A DNA stretch of 60,358 nt. Origin: an uncultured Schlesneria sp. Its GTDB lineage: Bacteria > Planctomycetota > Planctomycetia > Planctomycetales > Planctomycetaceae. The position numbers and the translations under genes are program-made. The stretch is taken from contig CAILLA010000307.1 of the NCBI GenBank assembly GCA_903834925.1, forward strand, positions 1 to 60,358. Reading direction: 5' to 3'. The notes under the pieces were generated by a model. The model saw only the letters and a program-made list of their open reading frames with translations, searched no databases and had not been told where the DNA came from. Position 1 is the stretch's first letter. Every line of letters begins with the position of its first letter. Shown here one piece after another: positions 1-60,358 of the stretch.

Positions 1-2115
1 CATTTTTGTGAAGGGACTTTGGGCCTTTTCGATCTGGACTGCCGAACGGGCGGATAAAAGCAATTGGTCGTTGACCAATGTCTGAATCTCTTCTTCGGTC
101 CGATCCTTGTCGAACTGATAATCCACAGCGACGTCATATCGCTGGTCTTGAACCTTGTCTCCTGTTTTGGGCAAAAACTCCGACCAATAGGGTTCTAAAT
201 CATTTCGATCGATCGCCACTCCTGTGACGACGCTTTCAGACACATTGAAGTCGTATTTACCCTGGTTCTTCTCGTTGTGGAGCCAACTTGAATTCGTAAC
301 TTTGAATGGGAACCATTTTCCCGTGGCAATCTCTCGAAAATCGTCCATGACGACCAAATTGCCCGGATACGCACGACTGAATTCGTGTTCCTCCCATGCT
401 TGTGCGAGTTGATGCTGCACGTCTTTTGAGAATGTACCTGGCTCGCTGAAAAGTTGATTGTATTCATCGTGCGACTCGATGCGCCGACCGACGAGTTTTG
501 TGACGACATCCTGTTGATAGAAGGGTGTGAAATAGCCCTGGTGGATGTAGTGCAAAGCGCCACGAAGTCGTCCGGTTGCCCGGCTGATCCACAATCGTTC
601 GCTACGACCTGGCGCCTGGAACACTCGACATGATTCACCTAAAAAGTCTTCTTCAGGAAGCTCAACGTACGCGACCTTCTGCGGCGAGACCGAGCTGGAA
701 GTCGTGTTGTGATGTGTTGAAGTTCCCCACCACATATGCTGGTGTGTTAGGAAAAGCTGCCTGGGAAACTGATCTCCCATCGACTCCTCAAATTCCCTGA
801 CGCCATTTCGGATGATGTGCAAGAAAGGTTTTCCCGTTTGTCCTTCACGTGACCAGGCGAGTTTTGCATCGCCATAGGTGGTTTGCTGCCAATCCGGGAC
901 GTTGTTTGACGTGCTGAGATACTGCATGAAAAACTGCCCAGGTGCATACGCAAACGTTACGTCTTGTTGCCAGGGCTGTATTTCATGTTCGGCTGTCAGG
1001 GCCTGTTTCAATCGATGCACACTCCGAATCGGCTCTGCGTTCATCTTAGGAATTTTGCTCCAATGATGGTGCCAGCCGATCCAGAACGACGGAAAACGTT
1101 GACCGACGTCAAGTTCTTCGAGAGCCCGCCAAGCCAACAAAGTCGCCTCGTCTGGGGGGACTGTTGGTCGTGTGAGCAAGTCGGCAGCTGGCCGAGTCAC
1201 ATCGGCCAAGTCAATTTTCTTCTCTGCAAGCCCCGACTTCACATCTTCGAACGACTCATCTCGAATATCACAATTGTCGATTTCAACCCGCTTGAGCTGG
1301 GTCAATTGTTTGAGAGATTCCGAGGCATCATTCCCGCCACAGTTACGCAGGGTTAAGAGCCTGAGAGACTTAGATACCTTCAGCGCGACAAGGTGGCTGT
1401 ATCCGGCATCACCCAGTTCTAGTTCCTCCAGATTCACGAAGCCGGCGATCGCTTTGACTCGTGCCTCGGATCCTTTTTCAATTGAACCGGACGGGTGACG
1501 GCGCAAAACAAGTCGGCGCAGGCCCGGGGTGGCCTGCAATGTCGTCAAGCCGTCGATATCGATTGGCGTCGAGTCCAGCTCAAGAGTCCTTAGCGATCGC
1601 ATCATGGTGACGTGTTTGAAGTCGGCATCAGTGATCAGTTCCTCGCCGTCGAGGATCAATTCTTCCATTGGTGACTGAATGAACGCCTCAAGCCCGCGGC
1701 CAGTCAACCCGGTTCGATGAAACTGCACGGATTTGAGGCGCGGTAGCTGCGCAACATTCACTGCCACAATGTCGGCCAATCGCGTTTTCATCGAGAAATC
1801 TTCAGCAGAAAACTCGGTCAGGTTCTTCAATTCACGCAGCTGCGAGAATTTGATTTTCTGAAGTACCGGATTTCGAATCGTCAATTTCTTCAGGTTCGGC
1901 ATTGCGTGGAGTTGATCAAACCAGTCGCTTGGGATTTCTCCGGAAAGTATGGCGGATCTGTCGTTGAGATCGGCGATCTTTTTTGTTTGATTAGTTTGAG
2001 CGATTCCCAATGACGTAGAAATTGCAGACGACGTCATCACTGACATGATTGCCATCATCGCAGTGAGCAACGAAGCGCGAGTCGAAACAATTCGTCTGTC
2101 CAGATTCGTTTTCAT
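1..2115 (-). CDS. Exported leucine-rich-repeat protein, 3' end cut by window edge
   Basis: The minus-strand frame is open from an ATG at 2115 to base 1 with no stop, so 705 codons are visible and the C-terminus lies outside the window. The first ~40 residues look like a signal peptide (basic start, then a hydrophobic stretch rich in A/M/S/T). Residues ~75-340 contain irregular leucine-rich repeats (LKKLTI, LKSVQF, MEELIL, LRTLEL, LRRLVL, LEELEL, LRLLTL, LKRVEI), the type common in planctomycete surface proteins. Residues ~370-705 form a second, non-repetitive region with many W, Y and H that I do not recognise. It mentions no catalytic motif I can name. The LRR part suggests protein binding outside the cytoplasm; the ligand is unknown. 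The gene has no close same-strand partner except the remnant at 2206-2581. Confidence 0.8.
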   Translation of the reverse strand, partial: MKTNLDRRIVSTRASLLTAMMAIMSVMTSSAISTSLGIAQTNQTKKIADLNDRSAILSGEIPSDWFDQLHAMPNLKKLTIRNPVLQKIKFSQLRELKNLTEFSAEDFSMKTRLADIVAVNVAQLPRLKSVQFHRTGLTGRGLEAFIQSPMEELILDGEELITDADFKHVTMMRSLRTLELDSTPIDIDGLTTLQATPGLRRLVLRRHPSGSIEKGSEARVKAIAGFVNLEELELGDAGYSHLVALKVSKSLRLLTLRNCGGNDASESLKQLTQLKRVEIDNCDIRDESFEDVKSGLAEKKIDLADVTRPAADLLTRPTVPPDEATLLAWRALEELDVGQRFPSFWIGWHHHWSKIPKMNAEPIRSVHRLKQALTAEHEIQPWQQDVTFAYAPGQFFMQYLSTSNNVPDWQQTTYGDAKLAWSREGQTGKPFLHIIRNGVREFEESMGDQFPRQLFLTHQHMWWGTSTHHNTTSSSVSPQKVAYVELPEEDFLGESCRVFQAPGRSERLWISRATGRLRGALHYIHQGYFTPFYQQDVVTKLVGRRIESHDEYNQLFSEPGTFSKDVQHQLAQAWEEHEFSRAYPGNLVVMDDFREIATGKWFPFKVTNSSWLHNEKNQGKYDFNVSESVVTGVAIDRNDLEPYWSEFLPKTGDKVQDQRYDVAVDYQFDKDRTEEEIQTLVNDQLLLSARSAVQIEKAQSPFTKM

Positions 2116-2205
2116 CAGTTGCTGAACTCGATTTTTGAGAGCTGAAATGACCTGACGGTCAACGAGGACACAACTTTTTCACGGATTTCAGGCCGTCGAG
2201 TAGCT

Positions 2206-2581
2206 TCAGGAAATCTGACGGATTCGCAGGCGATCCTGAAGATCCGCAGTTTGTGACTGAAGTTCCCTCAAAGTTTTCCCATCGAAATCCGAGTCGGTGC
2301 CGACCGCGAGATTCAAAATCTCTTGAAGCATCGGAATCATTTTGATTTCCCCTTTGATCTCTCCTTTGATTTCGCCTTCCAAAATACCTTCTTGACGTGA
2401 TGCGTTCAGCGCCCATTGCTGGTCGCGGATCGCTTTTTCTCTTGCATCGTACATGGCTTTATCCTCAGTAACTTGTGCGATCTGTGTGATTGAGCAAACT
2501 GATCAAAGCCAGATTGTTCTCGGGCGATCCAAACGTCTTCTTGAACGCAAAGTCATTGATGGGGCGGATACCGATCAGCAT
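2206..2581 (-). pseudogene. Remnant of PD-(D/E)XK (Rpn-type) nuclease/putative transposase
   Basis: Two pieces of one protein family lie end to end. From ATG 2581 the frame reads MLIGIRPINDFAFKKTFGSP and on to SLLNH, the usual N-terminus of Rpn/PDDEXK family 'transposases', and stops at 2465. A different frame, from about 2495 to 2206, gives the usual C-terminus, with DAREKAIRDQQWALNASRQEG and repeated GEIK units. The catalytic middle (roughly 200 residues in intact members) is missing and the two halves are out of frame, so the gene is dead. The C-terminal repeat GEIKGEIKGEIK is itself a 12-base tandem repeat. Family identity is from recall of the N- and C-terminal motifs. Confidence 0.72.
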
Positions 2582-2894
2582 GATGGCACATCCATTGTCA
2601 GGGCGAAAACTCACCGATTTCTTCGCTGGAACTTAGCACATTTCAGGTATAGAAGCGATTCTAAGTAAAACTTGAACGGGGTCACGGGGACACCGTTTTT
2701 TCGCGGCTGGGGACACGATCTATCCATCGTTGATATATTCACCAGTGGTGAAGTTCGCATTTTTGTTTCGGTCAGGAAATACGTCGGTGTCAAGTTCTGC
2801 AAAAGCCATCGGTGTCTTCGGCGGCAGTCAGGGCGAGTCCCGCTCGATTTATTGGCGGTGTCCCGAATGCGGTACTGCCTATGATGACCAATGC

Positions 2895-3692
2895 ATGACA
2901 GTCCCTGACCCATACATTGCCGTTTGTGATCTTGCGGCTAATCATGCAACCAAGGCTCCGATTCAATTTGAAGTGATTTTGGCTCCGACGCCCATTGGCG
3001 GAACGGTCACGATCGACCAGCGCGAAATCCTCGTGACGGATGCTTTTTGCTTTTTGTTCAATGGTTGCTTGGAAATTGATTTTGAATCTCCTGGTGCCGA
3101 TGGAAGTTGCGGAAACATTCCTTTTGGTGATGCGACCGAATTCTCGGAGTTAGCTGGTCAAACCATATCGATCGCCGACTGCTTCAATGCGACGTATGAC
3201 AATCGATTTTTCAAGCCTTCATTTGTTTTCGATCACGACTACTACTCGATCAGTTCGTTGCGTGTATACGCCATCCGGTATACGCGCGACTCAAATGTAT
3301 TGTCACTCACATTCGAATTCGAAGCGAAGCTCGACGATTCGCCTCGAACCATTTCAGTTCGGTCGCAATTATCAGCGCTTTGCCGGCCGGTTGAACGGTC
3401 TGAGGTAATTTCCCGACTCGAGCCAATCCCGATTCGATTTGCAAAGACATATCTGCCGCTGCTTGGTCTTCCGGCGATTTCGAAGGATTCGACCTGCGCA
3501 GATGTCATTTCTCTGTTTGGTGAGCCTGACCATCAAGGCGGCGGAAATCATCCGATCTGCGGCCTTATTCCGAAATGGATTCGGTACACCTTCCCCTCGT
3601 TCTATCTGCATTTTCAGATAGAGTGCCATGTCGTAACCAAGGTCACGATCATGTCCAGAGAGGGCCCGTTCGCAGCGTCATTTCCTGAGTAA
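2895..3692 (+). CDS. Hypothetical protein, 265 aa
   Basis: The open frame runs from 2730, but the first 55 codons look unlike the rest and overlap a repeat-like sequence (GGGGTCACGGGGACACC near 2680). ATG 2895 is therefore chosen, though no good ribosome-binding site precedes either start. The product is a soluble, Cys-containing acidic protein. Near its C-terminus is SLFGEPDHQGGG followed by IPKWIRYTFPSFYLHFQI. That 'GEPD...W.Y....L.F' pattern resembles small immunity-type proteins, but this is only a resemblance. No signal peptide or membrane segment is seen. I do not recognise the function. It converges on the DUF1501 gene with 77 bases between them. Confidence 0.5.
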   Translation: MTVPDPYIAVCDLAANHATKAPIQFEVILAPTPIGGTVTIDQREILVTDAFCFLFNGCLEIDFESPGADGSCGNIPFGDATEFSELAGQTISIADCFNATYDNRFFKPSFVFDHDYYSISSLRVYAIRYTRDSNVLSLTFEFEAKLDDSPRTISVRSQLSALCRPVERSEVISRLEPIPIRFAKTYLPLLGLPAISKDSTCADVISLFGEPDHQGGGNHPICGLIPKWIRYTFPSFYLHFQIECHVVTKVTIMSREGPFAASFPE

Positions 3693-3769
3693 CGTGAAAT
3701 ACGGATCGAATGAGCCGACAGGAGACCAATTCTCCGTCGCCGCGCGTTGGATTTAATTTATCCAATCGA

Positions 3770-5200
3770 CTAAGTCAGAATCTCGCGAATCACGTTTCCA
3801 TGCACATCTGTCAGGCGTCGGTTGGCTCCGTTGTGTTTCACAGCCAGACGTTCGTGGTCAATCCCAAGAAGGTGCAGGACTGTGGCGTGGAAGTCGTATG
3901 TGGTCGTGATGTCGCGAGCAGCGCGCCAGGACCAGGGGTCACTTTCTCCGTAACTGGCACCCTCTTTGATTCCCGCGCCTGCCAGCCAGCCAACGAACGT
4001 TCCGCCGTTGTGGTCGCGTCCTTCGCTCCCTTGTGAGAACGGCATCCGCCCGAATTCGGTATTCCAGAGGACCAGAGTGTCATCAAGCAAACCGCGTTGT
4101 TGCAGATCACTGAGTAATGCGGCGATCGGTTTGTCTGTGGCAAGGCACATGGGAGGCAGCTCTTTCACGATACTGGTGTGATTGTCCCAGTTATTTGACG
4201 CCCCTCCCGCGCCGCTCCAGACTTGCACGAAACGGACTCCTCGTTCGATCAGCCGTCGGGCGAGCAGGCATCGTTTGCCGAAATCTTCGGTTGGCTTTTC
4301 ATCGAGGCCGTATGCCTTTTGAGTCGCTTCGGTCTCGCTGCCAATATTAAACGCTTCGGGGGCGCTGAGCTGCATTTTTGCGGCTAATTCGTAGGCTCGA
4401 ATCCGTGATTCCAGGCGTGAATCGCCTCCGTTCGCTTTGAGATGCTCGGCATTGAATTTCTGGAGCAGCTCCCTCCCTTCGCGATCGGCTTCAGGAGTGA
4501 TGAACTTTGCCGATTCGGGGGCTTTGAGATTCGCAATCGGTTCAGCCGAGGTCGTATTCAGAATCATCCCTTGATGGCTGGCCGAGAGGAAACCCGATGA
4601 AAAATTTCCCTTCTGGTTGTACGGAAGCCCTCGTGCATCGGGAAGAACGACGAATGTCGGCAGGTTGTCGGTTAAACTGCCCAGTCCGTAACTGATCCAA
4701 GCACCAAAACAAGGAAAACCTGGCAGAAGATTTCCCGTGTTCATCAAGTAGCTGCCTGGCCCATGCACATTCGTCTTGGACTGCATTGCCATGCAAAAGG
4801 CGATGTGATCGACCTGTTTGGCCAGATTCGGCATCAGGTCGGAGACCCAACGTCCGCACTCGCCGTGTTGATGGAATTCGAACGGCGGTTTGAGCACATT
4901 GCCGGGAGCACTTGTCGCGGCTTCGACACGTTGGCCATCGCCAGGATCGAACTTTTCACCTGCCTTTTGGAACAGGGCCGGCTTGTAGTCGAACAGATCC
5001 ATCTGGCTTGCGCCGCCGTTCATGAAGAGCTGAATCACTCGGCGTACTTTGGCCCGGCGATGCAGTCCTCCATTGAATTCCGGTCGAGGCTCATCTGCGA
5101 GCAACAAGGATCGACCCAGCAAATCAGCCAGTGCCAGCGATCCAAAACCTCCTGCGGCCGTTTCGAGAAAATTGCGGCGATTAAAAGGGATTGAGTTCAT
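3770..5200 (-). CDS. DUF1501 domain protein, Tat-exported
   Basis: The protein has 476 residues from ATG 5200 (MNSIPFNRRNFLETAAGG). The RRNFL twin-arginine motif and following hydrophobic stretch indicate Tat export. The start at 5383 would add 61 non-homologous-looking residues and is rejected. The body matches DUF1501 (sulfatase/alkaline-phosphatase-like fold), with the usual stretches VRRVIQLFMNGGASQMDLFD near the N-terminus, FGAWISYGLG, TEFGRMPFSQGSEGRDHN and a C-terminal DFHATVLHLLGIDHERL. In Planctomycetes these genes usually follow a DUF1549/DUF1553 cytochrome-like gene. Here none is adjacent, so this copy is solitary. Substrate is unknown; the role is presumably periplasmic. Confidence 0.92.
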   Translation of the reverse strand: MNSIPFNRRNFLETAAGGFGSLALADLLGRSLLLADEPRPEFNGGLHRRAKVRRVIQLFMNGGASQMDLFDYKPALFQKAGEKFDPGDGQRVEAATSAPGNVLKPPFEFHQHGECGRWVSDLMPNLAKQVDHIAFCMAMQSKTNVHGPGSYLMNTGNLLPGFPCFGAWISYGLGSLTDNLPTFVVLPDARGLPYNQKGNFSSGFLSASHQGMILNTTSAEPIANLKAPESAKFITPEADREGRELLQKFNAEHLKANGGDSRLESRIRAYELAAKMQLSAPEAFNIGSETEATQKAYGLDEKPTEDFGKRCLLARRLIERGVRFVQVWSGAGGASNNWDNHTSIVKELPPMCLATDKPIAALLSDLQQRGLLDDTLVLWNTEFGRMPFSQGSEGRDHNGGTFVGWLAGAGIKEGASYGESDPWSWRAARDITTTYDFHATVLHLLGIDHERLAVKHNGANRRLTDVHGNVIREILT

Positions 5201-5676
5201 AGTGTACCAGGACAAGGACACCTTTGTCCGCGATTGTGTAGCGTTGCAGTTCCCATACGTGTGTAACACGCCCGGAGGATTCGCGTCAAACTTAAACCAA
5301 CTCCGACATTGATTGGGGGGTGGTCGGTAATTGGTGGGCGGTCGCATTGCTGGGAACGAAGCGATTTTGGAACAGAACCCCATGTAAAGGGTGCCACGGT
5401 CTTACCGTCTTCGGTAAGGCCGTGCTCTTCGAACGCATTATTGAAACATGAAGACACGTCCTTGTCGAAGACTCCAAAACCGTGGTACCCCAATTTTGCT
5501 TGCTATTCCGCAGAGATGGCGCAATTGTGCCGACCCATCTCGCCCCACGTAAGCGTGGGGCGAAGAGTTAGGATCGCCGTTACGAAAAACGAAATAGTCT
5601 GAAACGTTTATGGATCAAGCTTCCAAGACACGGTAGACTCCTATGGACTCGGTCCACTCATAATGGAGGCGGCACA
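5201..5676. other. Intergenic region with one palindromic repeat
   Basis: No gene is visible here. The region separates the divergently transcribed DUF1501 gene and the 666-aa coiled-coil protein gene, so both promoters should lie here. It also holds the 102-base repeat at 5389-5490. No clear -35/-10 pair was recognised. Confidence 0.6.
5389..5490. repeat. Family-A palindromic repeat (102 nt), copy 1
   Basis: The ends GGGTGCCACGGT and ACCGTGGTACCC pair with one mismatch. Inside are ACCGTCTTCGGT and GTCGAAGACTCC. The reverse complement of 20259-20360 is the same length and nearly the same sequence. Confidence 0.88.
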
Positions 5677-7677
5677 ATGCTCGTCAGGCGTTTGGTTCCC
5701 GTTAGATTTCTGGTTTGCTTGCTCGGGATGAGTCTCTTTTGTCTGTCGCGAATCGACATCGCGGCGGCTCAACCAGCAACTACTGAAGCTCCGGCTGATG
5801 CACCGGCAGCATCCAACCTTTCGGCGACTCAAGAAGCGATTGAGATGCGATATCGCCGGTTTGAGGGGACGCTCGAACAACTGAGCGAGTACCTTCGCAA
5901 AACTGATCCAGGGCGCGCCGAATTGCTGCTGCGAGCGATTGGCAAAAGTAAGGAAGGTCGGATCTCGGAACAGTTCAAACATCTGACTGAAATCCTGAAA
6001 AAGGACCAGCTTGGCGATGCTGTAGAGCGACAGGAATTGGTTGTCACCGAGCTTCAGTCATTGCTTGAGCTTTTGATGAGCGAAGCTCGAAAAGATGATC
6101 TCGAGCGAGAAAAAAAGCGGATTCAGGAATTGATCAAGGACGTCAACAAACTGATCGGGAAAGAAACCGACGCCCGAGCGAATACAGAACGTGGTGCCAA
6201 TAACACGGAACTTCAGAACCAGCAGAAGCAGGTTGCTGATTCCGCCAAAAAGCTTGTCGAGAAAATCGAATCCCAAGACGCCGCAAAAAAGGCTGGCAAG
6301 AACGAGCAGGGAGCCGATTCTGACAAAAAACCAGGTAAGTCGAGCGATAAAGAATCTAGCGACAAAGAGTCTGAGCCGGGAGATAAAGACTCTGACAAGA
6401 AGGACGGCGACGACAAAGACGCTGACAAGAAGAACTCTGACAAGACGGATAAAACAGAGGACGGAAAAGGCTCTCCGTCGAAAGATAAGGACGGCCAACC
6501 GAAAACTGGAGATAAAAAAGCAGGTGAAAGTCCCGATTCCAAAAAGCCATCGGGCGACGAAAAGGAATCGAAGTCGGAAGAGGACAAGAACGATAAAAAA
6601 GAGGGTGATCAGGATTCGGGCGAAAACAAATCTAAGCCCGGTGAGAATGGAAAACCATCAGATTCCAAACAAGGCAAGCCGCAGCAGGGGAAGCCTCAGT
6701 CAGGTAAACCACAGAAATCGAAACCTCAGCAGGGCAAGCCGCAGGAGGGAAAACCTCAAGAAGGACAGGAACAACAGGAAGGTCAAGAACAGCAGGAGTC
6801 TCCTGAGCAATCACAGCAAGACGAGGATTCGTCTCAAAAGAAGCCTGAAAAGACCGCTGGACGCGAAGAGATTGAGCGGGCTAAGCAGGAAATGGATCGG
6901 GCCATCGAGGAGCTGAAAAAGAACAACAAGAAGAACGCCTCAGACAAACAGGACAAGGCGATCGCCGAGCTGATGAAGGCGAAAGAAAAGCTCGAAGAAA
7001 TCCTTCGCCAGCTTCGCGAGGAAGAGCGAGAACTTGTGCTGGCTCAGCTTGAGGCACGTTTCCGAGACATGCTGCAAAAACAAGAGACCGTAAATAACGC
7101 GACGCTCGCCATCCATGCGGTTCCCGTCGACAACCGAACGGATCGTCACCGAAATCGCGCGGTTGAACTCGCTCGCAATGAAGATGAAATCTCGCTATTG
7201 GCTGCCAAGGCGCTGACGCTCTTGAAAGAAGAAGGATCGTCCGTCGCCTTCCCCGAGGCGGTCGAACAGATCCACGAGGACATGCTGACGGTGTCTCGGC
7301 GACTTGAGCGAGTCGATGTGGCCGAGATTACTCAGAACATCGAACAAGATATTGTCGAAGGTCTGAAAGAAATTATTGAAGCCCTGCAAAAAGAACTCGA
7401 AAAGATCAAGGATAAGAAACAACAACAGCAGCAGCAGCAACAGCAGCAGCAGCAACAACAGGACCAGCAGAAGCAGTTGGTTAACAAGCTTGCCGAGTTG
7501 AAGATGCTTCGTTCGCTTCAGTACCGCGTGAACCGAAGAACAAAGCAGATCGGTCGACTTGTTGATGGTGAGCAGGCAATTGATCCCGACATGGTCAGCC
7601 AGCTTAAACAATTGTCAGATCGACAGTCAAAAGTGCAGCGAGCAACCTATGACCTGTCGACGGGTAAGAACCAATAG
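5677..7677 (+). CDS. Exported low-complexity coiled-coil protein with poly-Q tract
   Basis: The 666-residue product starts at ATG 5677, preceded by GGAGG at 5663. It has an N-terminal hydrophobic segment (FLVCLLGMSLFCLSRI) and an A/P-rich linker. After a helical region (~45-160), residues ~175-390 are almost only K, D, E, S, G, P and Q, with short repeats of the type DKKDGDDKDADKK and QGKPQ/EGQEQQ. Residues ~395-520 are a predicted coiled coil. Near 585 is an uninterrupted run of 13 Q encoded by mixed CAA/CAG codons. The C-terminus (~600-666) is conserved-looking, with LRSLQYRVNRRTKQIGRL. Such proteins occur in Planctomycetes, but I know no function. A periplasmic or envelope-scaffold role is a guess. 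Confidence 0.85.
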   Translation: MLVRRLVPVRFLVCLLGMSLFCLSRIDIAAAQPATTEAPADAPAASNLSATQEAIEMRYRRFEGTLEQLSEYLRKTDPGRAELLLRAIGKSKEGRISEQFKHLTEILKKDQLGDAVERQELVVTELQSLLELLMSEARKDDLEREKKRIQELIKDVNKLIGKETDARANTERGANNTELQNQQKQVADSAKKLVEKIESQDAAKKAGKNEQGADSDKKPGKSSDKESSDKESEPGDKDSDKKDGDDKDADKKNSDKTDKTEDGKGSPSKDKDGQPKTGDKKAGESPDSKKPSGDEKESKSEEDKNDKKEGDQDSGENKSKPGENGKPSDSKQGKPQQGKPQSGKPQKSKPQQGKPQEGKPQEGQEQQEGQEQQESPEQSQQDEDSSQKKPEKTAGREEIERAKQEMDRAIEELKKNNKKNASDKQDKAIAELMKAKEKLEEILRQLREEERELVLAQLEARFRDMLQKQETVNNATLAIHAVPVDNRTDRHRNRAVELARNEDEISLLAAKALTLLKEEGSSVAFPEAVEQIHEDMLTVSRRLERVDVAEITQNIEQDIVEGLKEIIEALQKELEKIKDKKQQQQQQQQQQQQQQDQQKQLVNKLAELKMLRSLQYRVNRRTKQIGRLVDGEQAIDPDMVSQLKQLSDRQSKVQRATYDLSTGKNQ

Positions 7678-7701
7678 AGCTGCAATGCAGGCCGGCAAAG
7701 T

Positions 7702-8093
7702 ATGGCGATGAGTCGCAATTATCGAACATCAATTCCCAAGAGCGCAACGGAGATCATCGAGCAGTCGTTTGAAAATGGAGGCAAGAAAAAGGCGTTTTAC
7801 GTTCTGGACGGTGAAAAGGTAGGGTCCCGCCAATGGGAAGAAGACGGCACTTTGTTTTATGAGGACGGTATTCGGAACGGCAAAAAGCACGGAAGAGAAT
7901 ACAATTTTCGCACAGACGGCGAGGATTCCCTCATTTTTTCGTGAACGATCTACGCGTAACAAAACGAAAATACCTCAAGGCTGCAGAAGAAGACTCGATC
8001 CTGCCGCCCTACATTCCAGAGGACGATCTGCCGGATAGAAAACTCCCGAAGGAGTATTTGGATCAACGACGACGGAATAAACATCATGCGTGA
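7702..8093 (+). pseudogene. Truncated MORN/YwqK-like protein gene
   Basis: ATG 7702 begins an 80-residue frame whose second half (GSRQWEEDGTLFYEDGIRNG, then KKHGREYNF) matches the MORN-like repeats of YwqK-family proteins, and it stops at 7944. A second frame, 7941-8093, continues with 50 residues ending in PPYIPEDDLPDRKLPKEYLD, like the C-terminal tail of planctomycete YwqK-type proteins. The central MORN repeats are missing and the frames do not agree, so I read this as an internally deleted, frame-broken gene. Its last codons overlap the start of the next gene by 8 bases. Confidence 0.55.
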
Positions 8094-8649
8094 ATTCTTT
8101 CGGGGGTGGAGGCGAAAGACTGGTTGTTTAACGTTGATGATGGCGTGTGTCTTTATGGCAGGGTGGATGAGGAGTCTCAATCACGAGGATGCGGTGAAAT
8201 TGGAATTCGGTGAGTCTCCCTCAGGTGAGACACACGAGCGATGGGATCATGCGGAGGATCGTCTGGAGCAAATGCGAGAATCGGCCTCGGTGACGGTGAA
8301 ATCAATCGGCCAGAGCATTGTTTGCTATCGGACTACCGACTGGGGATCGAATAGCAAACGCCCACTCCTGAGTTGGCAATCGAATTCAATTCCATTTGGA
8401 GCGACAGAAGAATTTACGACGGATTTCGAATGGCCAAACGAGAATCGATGGCAATTCTGCGGCTTGGATTTCGGCTTTGTCAAAGGTCGAATCACCGTCA
8501 ATTATGGTTGCACAACCGTCGTGTATAAGATTCCCTATGCGTTTTTCGTACTTCCCCTGACCGTCGTCTCGTTCTGGCTCTTGCTTTCGAAGCCCCGGCA
8601 ATTGATCCCGAGGAAAACAACAGAACCCACTTCTCACGATGGAGCGTGA
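8086..8649 (+). CDS. Small membrane protein, paralogue of 22194-22640
   Basis: This 187-residue protein opens with MREFFRGWRRKTGCLTLMMA, forming an N-terminal membrane segment (~13-28). It ends with a second membrane segment (~155-175, PYAFFVLPLTVVSFWLLLSK) and a short basic tail. The region between is probably extracytoplasmic. The gene at 22194-22640 has the same layout and start pattern (M-EFF-GWRRK-G, then L-MAC-FM), so both belong to one expanded family. No enzyme motif is visible and the function is unknown. It overlaps the broken MORN-like gene by 8 bases, suggesting the two were once translated together. Confidence 0.7.
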   Translation: MREFFRGWRRKTGCLTLMMACVFMAGWMRSLNHEDAVKLEFGESPSGETHERWDHAEDRLEQMRESASVTVKSIGQSIVCYRTTDWGSNSKRPLLSWQSNSIPFGATEEFTTDFEWPNENRWQFCGLDFGFVKGRITVNYGCTTVVYKIPYAFFVLPLTVVSFWLLLSKPRQLIPRKTTEPTSHDGA

Positions 8650-8709
8650 ATGATGTATTCGTTTTTCAATCGACTGCGACGAAAATTTCCAAGGCAAAAA
8701 GCGGAGGTT

Positions 8710-8784
8710 TCACGCGAAGGCGCGGAGTCGCGAAGAAGACAAAAAATGGAATTCTTACCTTCGTGGCTCCGCGCCTTCGCGTGA
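8710..8784. repeat. 75-nt inverted repeat with 26-bp arms
   Basis: The left arm begins TCACGCGAAGGCGCGGAG and the right arm ends CTCCGCGCCTTCGCGTGA. These 18 bases pair perfectly, and the pairing continues inward through CGCGAAG/CTTCGTG with mismatches. An AT-rich centre (~23 bases) forms the loop. There is no T-run after the arm, so it is not a typical terminator. It looks like a REP/MITE-type element. Confidence 0.85.
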
Positions 8785-8888
8785 GGCCGATTTGATTCTA
8801 CCCATCTCTCCTAATTCAAGCTCGTTTGATCACCGCCACGCTAGGCTTCTGTCGGACCGTTGAGTCGAAGTGTGTACCTGCTTCGCGG

Positions 8889-8912
8889 CTCGGCGGGAGC
8901 CTCGCCCTCCCG
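8889..8912. repeat. Short GGGAGGGCGAGGCTCCCGC-type element
   Basis: On the minus strand this reads CGGGAGGGCGAGGCTCCCGC. A similar element (AGGAGGGCGAAGCTCCCGCT) lies at 51331-51355. GGGAG/CTCCC can pair as a small hairpin. It is a short dispersed family. Confidence 0.6.
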
Positions 8913-8951
8913 TGGAAGATCCTGAGCCTGTTGTCATCTTTAATTGTTTGA

Positions 8952-10223
8952 TTACATTCCCGCTTTCAGGGCCTGCAAATGTCTGACAAAATGTTCTCGC
9001 AGGATTTCGGTATAGGTGCCGACGTTCGCTGCGAGAAGGCTTTTGACGGCGGGGCCTAGAGTAGGGTCCGTCAATGTTGATCCGAAGGTGCAATGCAGGA
9101 TCTGACGACCCTGGTTCGTGAATCCGCGACCTTGTGGCACGTCTTTCCAGCATTCCAGATAGTGTCGTTCGAGTTCAGCGATGTCCGGGCATTCGGCTGT
9201 GGTTGGAGCCGAATTCAGTGTTGCCGAAACGTGGTAGGTCGCCTTATCGGTGTTGTAACGTTCTCGGGCAAAGTCGATTAATCGGCGAAACAGTGCGGCG
9301 TCATGTCGAGCGACGACTCGCAACGCTTCGAGATAACTTGTTCCCGCTGTCTTGACGTGAAAACAGCCCCCTGTGGCTCTGGCCAAAGACCCGTACATCG
9401 AGAGCTTGTCCGATCCAGAATGCAGGCTGAGCTTATACGGTCCAAGCAGTTTCGCAATCGCCGCGTGATCGGCGAGCGAGCGGTCGAGCGCCGCCAAATC
9501 TCCTTTGAAATCGACTCCCTTTTCAAAGTCGCCAATGAAACGAGGAGCCAGGCTGACCAGCTTCATCCCTCGCGACAGGCACTGGTCGGCGATGATGTAA
9601 TGTTCGGCTAGCGTCGTTGGTTGATCGGTTTCGTCGACGCTCAATTCAATCTCATGATCCCGGCCAGCGGCGGTTTGCACGGAACGAATATGGTCAGCCA
9701 GTGAAACAGCCTGATTGATCGCTTTTCCATATTTGACGGCTGCTCGAAGACAGGCGGCTTCGGTCAGTTCAATCGTCGCACCCGTCGACAATGTGATCTT
9801 TCGCCCGCGATAGGCGTTAATCCAGGGGACTTCTCCCACGACGCTATCAAACTTTTCTCGAACCAGTTGTTCGGAGTAGTCATCTGCTTTCTGATCGACA
9901 TATCCCGACGGATCAATCGTGAAAAAGGTGAATCCCACGGCTGCTGTGGCGTCGACATCGGCGGTAGTCTTCAGATGGTCTGCGTCTGCACCGATCGCTC
10001 CGGTCCAGCCACTGGCCTCGGCCCCTTGCAGGGCGTCGTTCATCACTTGAGCGGGGGTGCGCGAGGTCCGCGTCATTTCCCGGATCGATTGTTGCGGGAA
10101 AATCGGCGCCATCCTTGACCCTGCTTCCTGCATCGCAGCGACGTGTCCAGGGGTTGCCAGGCCAATTCGATCTCCAAATCCAAAGCTGGGGGTCATTCCC
10201 AATGTTGTGCAATGCAGTGTCAT
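8952..10223 (-). CDS. uxaE: Tagaturonate/fructuronate epimerase
   Basis: The 423-residue protein starts at ATG 10223, with AAGGT 12 bases upstream. UxaE interconverts D-tagaturonate and D-fructuronate in the cytoplasm, linking galacturonate and glucuronate catabolism. The motifs match the Thermotoga type: FGFGDRIGLATPGH, QQSIRE, GADADHLK, ELSVDETDQPTT, APRFIGDFEKGVDFKGDL, LSLHSGSDKLS and HVKTAGTSYLEALR. Asp, Glu and His residues in these motifs are the likely metal and sugar ligands. It is divergent from an SDR gene resembling fructuronate reductase, which supports a uronate role. The length is slightly shorter than Thermotoga UxaE, mainly at the N-terminus. Confidence 0.9.
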   Translation of the reverse strand: MTLHCTTLGMTPSFGFGDRIGLATPGHVAAMQEAGSRMAPIFPQQSIREMTRTSRTPAQVMNDALQGAEASGWTGAIGADADHLKTTADVDATAAVGFTFFTIDPSGYVDQKADDYSEQLVREKFDSVVGEVPWINAYRGRKITLSTGATIELTEAACLRAAVKYGKAINQAVSLADHIRSVQTAAGRDHEIELSVDETDQPTTLAEHYIIADQCLSRGMKLVSLAPRFIGDFEKGVDFKGDLAALDRSLADHAAIAKLLGPYKLSLHSGSDKLSMYGSLARATGGCFHVKTAGTSYLEALRVVARHDAALFRRLIDFARERYNTDKATYHVSATLNSAPTTAECPDIAELERHYLECWKDVPQGRGFTNQGRQILHCTFGSTLTDPTLGPAVKSLLAANVGTYTEILREHFVRHLQALKAGM

Positions 10224-10411
10224 GGTGTGATTTACCTTCTTGAAACTCGATTTCCGCTCGGTCCATTTTATAGCGAACGGACAGGTCATCTGTCGCGGGA
10301 TGGAAATCGAGAAATGGTCGACGTGTCCGCTTGTTTATCGCCGTGGTTACAGTCAAAATCCCGCAATCAACAATGATTGTTCTCCACATTATGATACTTG
10401 GAAAGCGTGCA

Positions 10412-11200
10412 ATGGCTGCTGGCGATTATTTAAGCGAAATGTTTGGCCTCAACGGACTGACTGCAGTGGTCATCGGAGGAACTGGCACACTCGGGGGTGC
10501 GTTCTGCGATGCATTGGCCGGTGCGGGTGCTCATGTTCTGGTCGTGGGCCGAAATGACGAACATGGACACGAACGCGTCCGTGTGATCAGCGAGCGTGGC
10601 GGGTCGGCTGAATACTTTCCTTGCGATGCGACTCGACATGACGATCTGAATACTCTGGTCTCTCACCTGAAAACGAGTGGGCGAGAGGTTAATGTTCTGG
10701 TCAATGGAGCGGGCGTCAATTCCCCGACTCCGTTTCTGGACATTGGTGAAGAGGAATGGGAACGGATCTTGAACGTCAATCTTCGCGGCGTTCGACTGGC
10801 GTGTCAGGTCCTGGGTAAGGATATGCTCGAACGAGGGACCCAGGGGTCGATTATTAACATTGCATCGGTCAGTGCTGGTCCGCCACTCTCTCGCGTGTTT
10901 ACCTATTCTCTGACGAAAGCCGCTGTGCTCAGTCTGACTCAGAATCTGGCGCGAGAATGGGCAACGAAAGGAATCCGCGTTAACGCCCTGTCACCGGGCT
11001 TCTTTCCCGCCGAACAGAACAAGAAGGTTCTGACGCCCGATCGAGTTGAAAATATCATGCGTCACACGCCGATGGCTCGATTCGGATCACCCGAAGAACT
11101 TGCTGGAGCTCTATTGTTACTGGCGTCGCCCAAAGCAGGCAGTTTTCTGACTGGCCACAATCTGCTGGTTGATGGCGGATTTACTGCCATGACAATTTAG
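10412..11200 (+). CDS. SDR-family oxidoreductase, probable fructuronate reductase
   Basis: The 262-residue short-chain dehydrogenase starts at ATG 10412. Upstream ATGs at 10331 and 10391 are in frame but give non-homologous N-termini. The Rossmann motif is GGTGTLGGAF (TGxxxGxG-like, here GGTGTLGG). NAG is NGAGVN, and the catalytic Ser-Tyr-Lys are in ASVSAG and YSLTKAA. SPGFFPAEQNKKVL matches the SDR type of D-mannonate oxidoreductase, in which GFF-AEQN is characteristic. It would reduce fructuronate to mannonate with NAD(P)H. Divergent transcription from uxaE with 188 bases between them fits a shared uronate pathway. The general SDR assignment is secure; the substrate is inferred. Confidence 0.88.
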   Translation: MAAGDYLSEMFGLNGLTAVVIGGTGTLGGAFCDALAGAGAHVLVVGRNDEHGHERVRVISERGGSAEYFPCDATRHDDLNTLVSHLKTSGREVNVLVNGAGVNSPTPFLDIGEEEWERILNVNLRGVRLACQVLGKDMLERGTQGSIINIASVSAGPPLSRVFTYSLTKAAVLSLTQNLAREWATKGIRVNALSPGFFPAEQNKKVLTPDRVENIMRHTPMARFGSPEELAGALLLLASPKAGSFLTGHNLLVDGGFTAMTI

Positions 11201-11507
11201 GCGTATTTTCGGAGGAAACTGGCAAAACAACACGAACGACACTAATGGCAAAGAGCAGTTATCTTTGATTTTTCTCGACGACGAATCGATTTCGGAACAT
11301 GATCCCGGTATCGCCGTTCCGCGTCGCCGCAATGGAAAAATGATTGCGTTCGGATTGGTACGGGGGAAAGTTCACCCATTTGGCTTTTACCGCTCCTGCC
11401 AAAATCGCACCATTACTGTGAACCATTCGCGGGATCAGCGGCTGTTCTATTGAACCGTCGATCATCGCCGGTTGAAACGTAGAATGACATAGACGGAGAA
11501 GTGGCAA
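11201..11507. other. Intergenic/degraded region upstream of methylase remnant
   Basis: No supported gene is present. An 82-codon frame on the minus strand (11259-11507) has coding-like composition, but I recognise no family and see no ribosome-binding site, so it is not called. The region probably represents sequence that replaced the lost N-terminus of the methylase gene. Confidence 0.45.
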
Positions 11508-12125
11508 ATTTTTTTTGCTGTCCTACGCGACCAAAAATCGGAATTGGTTGAAGCGATCGGTTTGACGTCTTTCTCGCGAGAAGAATTTTATATTGCGGTC
11601 AACACGAACGTCGAAGAAATCACGAAGCTCGAACGTGCGCGCCGCTTTTTTGTCCGGGCTCGCCAAGCAAGAACTGGGCTTGCACAAACTGCATCACTTG
11701 GGAGGCGGGCGAACTGTAAGAATACGAGCCGATCAGGCATGTCTGGTGTTGTCTCACGATGGCTTGGCAGTGTTGTCGATCTTCCCGCAATTGCAGGAAG
11801 ACTGTTGCGAGTCCAAATTGAAAATCGTCCTGCTGATGACATTATCCGCCTTTACGACGATCCAGGAACGCTTTTTTATTGCGATCCGCCCTATGTGCAT
11901 GCATCCCGAGGCGACAGCAAGGCGTATGGATTCGAGATGGACGACGAGGCACACAAGACGCTGGCGAATGTCGTCTCGACCTGCAAAGGAAAAGTTGCAA
12001 TGTCCGGCTATCATTGCGATTTGATGGACACGCTTTATTCTGGATGGAACGGAATCGACGCGCCCGCGAAGATTTGTCACTCGATCAAATCGCTCCGATC
12101 CGAAGCACTTTGGACAAATTACTGA
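11508..12125 (+). pseudogene. 5'-truncated DNA adenine methylase (D12 class)
   Basis: The frame open from about 11508 reads FFAVLRDQKSELVEAIGLT and continues to SGYHCDLMDTLYSGWN and the terminal RSEALWTNY. It contains the catalytic CDPPYVHASRG (motif IV, DPPY) near 11883. This is a Dam/D12-class N6-adenine methyltransferase. The first ~50-60 residues, including the AdoMet-binding KWAGGK and FxGxG region of intact members, are missing and no start codon with a ribosome-binding site precedes the fragment. The protein would not bind AdoMet, so it is a remnant. The following pseudogene is the likely restriction partner. Confidence 0.8.
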
Positions 12126-12160
12126 AAATGCCTATCGACTAAGACGTTTCGAAAGCGACA

Positions 12161-12590
12161 TTGGAAAGCCGCTTTTCATTGAATGAGTCGATGTTCATTT
12201 CAGGGCAAGACCCACAACTTGCCTCGGACACGCAATCAACTGACTTCGACGCCATTTTTAATTCTGCCACACAAGCTTACCGTGAGGTTTTGATTGGCTG
12301 TCTTTTGGCTCGCCATCAGGACCAATCAATCAATCTTCGCCAGCCCTATGTGAATCTTGGAGAACACGCATTCAATGGCCGGACATCGGATGAGCGAGTG
12401 ATCAATCCCTTTTTGTATGAAAAGCGTATTCCAAACTCATGTGGCCCTTATTTGAGCGTTTTCGCAGGTCTGTAACGCTTGAGCCAAGAGGTGGCCTTCG
12501 CGACGTGACAGGTTACGACGCGCTCTTACGACTGATCAGCATTGCCAAATGCACCGTAGACGATGATCTGATTAATTCACTTCACGAACC
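12161..12590 (+). pseudogene. Frameshifted gene next to methylase, possible restriction endonuclease
   Basis: From ATG 12191 the frame gives FNSATQAYREVLIGCLLARH, then QPYVNLGEHAFNGRTSDERV, and reaches GPYLSVF before going out of frame at about 12463. One frame over, the text continues as RRSVTLEPRGGLRDVTGYD and ALLRLIS. A single-base deletion between TTTTC and GCAGG explains this. The C-terminus is lost where rsmE begins. I recall similar proteins next to Dam-type methylases but cannot name the family with certainty. Position and size suggest the restriction half of a dead restriction-modification unit. Confidence 0.55.
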
Positions 12591-12594
12591 CGTT

Positions 12595-13299
12595 TCAGAG
12601 CAGAAATTTGGCTGCCAACCCAATGGCGGCAGTTTCGATTCTCAGGATTTGACGGCCAAGCGCAACAGATTTGGCTCCGGCTCGTAACGCGAGTTGAATT
12701 TCGACTTCGCTGAAACCTCCTTCCGGTCCGATGGCGACGAGGAGTGGTTTTTCGTGATTTGCCACGAGCGATCCGATCGATTCGAGCGAATCGCCTTGGG
12801 GATGTGCGATCAACACGGTGTGATCGGGAACGAATTGTTTGATGAATTCGGGCCAGGATGTGACTGCACCAATCTCCATCAAGTGGTTGCGGCCCGATTG
12901 CTTACAGGCGGCGACCACCGTCTGGCGCAGTTTATCGAGTTTGCTTGTCCGAGGATCGACGACACTGCGTGATGTTGTCAGGGGAATCAGGCGACTGACA
13001 CCCAATTCCGTCGCCTTTTCGATTAACCAGTCAAACCGATCCCCCTTAGGGACCGCAGTAGCGATCGTCAGTATCTTTTGAGGCGGTTCTTCGGACCGAG
13101 CGGACTGGACTTCGAGTTCGACGTCACGCTTGCGAATCAACACGACTCGACACGTTGCCACCAGGCCGTTGCCGTTGAAAAGTTCGACAATGTCATCTGG
13201 CTGCGATCGCAATACGTGCGCAAGATGATGGGCTTCCGAGTCCGTTAATGTGACAGACCCGGCTTCAGCGAGTTGTGGGCAATAAAAACGATGAGACAT
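12595..13299 (-). CDS. rsmE: 16S rRNA (uracil-1498-N3)-methyltransferase
   Basis: RsmE methylates U1498 of 16S rRNA in the 30S subunit using AdoMet. The 234-residue product begins MSHRFYCPQL, the usual RsmE start, which falls 13 bases after the glgC stop. An alternative start at 13329 would overlap glgC. An N-terminal PUA-like domain (HHLAHVLRSQPDDIVELFNG) is followed by the SPOUT domain with KGDRFDWLIEKATELGV, IGPEGGFSEVE and the C-terminal knot motif LGRQILRIETA. These cover all diagnostic elements. It is probably co-transcribed with the upstream glgC. Confidence 0.96.
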   Translation of the reverse strand: MSHRFYCPQLAEAGSVTLTDSEAHHLAHVLRSQPDDIVELFNGNGLVATCRVVLIRKRDVELEVQSARSEEPPQKILTIATAVPKGDRFDWLIEKATELGVSRLIPLTTSRSVVDPRTSKLDKLRQTVVAACKQSGRNHLMEIGAVTSWPEFIKQFVPDHTVLIAHPQGDSLESIGSLVANHEKPLLVAIGPEGGFSEVEIQLALRAGAKSVALGRQILRIETAAIGLAAKFLL

Positions 13300-13312
13300 C
13301 AGTCTGCGAGTC

Positions 13313-14599
13313 TCACAATCTCCAGCCATCGGGCAGGATCGTCCCTTTAGGGATCACAATGATGCCGTCCTGAATGACGATCGGCATATTTTCCGGGACT
13401 TTCAGAACGTTTCCACCGCGAATGTGGACCCCTTTTCCAATCCGGCAGTTCTTGTCAACGATCACACCATCCAGCAAGCTGCCGTCTCCCACGCCGATAT
13501 TAGGAATTCCCGCTTGTTTATCTGCCAGAATGTCTTCGTCGGTCTGGTAGTTATCGGCACCCATCAGGATCGAGTTCGCGATCGTGACATTATCGCCGAT
13601 CTTGCAACGCAAACCGACCACGCTGTTCTCAACCATCGACCCTTCGCCGATCACGCATCCGTCGGCAATCAAGCTCCGTTTCACATGAACTCCGTCGCAG
13701 CGACTCGGGGGCAGGAATCGTGCGTGGGTATAAATCGGGGATTTTTCGTCCTCAAGTTTGAAAGGAGCATTCGGCAGCGTCAGATCGAGATTGGCCTCGT
13801 AGAACGATCGAATTGTTCCGATATCTTCCCAATATCCGTCAAACAGGTGGACATGGACCTTATGAGTCCGAATCGCCATCGGAAAGACTTCTTTTCCGAA
13901 ATCCTGGTAGTCGGATTTCGTCAGCAATTCGATCAGAGCCTTCAAATTGAAGAGATAAATCCCCATGCTTGCCAAGCAATCGCGTCCGTGACTTTTGATC
14001 CCGCGTGCATCGATCCAGGCGGGATCAGTTCGAACGTGTTGATCAATTTCCAAATCGGTTTTGGGCTTTTCGAGAAAGCCTCCGATCCGACCGCTGTCAT
14101 CGACCTTCATGATTCCAAACCCACGAGCAGCGTCACGAGTGACCGGTAGGGCGGCGATTGTTGCATCCGCTCCAGACGCTTTGTGAGTCGCTAGCATTTC
14201 TTCGAAGTCCATGCGATACAGCTGGTCTCCCGACAGGATCAGGACATAATCGAAGCCGTTCTGGTCGAAATGGCGCAGGTTTTTCCGAACGGCGTCGGCG
14301 GTTCCTTCGTACCAGTTATGACCTTCCATGGTTTGCTGGGCCGCCAGAATTTCGACGAAACCCCCGTCAAATTGATCAAAACTGTACGTTTGCCGAATGT
14401 GAGCATGCAGGCTGACGGAATTGAACTGGGTCAACAAATAGATTCGGTTGATCCCACTGTTGATACAATTCGAGATCGGAATGTCGATCAGACGGTATTT
14501 TCCGGCCAAGGGGACAGCGGGCTTTGATCGAACTTCCGTAAGCGGAAATAGTCGGGTTCCCTTACCCCCACCCAAAATGACCGCCAGCACATTTCGCAT
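13313..14599 (-). CDS. glgC: Glucose-1-phosphate adenylyltransferase
   Basis: GlgC makes ADP-glucose from ATP and glucose-1-phosphate, the committed step of bacterial glycogen synthesis. The 428-residue protein has the nucleotidyltransferase start ILGGGKGTRLFPLT, the substrate motif KPAVPLAGKYRLIDIPISNC, the EGTADAVR loop, LSGDQLYRMD (metal-binding Asp), GFLEKPK and YWEDIGT. It closes with a left-handed beta-helix of hexapeptide repeats (IGEGSMVENSVVGLRCKIGD). Length and order are normal. It is followed by rsmE after 13 bases. The upstream PfkB-type sugar kinase is on the same strand, suggesting a sugar-phosphate theme, but 184 bases separate them. Confidence 0.96.
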   Translation of the reverse strand: MRNVLAVILGGGKGTRLFPLTEVRSKPAVPLAGKYRLIDIPISNCINSGINRIYLLTQFNSVSLHAHIRQTYSFDQFDGGFVEILAAQQTMEGHNWYEGTADAVRKNLRHFDQNGFDYVLILSGDQLYRMDFEEMLATHKASGADATIAALPVTRDAARGFGIMKVDDSGRIGGFLEKPKTDLEIDQHVRTDPAWIDARGIKSHGRDCLASMGIYLFNLKALIELLTKSDYQDFGKEVFPMAIRTHKVHVHLFDGYWEDIGTIRSFYEANLDLTLPNAPFKLEDEKSPIYTHARFLPPSRCDGVHVKRSLIADGCVIGEGSMVENSVVGLRCKIGDNVTIANSILMGADNYQTDEDILADKQAGIPNIGVGDGSLLDGVIVDKNCRIGKGVHIRGGNVLKVPENMPIVIQDGIIVIPKGTILPDGWRL

Positions 14600-14783
14600 A
14601 TTAAATCCCTTCCAATGGTCGCGAGGCGCGTCAACGACAATTTACGAGCAATACCCAGAGTGGACGATGGATCTTCAGATTGGTCGTTGTCACCGTTGAT
14701 TCAAAACTCAGTTTCGACAGAGAATAGCGAATGAGTTTATGAAACGGGAGTAAGCCACAAGGGATTCGAGCCCCGGTTTCCAA

Positions 14784-15716
14784 CTAAAATGTGATGGTGT
14801 CGCGAAACGACCAATCGAGACTCGATTTGAGCTTCGTCAACTCGTCGACTAATGACGGCATCGCTCCGCTTCGTCCTGCGACGAGCGAACCAAACTGATT
14901 GGCAAGGTCGATTGTCGAAGCGAGCGGCCATTTGTGCAAATGTCCATAGATGATCGCTGCGGTAAAAGCATCTCCCGCTCCAACGGTATCGACGACGGCC
15001 ACGGGGACTCCAGGCCGTTCGATCACTTCATCACAGGTGACGGCCAGACAACCTTGGCTACCGCGCGTCACGCAAACAAGCTGTAGCTTCTTGTAATCAT
15101 CCAACAATCGTTTGGCGAATCGAATTTCGTCTTCTGGTCGATAATCGAAAAGTTGCGTGAGAACTTTCACTTCTTCGTCGTTCAGCTTGACGACGGTCGC
15201 ATGTGACATCGACTTTGCAATCCAGTCCCTCGCGAAAAATGGAGGACGCAAGTTCACGTCGTAAACCACCAGGCACTCGCTTGAGACCGATCGAAGACAC
15301 TGCTGGATCGTGTGTCTTGAAACGGGTCGTCGTTGCCCGAGTGTTCCGAAACAGATGGCCTGAGCCGAATGAACCACCTCAAGTAATTCTGGAGTCGCTT
15401 CCAGGAAATCCCAGGCAGAATTCTCAAGGAACGTATATCCCACGCTCGACTTGTCCTGTGGCCAGACGGTGACCGTTCCGGTCTGGTGATTGGGGTCGAT
15501 TTGGACAAATTCCGTGCTGAGGCCCTGAGCAGAGAGGAATTTACCGAGTTCCTCACCAAATTCGTCCTGACCGACTCGCGTTGCCACGGCGGCACTGAGG
15601 CCCAATTGTTGAGCGTGGAAAGCGACGTTGGCAGGTGCGCCTCCGGGCAATCGTCGATCGTGAAAACAATCCCAAAGGAGTTCACCCAGGCCAATCATTT
15701 GTACGGGTTGAGTCAT
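14784..15716 (-). CDS. PfkB-family sugar kinase (fructokinase-like)
   Basis: The 310-residue ribokinase-fold kinase starts at ATG 15716 (MTQPVQMIGLGELLWDCF). An in-frame ATG at 15749 is less likely. Signatures are RRLPGGAPANVAFHAQQLG near the N-terminus (sugar-binding glycines), DVNLRPPFF, LNDEEV and the catalytic VDTVGAGDAFTAAIIYGHLH (GAGD anion hole, Asp base). The residues around GGAPANVA resemble bacterial fructokinases, so fructose is the probable substrate; other ketoses or ribose cannot be excluded. It is cytoplasmic and ATP-dependent. Confidence 0.9.
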   Translation of the reverse strand: MTQPVQMIGLGELLWDCFHDRRLPGGAPANVAFHAQQLGLSAAVATRVGQDEFGEELGKFLSAQGLSTEFVQIDPNHQTGTVTVWPQDKSSVGYTFLENSAWDFLEATPELLEVVHSAQAICFGTLGQRRPVSRHTIQQCLRSVSSECLVVYDVNLRPPFFARDWIAKSMSHATVVKLNDEEVKVLTQLFDYRPEDEIRFAKRLLDDYKKLQLVCVTRGSQGCLAVTCDEVIERPGVPVAVVDTVGAGDAFTAAIIYGHLHKWPLASTIDLANQFGSLVAGRSGAMPSLVDELTKLKSSLDWSFRDTITF

Positions 15717-15813
15717 CAACTTACTTTCAAGACATTCCAGGGAAGTCACTGCAGCTTAAGCCCAGTGACAACCGATGTCATTCGTTTTGGAAATTACCGA
15801 TCGATTCGTGTAA

Positions 15814-16815
15814 TTATAAATCGGGCGCAGGAATTGGCGCGGGTGTCGGAGGCGTTGGAATCACGGACGGAGCAGCAGGGACGACCGAAGGTGACGCAAC
15901 ATTTGTTGCCGGTTGTGACACCGGAATCGACGTAACAGCCTGCTTCAAATCCCATCCGGTTTCATCATACGCGAAAAGATACGTTCCCGCCTTCAACTGA
16001 TAACGCATCTGCTGACTGCGATTACCGGCCTGAAGGAATTCAATTGTCCAGATTCGATCTTCGACAAACGTTTGAACGTAACCGGGCTTGATCGAATAGG
16101 CAGTCCCGTTCAGCATGTAAGACAATTCCGAGGTCGCTCCTTGGGGAAACATCAATTTGATTTCCCCTGCACGCGAAGCCGGTTGAGCGGCTACTGAATT
16201 CCGCCGCGTTTCAATCACGACCGGCGGTTCAGACGACTGAATCACCGACATCGCAGGGAAAATCGAAGGGCCCGACGAAATCACGGTCTGATACGAACTT
16301 CCCGGTGAATAGACATATCCATTGCCGTTATGAGTGTATTCGATCACGCCGCCACGCGTGGCATTGTTGAGAACCGTCCGCGAAGGATAGACGCCACCGA
16401 CAATCACAGATCGTGGAGGACTGATGGGATTTACACCGACAACAACCGTTGGCCCAACAGACCTCGAACTGGAATAGTATCCACCCGAATAGCCAACACT
16501 ATCCGTGTAAGCAACGCCGTTGTACGTACCGGGGTAATAACCACCTGACGTATAACCGCTTCTCTGATTTTGACGCAAAACGCCAACGGACGTCGTCCGT
16601 CGACCGTAATCATCAACGGTCGATCCAACTTGATCGATGACACGACCATCGACATCGACGGCTCGCCCATTCGAATCGATCCCTCGACTTCGTGGGTATT
16701 GCAATTCGGCTGGAAAACTTCCGGTGTAGGTTTGTTGTGCTGCGACATCGCGAGGCATGCAAATCGAAAATCCAATCACGGTCGCAGTCAACAGAATCAT
16801 TCGAGAACGAACCAT
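15814..16815 (-). CDS. Secreted Ser/Gly/Tyr/Pro-rich protein
   Basis: The 333-residue protein begins at ATG 16815 with AAGGT upstream. It has a signal peptide (MILLTATVIGFSICMPRDVAA, cleavage likely after AAA/VAA) and then a low-complexity region (~30-200) with repeated SGGYY/GGYYPG, VDGR and VGV segments. Residues ~230-300 form a more ordered part, with LMFPQGATSELSYMLNGTAY and TWTIEFLQAGNR-like strands. The C-terminal ~40 residues are Ala/Pro/Val-rich (VPAAPSVIPTPPTPAP). It probably sits in the periplasm or on the envelope. I do not recognise the function; the ordered part resembles small beta domains of planctomycete exported proteins. Confidence 0.8.
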   Translation of the reverse strand: MVRSRMILLTATVIGFSICMPRDVAAQQTYTGSFPAELQYPRSRGIDSNGRAVDVDGRVIDQVGSTVDDYGRRTTSVGVLRQNQRSGYTSGGYYPGTYNGVAYTDSVGYSGGYYSSSRSVGPTVVVGVNPISPPRSVIVGGVYPSRTVLNNATRGGVIEYTHNGNGYVYSPGSSYQTVISSGPSIFPAMSVIQSSEPPVVIETRRNSVAAQPASRAGEIKLMFPQGATSELSYMLNGTAYSIKPGYVQTFVEDRIWTIEFLQAGNRSQQMRYQLKAGTYLFAYDETGWDLKQAVTSIPVSQPATNVASPSVVPAAPSVIPTPPTPAPIPAPDL

Positions 16816-17105
16816 GATCTTACCTTTTTTCCGACCGATCAGCAGCAAACTTCGCTTACCGGTATTGTCATCGAGCGAGAGATGCATTGTCAATTGGGGT
16901 CGTTTTTGATGTCGATTTCGTCAGTAACCGTTTTCCTGATGACCCGCATCACAACCATTCAGGAAAAGAAACGACCGTACATCACATATGTTTCAGCCGA
17001 GATCTTCTGTATTGTAGACATCACGAACTGTCTCGACTCGATCGGTCCGTCGTCATTCGAGTTCATGTCGTTTGATTTGACTGTTATTCGTTGAGGCGGA
17101 TGTCG

Positions 17106-17828
17106 ATGCGTATCCTGATCGTCGAAGACGAAGAAGCCCTGGCTCTGGGATTGAAATTCAATTTCGAACAGGAAGGGTACGAAGTCCTGCTGGCAGGCGA
17201 CGGCCCCACGGCTTTGAAGCTGTTCCAGACATCGGTCCCTCGAATCGATCTGATTATCCTCGATTTAATGTTGCCAGGAATGAGCGGCTACGAAATCTGT
17301 ACTGCGATTCGAGTAACGAACAAGCTTGTGCCGATCATCGTGCTCAGCGCTCGAACACTCGTCGAAGACCGAATGCATGCTTTCGATGTCGGAACCGACC
17401 AGTATATTACAAAGCCGTTCGCACTGCCCGAATTGCTCAACCGCGTCAAAAACCTGCTGGAACGTTATCGCACGATATTGACCGACGTCGTCTCGACCAG
17501 TTCTTCCACGGATGTCGCCAAGTCCGATACCTTTCAGTTTGGCGATGTCCGAATTGAGTTCCAGGCATTTGAGGTTTACGTCGGCGAGAAGAAGTACAGT
17601 TTGACAACGCTCGAAATGCAGTTGCTGAGATACTTCATCGAGCATGAAGGTGAAGTCCTGTCGCGACATCGAATTCTGGAGGAAGTTTGGGACCAGTCGG
17701 CTGATGTGACGACGCGAACAATCGACAACTTTGTATTACGCCTGCGAAAAATCCTGGAACCGGACCCCGCCCAACCGAGGTATATTCTGTCGGTTCGAGG
17801 GACGGGATACCGTTTCCTGAGTAGTTGA
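17106..17828 (+). CDS. OmpR/PhoB-type response regulator, orphan
   Basis: The 240-residue protein begins MRILIVEDEEALALGLKFN at ATG 17106, with GAGG nine bases upstream; TTG 17091 and ATG 17100 are in-frame alternatives. The receiver domain (1-120) has the acidic pair DE at 8-9, the phospho-acceptor Asp53 in LIILDLMLPGMSG, Ser/Thr in VLSAR and Lys in ITKPFALPELLNRV. A winged-helix DNA-binding domain (~145-238) follows, with SLTTLEMQLLRYFIEHEGEV and VRGTGYRF. No sensor kinase gene lies nearby, so its partner is encoded elsewhere. Confidence 0.93.
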   Translation: MRILIVEDEEALALGLKFNFEQEGYEVLLAGDGPTALKLFQTSVPRIDLIILDLMLPGMSGYEICTAIRVTNKLVPIIVLSARTLVEDRMHAFDVGTDQYITKPFALPELLNRVKNLLERYRTILTDVVSTSSSTDVAKSDTFQFGDVRIEFQAFEVYVGEKKYSLTTLEMQLLRYFIEHEGEVLSRHRILEEVWDQSADVTTRTIDNFVLRLRKILEPDPAQPRYILSVRGTGYRFLSS

Positions 17829-17914
17829 AAAAATCCTGGTATGCTTCCTTTGTGCGGGTGATAATCACGAGTAGGCAGGCGTTATGGGGATGGGTTGGCA
17901 AAAAGTGAGTCCAG

Positions 17915-18008
17915 GTGAGCCGGGCGGCGTAAGCCCTCGGATTCGTTTATCGAATCGAAATGCGAATTAGCGAACGAAGAGTCCGAGGGCTTACGCCACC
18001 CGGCTCAC
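17915..18008. repeat. 94-nt inverted repeat, copy 1
   Basis: The left arm GTGAGCCGGGCGGCGTAAGC and right arm GCTTACGCCACCCGGCTCAC pair over about 28 bases with one mismatch. The second copy at 53917-54010 has exactly the same length. Confidence 0.92.
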
Positions 18009-18053
18009 CTCGTTTTTCGGTTTTTGTGAAACTAACTTTTTGGAGAATCAGGT

Positions 18054-18698
18054 TTGTCATCACGAATCCGTTATGTCGCGGCGGTTTGCTTGATTGCCTG
18101 TTTAGTTCATGCTGCGGAGCCTACTGCGGTAACGGAACCGGTCAATTCAAGTGCGACGTCGCTCAAGACGTCATCAAGTTCATTGCAATTCACGGACTTG
18201 GAGGGACGAATTCAGACACCGTTATCGCAGCCTGACCAGCGTGCAATAATCCTGTTCTTCGTGTTGCCCGATTGTCCAATCTCGAACGCTTACGCCCCCG
18301 AGATCAAACGGATCTCCGCCGAGTATTCTCAACGGAAAATTGCCTCGTTTGTGATCTATGTCGATCCTGATTTAACGACTGACGCAGCAAAGAAGCATGC
18401 GAAGGATTACGGTTACGAATGTCCGGTGATCTGCGACAACTCATTGAGATTGGTCCAGCAGACCGGTGTCACGATCGCCCCGGAAGTCGCCGTGCTCGAC
18501 GCCACGGGGCAAAGACTCTATCGCGGTCGAATCGATAATCTGTACGCGGGTCTTGGTAAACGCAGGCCGAAAGCGACAGAGCTTGATTTACGTAACACAC
18601 TCGACGCAATCCTGAATGGAAAACCCGTTCCGAACGAGACGACTCAGTCGATTGGTTGTTTTATCGCGAAGCCTGAACTGAATAAAACCGCTCCTTAA
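18054..18698 (+). CDS. Exported redoxin/thioredoxin-fold protein
   Basis: Translation probably starts at TTG 18054, since GGAG lies 8 bases upstream and the frame then opens directly with a signal peptide (MSSRIRYVAAVCLIACLVHA). The 214-residue product has a redoxin/AhpC-TSA-like fold: FTDLEGR, then FFVLPDCPISNAYAPEI, where only one Cys of a CxxC-type site is present, and IAPEVAVLDATGQRLYRGRID with the cis-Pro position. It ends with a Cys-containing tail. In Planctomycetes such proteins accompany haem-c/copper proteins. Here the next gene starts 11 bases later, so the pair is almost surely an operon acting in the periplasm. Confidence 0.86.
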   Translation: MSSRIRYVAAVCLIACLVHAAEPTAVTEPVNSSATSLKTSSSSLQFTDLEGRIQTPLSQPDQRAIILFFVLPDCPISNAYAPEIKRISAEYSQRKIASFVIYVDPDLTTDAAKKHAKDYGYECPVICDNSLRLVQQTGVTIAPEVAVLDATGQRLYRGRIDNLYAGLGKRRPKATELDLRNTLDAILNGKPVPNETTQSIGCFIAKPELNKTAP

Positions 18699-18709
18699 GG
18701 AATGTGATC

Positions 18710-20191
18710 ATGTCTGTTCGACATCTACTCTGCACGGCAATATTGGGTCTCGTCGTCGGGCTGGCCAGTTCCCAACGATTGCTGGCTGAAGTAACCTTTT
18801 CAAAGGACATCGCGCCGCTCATTTTTCAAAAATGTACGTCGTGTCACCGGCCGGGCGAAGCAGCCCCATTTGCACTTCAAACATATGCCGACGTCAAGAA
18901 ACGTAGTGAGCTGATCGAAAGTGTCGTGATTGAACGACAGATGCCTCCCTGGAAAGCCGATCGCGGCGACGCTTTATTTCGTTACGAGCGTCGGTTGGAA
19001 GACGATCAGATGACGCTCATCACGGACTGGATCAAAAACGGAATGCCCGAGGGGAACCCGGCCGAACTGCCGCCGCTTCCTGAGTTTCCCATTGGCTGGA
19101 GTCTGGGTGAGCCGGATCTGATTGTCAAAATGAAAGAACCATTCACAGTCCCCGCAGATGGCCCCGACATCTATCGCAATTTTGTCATTCCTTTAGAGCT
19201 GGATTCGGAACGTTGGGTGACGGCGATTGACTTCAGGCCGAGTGCCAGGTCGGTTGTGCATCATTCGTTGTTTTTCTTCGAAGCGACGGGCCTGGCTCGC
19301 AAGATTGATGGCGAGGATCAGCAACCTGGATTCAAAGGTGGCATGGGAGCGATAGCACGTCTACGTGGAGGACCAGCGGTTCTGACACCGGACGCATCAG
19401 AAACGGAACCAGGCCGTCCCGCCCGTCGTCAGCAACCAGGTGCCGGATTAGGGTTCTTCGGTGATCAAGCGGCAAACGAATCCCCGAAGTTTGGACCGCT
19501 TGGTGGCTGGGCATTGGGTGCCCAGCCACATCCGCTGCCGGATGGCCTGGCGTTTCGTCTTCCTGCCGGTTCCGATTTGATCCTGGCCACTCACTTTCAT
19601 CCCTCGGGAAAAGCCGAAGAAGAAGCCTCGACCGTCGGTTTGTATTTCACCAAAGATCCGACCAAGCGACGATTCACAGCAATTCAACTCCCCACCGCAT
19701 TCGGTGCATTCAAAGGGATCAATATCGCTCCGGGGACAAAGGAATACGTCGTCGAAGACTCGTTTGAGTTGCCCGTTGACGTCGAAGCCTTCGGCGTCGG
19801 TGCTCATGCACATTACCTCGGCAAGTCCATGAAAATGACTGCGACGTTGCCCGACGGCCAGACGCAAACATTACTCTCAATTCCTGACTGGGATTTTGCC
19901 TGGCAAGAACAATACCGGTTTGCGAACTATGTCAAGTTGCCCAAAGGTACTCGGCTGCACTCGCGAATCACCTATGACAATTCGGCAGACAATCCACGTA
20001 ACCCAAGCCATCCACCGGCCCGGGTTCGTTTTGGCGAAGAATCGACGAATGAAATGGCCAGTATCACATTACAAGTGGTCGCCGCACAGGAATCCGAAAT
20101 GCCGAAATTGATTGATGGCTACCGAGTTCATTTCCGCCAATCATTGTTGAAAACACCGCTTCTCAAAATGTTGCAAGGAGGCCAACGGTGA
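18710..20191 (+). CDS. Haem-c and copper type II monooxygenase-like exported protein
   Basis: The 493-residue protein starts at ATG 18710 (AAGG 9 bases upstream), with a signal peptide of ~25 residues. A cytochrome-c-like segment follows, with KCTSCHRPGEAAPFALQTY (CxxCH haem site). The remainder resembles ascorbate-dependent copper type II monooxygenases: VVHHSLFF (paired His), LATHFHPSGK and GVGAHAHYLGKSMKM, the typical Cu ligand pattern. The substrate is unknown. The combination haem c plus copper domain is frequent in Planctomycetes. The redoxin upstream may maintain its thiols or supply electrons; this is inference. Confidence 0.88.
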   Translation: MSVRHLLCTAILGLVVGLASSQRLLAEVTFSKDIAPLIFQKCTSCHRPGEAAPFALQTYADVKKRSELIESVVIERQMPPWKADRGDALFRYERRLEDDQMTLITDWIKNGMPEGNPAELPPLPEFPIGWSLGEPDLIVKMKEPFTVPADGPDIYRNFVIPLELDSERWVTAIDFRPSARSVVHHSLFFFEATGLARKIDGEDQQPGFKGGMGAIARLRGGPAVLTPDASETEPGRPARRQQPGAGLGFFGDQAANESPKFGPLGGWALGAQPHPLPDGLAFRLPAGSDLILATHFHPSGKAEEEASTVGLYFTKDPTKRRFTAIQLPTAFGAFKGINIAPGTKEYVVEDSFELPVDVEAFGVGAHAHYLGKSMKMTATLPDGQTQTLLSIPDWDFAWQEQYRFANYVKLPKGTRLHSRITYDNSADNPRNPSHPPARVRFGEESTNEMASITLQVVAAQESEMPKLIDGYRVHFRQSLLKTPLLKMLQGGQR

Positions 20192-20598
20192 GACTGACTG
20201 AGTTAACTTGATGACGCAATACTGTTGCGTCCGGGGGCGGAATAGCGGCAGAAACTTGGGGTGCCACGGTTTTGGAGTCTTCGACAAGGCCGTGTCTTCA
20301 TAGTCCGATAACGTGTTCGAAGAGCGCGGCTTAACCGAAGACGGAAAAACCGTGGCACCCTTTTTTTGGCTTTCTGTTCCCAAAGGAGATCATCCTGAGC
20401 TGCCGAAATATCCCGACTTCGGGTCGTTTCGTGAGAACTAACGGAGACGCTATTTCAAAACATTATCCGCCAACCATTCTTCCAGTCGTGACGGCCAGCG
20501 AGCGGCTAAAGTCCTGGTGACGAAGTCGGTTGTCGGATGTCAAACGGATTGAGTCTAATTAAAAACCTTTCAAGAACTCGTTTTCAGGATACGCTCCT
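20192..20598. other. Intergenic region with a family-A repeat
   Basis: No gene is seen. It holds the 102-base palindromic repeat at 20259-20360, which is followed by seven T on the plus strand, so it might also end transcription of the copper-protein operon. The remaining ~230 bases should carry the promoter of the M20 peptidase gene. Confidence 0.6.
20259..20360. repeat. Family-A palindromic repeat (102 nt), copy 2
   Basis: The ends GGGTGCCACGGTTTT and AAAACCGTGGCACCC pair perfectly over 15 bases. In reverse orientation it matches copy 1 at 5389-5490 in length and most positions. Confidence 0.92.
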
Positions 20599-21789
20599 TT
20601 GTCAGTACCCTTAACATTACTCAAAGACCTGATCGCCACCCCGAGTGTCAATCCGATGGGACGAGACGTCTCGGGTCCTGAATACTTCGAAACGCGCGTC
20701 ACGGCATACCTGGTCCGTTACCTCGCAGATCTTGGTGTTCCGTTCGAACAAGTAGAGATCGTCCCAGGACGGTCGAATGTGCTGGCGCGTCTCGACTCGC
20801 CCGGTGCCACCAGGTCCGTGCTTCTGGATGCTCATCAAGACACGGTGCCCGTGGATGGCATGACCATCGCCCCGTTTGACCCGATCGAGCAATCAGGTCG
20901 CCTGTACGGTCGCGGGTCGTGTGATGTCAAGGGTGGACTCGCCGCGATGCTGGCCGCGTTCACTCGACTGGCTCACGAACGACCAACCGGCATGCCAAAT
21001 GTCATCTTATCGATGACGTGTGATGAAGAGTCAACAAGTCTGGGCATCAATCATCTGACGGATAGCTGGTCGGGAAATTCTTCCCCATATCGTCTGTGCC
21101 CAGTCCGACCCGATGTGGCGATCGTCGCGGAACCGACAGAGCTCGATATCGTCGTGGCTCATCGCGGGGCCACTCGCTGGAAAATGCGAACGACGGGCCG
21201 AGCCTGTCATAGTTCACGTCCCAATGAAGGGATCAACGCGATCTATCGGATGTCCAAGGTCGTGGCGTGCCTGGAAGAGTACGCCGCCTGGTTACCCGGC
21301 TCGCGGCCCGCTCATCCACTTTGTGGTCCGGCAACGCTGAGTGTCGGTCGAATTGATGGAGGAAGCAGCGTTAATATCGTCCCTGATGCCTGCACGATCG
21401 AAATCGATCGCCGAATCATCCCCGGTGAAGATCGATTTGGCGTCATCGACGAGATCGCGGAATACCTGCGGTCACGTCTTGATTTCGAGGTAATCCATGA
21501 TGCACCCTATTGTGCCAGTCCGGCACTTGGTGACGACAACAACAGCACGTTGTCACACGAATTAATGCAGGCCATTGAAACTGTGGTCGGCCCGAGAAAA
21601 ACGGTCGGAGTACCATACGGAACTCACGCATCCCGCTTTGCAAGAGCAGGGGTCCCGTCAGTCGTATTTGGCCCCGGCGATATTGCTCAAGCTCACACCA
21701 AAGACGAATGGATCGAGCTTTCACAACTCGATCACGCGGCTGAGATTTACTATCAGTTCTGTGTTCGTGCGGCGTCCCAGGCTTCCTAG
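20599..21789 (+). CDS. M20-family metallopeptidase/deacylase
   Basis: The 396-residue protein probably starts at TTG 20599 (MSVPLTLLKDLIATPSVNPM), with AGGAT upstream. M20 zinc-site motifs are clear: LLDAHQDTVPVDG (His-x-Asp), YGRGSCDVKGGLAAMLAA, TCDEESTS (catalytic Glu and ligand Glu) and VAEPTELDIVVAHRG. The last His ligand lies in GDIAQAHTKDEWIEL. The dimerisation domain sits in the middle. It resembles acetylornithine deacetylase and succinyl-diaminopimelate desuccinylase; the substrate cannot be fixed from sequence, and no arg or dap genes are adjacent. It is cytoplasmic, with no signal peptide. Confidence 0.9.
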   Translation: MSVPLTLLKDLIATPSVNPMGRDVSGPEYFETRVTAYLVRYLADLGVPFEQVEIVPGRSNVLARLDSPGATRSVLLDAHQDTVPVDGMTIAPFDPIEQSGRLYGRGSCDVKGGLAAMLAAFTRLAHERPTGMPNVILSMTCDEESTSLGINHLTDSWSGNSSPYRLCPVRPDVAIVAEPTELDIVVAHRGATRWKMRTTGRACHSSRPNEGINAIYRMSKVVACLEEYAAWLPGSRPAHPLCGPATLSVGRIDGGSSVNIVPDACTIEIDRRIIPGEDRFGVIDEIAEYLRSRLDFEVIHDAPYCASPALGDDNNSTLSHELMQAIETVVGPRKTVGVPYGTHASRFARAGVPSVVFGPGDIAQAHTKDEWIELSQLDHAAEIYYQFCVRAASQAS

Positions 21790-21801
21790 GACAATGCATT
21801 G

Positions 21802-22113
21802 TTAGGTAATTCTGCGCACGACCATTCTGATGGTATCTAAGTCCTTAAACAGACAGACATGAAATGGAAAACTGTTGCCGTCAACGCAACCGAATTCGAC
21901 TGACCCATCTGCTTCAAGTTCTCGCCGGTAACATTCAGGTGTGATTTGCTTCATCAGCCGGATTGTGTCTTCGGGCATCACACGTTTTGTTTCGAGCCTC
22001 ATAACGTGACCTTGGTTTTGCACCGTGATTGTGTCTCCAACAATTACTTAGATTTCGTCGCACCCGACTTTCGATATCAATCGAAGCAACGTTTCCATCG
22101 AAAAATCAGACAT
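21802..22113 (-). pseudogene. PilT N-terminal-like fragment with in-frame stop
   Basis: From ATG 22113 the minus strand reads MSDFSMETLLRLISKVGCDE, then TAA at codon 22, and continues in the same frame with VIVGDTITVQNQGHVMRLET. It runs through MPEDTIRLMKQITPECYRRE and ends at 21802 with DTIRMVVRRIT. The order matches the N-terminal domain of planctomycete PilT-type ATPases (GASD...VG.PP...L.TK, EDT..LMK.ITP, FG, F.V..FK, MVLRRI). The ATPase domain with Walker motifs is absent. A GTG at 22023, just downstream of the stop, could in theory still start a 73-residue product. I read it as a decayed fragment. Confidence 0.6.
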
Positions 22114-22193
22114 TCGATTCGCCCTGAAAAGAGGGAGGTCGCTACGAAATACGACCATTTCTTACCTTATCGCTCCGTTGTTCGGTTTCGACA

Positions 22194-22640
22194 TTAACCG
22201 TAGTTAACGCACGCAACAGGGTTCGGTTTGGGAATAGGTGGTTTGATGAGCAGCAGGTACGCCGAAAGCAAGGTTAGTGGGATGACGATGGACCAGTACG
22301 GGACCGTCCAGAGCCGCACGAACATTGTGCTACACTCACCCTTGGCAAATCCCATCCATTCCCAATGGAATAACACTTCCCCGAGGAATAGATCCGTCAT
22401 TTTTCTCGGTCGTGAGGACGTTTTAAATTGAATTTCCCAAGGGCTACGATTGGTAGTAGACCACATCTCAAATACGATGCGACAGTCCATTGAGCGAATT
22501 TGAATATCGGTTCCTGTTGGTGAAATCCCTATATGGTCCGTGGCAAAGTAGGTCCGTATCCACGCCGACATGAATGCGCATGCCATTTCCAGCGAAACCA
22601 CCCCAATCTTGCGCCTCCAACCATTGAAGAATTCGCCCAT
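22194..22640 (-). CDS. Small membrane protein, paralogue of 8086-8649
   Basis: This 148-residue protein from ATG 22640 starts MGEFFNGWRRKIGVVSLEMA, almost the same as the protein at 8086-8649. It has an N-terminal membrane segment, a central probably extracytoplasmic region with several W and F, and a C-terminal segment (~115-135, WSIVIPLTLLSAYLLLIKPP). The frame opens further upstream (22727), but the shared family start supports 22640. The function is unknown. It lies 61 bases downstream of a lipoprotein gene on the same strand. Confidence 0.7.
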   Translation of the reverse strand: MGEFFNGWRRKIGVVSLEMACAFMSAWIRTYFATDHIGISPTGTDIQIRSMDCRIVFEMWSTTNRSPWEIQFKTSSRPRKMTDLFLGEVLFHWEWMGFAKGECSTMFVRLWTVPYWSIVIPLTLLSAYLLLIKPPIPKPNPVACVNYG

Positions 22641-22701
22641 GTGCTTAAATCCCATTTCACGAGCAAACGGTTCTTGCGGATCGGCGTTTTGCAGGGTAGT
22701 G

Positions 22702-23169
22702 TCAATCCTTTTCAGGATGATCCTCAATCGGTTTCACGACGTTCCATCGCTCGACCTCTAGCACAAACGTTTCCCAAACTCTGCCGTTGGCCCCTTGTTG
22801 TCCGTGTAGCGGGACACCGGAATGATGGACGCGAGCGAGAGTTCCCACGACCTTGATCGACGTTGACGCGAAGGATTCCTCGTAGAAGTGTTTGCTCAAG
22901 TCTTCGCTCAATGGTAAATATGTTCCGTCGAAAAGTAGCTGCGTACCATTCAATCCCTTGCTCACGTCTTCCGAAATCGTCCCAATGAATTCGGCGCGTT
23001 TTCCGATGAGCGATGGCCATTCGCTGTGACTTGGGTTGCGTGGAAGCTTCGGAGGATCTGGCTTCTTGTTTTCGGATTCAGACGAAATCGACGGCGCGGC
23101 TGTCTGTGGTTTCTCTTGTTGAACGCAACTTGCGATACCGGCAACCAGAACGAGCATTTGCCATCGCAT
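22702..23169 (-). CDS. Putative small lipoprotein
   Basis: The 155-residue product from ATG 23169 opens MRWQMLVLVAGIASCVQQEK, a lipoprotein signal with cleavage before Cys15. A Ser/Glu/Lys/Pro-rich linker (~20-45) is followed by a compact domain (~50-150) with SLIGKRAEFIGTISED, TYLPLSED, VVGTLARVHH and WETFVLEVERW. This pattern of short strands suggests an OB-like or small beta-barrel domain. The upstream ATG at 23190 is possible but weaker. The function is unknown; it should be envelope-anchored. It precedes the small membrane protein gene on the same strand. Confidence 0.7.
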   Translation of the reverse strand: MRWQMLVLVAGIASCVQQEKPQTAAPSISSESENKKPDPPKLPRNPSHSEWPSLIGKRAEFIGTISEDVSKGLNGTQLLFDGTYLPLSEDLSKHFYEESFASTSIKVVGTLARVHHSGVPLHGQQGANGRVWETFVLEVERWNVVKPIEDHPEKD

Positions 23170-23243
23170 CGCCCATTCCCTCGCGATCATTGAACCATCC
23201 TTTGGTCACTTCGAAAGAATCACCTCTTGGTTTATCGCCCGGA

Positions 23244-24638
23244 TTACTCAGGTTCAATCTCAATTGCAGAACTGTCAGCGGCAATCAACATGTCGACGGG
23301 TTCGGTCTTCGCCACACAGACGGCAATGGCCAGATCGCCCGTAACGTTCACCACGGTTCGACACATATCGAGGATGCGATCAACGCCCATGATGATGCCG
23401 ATGGCCGCTCCGGGAACCCCGACCGATTGCATCACAACCACGATCAGTGGCAATGAGCCACCGGGGACGCCCGCAGTTCCGACTCCTGCCAGAATTGCCA
23501 TCAGCACCACAGTAAATTGCTGGCTTGCGGTGAGATCCACTCCCATTACCTGTGCGAGAAACAGGACGACGACACCTTCATAAAGAGCGGTTCCGTTCTG
23601 ATTCCCCGTGGCCCCGACCGTCAGCACAAAATTGGAAACACGTGAAGGGAGTTTCAATTCATCGCTGGCGACTTTCATTGCCGTTGGCAACGTGGCGCTG
23701 GAGGACGAAGTACCGAAGGCAACCATCATCGCCTCAGACACATTTGAGAAAAATTTCCAGGGCGACATTCGAGCGAACACGATCACCACGATCGAATAGA
23801 CGAGAAACAATTGCAGACTGAGGCCGAGAAGGGCGGTGATGACGAACCAGAACAGGGTCTTCAGAATATCGAATCCCAGTTGTGCGGCGAGGGCGAATAC
23901 CAGGCAGCCCGCTCCGTACGGTGCCAGCTTCATGGCGAATTCGATGACGGACATCGAGATGGCATACAGGCCTTCAAGCCAGCCGACGAACGTCTTTGTT
24001 TCGTTGGGATTCGTGGTAATGGCCATGCCGCAGACAAGTGCAAACACCATCACGGCGAGCATCCCGTTCCCCTTCGAACTGCCATCAACGGCACCGACCA
24101 TTTCCTGTAAGGGGTTTTCAGGAAAGAGGTCGACAATGGTGTCTCGAACCGGTTTGGCTTCTTTTGCTTTGTTGACTTTGTCCGTGGCACCGGATGCATA
24201 TTTTTCGAGGAGATTCTGGCGTTGTTCATCGCTGAGCGAACGGCCGGGCTGCATAAAGTCCACCAGTCCGATTCCAATCAATACGGCACATGACGAGAGG
24301 ATTGCTGTGAAGCCCAGTGTCTTGAGCCCCATTCGTCCTAGTTTTCGGAGATCGCCGATTTCGACGACCGCCAGGGCCAGTGCCGAGAAAACCATGGGGA
24401 CGACGACCATGAACATCAGGCGAAGAAAAATCTTGCCGACCGGTTCAGCCCAGTAGATGACCGCATCGAGCCAATCCGTCAGCCCGTTGGCGTTGGTATC
24501 ACCGAGGGCTCCTTTTTGCGTAGAACCGAGGGCATTTGCAGCCAAGCCGGCCACGATACCGACGATCAAGCCGATGAAAATCTTCGTGTGAAGCGGCATC
24601 CCTGATTTAGACTCGTCACGATGTTGTTCATTTGTCAT
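23244..24638 (-). CDS. Dicarboxylate/amino acid:cation symporter (SDF family)
   Basis: The 464-residue protein starts at ATG 24638, with AAGGA 8 bases upstream. It belongs to the DAACS/SDF family (GltP/DctA type), which imports dicarboxylates or acidic amino acids with Na+ or H+ through the inner membrane. Diagnostic stretches are RLMFMVVVPMVFSALALAV, the serine-rich hairpin FGTSSSSATLPTAMK (HP1), GATGNQNGTALYEG (the NMDGT-like motif of TM7, here NQNGT) and GVPGGSLPLIVVVMQSVGVP (HP2). About eight membrane segments are visible. A polar insert (~135-190) is longer than in E. coli GltP. The substrate is not defined by sequence. Confidence 0.92.
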   Translation of the reverse strand: MTNEQHRDESKSGMPLHTKIFIGLIVGIVAGLAANALGSTQKGALGDTNANGLTDWLDAVIYWAEPVGKIFLRLMFMVVVPMVFSALALAVVEIGDLRKLGRMGLKTLGFTAILSSCAVLIGIGLVDFMQPGRSLSDEQRQNLLEKYASGATDKVNKAKEAKPVRDTIVDLFPENPLQEMVGAVDGSSKGNGMLAVMVFALVCGMAITTNPNETKTFVGWLEGLYAISMSVIEFAMKLAPYGAGCLVFALAAQLGFDILKTLFWFVITALLGLSLQLFLVYSIVVIVFARMSPWKFFSNVSEAMMVAFGTSSSSATLPTAMKVASDELKLPSRVSNFVLTVGATGNQNGTALYEGVVVLFLAQVMGVDLTASQQFTVVLMAILAGVGTAGVPGGSLPLIVVVMQSVGVPGAAIGIIMGVDRILDMCRTVVNVTGDLAIAVCVAKTEPVDMLIAADSSAIEIEPE

Positions 24639-24777
24639 CGAAAATCCTTCGGTTAATGGCTTGAGAATCTGGAGGATACCTGCCATGCCAATGAAGTTCA
24701 CGTGTCAGTGGAAATCCCGTTTCGAAGGAATCGGATAACCGCAGAACGCAAGCAGTCACTTTACCGCTTGAAAATCG

Positions 24778-24822
24778 AACCACGATAACCGTGGTTGTGA
24801 CTCTGTCTCACGTTTGTATGAT
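24778..24822 (+). promoter_or_regulatory. Candidate purQ promoter overlapping a palindrome
   Basis: TTGTGA (24795-24800) and TATGAT (24817-24822), 16 bases apart, form a plausible sigma70-type promoter for purQ. The palindrome AACCACG-ATAAC-CGTGGTT (24778-24796) overlaps the -35, which fits an operator. No repressor is known for it. Confidence 0.45.
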
Positions 24823-24902
24823 ATAGAGACTTGAAATTTGGAATCGACGGTCGCTTCGAATTTGTCGGGAGACGTCGTTTTCTGTGAAGGAACTCGTGGA
24901 AG

Positions 24903-25718
24903 ATGGCTTCGCCTCGCGTTTGTGTTTTGCGTGCTCCCGGAACGAATTGTGATGTCGAAACGGCTTATGCTTTCGACTCCTGTGGTGGTCGTTCGGATCG
25001 AGTCCACTTGTTTCGCCTGATTGAACGTCCGTCGCTGCTCGACGATTATCAAATCCTTTGCATCCCTGGCGGCTTCAGTTATGGAGACGACATCGGGGCG
25101 GGGGTGGTCTTCTCCAGCCAGCTTCGTGGTCATCTCGGCGACGTCGTTCACCAGTTCCTGACCGCCGACAAGCTGGTGCTGGGAATCTGCAACGGGTTTC
25201 AGACATTGCTGAAAGCAGGGGTTTTGCCCTATGGTGAGGCTGGTTGGGGAAAGTCCGATCGCAGCGAGGCTGATGCGACGCTGACCTGGAATCATAACGG
25301 CAAATACACCGCTCGCTGGGTTCACCTGAAGGTTGCTGGTTCGAAAAACGTGTTTCTCCGCGATATTTCGGAACTGGACCTTCCCATTGCACATGCAGAG
25401 GGACGGCTTGTCCCGCGCAGTGCCGATGTCGTCGAGACATGGCGAAACCAGCATCAGATTGCGATTCAGTATGCACCCTGGGCTGCGGGAAGCGATGGGG
25501 CGTCGAACCCGATTAATGATCGCTGGGAAGCGAATCCGAATGGAGCTGTCGCTGACATTGCTGGATTAAGCGATCCAAGCGGGCGAGTTCTGGGGTTGAT
25601 GCCGCATCCCGAACGATTCCTCTTTGCGACTCAACATCCTCAATGGACGCGGCTGAAGCTGGAAGGAAGCGGTGCCGGGCTGAAGTTGTTTCAGAACGGT
25701 ATTGATTACTTTGCGTGA
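24903..25718 (+). CDS. purQ: Phosphoribosylformylglycinamidine synthase, glutaminase subunit
   Basis: PurQ supplies ammonia from glutamine to PurL in the fourth step of purine synthesis. The 271-residue protein has the class I amidotransferase layout: RAPGTNCDVET at the start, PGGFSYGDDIGAG, the nucleophile Cys96 in LGICNGFQTLLKAG and the catalytic His/Glu in GLMPHPERF (~235). A middle insert (GEAGWGKSDRSEADATLTWN) makes it longer than Bacillus PurQ (~227) and close to other planctomycete forms. PurS and PurL are not in the window. Its stop codon abuts that of the convergent kinase gene with no spacer. Confidence 0.95.
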   Translation: MASPRVCVLRAPGTNCDVETAYAFDSCGGRSDRVHLFRLIERPSLLDDYQILCIPGGFSYGDDIGAGVVFSSQLRGHLGDVVHQFLTADKLVLGICNGFQTLLKAGVLPYGEAGWGKSDRSEADATLTWNHNGKYTARWVHLKVAGSKNVFLRDISELDLPIAHAEGRLVPRSADVVETWRNQHQIAIQYAPWAAGSDGASNPINDRWEANPNGAVADIAGLSDPSGRVLGLMPHPERFLFATQHPQWTRLKLEGSGAGLKLFQNGIDYFA

Positions 25719-26324
25719 TCAGCTGTCATTCGACAGCCAGGGTTCGATGGCAATTTGGGCGGCTCGAAGATTACACCACGAGATCTTTCGCAGATCTTTT
25801 GCGATGTGGGGAAAGTAATTATCGACCAGCTCTTGATCACTCGCGGCTTGAGCCGACAAGTTGACTGGCATCGGGACGGACTTGAACAAGACAAGTTCGT
25901 CAGCAGGCCAGCGGAGGGCCGTCCAGGCTGCGATGGAGTCGCTGGTCACGTTCCAATCATGTGGCAAGGGTTCAAGCGAGTTTGCTTCTTCGTGTCGGGT
26001 AAATCGGTGGGAATCCAGGAGAAGAGGTGATGACTCAATCGCCCATAGCCTTGTCGCTTCAGCATGATCACTGACTGACCGCAACGACAATAGTGTTTCA
26101 AGAAGCTGACGATTCAGATCGAGGCTGGCAATCGCCAGCCAATGAGCCGATTCGTCGTCCAGTTGATGAATCCGGCTCCATTCGCGGACAACATCTGCGG
26201 ACGCACCCCCGCCTGTCACAATCAGACGATGTTTGTCGGAGTATTGATCAAGGACAACCCGAAGTTTTTCGGCGAGACCAGGTAATGTCAGAAGGCTGCC
26301 GCCGAGCTTGAAAACGACCGTCAT
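25719..26324 (-). CDS. Amino-acid-kinase-fold protein
   Basis: The 201-residue protein begins MTVVFKLGGSLLTLPGLAEK, with the K-GGSLL start and VTGGGASADVVREW loop typical of the amino acid kinase fold (uridylate kinase, acetylglutamate kinase and similar). The short length and a Trp-rich centre resemble the kinase-like proteins found with tetrahydromethanopterin C1-pathway genes and MfnE in methanogens. Planctomycetes have that pathway, but no other such gene is near, so the link is only a suggestion. Its ATG overlaps the stop of the upstream glycerate kinase (ATGA), showing translational coupling. Confidence 0.68.
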   Translation of the reverse strand: MTVVFKLGGSLLTLPGLAEKLRVVLDQYSDKHRLIVTGGGASADVVREWSRIHQLDDESAHWLAIASLDLNRQLLETLLSLRSVSDHAEATRLWAIESSPLLLDSHRFTRHEEANSLEPLPHDWNVTSDSIAAWTALRWPADELVLFKSVPMPVNLSAQAASDQELVDNYFPHIAKDLRKISWCNLRAAQIAIEPWLSNDS

Positions 26325-27679
26325 TGCTCATCACCCGCCACGAGTGCGATTTGCAAATCCATCACGTTTGTGTGGGTTGGCCCCGTCTTGATCAAGCCAC
26401 CGACTTGATCGAAAAACGTATAGGAATCATTGATCGCGAGAAACTCATCCGGTTGTAAAACACGCTCTTTGGCGTTCTTCTGAACCACCGTGTCATAGAA
26501 CGCACCGGCTGCGTCGGTTGGTCCATCCTCGCCGTCAGTCCCCCCGGATAAGACGATGAAACGTCGGATGTCCTCGTTGCCCCAGCGGCATCCCGCAGCC
26601 AACGCGACTTCCTGGTTTCGGCCTCCTTTGCGAGGTCGATCGGTGACAGCCAGTTTGACAACAGGCTCGCCGCCGCCCAGAAAGCAAAAACCTTTCCCCT
26701 GGGCTTTCTGAAGTGAAGTAAGGCATGTTTCCGCCAATTCGACACCAATGTCACTCGCAATTCCCTGGCGATCCGTACCGAGGTTACGCACTTCAAAGCC
26801 AAGCGACCATGCATGGGATGCAGCGGCATCGAGTGCCGTTTGATTATTCCCAATGATACAGTTGCGACATGGTATTGTCGGAGCATGTCTCGAGGCAGAA
26901 GTTCGAGTCTGCTCTTCCAGAACGCGCCAGACGGACTCGGGGACCAATGCATCGGGAGTTGTGCGGGGTGAGTATTTTTGGAGGACCGCAAGCGCGTCTT
27001 GTGCGGTACCTGTGTCACAGACCGTCGGTCCCGATGCGATGATATCCAGAGGATCGCCTGGGACGTCTGAAATGATCAAAGCAATCATTCGTCCCGCCGT
27101 AGCCGCTCGCAGAAGGCCTCCCCCTTTCACAAGCGAGAGTCGTTTGCGAACGGTATTGAGTTCCTGAATCGTTGCTCCTGATCTCATCAGGCAACGTGTG
27201 ACCTTGAGTTTGTCGTCCAGGCTGATTCCTGGAATCGGGGCGGGCAAGAGTGCGCTACCGCCGCCTGAGATCAACACCAGACACAGGTCGTTTTCATCGA
27301 GTGACGACACCAGTTCGAGAATCCGCTGGCAACCGACCACGCCATCAGAAGTTGGTTCGTTGACTCCCGCAGGACGGGCAGCGTGCAAATGGATCTGCTG
27401 CAGAGGTCGAACGCAATCGGAAGGGACATTGACCCATCCAACAACCTTGGAGGCAACTAAATCCCATCCAAGTGATGCCTCTGTACCAGCGGCCATACCC
27501 GCACCGGCTTTTCCGGCACCGACGACGACAATACGACCGATCGACGCAAGGTCAAACTTTTCACCGACGATCGTAACGACTCGATGGTCGGATTGGATCG
27601 CACGACGAACCAGCGCCGCAGAGTCAACTGCGGCGACACCCGCGCTCCAAATGGCCTCTGCCTGTTCTCGCAGAGTCAC
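26321..27679 (-). CDS. Glycerate kinase, DUF4147/TtuD type
   Basis: This 452-residue protein belongs to the glycerate 2-kinase family that phosphorylates D-glycerate with ATP. Family stretches are VVVGAGKAGAGMAAGTE, LISGGGSALLPAPIPGISL, LNTVRKRLSLVKGGGL, ALIISDVPGDPLDIIASGPT, GGGEPVVKL and LSGGTDGEDGPTDAAGA. Length and order are normal. Its stop overlaps the start of the downstream amino-acid-kinase-fold gene by 4 bases, so the two are one translation unit. The pair suggests a link between glycerate/serine metabolism and the unknown kinase. The protein is cytoplasmic. Confidence 0.93.
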   Translation of the reverse strand: MTLREQAEAIWSAGVAAVDSAALVRRAIQSDHRVVTIVGEKFDLASIGRIVVVGAGKAGAGMAAGTEASLGWDLVASKVVGWVNVPSDCVRPLQQIHLHAARPAGVNEPTSDGVVGCQRILELVSSLDENDLCLVLISGGGSALLPAPIPGISLDDKLKVTRCLMRSGATIQELNTVRKRLSLVKGGGLLRAATAGRMIALIISDVPGDPLDIIASGPTVCDTGTAQDALAVLQKYSPRTTPDALVPESVWRVLEEQTRTSASRHAPTIPCRNCIIGNNQTALDAAASHAWSLGFEVRNLGTDRQGIASDIGVELAETCLTSLQKAQGKGFCFLGGGEPVVKLAVTDRPRKGGRNQEVALAAGCRWGNEDIRRFIVLSGGTDGEDGPTDAAGAFYDTVVQKNAKERVLQPDEFLAINDSYTFFDQVGGLIKTGPTHTNVMDLQIALVAGDEQ

Positions 27680-27816
27680 TTCAGGTCATCCCAAAGATGA
27701 AAAGTGGTCGCAATACGGCGGATCTGGCGGCACATGGTGCGCACGGCGAAGGAGTCAAATTGATTCGTTCGGACCGTCCGGCAAATTATGCCGCTCTTGT
27801 GACGAGCTTAATCTCG

Positions 27817-28038
27817 TCACGCACCTGGTCGCAATCGCATGTACGCAGAAATGATCTCGTAGAGGTCACTGGAAACCTGGATTTCATCATCGGCAAAATC
27901 GGCCAGCCAGGTCCGATTCCAACGAGTGGCATCCTGCAATGCTCGAGAGATGTCACCCAAACGAACGGTGACGTTCTCGGCAACTTCTTGAGTCGTCTCT
28001 TCTTCACCGGTAAATAGCCGAAGGCGATGTCGCATCAT
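27817..28038 (-). CDS. Conserved small acidic protein
   Basis: This 73-residue frame (MMRHRLRLFTGEEETTQEVA onward) contains VRLGDISRALQDATRWNRTW and DFADDEIQVSSDLYEIISAY. I recall similar 60-80-residue proteins with the R-N-TWL-DF-DDEI core in Planctomycetes, so it is likely real although short. It has no signal peptide or membrane segment, and the function is unknown. It lies alone between coaE and the glycerate kinase gene on the same strand. Confidence 0.65.
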   Translation of the reverse strand: MMRHRLRLFTGEEETTQEVAENVTVRLGDISRALQDATRWNRTWLADFADDEIQVSSDLYEIISAYMRLRPGA

Positions 28039-28240
28039 TTCTTCCCTGGTGCCGAAGCGACTGAAAATCGTTAAAACCGCGCAAACTCCACGCAGCCCAA
28101 CAACAGAATCGGCATCATTCGCAGAGTGACTTGAATTGATTTTAACGGAAAAGCGGACAATTCCGGAAATGCCACCTGCACCAGCATTGCCGTTCCTTCA
28201 TCAACTTCAGGATGAGAATGATTGACTTACTGAAGTTAGA

Positions 28241-28906
28241 CTACTTAACGATGCATCGCGCACGAAGCATTTCGAGAAGCTGACTTCCCGCATACTCCAG
28301 ATCCCGGTCGTTTGTAACAATGAAGTCTGCTTCCCGCCGTTTTCTATCCAGTCTCCACTGACTCGCTTCACGTCGCCGAAGTTCATCTTCGGTCCAGTTG
28401 CGATTCTGTTGAACTCGCGCCAAACGAATTGCATCAGGCGTGTCCACGAAGACCACAAGGTCACACAACCGGCGCCAACCCGCCTCTAACAGGACGGCAG
28501 CGTCGAGCAATACGGCGACTCGACGGTTGGTCGTTGCCAAGTCGATCTCGTCGGAGATTCTTCGACCGATTTCCGGATGGACAATTTGCTCAAGATCATG
28601 TCTTGCCGCAAGCTGTTCTGGATGATCTCCAAAGACATGCTTGGCCAAAGCAGACCGATTGACGAACCCGTCAACTCCAAAAATGCCAGGGCCAAACCGG
28701 TGAAGTAGTGCCTCTTTGACAATTGCCGACTTCAGTGCATCATGCCCAAGCTTGTCTGCGTCAATCACCGATACATTGGCATGTGCCGCCACCCAATTGG
28801 CAACGGCACTTTTTCCCGACCCGATTCCTCCGACAACTCCGATCACCGGAATAGTCTTAGGTATCACAGTTGGCTGCAATAGGGTTACCTCTGCCGGATC
28901 ATTCAT
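28241..28906 (-). CDS. coaE: Dephospho-CoA kinase
   Basis: CoaE phosphorylates the ribose 3'-OH of dephospho-CoA, the last step of coenzyme A synthesis. From ATG 28906 the product has 221 residues, preceded by possible starts at 28918 and 28963. The Walker A motif is GVVGGIGSGKSAVANW, with the CoA-binding DADKLGHDAL next. HPEIGRRI and DAAVLLEAGWRRLCDLVVFVD follow, and the lid region has RREASQWRLDRKRREADFIV. All CoaE elements are present. The chosen start overlaps the stop of the upstream PQQ-like gene by 8 bases (ATGAATGA), suggesting coupled translation. Confidence 0.94.
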   Translation of the reverse strand: MNDPAEVTLLQPTVIPKTIPVIGVVGGIGSGKSAVANWVAAHANVSVIDADKLGHDALKSAIVKEALLHRFGPGIFGVDGFVNRSALAKHVFGDHPEQLAARHDLEQIVHPEIGRRISDEIDLATTNRRVAVLLDAAVLLEAGWRRLCDLVVFVDTPDAIRLARVQQNRNWTEDELRRREASQWRLDRKRREADFIVTNDRDLEYAGSQLLEMLRARCIVK

Positions 28907-30620
28907 TGCCGCCAGCATCTTCGGTTGAGCCCTGCTTGACGCCGCCTTTAAGCTTGGCGCCATTTTTCAGGGCGATCAGAGTGCTCTTATTGGCAATGAA
29001 AAGTGTGTCGCTCGCTACAACCGGGGTTGTGTAGAGGGAGTTGATCATGTTGTTTTCGGCCAGAACGTTGAGTTCTTTCGAAAGCTCAAAGACAGTGATG
29101 TCGCCATCTTCATCACCCACATAGACTTTGCCGTCAACGATCAGCACGGAACCCCAGGCCGCCGAAAACATATCGTGAGTCCAGTAGACGACGGGCTTTC
29201 CATCGACAGTCTTTTTCGCATCGACACAATGCACAAGCCCACCGATGTCTGTCACAAACAACAGGTCATCTTTAATTGCGACGCTGCCCATTGTGCGATG
29301 CATCGATTCTTCGAATTCCTTTTTGCCGTTCTTATTGCGGTCAACGGCATCGTAATGCCAGATCGCGGCCGAGTTGGGGTTTGGGATCGCCTTTTCGCCT
29401 TTCGTAGAGTCGACCGCTTTCAGTCGTTTATGGGGAATTTCTTTCCCTTGCGCATCGACGGCCAATTCGATACTGACGTCTCCTCGTTTCGTGGGATCGA
29501 TGCAATACAGGTGGCCGTTCCCTTCACCATGTTCGGGGTCTTCACCCATTCCGACATAGACATAGCCATCGTAGAAGACTGGAGTGCTGATGAGGTGATT
29601 TCGAGTGGACCGTCCGCCGAGTATATAAGCTGAATCTTTTGGGTTGCCGTCGAACTTCCAAATCAGCTTTGCTCCCCCTTTGCCGTCACCAGCGGGATCA
29701 AAACTGTATAGCCAACCGTCGCCGCCCCCCATCACGACTTGCTCGCGCCCACCCGCCTCAAACACGCAGGGGCTGGACCATTGACCGTGAAGAATGTTCA
29801 ATCCTGGAGACTTGTCCGTCCAAAGCAATTTCCCAGAATTCTTATCCAGACAGATAAAGCTTGGTGCATTGGGGGCTGGCAGGTTGATGTGACCTTCATC
29901 GACACCGTTTCCGGTGATGACAAAACAGCGGTCCCCGACACAGGTGATTGAGCACGAACACATGTTGTGCTGTGAGACGCCGAGATCACCCATCATGTCG
30001 TAACGCCAGATGATATCCGCTTCGTCGAGATTCTCGTTTGCTTCAGCTTTGAAAGGCCCGTCATTTTCGCCGTCGTGGAAGCCTTCAACATCCAGGCAGA
30101 CGACTTCACCACGGCTGGTGTTGTACCAAAGGCGTTTGTCGTCGCAGTAAACTGTTGAACAAACCCCTTGTTGTGGCCAATCATGAACACGACCGGTAGG
30201 GAGTTTCGGTGAAGAGGCCTGCCACAAAAACTTGCCGGTTTTTTCTTCGAATGCGAGGAGTACTCCGAGGTCAATCTTCGAGGGATATCGTTTGAGGTAT
30301 CCGTGAGTATTGTTCGTACCGACGAACACCTTGCCGTTGGCGATGACCGGGTTGCCGTAAGTCTGAGAACCAAGCGGCGAGGCCCACAGGACGTTTTCGC
30401 CGGTTTCGAGGTTCCATTTGAAAGGAATGTTTTCTCCGGCAGGCGTGTTATTACGATGTGGGGAACCGCCCCACTGTGGCCAGTCGTACTTGCTGACTTT
30501 CATCTTGCTGATGAAATTCAGAGCGTCGTCGGTCGGGTTAAATTTGTCGGCAGCTGAAGCCGAACCGGCAATTGCGAAGCCTAACGCCACTACCGCGATT
30601 TTTGTTGAAAGCGAAGCCAT
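28899..30620 (-). CDS. Exported PQQ-like beta-propeller protein (short)
   Basis: The 573-residue protein starts at ATG 30620 (AAGGA 8 bases upstream), with a signal peptide ending GSASA-AD. It is built of PQQ-like propeller repeats: WPQWGGSPHRNNT, NVLWASPLGSQTYGNPVIANG, GKVFVGTNN, LICLDKNSGKLLWTDK-type strands, QVVMGGGDGWLYSFD and KVYVGDEDGDITVFEL. Many Cys are present near NMCSCSITCVGDRC. In Planctomycetes such quinoprotein-like proteins are numerous and usually lack proven PQQ binding. It is periplasmic. It is the first gene of a unit with coaE, and a second propeller gene lies 77 bases upstream on the same strand. Confidence 0.9.
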   Translation of the reverse strand: MASLSTKIAVVALGFAIAGSASAADKFNPTDDALNFISKMKVSKYDWPQWGGSPHRNNTPAGENIPFKWNLETGENVLWASPLGSQTYGNPVIANGKVFVGTNNTHGYLKRYPSKIDLGVLLAFEEKTGKFLWQASSPKLPTGRVHDWPQQGVCSTVYCDDKRLWYNTSRGEVVCLDVEGFHDGENDGPFKAEANENLDEADIIWRYDMMGDLGVSQHNMCSCSITCVGDRCFVITGNGVDEGHINLPAPNAPSFICLDKNSGKLLWTDKSPGLNILHGQWSSPCVFEAGGREQVVMGGGDGWLYSFDPAGDGKGGAKLIWKFDGNPKDSAYILGGRSTRNHLISTPVFYDGYVYVGMGEDPEHGEGNGHLYCIDPTKRGDVSIELAVDAQGKEIPHKRLKAVDSTKGEKAIPNPNSAAIWHYDAVDRNKNGKKEFEESMHRTMGSVAIKDDLLFVTDIGGLVHCVDAKKTVDGKPVVYWTHDMFSAAWGSVLIVDGKVYVGDEDGDITVFELSKELNVLAENNMINSLYTTPVVASDTLFIANKSTLIALKNGAKLKGGVKQGSTEDAGGNE

Positions 30621-30697
30621 TCTCATTCCTTATCGTGAAATCGTCTTAATGCGTTCGTTATCGAATTGTGTTGATACCGGTCGTCTCGAAACTCGAA

Positions 30698-33289
30698 TTA
30701 CTGCGGTACAACTTTGACGTTATCGATGAAGATCTCGGCGTCTTTAGCATTGCCAACCAAGCCTGGGCTACCGCTATCGTTCGCGGGGCTATCGGCCCAT
30801 TCGATCGACCATTGCGAAGGTTCGGTTTCGTCACGCTTCCAAACCTTACCACGACAGACCGAGACCTTTTCCCCGTTTTGTACTTCGTTTGTCACAACAA
30901 ACTTCATCGTGTACCAGACCTCAGGTTCCCACGGAAATTCCACTTCGTGAACCTTTTGGTCGTGTGGAACCCAGGAATAAACCTTGAGTTTCTGTGCGGC
31001 ACCCATCATCTCAAACCGATAACGCTGGTTGGTGAGTCCGATATCCGGGACTTTGGCATTCTTGTCAGCATCGGCTCCGGCATCCACCTTGTTTGCCAGA
31101 ACATCCGCCTGAATGGTGTAGTTCTTCGAGCCAGGATGGCCGAGCCAACCCTGGCTACGAGTCCCCTTGGGAATCGTTGTGATCTTGCACATCACTCCGT
31201 TGCCCGTCACCTTTCGTGGGCCTTTGGTGACAACGAGTTGAATGGGGATCTTATCGGTTCCAGTCCATTCAGAACTGGCGATGACCCCTTGTTCTTGCAG
31301 TAACTTCAACGAAGGATCGAGTTTCTCTTTTGCCTGATCCTGGTTCGTAATCGCTTCGAGCAAGCCGAGATATCGCTTGAATCCGGTAAATGCCTGAGCC
31401 GGAGTCGAATCATCATACGTCGCCTTCAGTACTTCATCCTTCGCCTTCGGTGGGGGTGCGTTGGTGAATTGCGTCGTCAGAGCAATGTACAATTTGGCCG
31501 CCATTGGGTCCTTCGCTTTCAATTCCCGATAGAAATCGTAATCGATCGCGATGTGACGATACCGAATTCCAACGCCGGTTACGGGGACCAAACCGTCGTC
31601 GAAAGTGAACGACCACGGCGTTTCGGCAGTTACCTCTGGGATCACTCGAATGCGGGCCTGACTCTTCAGATCACCTAGCTCGGCGTTGACGATGACCGCT
31701 GCGTTCACGCTACCGCCAGGACCTGTGTAAATACCAGATGCATCGATTGCGCCTGGTCCTTGAAGTGTAAATTTCACGTCCGTTGGATCAGCCGTCTTCA
31801 AGTACTGTCCAGCTGCATTATAAAGGTAGACCGAATACTGCTGCTTGTTTTTCGGCTTAAGCAGTGATTCCACGGGGACAACCAGTGCCGTGGCTGGCTT
31901 CTGATCTTCCGCAACAGGTGTCTCTTTGGCTGCAACCGGAATTGGATTAGCTGTTGGGGTTACGTCTTTTTTTCCAATGCAATACATCATGGTTTCGCAG
32001 GCAAGATAGATTCGGCCATGCGAGATGATCGGTGATGCGTTGACATCGCCTTGTTCCAGTCGCAAGCTGTGGATCTTCTTAAGTCCTTTGGCTGGATCAG
32101 GGGCGAAAATAAACCATCGGCCATTCCCGTCGACGACGTAGATTTTCCCGTCACCATAGACCGGGCTTCCACGACCCATCGTCCCGATTTTGGATTTCCC
32201 GACGAGTGCTCCTGTCTTCAGATCATTGACGAAGAAGATGCCGCCATCGTCGACGGAGTAGACTCGATCGTCGATCACCAACGGAGCAGTCTTACCGATG
32301 AATTCTTCCTTTGTCCGCCAGAGTTCACCAGATTTTGTGATATTCCCCGATTTCGAAGCATCGACGGCGAAGAGGGCACCCATTGCGGTGTCATCCAGGT
32401 TTTCTTCGCTGTGCCCGGAAAGTACCGTGCTTCCAATAATGGTCGGTGCCGTGTTAATGCCGCGAAGCGAGACGTCATAATTCCAGAGGATTTTTCCGGT
32501 ACGTGGCTGCAAGCCATAGACGCTGCCGTCGCCGCATCCAATCACGTATTGGGCTTGTCCGTTAATGACAGAAATGGCCGGAGCGCTGTAGGTCGTATCT
32601 TCAGGAAGTGGTCTCGTACTTTGGAACCACACGGACTGACCGTTTCGCTTGTCAAAAGCGATAATACGATGAGCGGGTCGGGCCATCTCGCCCCATCCGA
32701 TGACAACACCACTGATTATCACGAGATTTTCGAAGACGATCGGAAAATTGGTTCGCCCACCATAGGTGCTGAGCATTCCGTATTCTTCGCTCATCGAATG
32801 TGACCAGATGGTCTTTCCGGTTTCACCGTCCATGCATTGAAAGTAACCGCAAACGCCTAGGGCGAAGACATTTCCTGTCGCGGGGTCACCAACGACGCTA
32901 GACCATCCGACGCGGGTATCCGGCACGTCTGTCAGATAGACGTTGAAGATGTTCTCCCATTTGATTTCGCCCGTCGCGGCATCAGCACAAACGACCTTTT
33001 CGGCTTCCTTGGTTGTTCCGGGATTGTGCCGAACAAGCGTGTAAAGGTTTCCGTTCAACACAATCGGAGTTGACCGACTTCCGAGTTCAGGTTTGCTCCA
33101 AATCACATTCTCGCCTTCCGGCGACCAGGTATCGGGTAGATCCTTTTCACGCGAAATCCCGTTCATTTCGGGACCTCGCCAATAGGGCCAGTCGAGAGGG
33201 TCCGCTGTCTTCTTCTCGTCGGCCAGCAGACCAATTGGAAGGGCAATCAACAGACCGAACAAACAGGCAAACCAAGGTCGCATCGGCAT
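30698..33289 (-). CDS. Exported PQQ-like beta-propeller protein (long)
   Basis: The 863-residue protein is assigned the ATG at 33289 (AGGA 8 bases upstream); in-frame ATGs at 33298 and 33316 are alternatives. The signal peptide is RPWFACLFGLLIALPIGLLA. Residues ~35-420 form a PQQ-like propeller (WPYWRGPEMNGISREKDLPD, NVIWSKPELGSRSTPIVLNG, GKILWNYDVSLRG, GKIYVVDGNGRWFIF). After a Pro/Ala/Val linker (~425-455), a second part (~455-863) has a small Ig-like/beta segment (VKFTLQGPGAIDASGIYTG) and a C-terminal jelly-roll-like region ending in DAEIFIDNVKVVPQ. It is probably periplasmic. The C-terminus suggests carbohydrate or ligand binding, by inference. Confidence 0.88.
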   Translation of the reverse strand: MPMRPWFACLFGLLIALPIGLLADEKKTADPLDWPYWRGPEMNGISREKDLPDTWSPEGENVIWSKPELGSRSTPIVLNGNLYTLVRHNPGTTKEAEKVVCADAATGEIKWENIFNVYLTDVPDTRVGWSSVVGDPATGNVFALGVCGYFQCMDGETGKTIWSHSMSEEYGMLSTYGGRTNFPIVFENLVIISGVVIGWGEMARPAHRIIAFDKRNGQSVWFQSTRPLPEDTTYSAPAISVINGQAQYVIGCGDGSVYGLQPRTGKILWNYDVSLRGINTAPTIIGSTVLSGHSEENLDDTAMGALFAVDASKSGNITKSGELWRTKEEFIGKTAPLVIDDRVYSVDDGGIFFVNDLKTGALVGKSKIGTMGRGSPVYGDGKIYVVDGNGRWFIFAPDPAKGLKKIHSLRLEQGDVNASPIISHGRIYLACETMMYCIGKKDVTPTANPIPVAAKETPVAEDQKPATALVVPVESLLKPKNKQQYSVYLYNAAGQYLKTADPTDVKFTLQGPGAIDASGIYTGPGGSVNAAVIVNAELGDLKSQARIRVIPEVTAETPWSFTFDDGLVPVTGVGIRYRHIAIDYDFYRELKAKDPMAAKLYIALTTQFTNAPPPKAKDEVLKATYDDSTPAQAFTGFKRYLGLLEAITNQDQAKEKLDPSLKLLQEQGVIASSEWTGTDKIPIQLVVTKGPRKVTGNGVMCKITTIPKGTRSQGWLGHPGSKNYTIQADVLANKVDAGADADKNAKVPDIGLTNQRYRFEMMGAAQKLKVYSWVPHDQKVHEVEFPWEPEVWYTMKFVVTNEVQNGEKVSVCRGKVWKRDETEPSQWSIEWADSPANDSGSPGLVGNAKDAEIFIDNVKVVPQ

Positions 33290-33564
33290 GGTGAACATCC
33301 TGTGTTTCAGACTCAAATTCGGGCGGGCAGATCATGGCGGGATCTAAAAGTATTGATCCTAAACATACCCAAACCCAATCGGTCGAGCAAGCAGCCAAGC
33401 TTGGGGAACCATCGCGATCGCGTTTTTGCCGTAGAGGTTACTTTTCGACGAACATCGGGTAATTTGACGTTCTGGTCCTGGTGATCCGGTCCGTGGTCAA
33501 TATGGCTTAAGTAAACTTTGGAAATCGTCCGCGATTGACTTTTGCTTGAGAATGGTGAATCGAA

Positions 33565-35592
33565 ATGCTCGTCAGCTGGAACTGGCTTAATCAATATGTT
33601 TCCCTGGATGTCTCGGTCGCAGAATTGTCTGATCGATTGACAATGTCAGGTCTCAATTTAGAAGAGTTCCATCCAGTCGACGCAGACTCGTGCATTGATC
33701 TTGAGGTGACGAGCAACCGGCCGGACTGCCTCGGACATTTGGGAGTTGCACGCGAAGCAGCCGTCTTGTACCAAAAGCCGATCAACGTTCCATCGGCGGC
33801 ACCCCGAACCGTTCCCACCAAGACCGCGTCCGTGACTTCGGTCTCTATCGAATCTCCGGATTTGTGTTCACAATACCATGCACGAGTCATTCGCGGTGTC
33901 AAAGTCGGTCCAAGCCCGGCATGGATGGTTGAACGCTTAAAGACGGTTGGTATTGCGTCCATCAATAACATTGTCGATATCACCAATTATGTGTTAATGG
34001 AGTGTGGCCAACCCCTGCACGCGTTTGATTTCAACAAGCTTCACGGAAAACAAATCGTTGTTCGTCGAGCCAAGACTGGCGAAAAATTACAGGCCATCGA
34101 TCACAAAGAGTATTTATTGACCGATGATTTTTGCGTCATCGCCGATGCCGACCATCCGGTTGCGATCGCGGGGATCATGGGCGGGGCCGAGACGGAAATT
34201 ACTTCCTCAACGAAGGACGTTTTGGTTGAGTCAGCGCTCTTTTCGCCGCTGGCGATTCGCAATGCCTCTCGCAAGTTGAAACTCCGTAGCGACTCATCAT
34301 ACCGATTCGAACGGTCGCTCGACCCACATGGGCCTGATTGGGCCAGTCGACGTTGTTGCGAACTCATTCTGGAACTTGCGGGAGGTGAATTACTTGACGA
34401 GCCGATCTTCGCGGGGAAACAACCAACCGTAGAACGAGAACTGGTCACATTGCGTTTCGGACGAATCAGGCAAGTACTTGGAATCGATATTGCGGTTACT
34501 GATACCGTTCGAATCCTTGAAGCACTCGGTTTGAGCTTGCACCATCGAGATGGAGACATTTCCGCCACATTCGCGATCCCTTCGAACCGACGTGATTTAA
34601 CTCGCGAAATTGATCTGATCGAAGAAGTTGTCCGAATTTATGGATACGACAAAATTCCGGAAGACTCGCCCGTACCTTTATGTGCCAGCAAAAAGCGATT
34701 TCAGGATCGCGTCGGTGACCGAGTGCGCGAAACCTTGACGGCTGCCGGATTCTATGAGGCAATGACGGTCTCGCTGGTCAGCGACACAGAGAGAAAACTA
34801 TTCACGCCACGTGGTGACGCAATCGCTCCGTTGAGTATTGAACACTCCGATTTTCCCGAATTCAGCCGACTTCGACAGAGTTTAATTCCAAGTCTGCTCG
34901 TCTCACGGCGTGAGAATGAGCGGCATGGACAGTTTCATGCCCAACTTTTTGAAATTGCCCGTGTTTACCTGTCGACCGATAAAGCTGTTCCGGAGCAGAA
35001 GGCTGAACCGCGAATGGTCAGTCTCGTTAGCGGGCGCTCGTTTCACGAATTGAAGGGGGTTGTTGAACAACTCGCGATTTGTATCAATCCGATTGCGGTC
35101 GTGACGCTTCGAGAATGTGCGGTCGCTCAATTTGTGCCAGGTCGAGGTGCCGAAGTTTTTCTCAACGGGCAGATGTGGGGTTGGCTTGGCGAATTAGATC
35201 GTTCCGTTAACGATCAACTCGACTTGCGGGATGCGGTGACCGTTGCCGAACTGGATCTTGCTGTCCTTGAGGCACATGCGAATCTTGTCCCGAATTTCCG
35301 CGAGCTTCCGATACATCAGGCATCAACTCGTGACTTGAATTTTGTCTTGGACGAACCGGTCACCTGGTTAGCGCTTGAACAAACGGTCCGCCAGGCGGGT
35401 GGACCTCTCTTAGAGGCGGTTTCGTTCGGTGGTCAATATCGGGGTAAGCAAATTCCGGAAGGGAAGAAGTCTTACGTTGTAACACTTTCGTATCGATCTG
35501 ATCGCACGCTCACGAGCGAGGAAATTGAAACCGCTCAGAAAGCGGTCATCGATGCGTGTTCCAAACAGTTGTCAGCGACATTACGTGCCTGA
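33565..35592 (+). CDS. pheT: Phenylalanine-tRNA ligase beta subunit, short form
   Basis: PheT is the beta subunit of the (alpha-beta)2 enzyme that charges tRNA-Phe. The 675-residue protein starts MLVSWNWLNQYVSLDVSVAE and goes almost directly to DLEVTSNRPDCLGHLGVARE (B1). The ~100-residue EMAPII-like tRNA-binding insert of usual bacterial PheT (~800 residues) is missing. B3/B4 (editing), B5 (IPSNRRDLTREIDLIEEVVR and IYGYDKIPE), the catalytic-like domain and the C-terminal ferredoxin-fold anticodon-binding domain (STRDLNFVLDEPVTW...SYRSDRTLTSEE) are all present. pheS is not adjacent, so the two subunits are encoded apart. Confidence 0.95.
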   Translation: MLVSWNWLNQYVSLDVSVAELSDRLTMSGLNLEEFHPVDADSCIDLEVTSNRPDCLGHLGVAREAAVLYQKPINVPSAAPRTVPTKTASVTSVSIESPDLCSQYHARVIRGVKVGPSPAWMVERLKTVGIASINNIVDITNYVLMECGQPLHAFDFNKLHGKQIVVRRAKTGEKLQAIDHKEYLLTDDFCVIADADHPVAIAGIMGGAETEITSSTKDVLVESALFSPLAIRNASRKLKLRSDSSYRFERSLDPHGPDWASRRCCELILELAGGELLDEPIFAGKQPTVERELVTLRFGRIRQVLGIDIAVTDTVRILEALGLSLHHRDGDISATFAIPSNRRDLTREIDLIEEVVRIYGYDKIPEDSPVPLCASKKRFQDRVGDRVRETLTAAGFYEAMTVSLVSDTERKLFTPRGDAIAPLSIEHSDFPEFSRLRQSLIPSLLVSRRENERHGQFHAQLFEIARVYLSTDKAVPEQKAEPRMVSLVSGRSFHELKGVVEQLAICINPIAVVTLRECAVAQFVPGRGAEVFLNGQMWGWLGELDRSVNDQLDLRDAVTVAELDLAVLEAHANLVPNFRELPIHQASTRDLNFVLDEPVTWLALEQTVRQAGGPLLEAVSFGGQYRGKQIPEGKKSYVVTLSYRSDRTLTSEEIETAQKAVIDACSKQLSATLRA

Positions 35593-35736
35593 AGCCCCAC
35601 GGTGGACGTGCGACTTCGTCTTAGACGAAGCGACGAAACAAGCATTGCGATCGCAAATTGTTTGACCTTCGCTTCACGCGTGCTTCAACAGTCGAAGTTG
35701 CCACAACCGAGTGCTTTGTCAAACTTCTGAATGAGG

Positions 35737-35817
35737 GACGTCTTCAGTCATGCAGTGCTCATTCGTCAGCAGAACGAGAAGACACTGCTTCTCCGAAGAC
35801 TCCGAAGCAGTGGCACA
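35737..35817. repeat. Family-B palindromic repeat, degraded copy
   Basis: The right half (AGAAGACACTGCTTCTCCGA, then AGACTCCGAAGCAGTGGCAC) matches the copies at 58150 and 58275. The left half is degraded, with GTCTTCAGTCATGCAGTGCT in place of the usual arm. Confidence 0.7.
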
Positions 35818-35888
35818 GGATCCTAATTCAGCAGTTTGACCAAGCACTGGAAATTTACGCCAATCCCATTGATGCGACCGTCAATTGA

Positions 35889-37340
35889 TCATCGCTTGAT
35901 ATTCAAGGCTAACTTCTCAAAGGATTCTTGCATCAATTTGTGGGTTTTCATTGTTTCACGGATTGATTTATCAAGCATCGATCTGGCCCGTTTGGGAATC
36001 GATTGACTTCTCGGTCGGTCGTAAATCGCTTTAACCCGCTCGAGTTGTGTCTTGAGGAGGGACAGTTGAGATTCGTGTGCCTGGATGAAACTCGCGATCG
36101 ACTGGTCTAATGCCTCGGTTGGTACGAGCGCGGGCTCTGGTTTTGGCAGGACTTCTGTGTTGAAGACCGGCTGATGGCAAGCCACATCGGCGACAGATCT
36201 CTTCTCGGCGAGACCGTCATCCGAATTCGAAACGACCAGTGAAGGATGTACCTCTTTCGAATCGACTTCTGGCCTGATTGCTGGATCAATCCAACTTTCC
36301 TTGATCGTAGGTTGCCTTTGTACCTGAGCAAGTTCCGTTGTTCTTGGAGTAACTGTACTTGAAGCCAACGACTGCTTTTCGACTTGGCTTTTGCTTATGG
36401 CGTCCAACGATTTCGACCGTATTTCCACCGGGACTTGGTTTGGTCGCACTGTTCTACTGGTTTGTTGCGAATTGTCTGATTTTTTCGTCTTGCCCAGGGC
36501 CGACAAATCTTGTTTGGGTATCGAAGTTGTAACGACTTCGATCTGGAATGGTCCGAGTTGTAGGATGTCACCGATATCGATTGGAGCGACGCTGATTGCC
36601 CGACCATTGACGCCAGTTGTCCCTGCCCCCTCAATGTCAATAAGCCAGCAACAGTGCCTGGTCCGCAAAAGACAAGCTTGAACATTCGACATTGTTGGGT
36701 GATTTAAACGAAGCTTACATTGCGAACCCCGGCCGATCATTGTCAGCGTGCGGTTCACCGACCAAAGGTTTTCGTTTTGTTCAACACCCACAAATTGAAA
36801 TGCCAATTGGGGAAATTCCTCGGCCAATTGGGATGAGCGATCTAAGGGTGATTCATCGACTTTTATGGGATGCTCGTGATTGTCGAGAGTCAGCCGAAAA
36901 GGTCCAATGCTGATCGGGTCGTGCCCGAACCACTTTCCATTTATCTGTTGACGTTGTTCGGCACCAGAACGCGGGACAAGATCGCAACAGAAGATCTGTC
37001 CATTGACCCATTGAAGAAAAGTATGATGTGGTTTGACTTCGTCGTGATCCAACCTCACATCGCAAGTGGGATTGCTACCAATTAACAGATAGGGTCGGTT
37101 CATCGACACAAACTGAGTATCTTTGCCCGCAAATTCGATTCGAATTCTGGTCGCGGCCCTTGCCCGACATTCCATCATCATCCGACGATGAATACGTTCG
37201 ACTTCGATTCGAGTCGCTTGTGTATTTGAAGCCGGTGCGAGTATCGAAGCGGCGTGACGAGAACGATCTTCCGCTTGCTCGAACTCGGCCTTGATCAATC
37301 TCAAACGACGGCGACGTTGCGTAGAATTGATTTCGCGCAC
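35889..37340 (-). CDS. Protein with two FHA domains
   Basis: The 483-residue protein has no signal peptide. After a basic helical N-terminus (~1-65), two forkhead-associated domains follow: ~75-155 (YLLIGSNPTCDVRLDHDEVK, then HHTFLQW and GPFRL) and ~185-275 (LTMIGRGSQCKLRLNHPTMS, then SNVQACL, LIDIEGAGTTGVNGR and LGPFQIEV). The second has the usual GR-S-H/N-G phosphothreonine-binding pattern more clearly than the first, where the Arg/Ser pair is altered (GSNPTC). Residues ~290-400 are low-complexity linker, and ~405-483 form a helical tail. It probably binds phosphorylated partners of Ser/Thr kinases, which are numerous in Planctomycetes. No kinase is adjacent. Confidence 0.85.
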   Translation of the reverse strand: MREINSTQRRRRLRLIKAEFEQAEDRSRHAASILAPASNTQATRIEVERIHRRMMMECRARAATRIRIEFAGKDTQFVSMNRPYLLIGSNPTCDVRLDHDEVKPHHTFLQWVNGQIFCCDLVPRSGAEQRQQINGKWFGHDPISIGPFRLTLDNHEHPIKVDESPLDRSSQLAEEFPQLAFQFVGVEQNENLWSVNRTLTMIGRGSQCKLRLNHPTMSNVQACLLRTRHCCWLIDIEGAGTTGVNGRAISVAPIDIGDILQLGPFQIEVVTTSIPKQDLSALGKTKKSDNSQQTSRTVRPNQVPVEIRSKSLDAISKSQVEKQSLASSTVTPRTTELAQVQRQPTIKESWIDPAIRPEVDSKEVHPSLVVSNSDDGLAEKRSVADVACHQPVFNTEVLPKPEPALVPTEALDQSIASFIQAHESQLSLLKTQLERVKAIYDRPRSQSIPKRARSMLDKSIRETMKTHKLMQESFEKLALNIKR

Positions 37341-37863
37341 TACTACGTCCTTGGTCTTAGTTTCGCCTTCGGTAAACCCACCCAGAACCGACTATTCAAA
37401 AACGCCCCGGTCCACCGCAGGGTCACTTGAGGTCGTTCGCGAGAACCGTGAACGACCGAGTTAAGATAAGAGTATACCTGACGTTTTACACAAAAGCCCC
37501 CAAATTCGCCCAAATACGTCAAAAAGATTAATCGAGGTCTGGGTTTTAAATCGGACAAAACGACGGTTTTGGCTGGACGCGCGAATTTGTCCGGGCAAAA
37601 AAGATCGATGGTGGAAACATCAAGCAGAGAATTGGCTGAGACCATTTGATTTTTCCCAACCAGAAGATCCGGTGTGGTCTGATTCGGCCCGTTTCGCGTA
37701 TAATTGGCGCAGAAGCCTGAAGCATTGACCGGCTTTAAACCTTGATTGTAGAAATCCTTGGAAAAACTCGGCCAAGATTAGTTGAACGGGTTTGTCATGA
37801 TCACTCACGCGGTCGTGAGAAAAGAAGAATTGCGTTAGCGTCAGGAGTAGCAGCATTTTTCTG
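37341..37863. other. 523-base intergenic region
   Basis: No supported gene is seen. It separates the divergent FHA gene and the cyanophycinase gene. A perfect TATAAT (37699-37704) on the plus strand is the best promoter signal, but its -35 (GGTCTG region) is poor. A 100-codon minus-strand frame (37343-37645) has no recognisable family and is not called. Confidence 0.5.
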
Positions 37864-39165
37864 TTGCCGACATTTTACGCGGATATCACGTGGACCAGAC
37901 TGGTGTCTTGCTGTCGGCAATTGACCCTGGCCATTGTGTGTTGGTCCATGATCATCAACATTGTCTTGGCGGAAGAAATTTCGAAAGCTGACCCAAAAGT
38001 TTCGGGTTCGCTTGTCATCATTGGTGGATCGGAACGGTTCAGTCACCGTGAGTACTGGGACGAGATCGTAGAATTAGCCGGTGGTCCTGGCTGTCGAATC
38101 GCCGTTTTTCCAACTGCAAGTGGTGATCCGGTCAAAAAGGGTGGCTGGGTGATTTCCGCCTTAAATAAGTCAGGAGCGGATGCGTTTCTCGTTCCCGTCG
38201 CCTGGAAAAAAGTCCCGATTAATCCGATCGAAGCCGTCTCTGATCCCGACCTGGTGGCACAGGTAAGAGAAGCAACAGGTGTGTTTTTGATTGGTGGTGA
38301 ACAAGACAAAATCGTTAAAGCACTGTTCACTGCCGATGGTCGGCACACTCCGATGCTCGACGCGATGTGGCATGTCTATCGTAATGGAGGCGTGATTGCA
38401 GGGACCAGTGCAGGAGCAGCGGTCATGAGCCGTGTGATGTACCGCGATGCGGAATCGGTCCTCGACACGATGTTAAAGGGGGTGCGTTGGGGGAAAGAAA
38501 TCGATCGCGGACTTGGTTTTCTTGACGAGAACTGGTTCGTTGATCAGCATCTCTTTGTCCGTGGTCGCTTTGCACGAACCCTGGTTGCCATGCAAGATCA
38601 GGGATTTAAGTTTGGTATCGGTGTTGACGAAAATTCGGCCATTATTGTCACGAACGGCAGTGAAGTTCGAGTCATCGGCCACAAAGGGGCGCTCGTACTG
38701 GATTTATCGAAGTCCGAACACGATCCAATGCTCGGTCGCTTCAATTTGAAAAATGCAAGACTGACCTATTTAGACCGGGGGGATCGCTTCGATCTGAAAA
38801 CACTTGAGGTCACCCCGGCACAAGAAAAATTGGACGACGAAAAATTCGATCCAAAATCACCGGAATATCGCCCGTCACTGAGGCGACCATTGTTTTATAA
38901 TGACATCCTTGCAAACACGACCGTGATCGACATGATGGGCACGCTGATGGAAAGTGTCAGCCCTGTGGCGACCGGCTTGGCTTTCGACGGACATGCTGCA
39001 AGAAAACATCCCGTCGATGGATTTGAATTCAAATTCAGCCGCGATGATGAAAGCGTCGCCTGGTACACGGAATCGTACGGTGGGGACGACTATACCGTCG
39101 TTAACATCCGGCTTGATATCCGGCCGATTCGAATCGCTGGACCGATCTACGATCGTGAAGAATGA
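37864..39165 (+). CDS. Exported cyanophycinase-like peptidase (S51)
   Basis: The product (up to 433 residues) is an S51 serine peptidase of the cyanophycinase type, which cleaves the Asp-Arg storage polymer cyanophycin. Motifs are SLVIIGGSERF, FPTASGDPVK, GVFLIGGEQDKIV, the nucleophile Ser in VIAGTSAGAAVMSR, LGFLDENWFVDQHLFVRGRF and GIGVDENSAIIV. A hydrophobic segment before residue ~36 (LTLAIVCWSMIINIVLA) indicates export. The start is uncertain: TTG 37864 is used here, GTG 37903 is an alternative, and neither has a good ribosome-binding site. The C-terminal ~110 residues extend beyond typical cyanophycinase. No cyanophycin synthetase is in the window, so degradation of external polymer or another peptide is possible. 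Confidence 0.85.
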   Translation: MPTFYADITWTRLVSCCRQLTLAIVCWSMIINIVLAEEISKADPKVSGSLVIIGGSERFSHREYWDEIVELAGGPGCRIAVFPTASGDPVKKGGWVISALNKSGADAFLVPVAWKKVPINPIEAVSDPDLVAQVREATGVFLIGGEQDKIVKALFTADGRHTPMLDAMWHVYRNGGVIAGTSAGAAVMSRVMYRDAESVLDTMLKGVRWGKEIDRGLGFLDENWFVDQHLFVRGRFARTLVAMQDQGFKFGIGVDENSAIIVTNGSEVRVIGHKGALVLDLSKSEHDPMLGRFNLKNARLTYLDRGDRFDLKTLEVTPAQEKLDDEKFDPKSPEYRPSLRRPLFYNDILANTTVIDMMGTLMESVSPVATGLAFDGHAARKHPVDGFEFKFSRDDESVAWYTESYGGDDYTVVNIRLDIRPIRIAGPIYDREE

Positions 39166-39206
39166 CGTCTCTTTCGTTACGAAAACGCAAATTGACTCGT
39201 GAAAAC

Positions 39207-39241
39207 GAACAACCTTCCCAAGCGTTTCGGAAAGGTTGTTC
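39207..39241. terminator. Hairpin between convergent genes, possible terminator
   Basis: GAACAACCTTCC pairs with GGAAAGGTTGTTC (one bulged A) around a 10-base loop. No T-run follows, so intrinsic termination is uncertain. It lies between the convergent cyanophycinase and nemA-like genes. Confidence 0.5.
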
Positions 39242-39276
39242 TGGCGTGGCAAACTGTCTATTGCTGATTCAGCCGC

Positions 39277-40377
39277 TTAAGCGTGATCCGCTGTGTAACT
39301 CGGAAAATCGGTATATCCTTTTTCTCCGGTTGGGGAATACCAGTCGGCCATCGCGGCAGGTTCCGCAAGCGGGAGCCCGTTCTGAAATCGTTCCACCAGA
39401 TCAGGGTTACTAATGTAAGGCCGACCGAATGCGATCAGATCGGCATTTCCATCGGAAACCGCTTGAGTCGCCGTCGATTGCGTATAGCCACAATTGCCAA
39501 TCAATGGACCGTGAAACACGGCGCGGATGTCGGATAACGTCATTGGCTTACCGAGATTGTGAAAGCCGAAACCCAATCCGTCCATTACGTGAAGATAGGC
39601 TAATTTGTGCTGATCGAGTTGCTTGGCCACGTACGTAAATTGTTCTTGATAATCGGGTGATCCCATGTCGTTATAAACGCCATTGGGAGACAACCTGACG
39701 CCAACTTTGTGTGCCGACCAGACCGAGGTAACCGCCTCTACAACTTCCTTCAAAAACTGAAATCGATTCTCGATACTGCCACCGTAATGATCCGTTCGGT
39801 GGTTGGTTTTCGACTCAAGGAATTCATCGATCAGATATCCGTTGGCACCGTGAATCTCGACACCGTCAAATCCAGCGTTCTTCGCCCTTTCAGCGGCCTT
39901 TTGATAATCGCCGACAACTCGGGGAATTTCCGCTGTTTCCAAAGCCCTTGGAACTTCATAGGGCTGTTTCCCCGTTGGCGTATGAACGTAGTCTCCGTTA
40001 AGTTTTATCGCCGAGGGAGCAACAGGCAATTTTCCATTCTGAAACGAACTGTGTGACGCACGACCACAGTGCCAGAGTTGGAGGAAAATCACACCCTGCT
40101 TCTGGTGAACGGCATCCACAACCGGTTTCCAGGCTTCGGCCATCTTATCCGTGTAGATCCCCGGAGATTCGCCCCATCCATTCGCTTCTTCGGAGATCGT
40201 CGCCCCTTCAGTCACAATCAAGCCAGCGGAACTTCGTTGAGCGTAATATTTCGCATTGATTGAGTTTGCCAATCGTTCAGATCCTGACCTGGCACGGGTC
40301 ATGGGAGCCATCACAATCCGATTGCGAAGCGTCAGATTGCCGAGGGCAAAGGGCTGAAAAAGAGCTTGGTCCGACAT
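39277..40377 (-). CDS. nemA: Old yellow enzyme family alkene reductase
   Basis: The 366-residue flavoenzyme reduces electron-poor C=C bonds or nitro compounds with NAD(P)H via FMN. Features are FQPFALGNLTLRNRIVMAPM, TRARS, the substrate-binding pair in EIHGANGYLIDEF (His/Asn), the FMN-binding LRLSP-like region (VGVRLSPNGVYNDMG), HVMDGLGFG and IAFGRPYISNPDLVERF. Length is normal for NemA/OYE. It is the last gene of a minus-strand set with marR, pirin and doxX genes, a frequent electrophile or quinone-stress combination. The symbol follows E. coli; the physiological substrate is unknown. Confidence 0.92.
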   Translation of the reverse strand: MSDQALFQPFALGNLTLRNRIVMAPMTRARSGSERLANSINAKYYAQRSSAGLIVTEGATISEEANGWGESPGIYTDKMAEAWKPVVDAVHQKQGVIFLQLWHCGRASHSSFQNGKLPVAPSAIKLNGDYVHTPTGKQPYEVPRALETAEIPRVVGDYQKAAERAKNAGFDGVEIHGANGYLIDEFLESKTNHRTDHYGGSIENRFQFLKEVVEAVTSVWSAHKVGVRLSPNGVYNDMGSPDYQEQFTYVAKQLDQHKLAYLHVMDGLGFGFHNLGKPMTLSDIRAVFHGPLIGNCGYTQSTATQAVSDGNADLIAFGRPYISNPDLVERFQNGLPLAEPAAMADWYSPTGEKGYTDFPSYTADHA

Positions 40378-40439
40378 GAAAATTCCTTTACGTGTTTAAA
40401 TAGATCCACAAGAAACGGGCGAGTTCGCATCACACGAGG

Positions 40440-40883
40440 TTATTTCCCCTTTGGGGCTTTGGACGCATGACGTTGGTCCAGGCTCATGGCACCTGAGCCA
40501 TTGGCCATCACAAATAGCATCGTTCCCATCAGAGAGAGATTTTTCATGAATTGGATCATCTGTTCCTGTTTCAGCTGGGGTTTAAGAAGACTTGATACGT
40601 TCCAGAAGTCATGAAAGTAATAGGTCGCCAAAACAAGAAACACGAATAACAGGGCGGCTCCGATTCGGGCTCTGTAGCCCAGGATAATGGATAGGCTTCC
40701 AGCGATCAGGAATAGAATGGCACCCGCCAGCATGACTTGGGGTTGCGGAATTCCCTGAGATTTCATTAGCGCTGCGACGTCGTCAAAATGCGGAATCTTG
40801 TTGACGACGGCACTCAACAGAAAAATTGTGGCAATCAACAATCGGCCTAAGACGTTGACCAGACCATGCAGAACCGTTTTCAT
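40440..40883 (-). CDS. DoxX-family membrane protein
   Basis: This 147-residue protein has four membrane segments: ~10-28 (LGRLLIATIFLLSAVVNKI), ~50-68 (LAGAILFLIAGSLSIILGY), ~73-92 (IGAALLFVFLVLATYYF) and ~113-130. The pattern GR-L-A-IF--S-V-K and the H-FWN between segments 3 and 4 match the DoxX/SURF4-like family. Some members act with quinone-linked or thiosulfate redox enzymes. Its place between pirin and nemA-like genes, 39-62 bases from each neighbour, suggests co-transcription. Its exact role is unknown. Confidence 0.85.
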   Translation of the reverse strand: MKTVLHGLVNVLGRLLIATIFLLSAVVNKIPHFDDVAALMKSQGIPQPQVMLAGAILFLIAGSLSIILGYRARIGAALLFVFLVLATYYFHDFWNVSSLLKPQLKQEQMIQFMKNLSLMGTMLFVMANGSGAMSLDQRHASKAPKGK

Positions 40884-40921
40884 CGGCTTGTTACTTTCGT
40901 GAAGGAGATTGTCAGGATCGA

Positions 40922-41620
40922 TTACGCGAGATCAAACAACATGAACTCGGCGTCGTCCGTCGATTGAATTAAAAGCGAATTCTCTTCGCTGACCGAAGCT
41001 CCATCGCTCGTTTGTAATTCATGCCCATTCAATGTGACCGAACCACGCATGACTTGCAGCCACGCATGACGACCCAAAATCAGTTCATGAACCACGTCGC
41101 GACCGCGTTCCAATCGAGCAAGAAAAATACGAGCGTCCTGGTGGATCAACAATGAACCTTGATCTGACTCTGGTGAAGCAACGAGACGCAGACGGTTTTT
41201 CCATTCCGCATCAGGAAATCGTTTCTGCTCGTAACTCGGCTCAAGGCCTTTTTGACTTGGATAAATCCAAATTTGATAGAGATGGACAGGCTCGGTTGCA
41301 GACGGATTAAATTCACTATGAGTAATTCCAGTCCCGGCAGTCATCCGCTGAAATTCGCCGGGCCGCAGAACTTCACCATTTCCCATCGAATCCTTGTGTT
41401 CCAAGGCTCCTTCGAGAACGTATGTGACAATCTCCATGTCTTGATGCGGATGAGTACCGAAGCCTTCCCCGGGGGCAACCCAATCCTCGTTCATCACCCG
41501 AAGTGATCGGAATCCCATGTGTTTCGGGTCCCGGTATGTGGAAAATGAAAATGTGTGATAAGTATTTAGCCAGCCATGATTTGCGTGGCCCCTATCCGTC
41601 GATTTACGAATCTGGATCAT
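40922..41620 (-). CDS. Pirin family protein (YhaK/YhhW type)
   Basis: The 232-residue bicupin begins MIQIRKSTDRGHANHGWLNT, the normal start of bacterial pirins. Metal ligands are seen in FGTHPHQDMEIVTYVLEG (His-x-His) and TAGTGITHSEFNPSA (His, with Glu near). The C-terminal cupin (~150-230) lacks those ligands. Some members have quercetin dioxygenase activity, and others sense redox state. It is followed 38 bases later by the doxX-type gene and preceded by marR with 75 bases between them. It is cytoplasmic. Confidence 0.93.
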   Translation of the reverse strand: MIQIRKSTDRGHANHGWLNTYHTFSFSTYRDPKHMGFRSLRVMNEDWVAPGEGFGTHPHQDMEIVTYVLEGALEHKDSMGNGEVLRPGEFQRMTAGTGITHSEFNPSATEPVHLYQIWIYPSQKGLEPSYEQKRFPDAEWKNRLRLVASPESDQGSLLIHQDARIFLARLERGRDVVHELILGRHAWLQVMRGSVTLNGHELQTSDGASVSEENSLLIQSTDDAEFMLFDLA

Positions 41621-41695
41621 GTTGTCTTTCGCATTTGATGTTGCGACGATTGTTCACATGTGATTTTTATGGCGAAAAAAGTTGACCGGCGTCCA

Positions 41696-42178
41696 TCAAT
41701 CGACGGGACCGTTAATGCTCAAGCGGCACTTCTCAAGAAGTCGACTCAGTTCCTTCAGTTCGATTTCGCTGAGATGGCCTACAAGACTGCGATGCATTTC
41801 CATCACTGGTTCATCCAATCGCTGAAGCAACGCAGCCCCTTTATCGGTCAACTCAATAAAGATCACTCGACGGTCTTCAGTACATCGGTCCCGCCGGACA
41901 AGTTCGTGTTTTTCAAGTCGGTCAATGAGCCCTGTCATCGCGGGAACAACCTGAACCATCCTTTCGGCGATGTCCAGACACGGCATCGGCTTGCCTTCTC
42001 CTCGCAATATCCGCAATACATTGTACTGAGACGAAGTGAGTCCATGTTCTCGAAACAGTCGCCCGAACCGGTTCTGAAATTGATCGTTGGTCCGAATGAT
42101 ATTCAAAGTCGCTTCCTGTTCGGCTGATTCGAACGGATGCTTCTTCTTGAGCTCATGTTGTAGCTGGTTGGGTGTCAT
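41696..42178 (-). CDS. MarR-family transcriptional regulator
   Basis: The 160-residue winged-helix protein reads HPFESAEQEATLNIIRTND, LTSSQYNVLRILRGEGKPMP (helix-turn-helix start), CLDIAERMVQVVPAMTGLID (recognition helix) and RLEKHELVRRDRCTEDRRVI, the classic D-RR wing of MarR proteins. It starts at ATG 42178 after a good ribosome-binding site (GGAGG at 42192 and GAGG closer in). It heads a minus-strand operon with pirin, doxX and nemA-type genes and probably represses it in response to an electrophile or oxidant. The promoter just upstream overlaps an AT-rich near-palindrome. Confidence 0.94.
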   Translation of the reverse strand: MTPNQLQHELKKKHPFESAEQEATLNIIRTNDQFQNRFGRLFREHGLTSSQYNVLRILRGEGKPMPCLDIAERMVQVVPAMTGLIDRLEKHELVRRDRCTEDRRVIFIELTDKGAALLQRLDEPVMEMHRSLVGHLSEIELKELSRLLEKCRLSINGPVD

Positions 42179-42205
42179 CTTGACCTCAGCCTCCTGTTGG
42201 AAGAT

Positions 42206-42234
42206 ACATTACATATAAACTATCGTCGTGTCAA
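42206..42234 (-). promoter_or_regulatory. Sigma70-type promoter of the marR operon with probable operator
   Basis: On the minus strand, TTGACA (42234-42229) and TAATGT (42211-42206) lie exactly 17 bases apart. The spacer and -10 carry TTATATGTAA (42217-42208), a near-perfect palindrome (8 of 10 positions), placed where a MarR dimer would block RNA polymerase. Autoregulation is inferred. Confidence 0.7.
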
Positions 42235-42343
42235 TAGATTGTCGGTGTTGATCGAAGTCCTTTGGCTGGTTGTTCCGAGGAGTCTTGCTCATAATCTTAA
42301 TTCATGTCGATTTAAAGGTCCGTGACTTCGGTCGGAGACTATT

Positions 42344-43702
42344 GTGTCGTGGGCTGCCGAACTGAGTATGATCGTCCTGCTGGCCCTGTTAAATGGGTTT
42401 TTTGCTGCCGCCGAAATTGCCATTCTTACGGCGAGACGCGGTCGTCTGGAGCAATGGGCTGAAGAAGGCGATAGCGCTTCGCAGGTCGCTCTGAATCTGG
42501 CCAAGGACGCAGATCGATTCCTTCCCACGGTTCAAGTTGGAATCACACTTGTCGGAGCAATGGCGTCAGCCTTGGCTGGTGCCCATTTAAAAGAACCGCT
42601 GGAAGAGATTCTTTCCAACGTCAATATCAACTGGGTTACCGAAAACAAATCAATTCTGGCGATGGCCTCAATTGTCTGTGGTGTCGGGTTTCTCACGTTG
42701 ATTCTCGGCGAACTTGTTCCAAAACGAATCGCGTTTCAGAACGCTGAGCCAATCGCTCGTTTTGTTGCCTACCCGATGTTGATTTTACAGCGAGTCTCGC
42801 GTCCCGTCATCTGGTTTTTGAAGGCAACAACCAAGTTGGTACTACAGGTTCTTGGACAGCGCACCGACCAGATGCAATCGGTATCGGTCGAAGATATTCA
42901 ACACTTGATCGACGCAGGAACTGAAGCGGGATTGCTCGAAGAATCGGAACAGAAAGTCGCCATGGAGGCGTTGCGGCTTGGCGACCGAACCGTGACCGAA
43001 ATCCTGCGACCGCGAGTCGACATCGACGCGCTGGATATCGATACTCCGTCGAACGAAGTCGTCGGCGCTCTGGCGATGTCCGGGTTTTCACGGATTCCCG
43101 TCTGTGAAGGGACCATCGATCATATTGTTGGTTTTGTCTACCTCAAGGACGTCTTTCTGCAACAGTATTTAGGGAGGCCCATTGACCTGCGCCGAATGAT
43201 TCGAGCACCGCTTTTCATTCCGAAATCGATCACGATTACTCGGCTGCTTGAGTTGTTCCGCGAACACAAAACCCAACTCGCCATTGTGCTGGACGAATAC
43301 GGTGGAACACAGGGGATGGTCACCCTCGAAGACGTTCTGGAGATGCTGGTCGGAGATATTCACGACGAACATCGTCACGGACGTGACGGAGACAGTCACG
43401 AACCCGACATTGTCCGGAGGGAAGATGGTAGCTTGTCTGTCGATGGTTCTTCGAACCTGCACGAACTTGAGACGGCTTTAGATCTGTCGCGTTGGACCGA
43501 TCCGGTTCCTCGTGGAGTCGGCACTGTATCGGGTCTTGTGCTCGCCCTGCTGAAAAGACCGCCGCATATCGGGGATGTTCTTCATTGGAATGATCTCCGC
43601 TTGGAAATCGTTGATATGGATGGTCCAAAAATCGATCGATTGCTCATTTCTCAAGAAGATGACAACACCGAACCCGCTTCCGAATCGAAGGATTCCGTCT
43701 AA
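42344..43702 (+). CDS. CNNM/CBS/CorC-type hemolysin-family membrane protein
   Basis: The 452-residue protein probably starts at GTG 42344, with GGAG six bases upstream. An N-terminal CNNM (DUF21) membrane domain (~1-190) has segments AAELSMIVLLALLNGFFAAA and ILAMASIVCGVGFLTLILGE with ELVPKRIAFQNAE. Two CBS domains follow (~205-330; LRPRVDIDALDIDTPSNEVV, FSRIPVCEGTIDHIVGFVYLKD, LAIVLDEYGGTQGMVTLEDV). A C-terminal CorC_HlyC domain (~355-440) closes it. Family members are linked to Mg2+/Co2+ efflux or ion homeostasis; the hemolysin name is historical. No obvious operon partner. Confidence 0.93.
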   Translation: MSWAAELSMIVLLALLNGFFAAAEIAILTARRGRLEQWAEEGDSASQVALNLAKDADRFLPTVQVGITLVGAMASALAGAHLKEPLEEILSNVNINWVTENKSILAMASIVCGVGFLTLILGELVPKRIAFQNAEPIARFVAYPMLILQRVSRPVIWFLKATTKLVLQVLGQRTDQMQSVSVEDIQHLIDAGTEAGLLEESEQKVAMEALRLGDRTVTEILRPRVDIDALDIDTPSNEVVGALAMSGFSRIPVCEGTIDHIVGFVYLKDVFLQQYLGRPIDLRRMIRAPLFIPKSITITRLLELFREHKTQLAIVLDEYGGTQGMVTLEDVLEMLVGDIHDEHRHGRDGDSHEPDIVRREDGSLSVDGSSNLHELETALDLSRWTDPVPRGVGTVSGLVLALLKRPPHIGDVLHWNDLRLEIVDMDGPKIDRLLISQEDDNTEPASESKDSV

Positions 43703-43892
43703 CTCAAACCTCGATAAGTTCAGGCTTGATCAATAAAATCAAGCCAGGGAAAGAGCCACGGGATGCCAACGGCAGTGTCAGGAACAGGGCCGAACGCTGG
43801 CTTAGCTTGCCAAGTTGTGTTATTTCTTTTGGATTGATTTTAAAGAAAGTCGCCAATTCTCGTTGTCCGCATTCTGTCGAAAGATCCTTTGA

Positions 43893-44363
43893 ATGGAACA
43901 ATTGTTCTCAAACTTACAAAAACTCTTCGTCGCCGGTTGGGACGTTGGAATCTCCTTATTTGCGGTCCTCATTCCCTGGACTCCACTGATTGCCTGGGTC
44001 GCCTTCTGGTTGCTGGCTGTAAACTGGGAAAAACTCTATCCGATCCTGGCGAAAGGCGCTGTGATCGGCGTGCTCCTGGTTGGCCTGATGGCAGTACTCG
44101 TTTGGGGCTTGATTGCACCCCCTCCAGACGGGGTCCATTATTTGTTTGGGTTACGTCCTTCCAATTTTGTGGGCAAAGGCGTTTACGTGACCATGTTGAT
44201 GACGATTATGGCCCTGTGTGGTTCGGTTCAACTTTCAGGCGCGTGTGGATCGCTCTTTCCTGACGAAGTCCCCGAAGAGCATCATGGGAACGACCATGAT
44301 CACGGAGATTCAAATCATACACACGCGGATCACGGGCATGGTGACCATGCTCACGCACACTGA
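43893..44363 (+). CDS. Small membrane protein with His-rich tail
   Basis: This 156-residue protein has three membrane segments (~20-42, FAVLIPWTPLIAWVAFWLL; ~53-75, GAVIGVLLVGLMAVLVWGLI; ~95-115, YVTMLMTIMALCGSVQLSG). The last 30 residues are almost only H, D, G, E, N and A (HHGNDHDHGDSNHTHADHGH and more), a likely Zn/Ni/Cu-binding tail. No enzyme motif is visible. The gene sits between a CNNM/CorC ion-homeostasis protein and an RND-type transporter, both plus strand, so a metal-handling role is possible. The family is not recognised. Confidence 0.78.
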   Translation: MEQLFSNLQKLFVAGWDVGISLFAVLIPWTPLIAWVAFWLLAVNWEKLYPILAKGAVIGVLLVGLMAVLVWGLIAPPPDGVHYLFGLRPSNFVGKGVYVTMLMTIMALCGSVQLSGACGSLFPDEVPEEHHGNDHDHGDSNHTHADHGHGDHAHAH

Positions 44364-44582
44364 TTGCACTTTGATTTCGGTGAGTCAATGAGCGACGTTC
44401 CACATCAATTGTCAATTTCCCTTGTTATTTAAAGGCATACGAGCACCTGTCGCTCGTTGCCTCCCTCAAAGCATCACCTGTCCTCGCGACGCCTCACCAG
44501 GATTCCACGAGTCGTTTTTCCGGGACGAAATGCAAAACGCGGGCCTGCAAAAATGCATGGTCCTTTGACACGAGAAGATGAA

Positions 44583-47042
44583 ATGTTTGCGAAGCTCGGC
44601 GAGTTCGTCGTCCGTGCCTGGCCAGCGGTTCTGATCGCCTGGGTCGCTGCGGTGGTCTGCGCCTCGGTTGCTGCACCTGGACTGGACCGCGTTGCCGAAA
44701 CAGAAGAATTCGCGTTTCTTCCTACCCAAAGCCCAAGTCATCTTGCGGAAAGCCTGTTTCGAAAAGCGTTTCCCGATGGCTATTGCCCGAGTCGAATCGT
44801 CATCATCGCGACCCGTGACGGCGGAATCACGCCCGAGGACGAACATTTTCTCGACGATGGCGACAATGAAGACGAAAAGTTTCCGTTCGATGATCCCGAG
44901 CGGAAATTTGAATTGCGCGAGCGATTGCTCAAAATCATGTACGACGAGGCGAATGACGATAAAGTCAGTTCTCCTATCATTTCGGGAATTCGGTCGTTTC
45001 AAGACCCCAATGCGGGTGCCTTGCTAAAAAGCAAACGCGGTGACACGAGTAATGCTCGGTTGATGCTTGTCGAACTTACCACAGAATTTATGGACGGCCG
45101 AAATCGCTGGCCTGTGGGAAAGATCGAGTCGCTGCTGGCAGACGAAGAATTTTCAAAGCATATTCCCCCAGGTTTGTCGATTTCGATGAGCGGTGAAGCG
45201 ACGGTTGGCCGGGACATGATCAACGCCGCCCGGGACAGCGCCAAAGCGACGGAATTGCTGACTTTTGTGTTGGTTCTCGGCTTGCTCGGAGCAATCTACC
45301 GTGCCCCGGCACTGGCATTCATTCCCCTGGTCACCGTCGTCATCGCCGTGAAACTTTCGATGTCCGTGCTGATCTTGTTCGCAACCCAGAAGTGGGTTGT
45401 TCTGTTTCAAGGAATCGAATCCTATGTCGCCGTCCTCACTTATGGGGCGGGTGTCGATTATTGCCTGTTCCTGATCGCCCGGTATAAAGAAGAAATTGAT
45501 GCTGGCGTCAGCTATGACGAAGCGGTCTCGAACAGTGTTGCCAAAGTCGGTGCCGCCATTGCGGCCAGCGCCGGAACTGTCATCTGCGGTATCGGCATGA
45601 TGATCTTTGCCGAATTCGGAAAATTTCGAGATGCCGGAATTGCCATCTCGTTCGGATTGACCGTCGTATTGGTCGCCTCGTTAACTCTCACTCCCGCCCT
45701 GTTGCGTTTGACAGGTAAATGGGCGTTCTGGCCGCAACTTCGGACGGAACGTGTCAGCGGCGGATGGATCTCGTCGACATCATTGTGGTCGCGACTGAGC
45801 GAGATTCACTGGCTTCAGAACACCTGGGAAATCGTGGGACGCGCCCTGATCAAAAATCCCATGACGATCTGGCTCGCCAGTATCCTGCTGATGCTACCAT
45901 TCGCCATCATCGGTGTCTTGTTCTATTCGCATCTCAGTTACGGATTGCTCTCAGACCTCAGTGCCAGTTCACCGAGTGTAAAAGGTACACGAGCGTTACG
46001 AGAGAATTTTCCGGCCGGTGCGACGGGATCGATCACAGTCCTGCTGCGAAATGACGATGTTGACTTTTCTGATGAATCAACGGGTCTCGCCTGGGTCGAC
46101 GAACTGACAGAATCCCTTTACGAGAGAAAGGCTGAACTTCAACTGGCAGATATTCGTAGCGTTTCTCGTCCACTGGGTGGTTCGGATGAACGGTTAACCG
46201 AGTTGCCCGCAGGCGGACCACGCAAAATCAAAATGCGGAAGTCAATCGACTACTACGTCTCAGACGAAGAGAGCCTGGCAACACATGTCACGCGAATTGA
46301 ACTGACTGCGGAAAACGACCCGTTTGCCCGCGATAGCATTGATCAGCTAACCCGGCTCGAACACGAAATTCGAGAAATCCTTCCGAAGGAGCTTAAGTCG
46401 AACACGAAGATCCTTGTTTCAGGTTCGACGGCCAGCATTCGTGACCTGAAAGCGGTTACTGATCGCGATCAGGTTCGGATCGACCTGCTTGTCGTTTTTG
46501 CCGTATTTGTGATTCTCGTCGTGCTTCTTCGGCGAGTTGCCCTCTGTACATATCTGATTGTGACTGTGCTCTTCAGTTATCTTGTGGCATTGGGCGCGAC
46601 GTACGCCTTCTTCTGGGCGACCGACCCCCAATTCGCGGGACTCGACTGGAAGGTCCCGATGTTCCTGTTTACGATCCTGATTGCGGTCGGTGAAGACTAT
46701 AATATTTTTCTGATGACTCGAATCGATGAAGAACAAGTGAATCATGGTCCCGTCAAAGGGGTCATTGAGGCACTCTCGAAAACGGGTCGGATCATTTCGA
46801 GCTGCGGCATCATTATGGCCGGAACCTTCGCATCACTTTGTGCCGGATCACTGAAGGGGATGATCCAGCTTGGCTTTGCACTCGCTTTCGGTGTTTTGCT
46901 CGACACATTTGTTGTGAGGCCAATCCTTGTTCCTGCGTATCTCGTGCTGCTGCACAGCGGTCGCTTCGGCAAGCTTGGAAAGTGGCTCGGTGGCCCTGTC
47001 GGCCAGCCAGAAACCCCTTTGGACCCCAAAACTCTGACTTGA
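44583..47042 (+). CDS. MMPL/RND-superfamily transporter
   Basis: The 819-residue protein starts at ATG 44583 (MFAKLGEFVVRAWPAVLIAW); the frame also contains ATG 44457 and 44553, but these add Arg-rich sequence before the first membrane segment. It shows the MMPL layout: TM1, a large extracytoplasmic domain (~35-235), TM2-6 with the Asp/Tyr region SYVAVLTYGAGVDYCLFLIA-RY, a break, TM7, a second extracytoplasmic domain (~470-650) and TM8-12 with LIAVGEDYNIFLMTRIDEEQ. The GxDY/GEDYN pairs carry the proton-relay acids of RND pumps. It may export lipids or hydrophobic compounds; the substrate is unknown. Next gene starts 11 bases downstream. Confidence 0.92.
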   Translation: MFAKLGEFVVRAWPAVLIAWVAAVVCASVAAPGLDRVAETEEFAFLPTQSPSHLAESLFRKAFPDGYCPSRIVIIATRDGGITPEDEHFLDDGDNEDEKFPFDDPERKFELRERLLKIMYDEANDDKVSSPIISGIRSFQDPNAGALLKSKRGDTSNARLMLVELTTEFMDGRNRWPVGKIESLLADEEFSKHIPPGLSISMSGEATVGRDMINAARDSAKATELLTFVLVLGLLGAIYRAPALAFIPLVTVVIAVKLSMSVLILFATQKWVVLFQGIESYVAVLTYGAGVDYCLFLIARYKEEIDAGVSYDEAVSNSVAKVGAAIAASAGTVICGIGMMIFAEFGKFRDAGIAISFGLTVVLVASLTLTPALLRLTGKWAFWPQLRTERVSGGWISSTSLWSRLSEIHWLQNTWEIVGRALIKNPMTIWLASILLMLPFAIIGVLFYSHLSYGLLSDLSASSPSVKGTRALRENFPAGATGSITVLLRNDDVDFSDESTGLAWVDELTESLYERKAELQLADIRSVSRPLGGSDERLTELPAGGPRKIKMRKSIDYYVSDEESLATHVTRIELTAENDPFARDSIDQLTRLEHEIREILPKELKSNTKILVSGSTASIRDLKAVTDRDQVRIDLLVVFAVFVILVVLLRRVALCTYLIVTVLFSYLVALGATYAFFWATDPQFAGLDWKVPMFLFTILIAVGEDYNIFLMTRIDEEQVNHGPVKGVIEALSKTGRIISSCGIIMAGTFASLCAGSLKGMIQLGFALAFGVLLDTFVVRPILVPAYLVLLHSGRFGKLGKWLGGPVGQPETPLDPKTLT

Positions 47043-47053
47043 AACGTTTTCGT

Positions 47054-48142
47054 ATGACGACTGATCGGCACATTTCCCGCCGCCACAAACTCGTTCAAGC
47101 CATTCGTAAAGCAGGCCTCTCAGCCCTGCTCGTCACGAATCCCAAGAATGTCTCGTACTTGACGGGGTTTACGGGTGATGATTCGTATCTTTTGATCGGC
47201 CCCGATGCGACCCAGATCTTCAGCGACAGTCGATTTGAAACCCAGCTTCAGGACGAATGCCCCAAGATCCCGGCCGAAGTTCGAACCGCGCGTACAACCA
47301 TGGCCGAGTTTCTCGCCAAAGAACTCCCCAAGTTCAAGCTCTCGCAGATTGGCATTGAAGCCCGATCAATGACGGTTGACGTACGAGATGCCTTGGTCGA
47401 AAAACTAAGCCCCCTGCAACTTGTTTCCCAGGCGGGTCTGGTGGAAGAACTTCGCCAGATCAAAGATCCCGAGGAAATCGAAGAGCTCAGGCTGGCGGTG
47501 GATCAGGCCCAGCGTGGGTACGCAGTGATGAAGTCACTTCTGCTTCCCACGATGACCGAACGTCAAGCGGCACATGATCTGGAACACGGAATGCGGCGTT
47601 TTGGAGCACTAAAAGCGGCGTTTGAGCCGATTATTGCCGTTGGTGACCATGCTGCACTTCCCCACTATCGAGCGGGGTTGCGTCGATTTGACGAATCTCC
47701 TTTCGTGCTTTGTGATTGGGGTGCCGTCAGTCCTGGAGGGTATCACAGTGACTTGACGCGAGTTTGGAGCACCGGTAAAGTCCCGCCCAAACTCCTGAAA
47801 ATATATGGAGTTGTGTTGAATGCACAGCAGGCGGCCATTGCGGCAATTCGGCCTGGAATGAAATGCCAAGATCTCGACGGAGTTGCTCGCAAGGTGATCG
47901 ATCAGGCTGGTTACTCAAAGTATTTTGGACATGGGCTGGGTCATGGAATCGGATTGGACATTCATGAAGGGCCTCGCCTGAGCCCAATTTCGACGGATGA
48001 ACTAAAACCCGGTATGGTAGTCACGGTCGAGCCGGGAATATATCTTCCTGGTATTGGCGGTGTCCGAATCGAAGACGATGTACTGGTAACACGAGATGGC
48101 TGCGAAGTGCTGACATCCGTGTCCCACGAGTTGGAGGCGTGA
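47054..48142 (+). CDS. M24-family Xaa-Pro aminopeptidase
   Basis: The 362-residue protein starts at ATG 47054 ([20 protein letters not shown]), 11 bases after the transporter stop. An N-terminal creatinase-like domain (~1-130; [20 protein letters not shown]) is followed by the pita-bread domain with metal ligands in [20 protein letters not shown] (two Asp), [18 protein letters not shown] (His), [11 protein letters not shown] (Glu) and [11 protein letters not shown] (Glu). These fit proline aminopeptidases of the PepQ/YqhT type that remove the residue before proline. In many bacteria this gene lies just upstream of accB-accC, as here. Cytoplasmic. Confidence 0.94.
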
Positions 48143-48197
48143 TCTCGTGAAACGAGCGACGCAGGGGACAACCCCGAAACCGACGAAAAGGAAACGT

Positions 48198-48710
48198 ATG
48201 GCAGAACCACCTTCCACTGGAGATGCTCCCTTTGATCTCGATAAGTTGAAACAACTTGTTGAGATGATGGAAAAACACGGACTTAGCGAAGTCCACTTGA
48301 AACGTGGTGACGAACAATGGCGATTGCGTCGCGGGGCAAAAGAAGTCCTGCATGCCGTCCCTCAACCACAGTTTCAATATGCACCTGCGCCACCCCCGGC
48401 ACATGCACCGGTAGCAGCACCTGCTGCGGCAGCACAGGCCGCAGCTTCGCCAGCTGCTGACCCGAATGCAGGCGGGCCATCGATCAAGAGTCCGACCATC
48501 GGCACGTTTTACGCCGCTCCAGCTCCGACGGATCCTCCGTTTGTCACCGTCGGTTCGGTCGTCACTCCGGAAACCGTTGTCTGTACAATTGAGCAGATGA
48601 AGGTTTTCAATCAGATTCAGGCTGGAGTCAGCGGAACGATCACGGCTATCCTCGTCCAGAGTGGCGATGCGGTCGAGTTCGACACTCCGCTTTTCCGTTA
48701 TAAGTCTTGA
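48198..48710 (+). CDS. accB: Biotin carboxyl carrier protein of acetyl-CoA carboxylase
   Basis: AccB carries biotin between the carboxylase and transferase halves of acetyl-CoA carboxylase in fatty acid synthesis. The 170-residue product starts at ATG 48198, with AGGA 6 bases upstream; GTG 48147 is in frame but less likely. The N-terminus ([20 protein letters not shown]) is followed by a Pro/Ala-rich linker (~55-95) and the biotinyl domain ([19 protein letters not shown] and [15 protein letters not shown]). The biotinylated Lys is in EQMKV, where most bacteria have EAMKM, a mild variation. accC follows 31 bases later. Confidence 0.95.
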
Positions 48711-48741
48711 CCGGTCTTCGAACACAGAATCGTCCTGCTCT

Positions 48742-50091
48742 ATGTTCCAGCGTATCCTGGTTGCGAATCGTGGTGAAATCGCCCTGCGGGTTTTCCGTGC
48801 CTGTCGTGAGATGGGTATCGAAACCGTTGCCGTCTGTAGTGCGGCCGACCGAGGGGCGGACTACCTGAAAGCTGCTAACGAGTCCATCTGTATTGGCCCT
48901 GCGGCGGCCAATCAGAGCTATCTCGTTATCAAGAATATCATCGCTGCCGCAGAAATCGGCAACGTTCAAGCCATTCACCCTGGCTATGGGTTCCTTTCCG
49001 AAAACGAACATTTCGCGGAAGTCTGCCGCGAATGCAAAATCGAATTCATCGGCCCATCAGCCGATGCGATGGCCAAACTCGGCGATAAGGTGACCGCGAA
49101 AGAGATCGCCAAAGCGGCTCAGGTCAATCTCGTTCCCGGCAGTGACGGTCTGATTACCAGCGAAGCCGAAGCACTGGTTGTCGCAGAAAAAATCGGTTAT
49201 CCGGTTCTGATCAAAGCAACGGCCGGCGGTGGTGGCAAAGGGATGCGAGTCGCTCGCAATGACATTTCACTGAAGGCGGGATTGAAAGCCGCTGCCATGG
49301 AAGCCGAAAAGGCTTTCAATAATGCCGGCGTCTATCTGGAAAAATATATCGAAAACCCTCGCCATGTCGAAGTGCAAATCATTGCCGATTTGCATGGCGA
49401 AGTAGTACACCTGTGGGAACGCGATTGTTCTTCACAGCGTCGACATCAGAAATTGATCGAAGAATCCCCCGCGCCAAACCTGCCCCAGTCGGTTCGCGAA
49501 GACATCTGCAAAGCGGCTGTCAGATTGATCCAGATCGCCAATTACACAAATGCGGGAACCGTCGAGTTCATCGTTGACCAGAACAACCAGTTCTACTTCA
49601 TCGAAGTCAATGCCCGTATCCAGGTCGAACATCCCGTGACCGAAATGGTGACAGGGGTCGATCTGATTCAGCAGCAGATTAAGGTCGCTTCGGGCCAGCC
49701 TCTTCCATGGAAGCAACGGGCGATTCCGTGTAACGGAGCCGCCATCGAAGTTCGTATCAATGCAGAAGACCCTGATAATGACTTCCGCCCTTCACCGGGG
49801 AAAATCACAAAACTCCGCGTACCCGGTGGTCACGGCGTCCGCTGGGATTCCCATATCCACGAAGGATATGTCGTTGGCCCCTACTATGACTCGATGATCG
49901 GAAAATTGATCGTCCACAAACCGACTCGCGCCGAAGCCATCGCCTGTATGAAACGGTGCCTGGACGAGTTTGTTGTCGACGGGATTAAAACAACGATTCC
50001 GCTGCTGAAGCGAATCTTGAATCACACCGCCTTCGTTGAAGGCAAAATGTATACTACATTCATCGAGCAACAGTTGCTCGTCAAGTCGTGA
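48742..50091 (+). CDS. accC: Acetyl-CoA carboxylase, biotin carboxylase subunit
   Basis: AccC carboxylates the biotin of AccB using ATP and bicarbonate. The 449-residue protein starts at ATG 48742 ([20 protein letters not shown]), the standard start. It has the biotin carboxylase N-domain, then the ATP-grasp domain with [74 protein letters not shown] (catalytic Glu, Asn, Arg and metal Glu), and the C-domain ([20 protein letters not shown]). All catalytic segments are intact and the length is typical (~450). It forms an operon with accB and probably the upstream peptidase gene. Confidence 0.97.
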
Positions 50092-50219
50092 TGAAGGTCT
50101 GACTGCACCCAGTTGGCCAACGTGAATTTTCTGTATCACGGACAGTCTCGTTCGTGAGTACGATCCTGTTCCACGGATACGCTCGTCCGTGAAAATTAGC
50201 TGATGAAAGGTCGATGATC
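50092..50219. other. Intergenic hairpins between accC and pfk
   Basis: Two neighbouring hairpins are possible: TCACGGA...TTCGTGA (50137-50158) and CACGGA-TACGCTCG-TCCGTG (about 50173-50192). No T-run follows. They may affect read-through or mRNA stability between accC and the phosphofructokinase gene. Confidence 0.4.
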
Positions 50220-51254
50220 ATGAAGGTTGGACTGCTGACTGGTGGCGGCGATTGTCCCGGCTTAAACCCTGTAATCCGAGGTGTCGTACGCTCGATTCAT
50301 AACGCAGGAGGTGAGTGCGTTGGTTTCATCAACGGATGGAAAGGGATCATCAACGGCGTCACAATGCCGCTGACAATCGAAAACACCGACGACATCATCT
50401 GGAAGGGAGGAACGATCCTCGGTTCGTCTCGAACCAATCCGTATAAGGAAAAAGATCGTGATGTCCCGAAATTGCTTGAGAACTTCAAGAAACTCGGCCT
50501 GGATGCACTCGTCGCTATCGGCGGCGACGACACTCTGGGTGTCGCCAGCAAGCTTTATTCAGACTACAAGCTGAATACGATCGGTTGCCCCAAGACAATC
50601 GATAATGACCTGAGCTGCACCGATGTGACATTCGGTTTCGATACGGCGATCAACATCGCCATGGAAGCGGTCGAACGAGTCCGAACCACAGTCGAATCAC
50701 ATCGAAGAATCGGTGTGGTCGAAACGATGGGTCGGCATGCCGGATGGATCGCCTGTGAAGTGGCGATGGCGGTTGGTGCCGATTATGTGCTACTGCCAGA
50801 AATTCCGGTCAATATCGACGAAATGTGTGCCATGCTCAAGAAACGCCGTGAAGCGGGCAAGCAGTGGGGTATGGTCATCGTCAGCGAAGGAGCGAAGTTA
50901 ATCGGTGGGACCGACGTGGTAACCCGCGATGCCACGGTCGACGCCTTCGGTCACGAACAGCTCGGCGGTGTCAGCAAACTGGTCGCACAGTTGATCACGG
51001 AAAAGACCGGTATTGAAACCCGTGAAGTGGTTCTCGGTCATATTCAACGAGGTGGTTCACCGACCGCGTTCGACCGTATACTCGGTACACGACTGGGACT
51101 GGGTGCCGGTCGACTCGTCCAGGAAAAGAAGTTTGGCCGCATGGTCGCACTCGCCGGAACCAAAATCATCGACGTCGCCATCGCCGACGCAGTCGGTCAG
51201 ATGAAACAAGTCAGTGAAGACTGGATCAAGGACGTTTACGCGTTCAGCAAGTAA
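50220..51254 (+). CDS. 6-phosphofructokinase, pyrophosphate-type signature
   Basis: The 344-residue enzyme starts at ATG 50220 (AAAGG 10 bases upstream); ATG 50214 is also in frame. It is a group A phosphofructokinase: [16 protein letters not shown] at the N-terminus, [29 protein letters not shown] and [13 protein letters not shown]. At the phosphoryl-donor site it reads GGDDT (101-105) and PKTIDND (124-130). ATP-dependent enzymes have GGDGS and PGTIDND; Asp104 and Lys124 are the known marks of pyrophosphate dependence. It therefore probably uses PPi and runs reversibly, in glycolysis and gluconeogenesis. A strong terminator follows 26 bases downstream. Confidence 0.93.
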
Positions 51255-51280
51255 GCGACGGAGTTCAAAATTCATCACAA

Positions 51281-51309
51281 AACCGGGGACGCAATTCCCC
51301 GGTTTTTTT
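51281..51309 (+). terminator. Rho-independent terminator after phosphofructokinase gene
   Basis: AACCGGGGA and TCCCCGGTT form a perfect 9-bp stem with loop CGCAAT-type spacer, followed by a run of seven T. It lies 26 bases after the pfk stop. Confidence 0.95.
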
Positions 51310-51330
51310 ATTTCCTGGTGTCCAACCAAT

Positions 51331-51355
51331 CAGGAGGGCGAAGCTCCCGCTGAGT
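51331..51355. repeat. Short GGAGGGCGAAGCTCCCGC-type element
   Basis: AGGAGGGCGAAGCTCCCGCT resembles the minus-strand element at 8889-8912 and can form a small GGGAG/CTCCC hairpin. Confidence 0.6.
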
Positions 51356-51408
51356 CGACGAGTGGCCCGATCCCACCGGATCGCAAATGCCAGGAATATC
51401 CCTCTGAT

Positions 51409-51440
51409 TAATAGGTCCTATAGGTCTTATAAGACCTATT
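51409..51440. repeat. Perfect 20-bp palindrome in TAGGTC repeat
   Basis: ATAGGTCTTATAAGACCTAT (51420-51439) equals its own reverse complement. It is preceded by a further AATAGGTCCT unit, giving three TAGGTC-type half sites in 32 bases. Confidence 0.92.
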
Positions 51441-51488
51441 AAAATGTTTTCATCAAAAACTTTCGCCCCGAAGCGCAACGCGATCACG

Positions 51489-51673
51489 TAGATCAAGTAG
51501 GGTGGGACAAGTCTTCGAAGTCCCACCAATCGGCCGGCAGGATCGTAAGCCCCGAAGAACGTGACGACACCCTTAAAACGCACATCGAACCGCCCCGGCC
51601 AGCCCATCGCCTCAAATTGAGAACGACGGGGTCAGCCGGATTAAATTGATACCGAATTGTCAAAGATCAAAGA
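51489..51673. repeat. ~185-nt dispersed repeat, copy 1
   Basis: It starts TAGATCAAGTAGGGTGGGAC, carries the hairpin GGTGGGACAAGTC/GAAGTCCCACC (51501-51527) and ends CCGAATTGTCAAAGATCAAA. The same order of segments appears at 59934-60113. Confidence 0.82.
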
Positions 51674-51682
51674 AACAACGTA

Positions 51683-51711
51683 GGGTGCGGACAAGTCTTC
51701 GAAGTCCCACC
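51683..51711. repeat. GTGGGACAAGTC hairpin, extra copy
   Basis: GGGTGCGGACAAGTCTTCGA followed by AGTCCCACC is a third copy of the hairpin element, with one inserted base (GTGCGGAC for GTGGGAC). Confidence 0.75.
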
Positions 51712-52140
51712 GTCTTCCCATATCGCTCACTCTCACGACGTTCCGCCGGAAAGTCCTCGCCTGGCAACTTACACGTCCAAATTCCGGCAAACGAGGTTTT
51801 GCACGACAGGCATCCCAACCGCGTCTTCGCGCGCGTCAGTGTCGCGTTCGAGATACCGTTCTCCTTGGCGTCTTTCGTGACAAATAATGCCCCCAATAAA
51901 CCATCCGCTGATTCGTATTTCCGCCAGGTAACCGCCTGGTTGATTTTCGATTCCGCTTCGCCGACAGTCGGTGTCTGTTTGCGAGCATATTCCTCACGGT
52001 TCGTCAGATATTGATCCCCCGTTAAAGCCGCTCGTTTCGGTTCCCATTGCGAGGAAGATTCGTGGTCACCACGATCACCGCCCCCGCCTCGGCCGCCAGA
52101 TGCGCCAGTGTACAACCTTTGGTGGTTGGAGTCGGTTTTT
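51690..52140 (-). pseudogene. Remnant of AAA ATPase/primase-helicase (mobile-element type)
   Basis: Two minus-strand segments belong to the C-terminal half of RepA-like AAA ATPases found with primases on plasmids, phages and integrated elements. One frame (about 52090-52030) reads TLAHLAAEAGAVIVVTTNLP, like the LA-R-GA-VVVVTHLNK strand of those proteins. A different frame from 52040 to 51700 reads LTGDQYLTNREEYARKQTPT, then ADGLLGALFVTKDAKENGIS, NATLTRAKTRLG and SFAGIWTCKLPGE, the usual helix-turn-helix-like C-terminus. The Walker motifs and middle are absent and the frames differ. It is a decayed gene; family identity is moderately sure. Confidence 0.6.
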
Positions 52141-52364
52141 GCATAATCACGAACGTTCCCTGAAACACATCAGTCGAATGACAATCCCACCTCCCCAGAT
52201 ATCTCATCGCCGAGCGAATGATCCCCCGACGGCCGAAATGGGACGTCGATCTGTTGCCGCATCCGCTCATACGACTGAACCTGAGTTTCTTCATTTGACG
52301 AAGACGTTGAGCGAGCTGAAATCCCGCCTGCCGAGCAACTAATAAACACAACACGCCGACAATT

Positions 52365-52392
52365 ACTATACAAACAATAAACGAGTTGTCAA
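52365..52392 (-). promoter_or_regulatory. Sigma70-like promoter without an intact gene
   Basis: On the minus strand TTGACA (52392-52387) and TATAGT (52370-52365) lie 16 bases apart in AT-rich DNA. It points toward the ATPase remnant, so it may be a surviving promoter of the lost gene. Confidence 0.5.
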
Positions 52393-52883
52393 CACACAAA
52401 ACGATATATTCACGTGACGCAGTGTAAGTGGCTGTTAGGACTTCGCACATTTCGAACGACACTTCGTCCGTGCGGAGTTGCTCGGTCGCTGTTGCGTGAA
52501 TTGTTGACGGCCGTGGACGCACCGATGCTGCTGACACCGCTGCCCGGGATCACAAGCATACTGGCCACCGACTGTCGCCAACGAATGGGAGACCTCGCTG
52601 CCGATACCTTGGTGATTCAAGTCAGCCGATTAATGTCGACACTGAACAATTTTTATTGATCGGCAGGCGGCTTACCTGAATTGGAACTAAATTCTTCGGG
52701 TTTTCGAAAAGGACGCGGCGGTTTAATCCTGTTTGCGGTGACTTTCAGATTGTCGCGATCGGCAAAATAAATGACTTATCTGTGACCCCAGTCAAATGAA
52801 TTCCTTGTCCGCCGCTCGCATTTGGACAGGGTGAAACTGAGGTCGATCGACTGTTGAAACTGAGCGCTCAGGAAGGAAATCAG

Positions 52884-53741
52884 ATGCGAATTGTGATTCG
52901 GAACATGGCGGCTGTCGCAGCCGCGGTGTTACTTGCCGTTCAACCGCTTTCGGCTCAAGAAACCGAAAACCCCGGTGCGAACGCGAATGTGACGAACCAG
53001 GCGGCCAGCGAACCCCCCAGCCAAAACACGAGTGAAGCGAAGTTGGAAGAAAAGAAAGATGAACCACCAGCGCAATCTCAACCGGAAGCCGTCCTGCGCG
53101 AGGCAACTCCTGCGAAGCAGAAGGGAAGCCCCGAACACGATAAAGATAATCCTTCGGAACGTTCTCGACCTCATCACGAACCGGGTGAATCCGGCCCCCG
53201 ACACGGTGGTTCGGGTCGTGAACGAGATAATCATGCGGGACCACCACCTCGTCGGCCAGGTGGACGCCCCGGCGACTTCGGACCTCCGCGTGAGCATTCA
53301 GGCCGAGACCACGGCCCGGACTTTGCCCCACCGCACGAATTCACCAGCCGAGATCATGGTCGTGACTTTGGGCCTCCACACGGTGGACCAGGTCGAGGTC
53401 GCGATGAACACGCAGGACCACCGCCTCGCGGACCAAGCGGCCGACGTGGCGAATTTGCCCCGCCACCGGGCGGACCTGGTCGCGGACGGGGTACACAAGC
53501 TGGACGGCTGCCTCATGGGCCTGATGGGCAACCCGGAGGACGACCTGGCGATTTCGGACCTCCTCGCGAACGAGGTGGCCGAGATCGTGGTCCAGACGCT
53601 GGGCCACCACCCGGCGGACCCGGTCGTGTACGAGGTGATCATGACGGTCCACCCCGACGTGGACCGGATGGTCATGATCGCGGCGAACCAGGTCGTGATC
53701 GCGACTCGGGACCCGAGCGACCATCTCGACGAGACGCATAA
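52884..53741 (+). CDS. Exported Arg/Gly/Pro/His/Asp-rich repeat protein
   Basis: The 285-residue protein starts at ATG 52884 (AGGAAGG upstream), with a signal peptide ending PLSA-QE (MRIVIRNMAAVAAAVLLAVQ). Residues ~25-95 are Glu/Ala/Pro/Lys-rich. Residues ~100-285 are a tandem array of degenerate ~10-20-residue repeats of the type GRDHGPDFAPPHE, GPGRGRDEHAGPPPRGPSGR and GGPGRVRGDHDGPP, with almost no hydrophobic residues. It must be intrinsically disordered in the periplasm or outside. The repeats are rich in His, Asp and Arg, which may bind metal or polyanions; this is inference. The function is unknown. A very strong terminator follows. Confidence 0.85.
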   Translation: MRIVIRNMAAVAAAVLLAVQPLSAQETENPGANANVTNQAASEPPSQNTSEAKLEEKKDEPPAQSQPEAVLREATPAKQKGSPEHDKDNPSERSRPHHEPGESGPRHGGSGRERDNHAGPPPRRPGGRPGDFGPPREHSGRDHGPDFAPPHEFTSRDHGRDFGPPHGGPGRGRDEHAGPPPRGPSGRRGEFAPPPGGPGRGRGTQAGRLPHGPDGQPGGRPGDFGPPRERGGRDRGPDAGPPPGGPGRVRGDHDGPPRRGPDGHDRGEPGRDRDSGPERPSRRDA

Positions 53742-53776
53742 GGGCAGGATTTACTGAGACGTAGAACATCAGCTCG

Positions 53777-53809
53777 AGCCCCGGTGGACATCCACCGGGG
53801 CTTTTTTTT
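53777..53809 (+). terminator. Rho-independent terminator after R/G/P-rich gene
   Basis: AGCCCCGGTGGA and TCCACCGGGGCT form a perfect 12-bp stem with a CA loop, followed by eight T. Confidence 0.96.
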
Positions 53810-53916
53810 GATCCAGTTGCAGGTCGAGCATCCACTGCTTTAAGCATCTTTTGGTCGAGTAGGACATCGGCAAAAACATTTTCCAACAGCATCGATTCAT
53901 CAGAAACAAAGTCCAA

Positions 53917-54010
53917 GTGAGCCGGGAGGCGTCAGCACTCGGACTCTTCCTTCGCCAATTCGCAATCAGGTTCAATGAAAGAATCCGAGGGCTGACGCCT
54001 CCCGACTCAC
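53917..54010. repeat. 94-nt inverted repeat, copy 2
   Basis: The ends GTGAGCCGGGAGGCGTCAGC and GCTGACGCCTCCCGACTCAC pair over ~28 bases with few mismatches. Compared with copy 1 (17915-18008) several arm changes are matched on both sides (GGCGTAAGC to GGCGTCAGC and GCTTACGCC to GCTGACGCC). Confidence 0.92.
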
Positions 54011-54048
54011 CTGATCAACGCGCGAACGAAGTCCCTATTCTGAACCCA

Positions 54049-55521
54049 TCATTCGACGCGCGTGAACCGGCTGTGCCGGCTGGAGGCGAAGACGTAATAG
54101 ACCACTCCGGCTACGATCAGCGCGAGAACCCAGATCAGTTTGTCCCATTGTTCGATCAAGGTTCCGACGAGTGCGATCACGTAGGTCGCAATCAACAAGC
54201 CGGGGGTAAACGGATAACCCCACGTTTTGTACGGACGTTCGGCTTCGGGCTTTCGTAACCGCAAAACGTAGACTGCGCCGACTGCCAAGCTGTAGAAAAT
54301 CAGTCCCGCACAAATGACGGCGTCGGTAATGAGATCGAAGACGTCTTTGGGTGTCGGACTGAAGGTATAGAACGCGATGATCAGAATCGAGGTCCAGATT
54401 CCCTGAATCAGGATGGAATTCGCAGGAGTATGAAAACGGGGATGAACCTGTTGGATGAAGTTTGGAACCAGCCCGTCACGCGATGCAGCGAAATAGATTC
54501 TTGGTCCGGCAATCAGGTTGGAATTGGCCGCTCCGAACGTCGAGCAGCAGACGCCGAGCGCGGCGAATTTGCTGCCCCATTCACCGAATAAGACGCGAAA
54601 GATATCCGAGGCCAAAGTCGAACTTTTTGCGACCTCAGGCATAGAAAGGACCAGGTGGTAACTCATATTGGCCCCGACGTAGACCAGGACAACGACGGCG
54701 ATCCCGATGGCCAATGCTTTGGGGACGTTATGCTGCGGTTCGTGAATCTCTTCAGCAACTGGAGCGATATTGATCCAGCCATCGTAAGGCCAGAAGACTG
54801 CAATCAATGCCAGTCCCATTGCGGCGAGAAACGATCGTTGCGGAAGCGCTTCACTGGAATTCGGCACAACATCAACAGCAGAAACTGTCTGTTCGGGGGA
54901 TGCGACCCACAACGGCGAGAGATGATCGGTATTCATCTTTCCCATTACAAACGGCAATACAATCAGCAACGCAAGGAAACCGACTTTGACGACGGTCGCC
55001 ACGTTTTGAACCGCCGCCCCCCAGCGAGTACTAATAATATTGATCGCCGTCAGGCCGACGACGATCGTCAGGGCCATGATGAATTGACCCGTGTGTCCCA
55101 AAGGGGGGGCGGCATCCCTTGCCGGGCGAAGGAACTCGTCGAGATAGATCACACTCGCGCAGGCGAGAGCTCCCAGCGAACCGGTTCGAACAACCCAGAA
55201 CTCGGTCCAGCCCCAAAGGAATGCGGGAAGTCTTCCATAAGCTTCCCGCAGATACAGGTACGGTCCGCCAGCCTGAGGATACATCGCAGCCAGTTCGGCC
55301 AGAGCCAGCGATCCGCAGAGTGTGACCAGACCGACGAAGATCCAGACGCCGATGATCGGCAGGAACCCCCAGGCCATGAGCGCCTGATCGACTTTGCCAA
55401 CCTTCAAGAAAATCCCCGACCCGATGATCGATCCGACGACAAGTGCCGTGGCATCGAACAGACCCAGAACCCGAGGCAGTGACGTGTGAGCAATCTGACT
55501 GGCTGGTTCTGAATTCGACAT
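54049..55521 (-). CDS. APC-family amino acid permease
   Basis: The 490-residue integral membrane protein has about twelve membrane segments and the APC-superfamily start LFDATALVVGSIIGSGIFLK (unwound TM1 substrate site GSIIGSGI). ELAAMYPQAGGPYLYLREAY and FWPYDGWINIAPVAEEIHEP (TM6 region) are typical of the L-type amino acid transporter/Mct-like branch. It moves amino acids across the inner membrane by exchange or proton symport; the substrate is not predictable by eye. The start at ATG 55521 gives an N-terminus of normal length. It faces the pdxH gene divergently. Confidence 0.93.
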   Translation of the reverse strand: MSNSEPASQIAHTSLPRVLGLFDATALVVGSIIGSGIFLKVGKVDQALMAWGFLPIIGVWIFVGLVTLCGSLALAELAAMYPQAGGPYLYLREAYGRLPAFLWGWTEFWVVRTGSLGALACASVIYLDEFLRPARDAAPPLGHTGQFIMALTIVVGLTAINIISTRWGAAVQNVATVVKVGFLALLIVLPFVMGKMNTDHLSPLWVASPEQTVSAVDVVPNSSEALPQRSFLAAMGLALIAVFWPYDGWINIAPVAEEIHEPQHNVPKALAIGIAVVVLVYVGANMSYHLVLSMPEVAKSSTLASDIFRVLFGEWGSKFAALGVCCSTFGAANSNLIAGPRIYFAASRDGLVPNFIQQVHPRFHTPANSILIQGIWTSILIIAFYTFSPTPKDVFDLITDAVICAGLIFYSLAVGAVYVLRLRKPEAERPYKTWGYPFTPGLLIATYVIALVGTLIEQWDKLIWVLALIVAGVVYYVFASSRHSRFTRVE

Positions 55522-55816
55522 CGTTTTTCCATAGCTCGTTTCTTAATCACACGATGTTTTTTATGTTCGACTGATCGCTACCACAATGCCATGTGGCCAT
55601 TATTCAAGCAACTCGTCAAATGAAACAACGAAAGCGTAAGCACCATTGTTTTTGCTGAAAGCTCACATCGAATCGAAAAACTCGATAACCATTTTATGTT
55701 TCGTTGGCGACAGTTCCACGACATGATTGCCGCTGAGAGTGGCAACGGGCCGGGTTCGACGTCAGAATCGACGTAGACACCGGACAACTACAAAAATCTC
55801 CGCTTGCGAGTTCATC

Positions 55817-56455
55817 ATGCCAGAAGACTTTGTCCACGCCGACTTCAATCTTGGTAAACTCGATATCACGGATCTGGACGTCAATCCAATTCAACAATTC
55901 ACAAAGTGGTACAACGACGTCCAGGCGGCGGGGGTTTCCGAATATCCCGCGATGACCTTGGCGACATGTCCCGGCAATGGACGTCCTGCCTCGCGAATCG
56001 TTTATCTGCGTGGCTTTGACGAACGTGGATTCGCGTTTTATACAAACTACAATAGTCGTAAAGGTGAAGAACTCGCCCAAAACCCACTCGCCTCGTTGTG
56101 CTTTTACTGGAAAGAGCTTGAGCGGCAGGTTCGAATCGAAGGTCGAGTTGATCGAGTCTCGGCAGCAGAGTCGGATACTTATTTTGCAGGCCGACCTCTG
56201 AACAATCAACTTGGTGCCTGGGCATCGTCCCAAAGCGGTCCGCTCGAATCTCCCCAGGCGTTGTATGCTCGGGTCGAAGATTTCCGTCAAAAGTTCGCAG
56301 GGGGGCCCATTCCGCGACCTGCCCACTGGGGTGGTTATCGACTGGTCCCTGATCACATCGAGTTCTGGCAGGGTCGCCCAAGCCGATTGCACGATCGATT
56401 CGCTTATCTCCTTGGCAGCAACGGAGCCTGGACCGTAAACCGAATGAATCCTTGA
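55817..56455 (+). CDS. pdxH: Pyridoxamine 5'-phosphate oxidase
   Basis: PdxH oxidises pyridoxamine/pyridoxine 5'-phosphate to pyridoxal phosphate with FMN and O2. From ATG 55817 (MPEDFVHADFNLGKLDITDL) the product has 212 residues, the normal length. Motifs are NPIQQFTKWYNDVQAAG, PASRIVYLRGFDERGFAFYT, NYNSRKGEEL, WKELERQVRIEGRVDRVSA, ASSQSGPLES, HWGGYRLVPDHIEFWQGRPS, RLHDRFAY and the terminal W--NRMNP, which together carry the FMN and PLP ligands. The frame opens at 55727, but the extra residues look non-coding. The ribosome-binding site is weak. Confidence 0.96.
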   Translation: MPEDFVHADFNLGKLDITDLDVNPIQQFTKWYNDVQAAGVSEYPAMTLATCPGNGRPASRIVYLRGFDERGFAFYTNYNSRKGEELAQNPLASLCFYWKELERQVRIEGRVDRVSAAESDTYFAGRPLNNQLGAWASSQSGPLESPQALYARVEDFRQKFAGGPIPRPAHWGGYRLVPDHIEFWQGRPSRLHDRFAYLLGSNGAWTVNRMNP

Positions 56456-56568
56456 TCGGCACCTGGGCACGGAAAACAGATCTTGAATCACTTTCGTTGA
56501 CGTGCAATAGTCATTGGCCTAATGCGGGTGAAGGGAATCTCACGTCACCGCTTACATGGGGAGGAATC

Positions 56569-58143
56569 ATGTTGCGCTCATTGATTTGTCTGACGGTCTG
56601 TTTTGGAATCGGAAGCGTTGGCCTTACAGCAGAACCGGTCAAGAAATCGAAATCCGGTAAAGCCAAGGTCTCTTCCACGCCGGTGCATCCGATTCCTCAC
56701 ACCGCTTACCCTCCCATGCCTCCCGTCGATGGGATCCCACCAACGGATCCGCCTAAGGTGAGGTACATCAATGGTGATTCCAATTCATCGCCAGACACGC
56801 CAACATACATCTACCCGACCGCCGTGACTCCGGCCTCAAAACGTTCAGAACCTGTCAACACCCCTCCGGTCGACCTGAAGCCTGTCCCCCTAACTGGTCA
56901 GAAGAAATGGGAAGCGATACTCGCCCAGCCGTCCGAACTCGATTTTGGCGAACGTCAGACGGTCACCGTGAAAGAACTCTTGGACCAGCTTCGTGAACGA
57001 CACCAGCTTTCATTACGTCTGGATATCCCGACATTGTCCGCTCTTCTGGGGAAGGAAAATGTCATTGGTGAACCGAAAGAGCCCACAAAAACAGCTTCCT
57101 CGATTGCGAAACGAAACACCTCCGTTCGAGTCATCAGCGAATCACCCTCATCAAAAGTCAAGCTGATTGTGATTTCTGAACCTGATGAAAGTGCCAAGAC
57201 CGATTCGAACGACGAAGAATCTTCCGAGGCCGATGAAGACGACGAAAACTCAGCGGATTCCAAACCGATGGAAGAGGCTGGCGAAGACGAATGCGATGAC
57301 GACGACGCTGATCATGAAGACAAGACCAAAAGCGAAGACGATGACGAAAAAAAGCCGCACCGAGTGAAAAGCGATGAAGATGAAGAAAAACCTCAAACCA
57401 ATATCATTGAAGAATTTCTCACGTTCGAAGTCAACATCCAAACGATGTGCCTGAAGCAGGCAAACGTTTCGACCGTGCTTCGACAGTTGCTTGATGCCAT
57501 GCCGATCGTGTTTGGAATCGATGCGATGGAAATGCCCCTTCCAATCTCGCTCTCGAATGCCTGTCTGCTCGACTACGTTGTCGAAGACGATGGCTTGCTG
57601 ATCACTACCCGAATGCAGGCGTTGTCGCACAAGGAGACTCGCGTTTACTCAGTCAAACATTTGAAAAATCTGGATGCGGAACAGCTTGCCAAAATTGTGC
57701 GTCAGTCGATCCGTCCGTGGAGCTGGCGATCGCAAATCAACGACCTGGGCGACCAGCTCCGCGGCAGTGTGAAGATCCCATCCGAAATGGTCAAATCGAT
57801 CGTCACCACGGGAGTCCAACTCGCGGCGGCACAATCCGGTGCGACAGTCTCCATCGGCAATCCGACAGTCGCTATCGGCGATGACGACGAATCATCCGAA
57901 TCCCCGACTCCATCAGTGAAATCCAAAAAGTCCGAAGCGGAAGAGTTGGATGCTCTTGGAAACGCGACCGTCAACGGCCTGGTAACGCTGGCACACGCCA
58001 CGGTGTTAAGTCTCGAAATGGTCCATCACGCCGATTTCCCCACAGGAACGATTTTCACACTTCCGGGTAAATTGATCGTGACGCAATCACAGGCCACGCA
58101 TCGGGAAATTGCCGATCTGCTCAAACAATTGTCCGAAGACTGA
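56569..58143 (+). CDS. Exported acidic protein with secretin/STN-like segment
   Basis: The 524-residue protein starts at ATG 56569 with GGAGG just upstream. A signal peptide (MLRSLICLTVCFGIGSVGLT) is followed by a Pro-rich stretch (~25-110). Residues ~115-170 (FGERQTVTVKELLDQLRERH) look like the start of a STN-type domain, which is then interrupted by an extremely acidic insert (~195-300) of D/E/S/K. The STN-like segment continues at ~310-375 (TFEVNIQTMCLKQANVSTVL, ANVSTVLRQLL, YVVEDDGLLITTR). The C-terminus (~380-520) has YSVKHLKNLDAEQLAKIVRQ and a secretin-N-like PGKLIVTQSQATHREI. It probably acts in the periplasm. Function unknown. Confidence 0.82.
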   Translation: MLRSLICLTVCFGIGSVGLTAEPVKKSKSGKAKVSSTPVHPIPHTAYPPMPPVDGIPPTDPPKVRYINGDSNSSPDTPTYIYPTAVTPASKRSEPVNTPPVDLKPVPLTGQKKWEAILAQPSELDFGERQTVTVKELLDQLRERHQLSLRLDIPTLSALLGKENVIGEPKEPTKTASSIAKRNTSVRVISESPSSKVKLIVISEPDESAKTDSNDEESSEADEDDENSADSKPMEEAGEDECDDDDADHEDKTKSEDDDEKKPHRVKSDEDEEKPQTNIIEEFLTFEVNIQTMCLKQANVSTVLRQLLDAMPIVFGIDAMEMPLPISLSNACLLDYVVEDDGLLITTRMQALSHKETRVYSVKHLKNLDAEQLAKIVRQSIRPWSWRSQINDLGDQLRGSVKIPSEMVKSIVTTGVQLAAAQSGATVSIGNPTVAIGDDDESSESPTPSVKSKKSEAEELDALGNATVNGLVTLAHATVLSLEMVHHADFPTGTIFTLPGKLIVTQSQATHREIADLLKQLSED

Positions 58144-58149
58144 CTTAAT

Positions 58150-58242
58150 GTGCCACTGCTTGACCGTCTTCGGTCAAGCAGTGCTCTTTAACCGCCAGAA
58201 AGAGAAGACACTGCGTCTCCGAAGACTCCGAAGCAGTGGCAC
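58150..58242. repeat. Family-B palindromic repeat (93 nt), copy 1
   Basis: The ends GTGCCACTGCTT and AAGCAGTGGCAC pair perfectly over 12 bases, and inside are GACCGTCTTCGGTC and GAAGACTCC. The next copy begins 125 bases later. Confidence 0.93.
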
Positions 58243-58274
58243 AGAATCTCATTTCGAGACGTGTGACGATCAAT

Positions 58275-58367
58275 GTACCACTGCTTGACCGTCTTCGGTC
58301 AAGCAGTGCTCTTTAACCGCCAGAAAGAGAAGACACTGCTTCTCCGAAGACTCCGAAGCAGTGGCAC
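58275..58367. repeat. Family-B palindromic repeat (93 nt), copy 2
   Basis: Almost identical to the copy at 58150-58242 (GTACCACTGCTT for GTGCCACTGCTT, and CTGCTTCTCC for CTGCGTCTCC). The two form a tandem pair with a 32-base spacer. Confidence 0.93.
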
Positions 58368-58427
58368 ATTAGTCTACTCTCTAATTCCGGGGTTGTCGTA
58401 CTTTTTAGAATCGAGTACAGACCTTGC

Positions 58428-59807
58428 ATGAGGTACCTCGAAAACGACGCCCCGTTCGACTCAAACCCGGCGCCAGGCGTCGTGGTTCGGGTCGCGATTT
58501 CACTGGCGCTCTGTTTTCCCCTCGGCTGTGCCACCACCTCTCGAATGCTGTTCGAATCGCCCACGGCGGCAGGTTTGAAGCCCGCTGAACTGGTCGATAC
58601 GACTGCGTACGGTCCCGATGGCACACCACCAATGGTGTTTCGCCAGTTGTTCGCCCAGGGAGAACGAGTCCGTGAGTCGCAGCGGCCCGCTGTCATACCT
58701 CCCAAACGATCGGCCCTGGTTCTTTCCGGCGGCGGGTCATATGGCGCTTATTCTGCCGGTGTCATCTGCGGATGGACCGAAGCAGGCAACCGACCGCAGT
58801 TTGATGTGGTCACCGGGGTCAGCACCGGAGCACTGGTTGCGGTCTTCGCCTTTTTAGGACCTGACTATGATGACGTCCTTTGTCGAAGTTATACCAGTCT
58901 GAAATCGTCGGATATCTACCGCAGAAAACATCTTCCCTGGGCGCTTTTGTCAGATTCTCTCAACGACAGTGAACCTCTGTTTCGGCAGATCCATTCGACC
59001 ATCACACCAGAAGTTGTCGAGCGGATTGCTGAGGCTCACAACTGTGGACGTCGGTTATACATCGGCACCACCGACCTGGACGGTCGCCGCCCTGTCGTCT
59101 GGGATCTGGGTGCCATCGCCGCTTCCGGAAAGCCCGATAGTCGTCAACTGATCTGTAAACTGCTGCTCGCATCGTCGGCCATTCCCGGCTTCTTCCCAAC
59201 GGTGGAAATCCCGGTTGTGGTCGATGGCAGAAAATACGTCGAACGCCACGTGGATGGTGGCCTGACCCAACCATTGTTCTTTCGCCCGCCGTACATTCCT
59301 CCTGAACAACGTTCTGCCGGGTCATTGTCGGATCTGTTGTATGGATCGGACGAATACGTCATCGTCGCAGGTAAGCTGTATGCCGACCCGCAGCCGGTAC
59401 CGACTCGGGTGATCAATATTGTCGGCGAAAGTGTTTCGACGTTTCTCTATGCCCAGACTCGCGACTCGCTCGTCAAGCTTTATATGCAAAGCCTGCTGAC
59501 GGGGATGCAATACCATCTCGCCGCTGTTCCGAACGATTTCGATGCACCGATGTCAGGAGCCGATTTCGACCCGGTCAAGATGCGAAGGATGTTTGACGAA
59601 GGACGACGCCAGGTCTTAGCGGGAACCGCCTGGCGACATACCCCACCCGGTGTCGGCAGCGGCGAAGAATTACTTCAACGAGCAGGAACAATACTCACTG
59701 TTGTTCCCCACGCTCCACAAGTGATGCCGAACCTGACGCCGCCGAATGAGATTGAAGAATCCCTGCCGGATCAAGAATCGGAGATTCCCCCGTCACCACT
59801 CGATTAG
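58428..59807 (+). CDS. Patatin-like phospholipase, probable lipoprotein
   Basis: The 459-residue protein starts at ATG 58428. Residues ~18-34 (VVRVAISLALCFPLGCATT) form a signal with a lipobox, LGC, so the mature protein is likely membrane-anchored. The patatin domain (~90-330) has the oxyanion loop VLSGGGSYGAYSAGVICGW, the nucleophile Ser in DVVTGVSTGALVAVF (GxSxG), and the catalytic Asp in ERHVDGGLTQPLFF (DGG), so it should be an active serine lipase or acyl hydrolase. ASSAIPGFFPTVEI is also typical. The C-terminal ~60 residues are Pro/Glu-rich. Substrate unknown. Confidence 0.93.
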   Translation: MRYLENDAPFDSNPAPGVVVRVAISLALCFPLGCATTSRMLFESPTAAGLKPAELVDTTAYGPDGTPPMVFRQLFAQGERVRESQRPAVIPPKRSALVLSGGGSYGAYSAGVICGWTEAGNRPQFDVVTGVSTGALVAVFAFLGPDYDDVLCRSYTSLKSSDIYRRKHLPWALLSDSLNDSEPLFRQIHSTITPEVVERIAEAHNCGRRLYIGTTDLDGRRPVVWDLGAIAASGKPDSRQLICKLLLASSAIPGFFPTVEIPVVVDGRKYVERHVDGGLTQPLFFRPPYIPPEQRSAGSLSDLLYGSDEYVIVAGKLYADPQPVPTRVINIVGESVSTFLYAQTRDSLVKLYMQSLLTGMQYHLAAVPNDFDAPMSGADFDPVKMRRMFDEGRRQVLAGTAWRHTPPGVGSGEELLQRAGTILTVVPHAPQVMPNLTPPNEIEESLPDQESEIPPSPLD

Positions 59808-59840
59808 CGTTTCGGCTCCAAAGCGGTAATGCAGCGGTAG

Positions 59841-59867
59841 GGTGGGACAAGTCTGCGAAGTCCCACC
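59841..59867. repeat. GTGGGACAAGTC hairpin, single copy
   Basis: GGTGGGACAAGTCTGCGAAG followed by TCCCACC is the same hairpin as at 51501-51527, with CTGCG for CTTCG in the centre. Confidence 0.8.
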
Positions 59868-59933
59868 GATCCTAACGCGCGTCGCATGACGAGTTTAGAA
59901 TAGGGAAATCGTTCTCGCGTTGTGACCATGCAA

Positions 59934-60113
59934 GTAGATCAAGTAACGTGGGACAAGTCCGCGAAGTCCCACCACACCGTTCGCAGGATGGTAGTCATCG
60001 AGGCCGCAACCGCATCCTCAAAGCGCACATCGCCCCCTGGCTGGCCCGTCGCCTCAAATGGACGACGGGGTCAGCCGTATAAAATTTTTGCCGAATTGTC
60101 AAAGATCAAAGTC
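59934..60113. repeat. ~180-nt dispersed repeat, copy 2
   Basis: It starts TAGATCAAGTAACGTGGGAC, carries the hairpin at 59948-59973, and ends GAATTGTCAAAGATCAAA, in the same order as 51489-51673. In one frame it reads RNRILKAHIAPWLARRLKW, which looks like the C-terminal end of a protein, perhaps a transposase. Confidence 0.8.
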
Positions 60114-60185
60114 GGAAATCACATTAGCCCGACGCGCATGCGAGGGAGAAAAAATGTCGGGATTCACATCGTGATTGGTTCATAA

Positions 60186-60358
60186 GCTTTCCAACCTGGC
60201 TCGCCCAGGTGGGAGCAAATTTGGAAACCAGACAACGCTCCTCCCGAAAGATTGTGTTCTGGCTTTCCACCTTGGCTTGTCCAGGTGGAAGCAAATTTGG
60301 AAACCAGATAACGCTCCTCCCGAAAGATTGTGTTCTGGCTTTCCACCTTGGCTTGTCC
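60186..60358. repeat. 76-nt tandem repeat, at least 2.3 units, cut by window edge
   Basis: Units begin at 60186, 60262 and 60338 (partial). Each starts GCTTTCCA and ends GATTGTGTTCTG. Units 1 and 2 differ at five positions or so. Inside each unit CCACCT...AGGTGG forms a hairpin. Confidence 0.95.

Follow-up and report, generated by a model that had tools for sequence, protein, structure and literature searches.

Background

For a MITE, a partner transposase in the same genome is usual but not defining, and the partner can be lost. The ends of a MITE are expected to be conserved because the transposase reads them. Correia elements are linked to IS630. According to the parts of two published accounts that were available to us, the RUP element of Streptococcus pneumoniae is moved by IS630-Spn1 and has inverted-repeat ends like those of the IS630 element (PMC2229807, PMC3049150). 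The elements described here, from an uncultured Schlesneria sp., have ends that differ and appear to decay, and an inner double hairpin that is common to them and kept. Our preferred explanation, to which we give somewhat better than even chances, is that of a genus-wide MITE superfamily, with one subfamily (B) moved by IS630 in trans and the double hairpin kept by selection, likely as DNA.

Copies in the window and across the genus

The window analysed is a stretch of 60,358 nucleotides, which is contig C307 of a 9.02 Mb genome in 307 contigs. The initial annotation had listed five palindromic copies in it and covered only their core (about 93-102 nt), which is surrounded by larger elements. 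All five sites were confirmed (Table 1), and a covariance model built from 55 copies places them in a single family, with scores of 59.1 to 108.5 bits on the best strand. The division into subfamilies A and B, which differ in their closing pairs, also holds. The 35737 copy is without a GTGCCAC end and part of the left arm, and the foot deviates in the 58275 copy, which starts GTACCAC, and in the copy at about 5390, which terminates GTGGTAC. The strand of the 20259 copy is corrected here to minus. A search of the window against Rfam gave no match above the gathering score.

Table 1. Features of the A and B subfamilies in the window (orthologous places are in the related genomes G001, G002 and G005)
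Feature	Position	Strand	Remarks
Subfamily A core (two inverted hairpins, GGTGC/GCACC foot)	5390..5489	+	Orthologous copy in G005, L183:3016-3115
Whole A element, approximate	5321..5565	+	Scaffold decayed, ends not sharp
Subfamily A core	20260..20359	-	Orthologous copy, L185:1917-2016
A scaffold around the 20260..20359 core, approximate	20210..20430	-	
Subfamily B element, left core arm damaged	35709..35849	+	Terminal inverted repeats 35709-35736, 35822-35849
Subfamily B core, first of tandem pair	58150..58242	+	Starts 7 nt past the end of reading frame 56452-58143
Subfamily B core, second of tandem pair	58275..58367	+	Orthologous places in G005, G001 and G002: one decayed left hairpin

The copies form part of a superfamily that extends across the genus and probably consists of non-autonomous elements with inverted repeats. 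Searching the genome with the covariance model, as had been proposed with the first description of the repeat, gave at least 150 matches. A systematic sample (20 contigs, from the first base up to 20 kb each, 250.5 kb, plus the window) held 21 distinct places outside the window and five inside, one match at E 0.089 being left out; without one clustered region, 14 places remain in 230.5 kb. This extrapolates to about 750 copies in the genome, or about 550 without the clustered region, subject to the caveat that contig starts may be repeat-enriched. A set of 21 genomes, which counts this one, had matches in 12: 11 of the 13 from the genus and 1 of the 8 others. With stricter filters, four of 294 genomes in a phylum sample had matches, again counting this one, and the 16 same-family members of other genera listed in that sample had none. 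An exact 41-nt pattern was found in 37 stretches among 84,980 species genomes, all titled uncultured Schlesneria, in a collection that may omit records of this genome itself.

Other repeats are present in the window. A GTAG-tagged palindromic repeat, GTAGGGTGGGACAAGTCTTCGAAGTCCCACC, lies at 51497-51527, 51680-51711, 59837-59867 and 59948-59973 and has the look of a genuine GTAG-type REP, with the tag lost in the 59948-59973 copy. A tandem 76-nt repeat occupies 60186-60337, and a similar-looking repeat precedes a Y1 transposase-like reading frame in L069. Another palindromic intergenic repeat, AGGTGAGCCGGGCGGCGTAAGCCC, forms a pair in opposite orientation (17912-18017 and 53908-54013). The segment 23272-51350 is inverted relative to contigs of G001, G002 and G005.

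Structure of the core and its scaffolds

A well-kept element was shown to consist of an outer inverted-repeat scaffold and a common core of two inverted, imperfect 30-nt hairpins. The right hairpin is an inverted relative of the left one, and the foot of the core is GTGC/GCAC. Left tips read ACCG-TCTT-CGGT, and right tips, on the other strand, start GGAG-TCTT. The scaffolds are longer than the core, are themselves inverted repeats and differ between subfamilies. The A element, of about 256 bp, is bounded by TGGYCTGATGAAACGRCC and its complement and measures 252-261 bp in 17 of 66 copies. The B element, of about 154 bp, is bounded by TAGTGCTTTGTCAAACTTC and its complement and measures 149-158 bp in 11 of 73 copies; both counts required both ends, with at most five mismatches each, and include copies of relatives. 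Beyond A and B, copies with core type C have ends resembling GGCAACGCCGTGAAGG, and there may be a fourth set, with ends in CACTAG. The core also occurs in tandem arrays, for example on contigs C57, C68, C265 and C93.

A-type ends elsewhere were followed up at 30 loci searched for cores, 14 of which were inspected by eye. At L148:1501-1700 and L152:1501-1700, an A-type left scaffold is joined to a different palindrome bounded by GTGCCACTGG or GTGGCACTGG, and the junctions look as if core modules were swapped.

Folding and covariation

Folded as RNA, the A and B consensus sequences reach -52.4 to -63.1 kcal/mol on either strand (z -7.4 to -10.5), a level attained by none of 200 shuffles. Both arms had been described as having changed together; paired changes do occur, and they fit two side-by-side hairpins better than the one long hairpin. 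In 27 B copies, the two-hairpin fold has six pairs changed on both sides versus 2.0 in shuffled alignments, and its score (0.080 versus 0.032) was reached in 0 of 500 shuffles; slid versions of this fold gave 0-1 doubly changed pairs. For the long hairpin, the same copies gave two such pairs versus 2.1 and a score of 0.040 versus 0.031 (11 of 500). Scores for 29 A copies were 0.043 versus 0.029 (0 of 500) for two hairpins and 0.030 versus 0.020 (3 of 500) for the long hairpin, with one doubly changed pair per fold, an outer pair common to both. In larger sets, 63 B copies had 50 doubly changed cells in the two-hairpin fold (13.4 shuffled, maximum 21) and 23 in the long hairpin (15.3 shuffled, maximum 22), and 58 A copies had nine (1.3 shuffled) and eight (3.5 shuffled), respectively. 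The covariation favours two hairpins over a single long one. The long single hairpin was set aside as the kept fold, being the weaker of the two: in the 27 B and 29 A copies its score exceeds that of the shuffles but its number of doubly changed pairs does not. Paired changes in L012 and L022 are compatible only with the long hairpin, so both folds may form.

Templated repair inside the palindrome (quasipalindrome correction) could also keep the arms alike and make paired changes. Each core offers it four near-identical half-arms, and paired changes of both the local and the long type occur. Tips have been exchanged in two copies of the systematic sample, as copying from arm to arm would produce: L302:7114-7211 carries a left-type tip in the right arm and L306:4784-4880 a right-type half-tip in the left arm. 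The A left stem, however, keeps two U-G pairs in 28 and 22 of 29 copies, and in no subfamily seen has the consensus lost the difference between left and right tips. Survival of such fixed mismatches argues against frequent correction, which should erase them, and we regard repair as an improbable source of the pattern.

Probable mobility of subfamily B

That the repeat might be a non-autonomous mobile element, as the initial annotation suggested, is supported for B by IS630-like ends, by sites absent from relatives and by an apparent CTAG target; for A it is unproven. The B ends, CTAGTGCTTTGTCA, agree at all of 14 nt with both ends of an element resembling IS630 in G009, another member of the genus. 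This element (L392:1200-2428, 1229 bp), found among DDE_3 (IS630-type) loci fetched from the genus, has HTH and DDE_3 in separate frames, and its transposase may be defective. No core copy was found in G009, and no DDE_3 match in the present genome, a metagenome bin that may lack multicopy elements. A search for A or B ends at suitable spacing returned L392 as a convincing case and, as further places that share such spacing, window 58875-59604 and 43544-45008 and a place on C68 (772 bp).

For 21 sites, the orthologous flanks were looked for in G005, G001 and G002; at 16 of them both flanks could be aligned, which gave 42 comparisons. Seven of these showed a complete core of matching kind and 26 showed no core; the other nine had a partial, interrupted, decayed or different core. 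At three B sites, the net length difference from the three relatives equals a whole B element in nine of nine comparisons, at 151-156 bp (L022: 153, 153, 153; L010: 151, 152, 153; L023: 156, 156, 156). Differences at other B places were 152, 139 and 156 bp (L013), 106 and 106 bp (L008) and 179 and 177 bp (L026). The junction is clean at L023 and diverged at L010 and L022. CTAG stands at both ends of L023 and also at the place in G001 that corresponds to L013, where the element is missing; at these two places, TA and CTAG target duplications are indistinguishable. No counterpart of the B element at 35709..35849 turned up in G001, G002 or G005; the orthologous place aligns poorly there and was therefore not used as a clean case.

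For B, then, both IS630-like terminal inverted repeats and an element-sized difference between filled and empty sites were found, which supports the view that B behaves like an IS630-type MITE. An IS630-type transposase would have put the B copies in place by working in trans on their ends; it may since have been lost from the genome or may have been missed in the assembly. A sites differed from relatives by 55-245 bp, with no clean full-length empty site among those compared; in the 17 of 66 copies with TGGYCTGATGAAACGRCC ends on both sides, there was no consistent target duplication. G005 carries an A insertion that the window lacks at position 10318; this insertion is shortened on its right side and was not used as a clean case. 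In L339 and L350, the orthologs of L012, a second repeat of the ATCATCGCTCCGCGTGATGAGCATTG type lies inside the core and is absent in this genome. B-like cores or remnants occupy L349, L346 and L337, the orthologs of L051, where this genome has an A element.

Alternatively, the core itself could be a unit of the REPIN kind that has a tyrosine transposase (Y1, RAYT) as its mover and became trapped in more than one scaffold. An inverted pair of imperfect hairpins, a core common to different scaffolds, Y1 genes in 13 of 13 genomes and the 106 bp difference at L008, near core size, are in keeping with this. At L010, L022 and L023, however, the difference is the size of the whole B element, and the foot is GTGC, without a GTAG or CGTC tag. 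A hairpin piece was present at two of 37 Y1 loci examined (L063 and L247), the 37 being a subset of all Y1 matches in the genus, and none was tightly placed on both sides; at L069 and L070, which are one place, the likeness was limited to 20 nt matching the A loop. We consider a REPIN-like origin very unlikely. The loci examined did not support tyrosine transposases as movers. One Y1 gene, at L063, has a core some 270 bp away from its domain, and at this copy density about 0.6 cases of the kind are estimated to arise by chance for ten Y1 matches.

Genomic setting

Gene context was taken from a home-made gene finder for 129 distinct placed copies, with an overlap of more than 30 nt counted. The copies had been said to lie only between genes, which holds for 127 of the 129; two overlap predicted genes. 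Tandem gaps hold 48 copies, convergent gaps 28 and divergent gaps 16, and 35 are at sequence edges. The split of 88 A and B copies between genes follows intergenic length (chi-square p 0.49) and departs from gap number (p 0.03); neutral insertions would likewise follow intergenic length, which counts against our main explanation.

An RNA element, with hairpins at transcript 3' ends that stabilise, process (RNase III) or end transcripts in the manner proposed for NEMIS, would account for the very stable RNA fold and for copies lying closer to the nearest stop codon (median 53.5 nt) than to the nearest start (146 nt), and the neisserial NEMIS offer a precedent in what was available of one account (PMC2229807). 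Against this, 16 of 92 two-gene copies are in divergent gaps, and their arms are no further from the consensus (p 0.88; identity 0.953 divergent, 0.949 tandem and 0.944 convergent, for 16, 46 and 26 copies). Nor is there an orientation bias in tandem gaps (26 same, 22 opposite), and T-rich 10-mers past the foot were found in 12 of 258 flanks. With so few T-runs, a role of the copies as terminators was rejected, and the RNA reading as a whole is judged unlikely. A DNA-level role is preferred because the arms are equally close to the consensus between divergent genes. The evidence on the structural signal therefore leans, with low certainty, to DNA over the transcript; a protein of the host or of the transposition machinery would recognise the core as a DNA hairpin or cruciform.

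Conservation of arms and scaffolds

Selection on the folded form, proposed earlier from the paired arms, gains support from orthologous copies and is tempered by possible survivorship bias and by copying between arms as a rival. Constraint was gauged from 14 pairs of orthologs, which involve 11 copies from this genome. Arms were 93-96% identical (A 269/280, B 624/673), a figure biased upward because copies were found by core similarity, six of the 14 pairs by an exact left-arm pattern. Scaffolds of the same pairs were 72-79% identical (A 493/621, B 464/643), and loops had 107/121 (A) and 190/247 (B) identical positions. With positions treated as independent, arms and scaffolds differ at Fisher 3e-12 (A) and 1e-23 (B). 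Identity in the flanks was 84-85% (B) and 74-83% (A, where one flank aligned badly). Seven B pairs obtained via flanking genes (four own copies) gave arms 437/473 versus scaffold 325/452 (Fisher 1e-16). Dropped before the count of 14 were L014/L213 (left arm 34/34, right half missing), L017/L192 (arms 34/34 and 25/34) and L030/L211 (arms 33/34 and 32/34), the last two with the right flank unaligned, as well as L043/L363 (opposite core orientation), L051/L349 (B-like core) and the partial cores of flank comparisons.

Arm variants track orthology in B, where 12 of 20 non-consensus letters are shared with the ortholog; in A, 0 of 9 are shared, and loops follow orthology in part. B ends resemble the consensus at 80% in five copies absent from relatives and at 70% in seven shared copies, and B arms at 94% and 96%, respectively. 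From these five and seven copies, taken descriptively, B ends seem to fade with age and arms do not. After fixation, the ends would decay, and selection on pairing and sequence would keep the double hairpin.

These data also bear on a neutral account, in which only MITE remains are seen, the hairpins have no function and conservation comes from core-based copy finding. Copies were indeed ascertained via core similarity, sites track intergenic length, and 26 of the 42 flank comparisons were without a core and nine had a broken or different one. The neutral account sits poorly with the seven pairs reached through flanking genes, with B arms that exceed their own flanks, and with the vertical inheritance of B arm variants. 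Moreover, 13 of the 26 core-less places have less than 60 nt between the flanks, so that a decayed core cannot hide there. We hold neutrality to be unlikely, about on a par with an RNA element. A bolder alternative is that several unrelated MITE lineages of this one genus carry the double hairpin, as a structural signal that moves with them, to hundreds of positions between genes, and that the host retains it there by selection as a DNA structure; transposons would in this way have built up and renewed a hairpin network spanning the genome. We hold this to be somewhat unlikely; a host-kept signal could be, for example, the binding site of a chromosome-organising or repair protein.

Comparison with known systems

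In the literature surveyed, from which figures, supplements and subscription papers were outside the scope, and in the parts of the sources available, the superfamily is not described. The likenesses and differences given here refer to those same parts of the sources. By its ends and apparent target, B fits an IS630-type MITE such as RUP. It shares with RUP and Correia/NEMIS a length below 200 bp, an intergenic position, TA at the ends and a strong fold, and with RUP also inverted-repeat ends resembling an IS630 element. In contrast to these, the Schlesneria core sits in several elements with unrelated ends, it is the core rather than the ends that is conserved in old copies, and no matching transposase was found in the host genome.

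The pneumococcal BOX element is likewise modular, with a stable fold, inverted-repeat ends and longer forms with extra inner units, whereas the Schlesneria inner unit is an inverted hairpin pair common to scaffolds; the likeness is one of description (PMC3049150). Head-to-head hairpin pairs, many-copy families and clusters are shared with REP, BIME, REPIN with RAYT, and TIRtrons (PMC3733652). Unlike REP and REPIN, the Schlesneria core lacks a GTAG or CGTC tag, has no tightly flanking Y1 gene at the 37 loci examined and, in B, is inserted together with its scaffold (PMC3733652); membership of the REP/RAYT group was rejected for want of the tag and of the tight Y1 flanking. What is unusual compared with all of these systems is one conserved double hairpin within elements whose ends are unrelated. 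If selection is the cause, these copies provide hundreds of natural replicates of how part of a transposon becomes a host signal.
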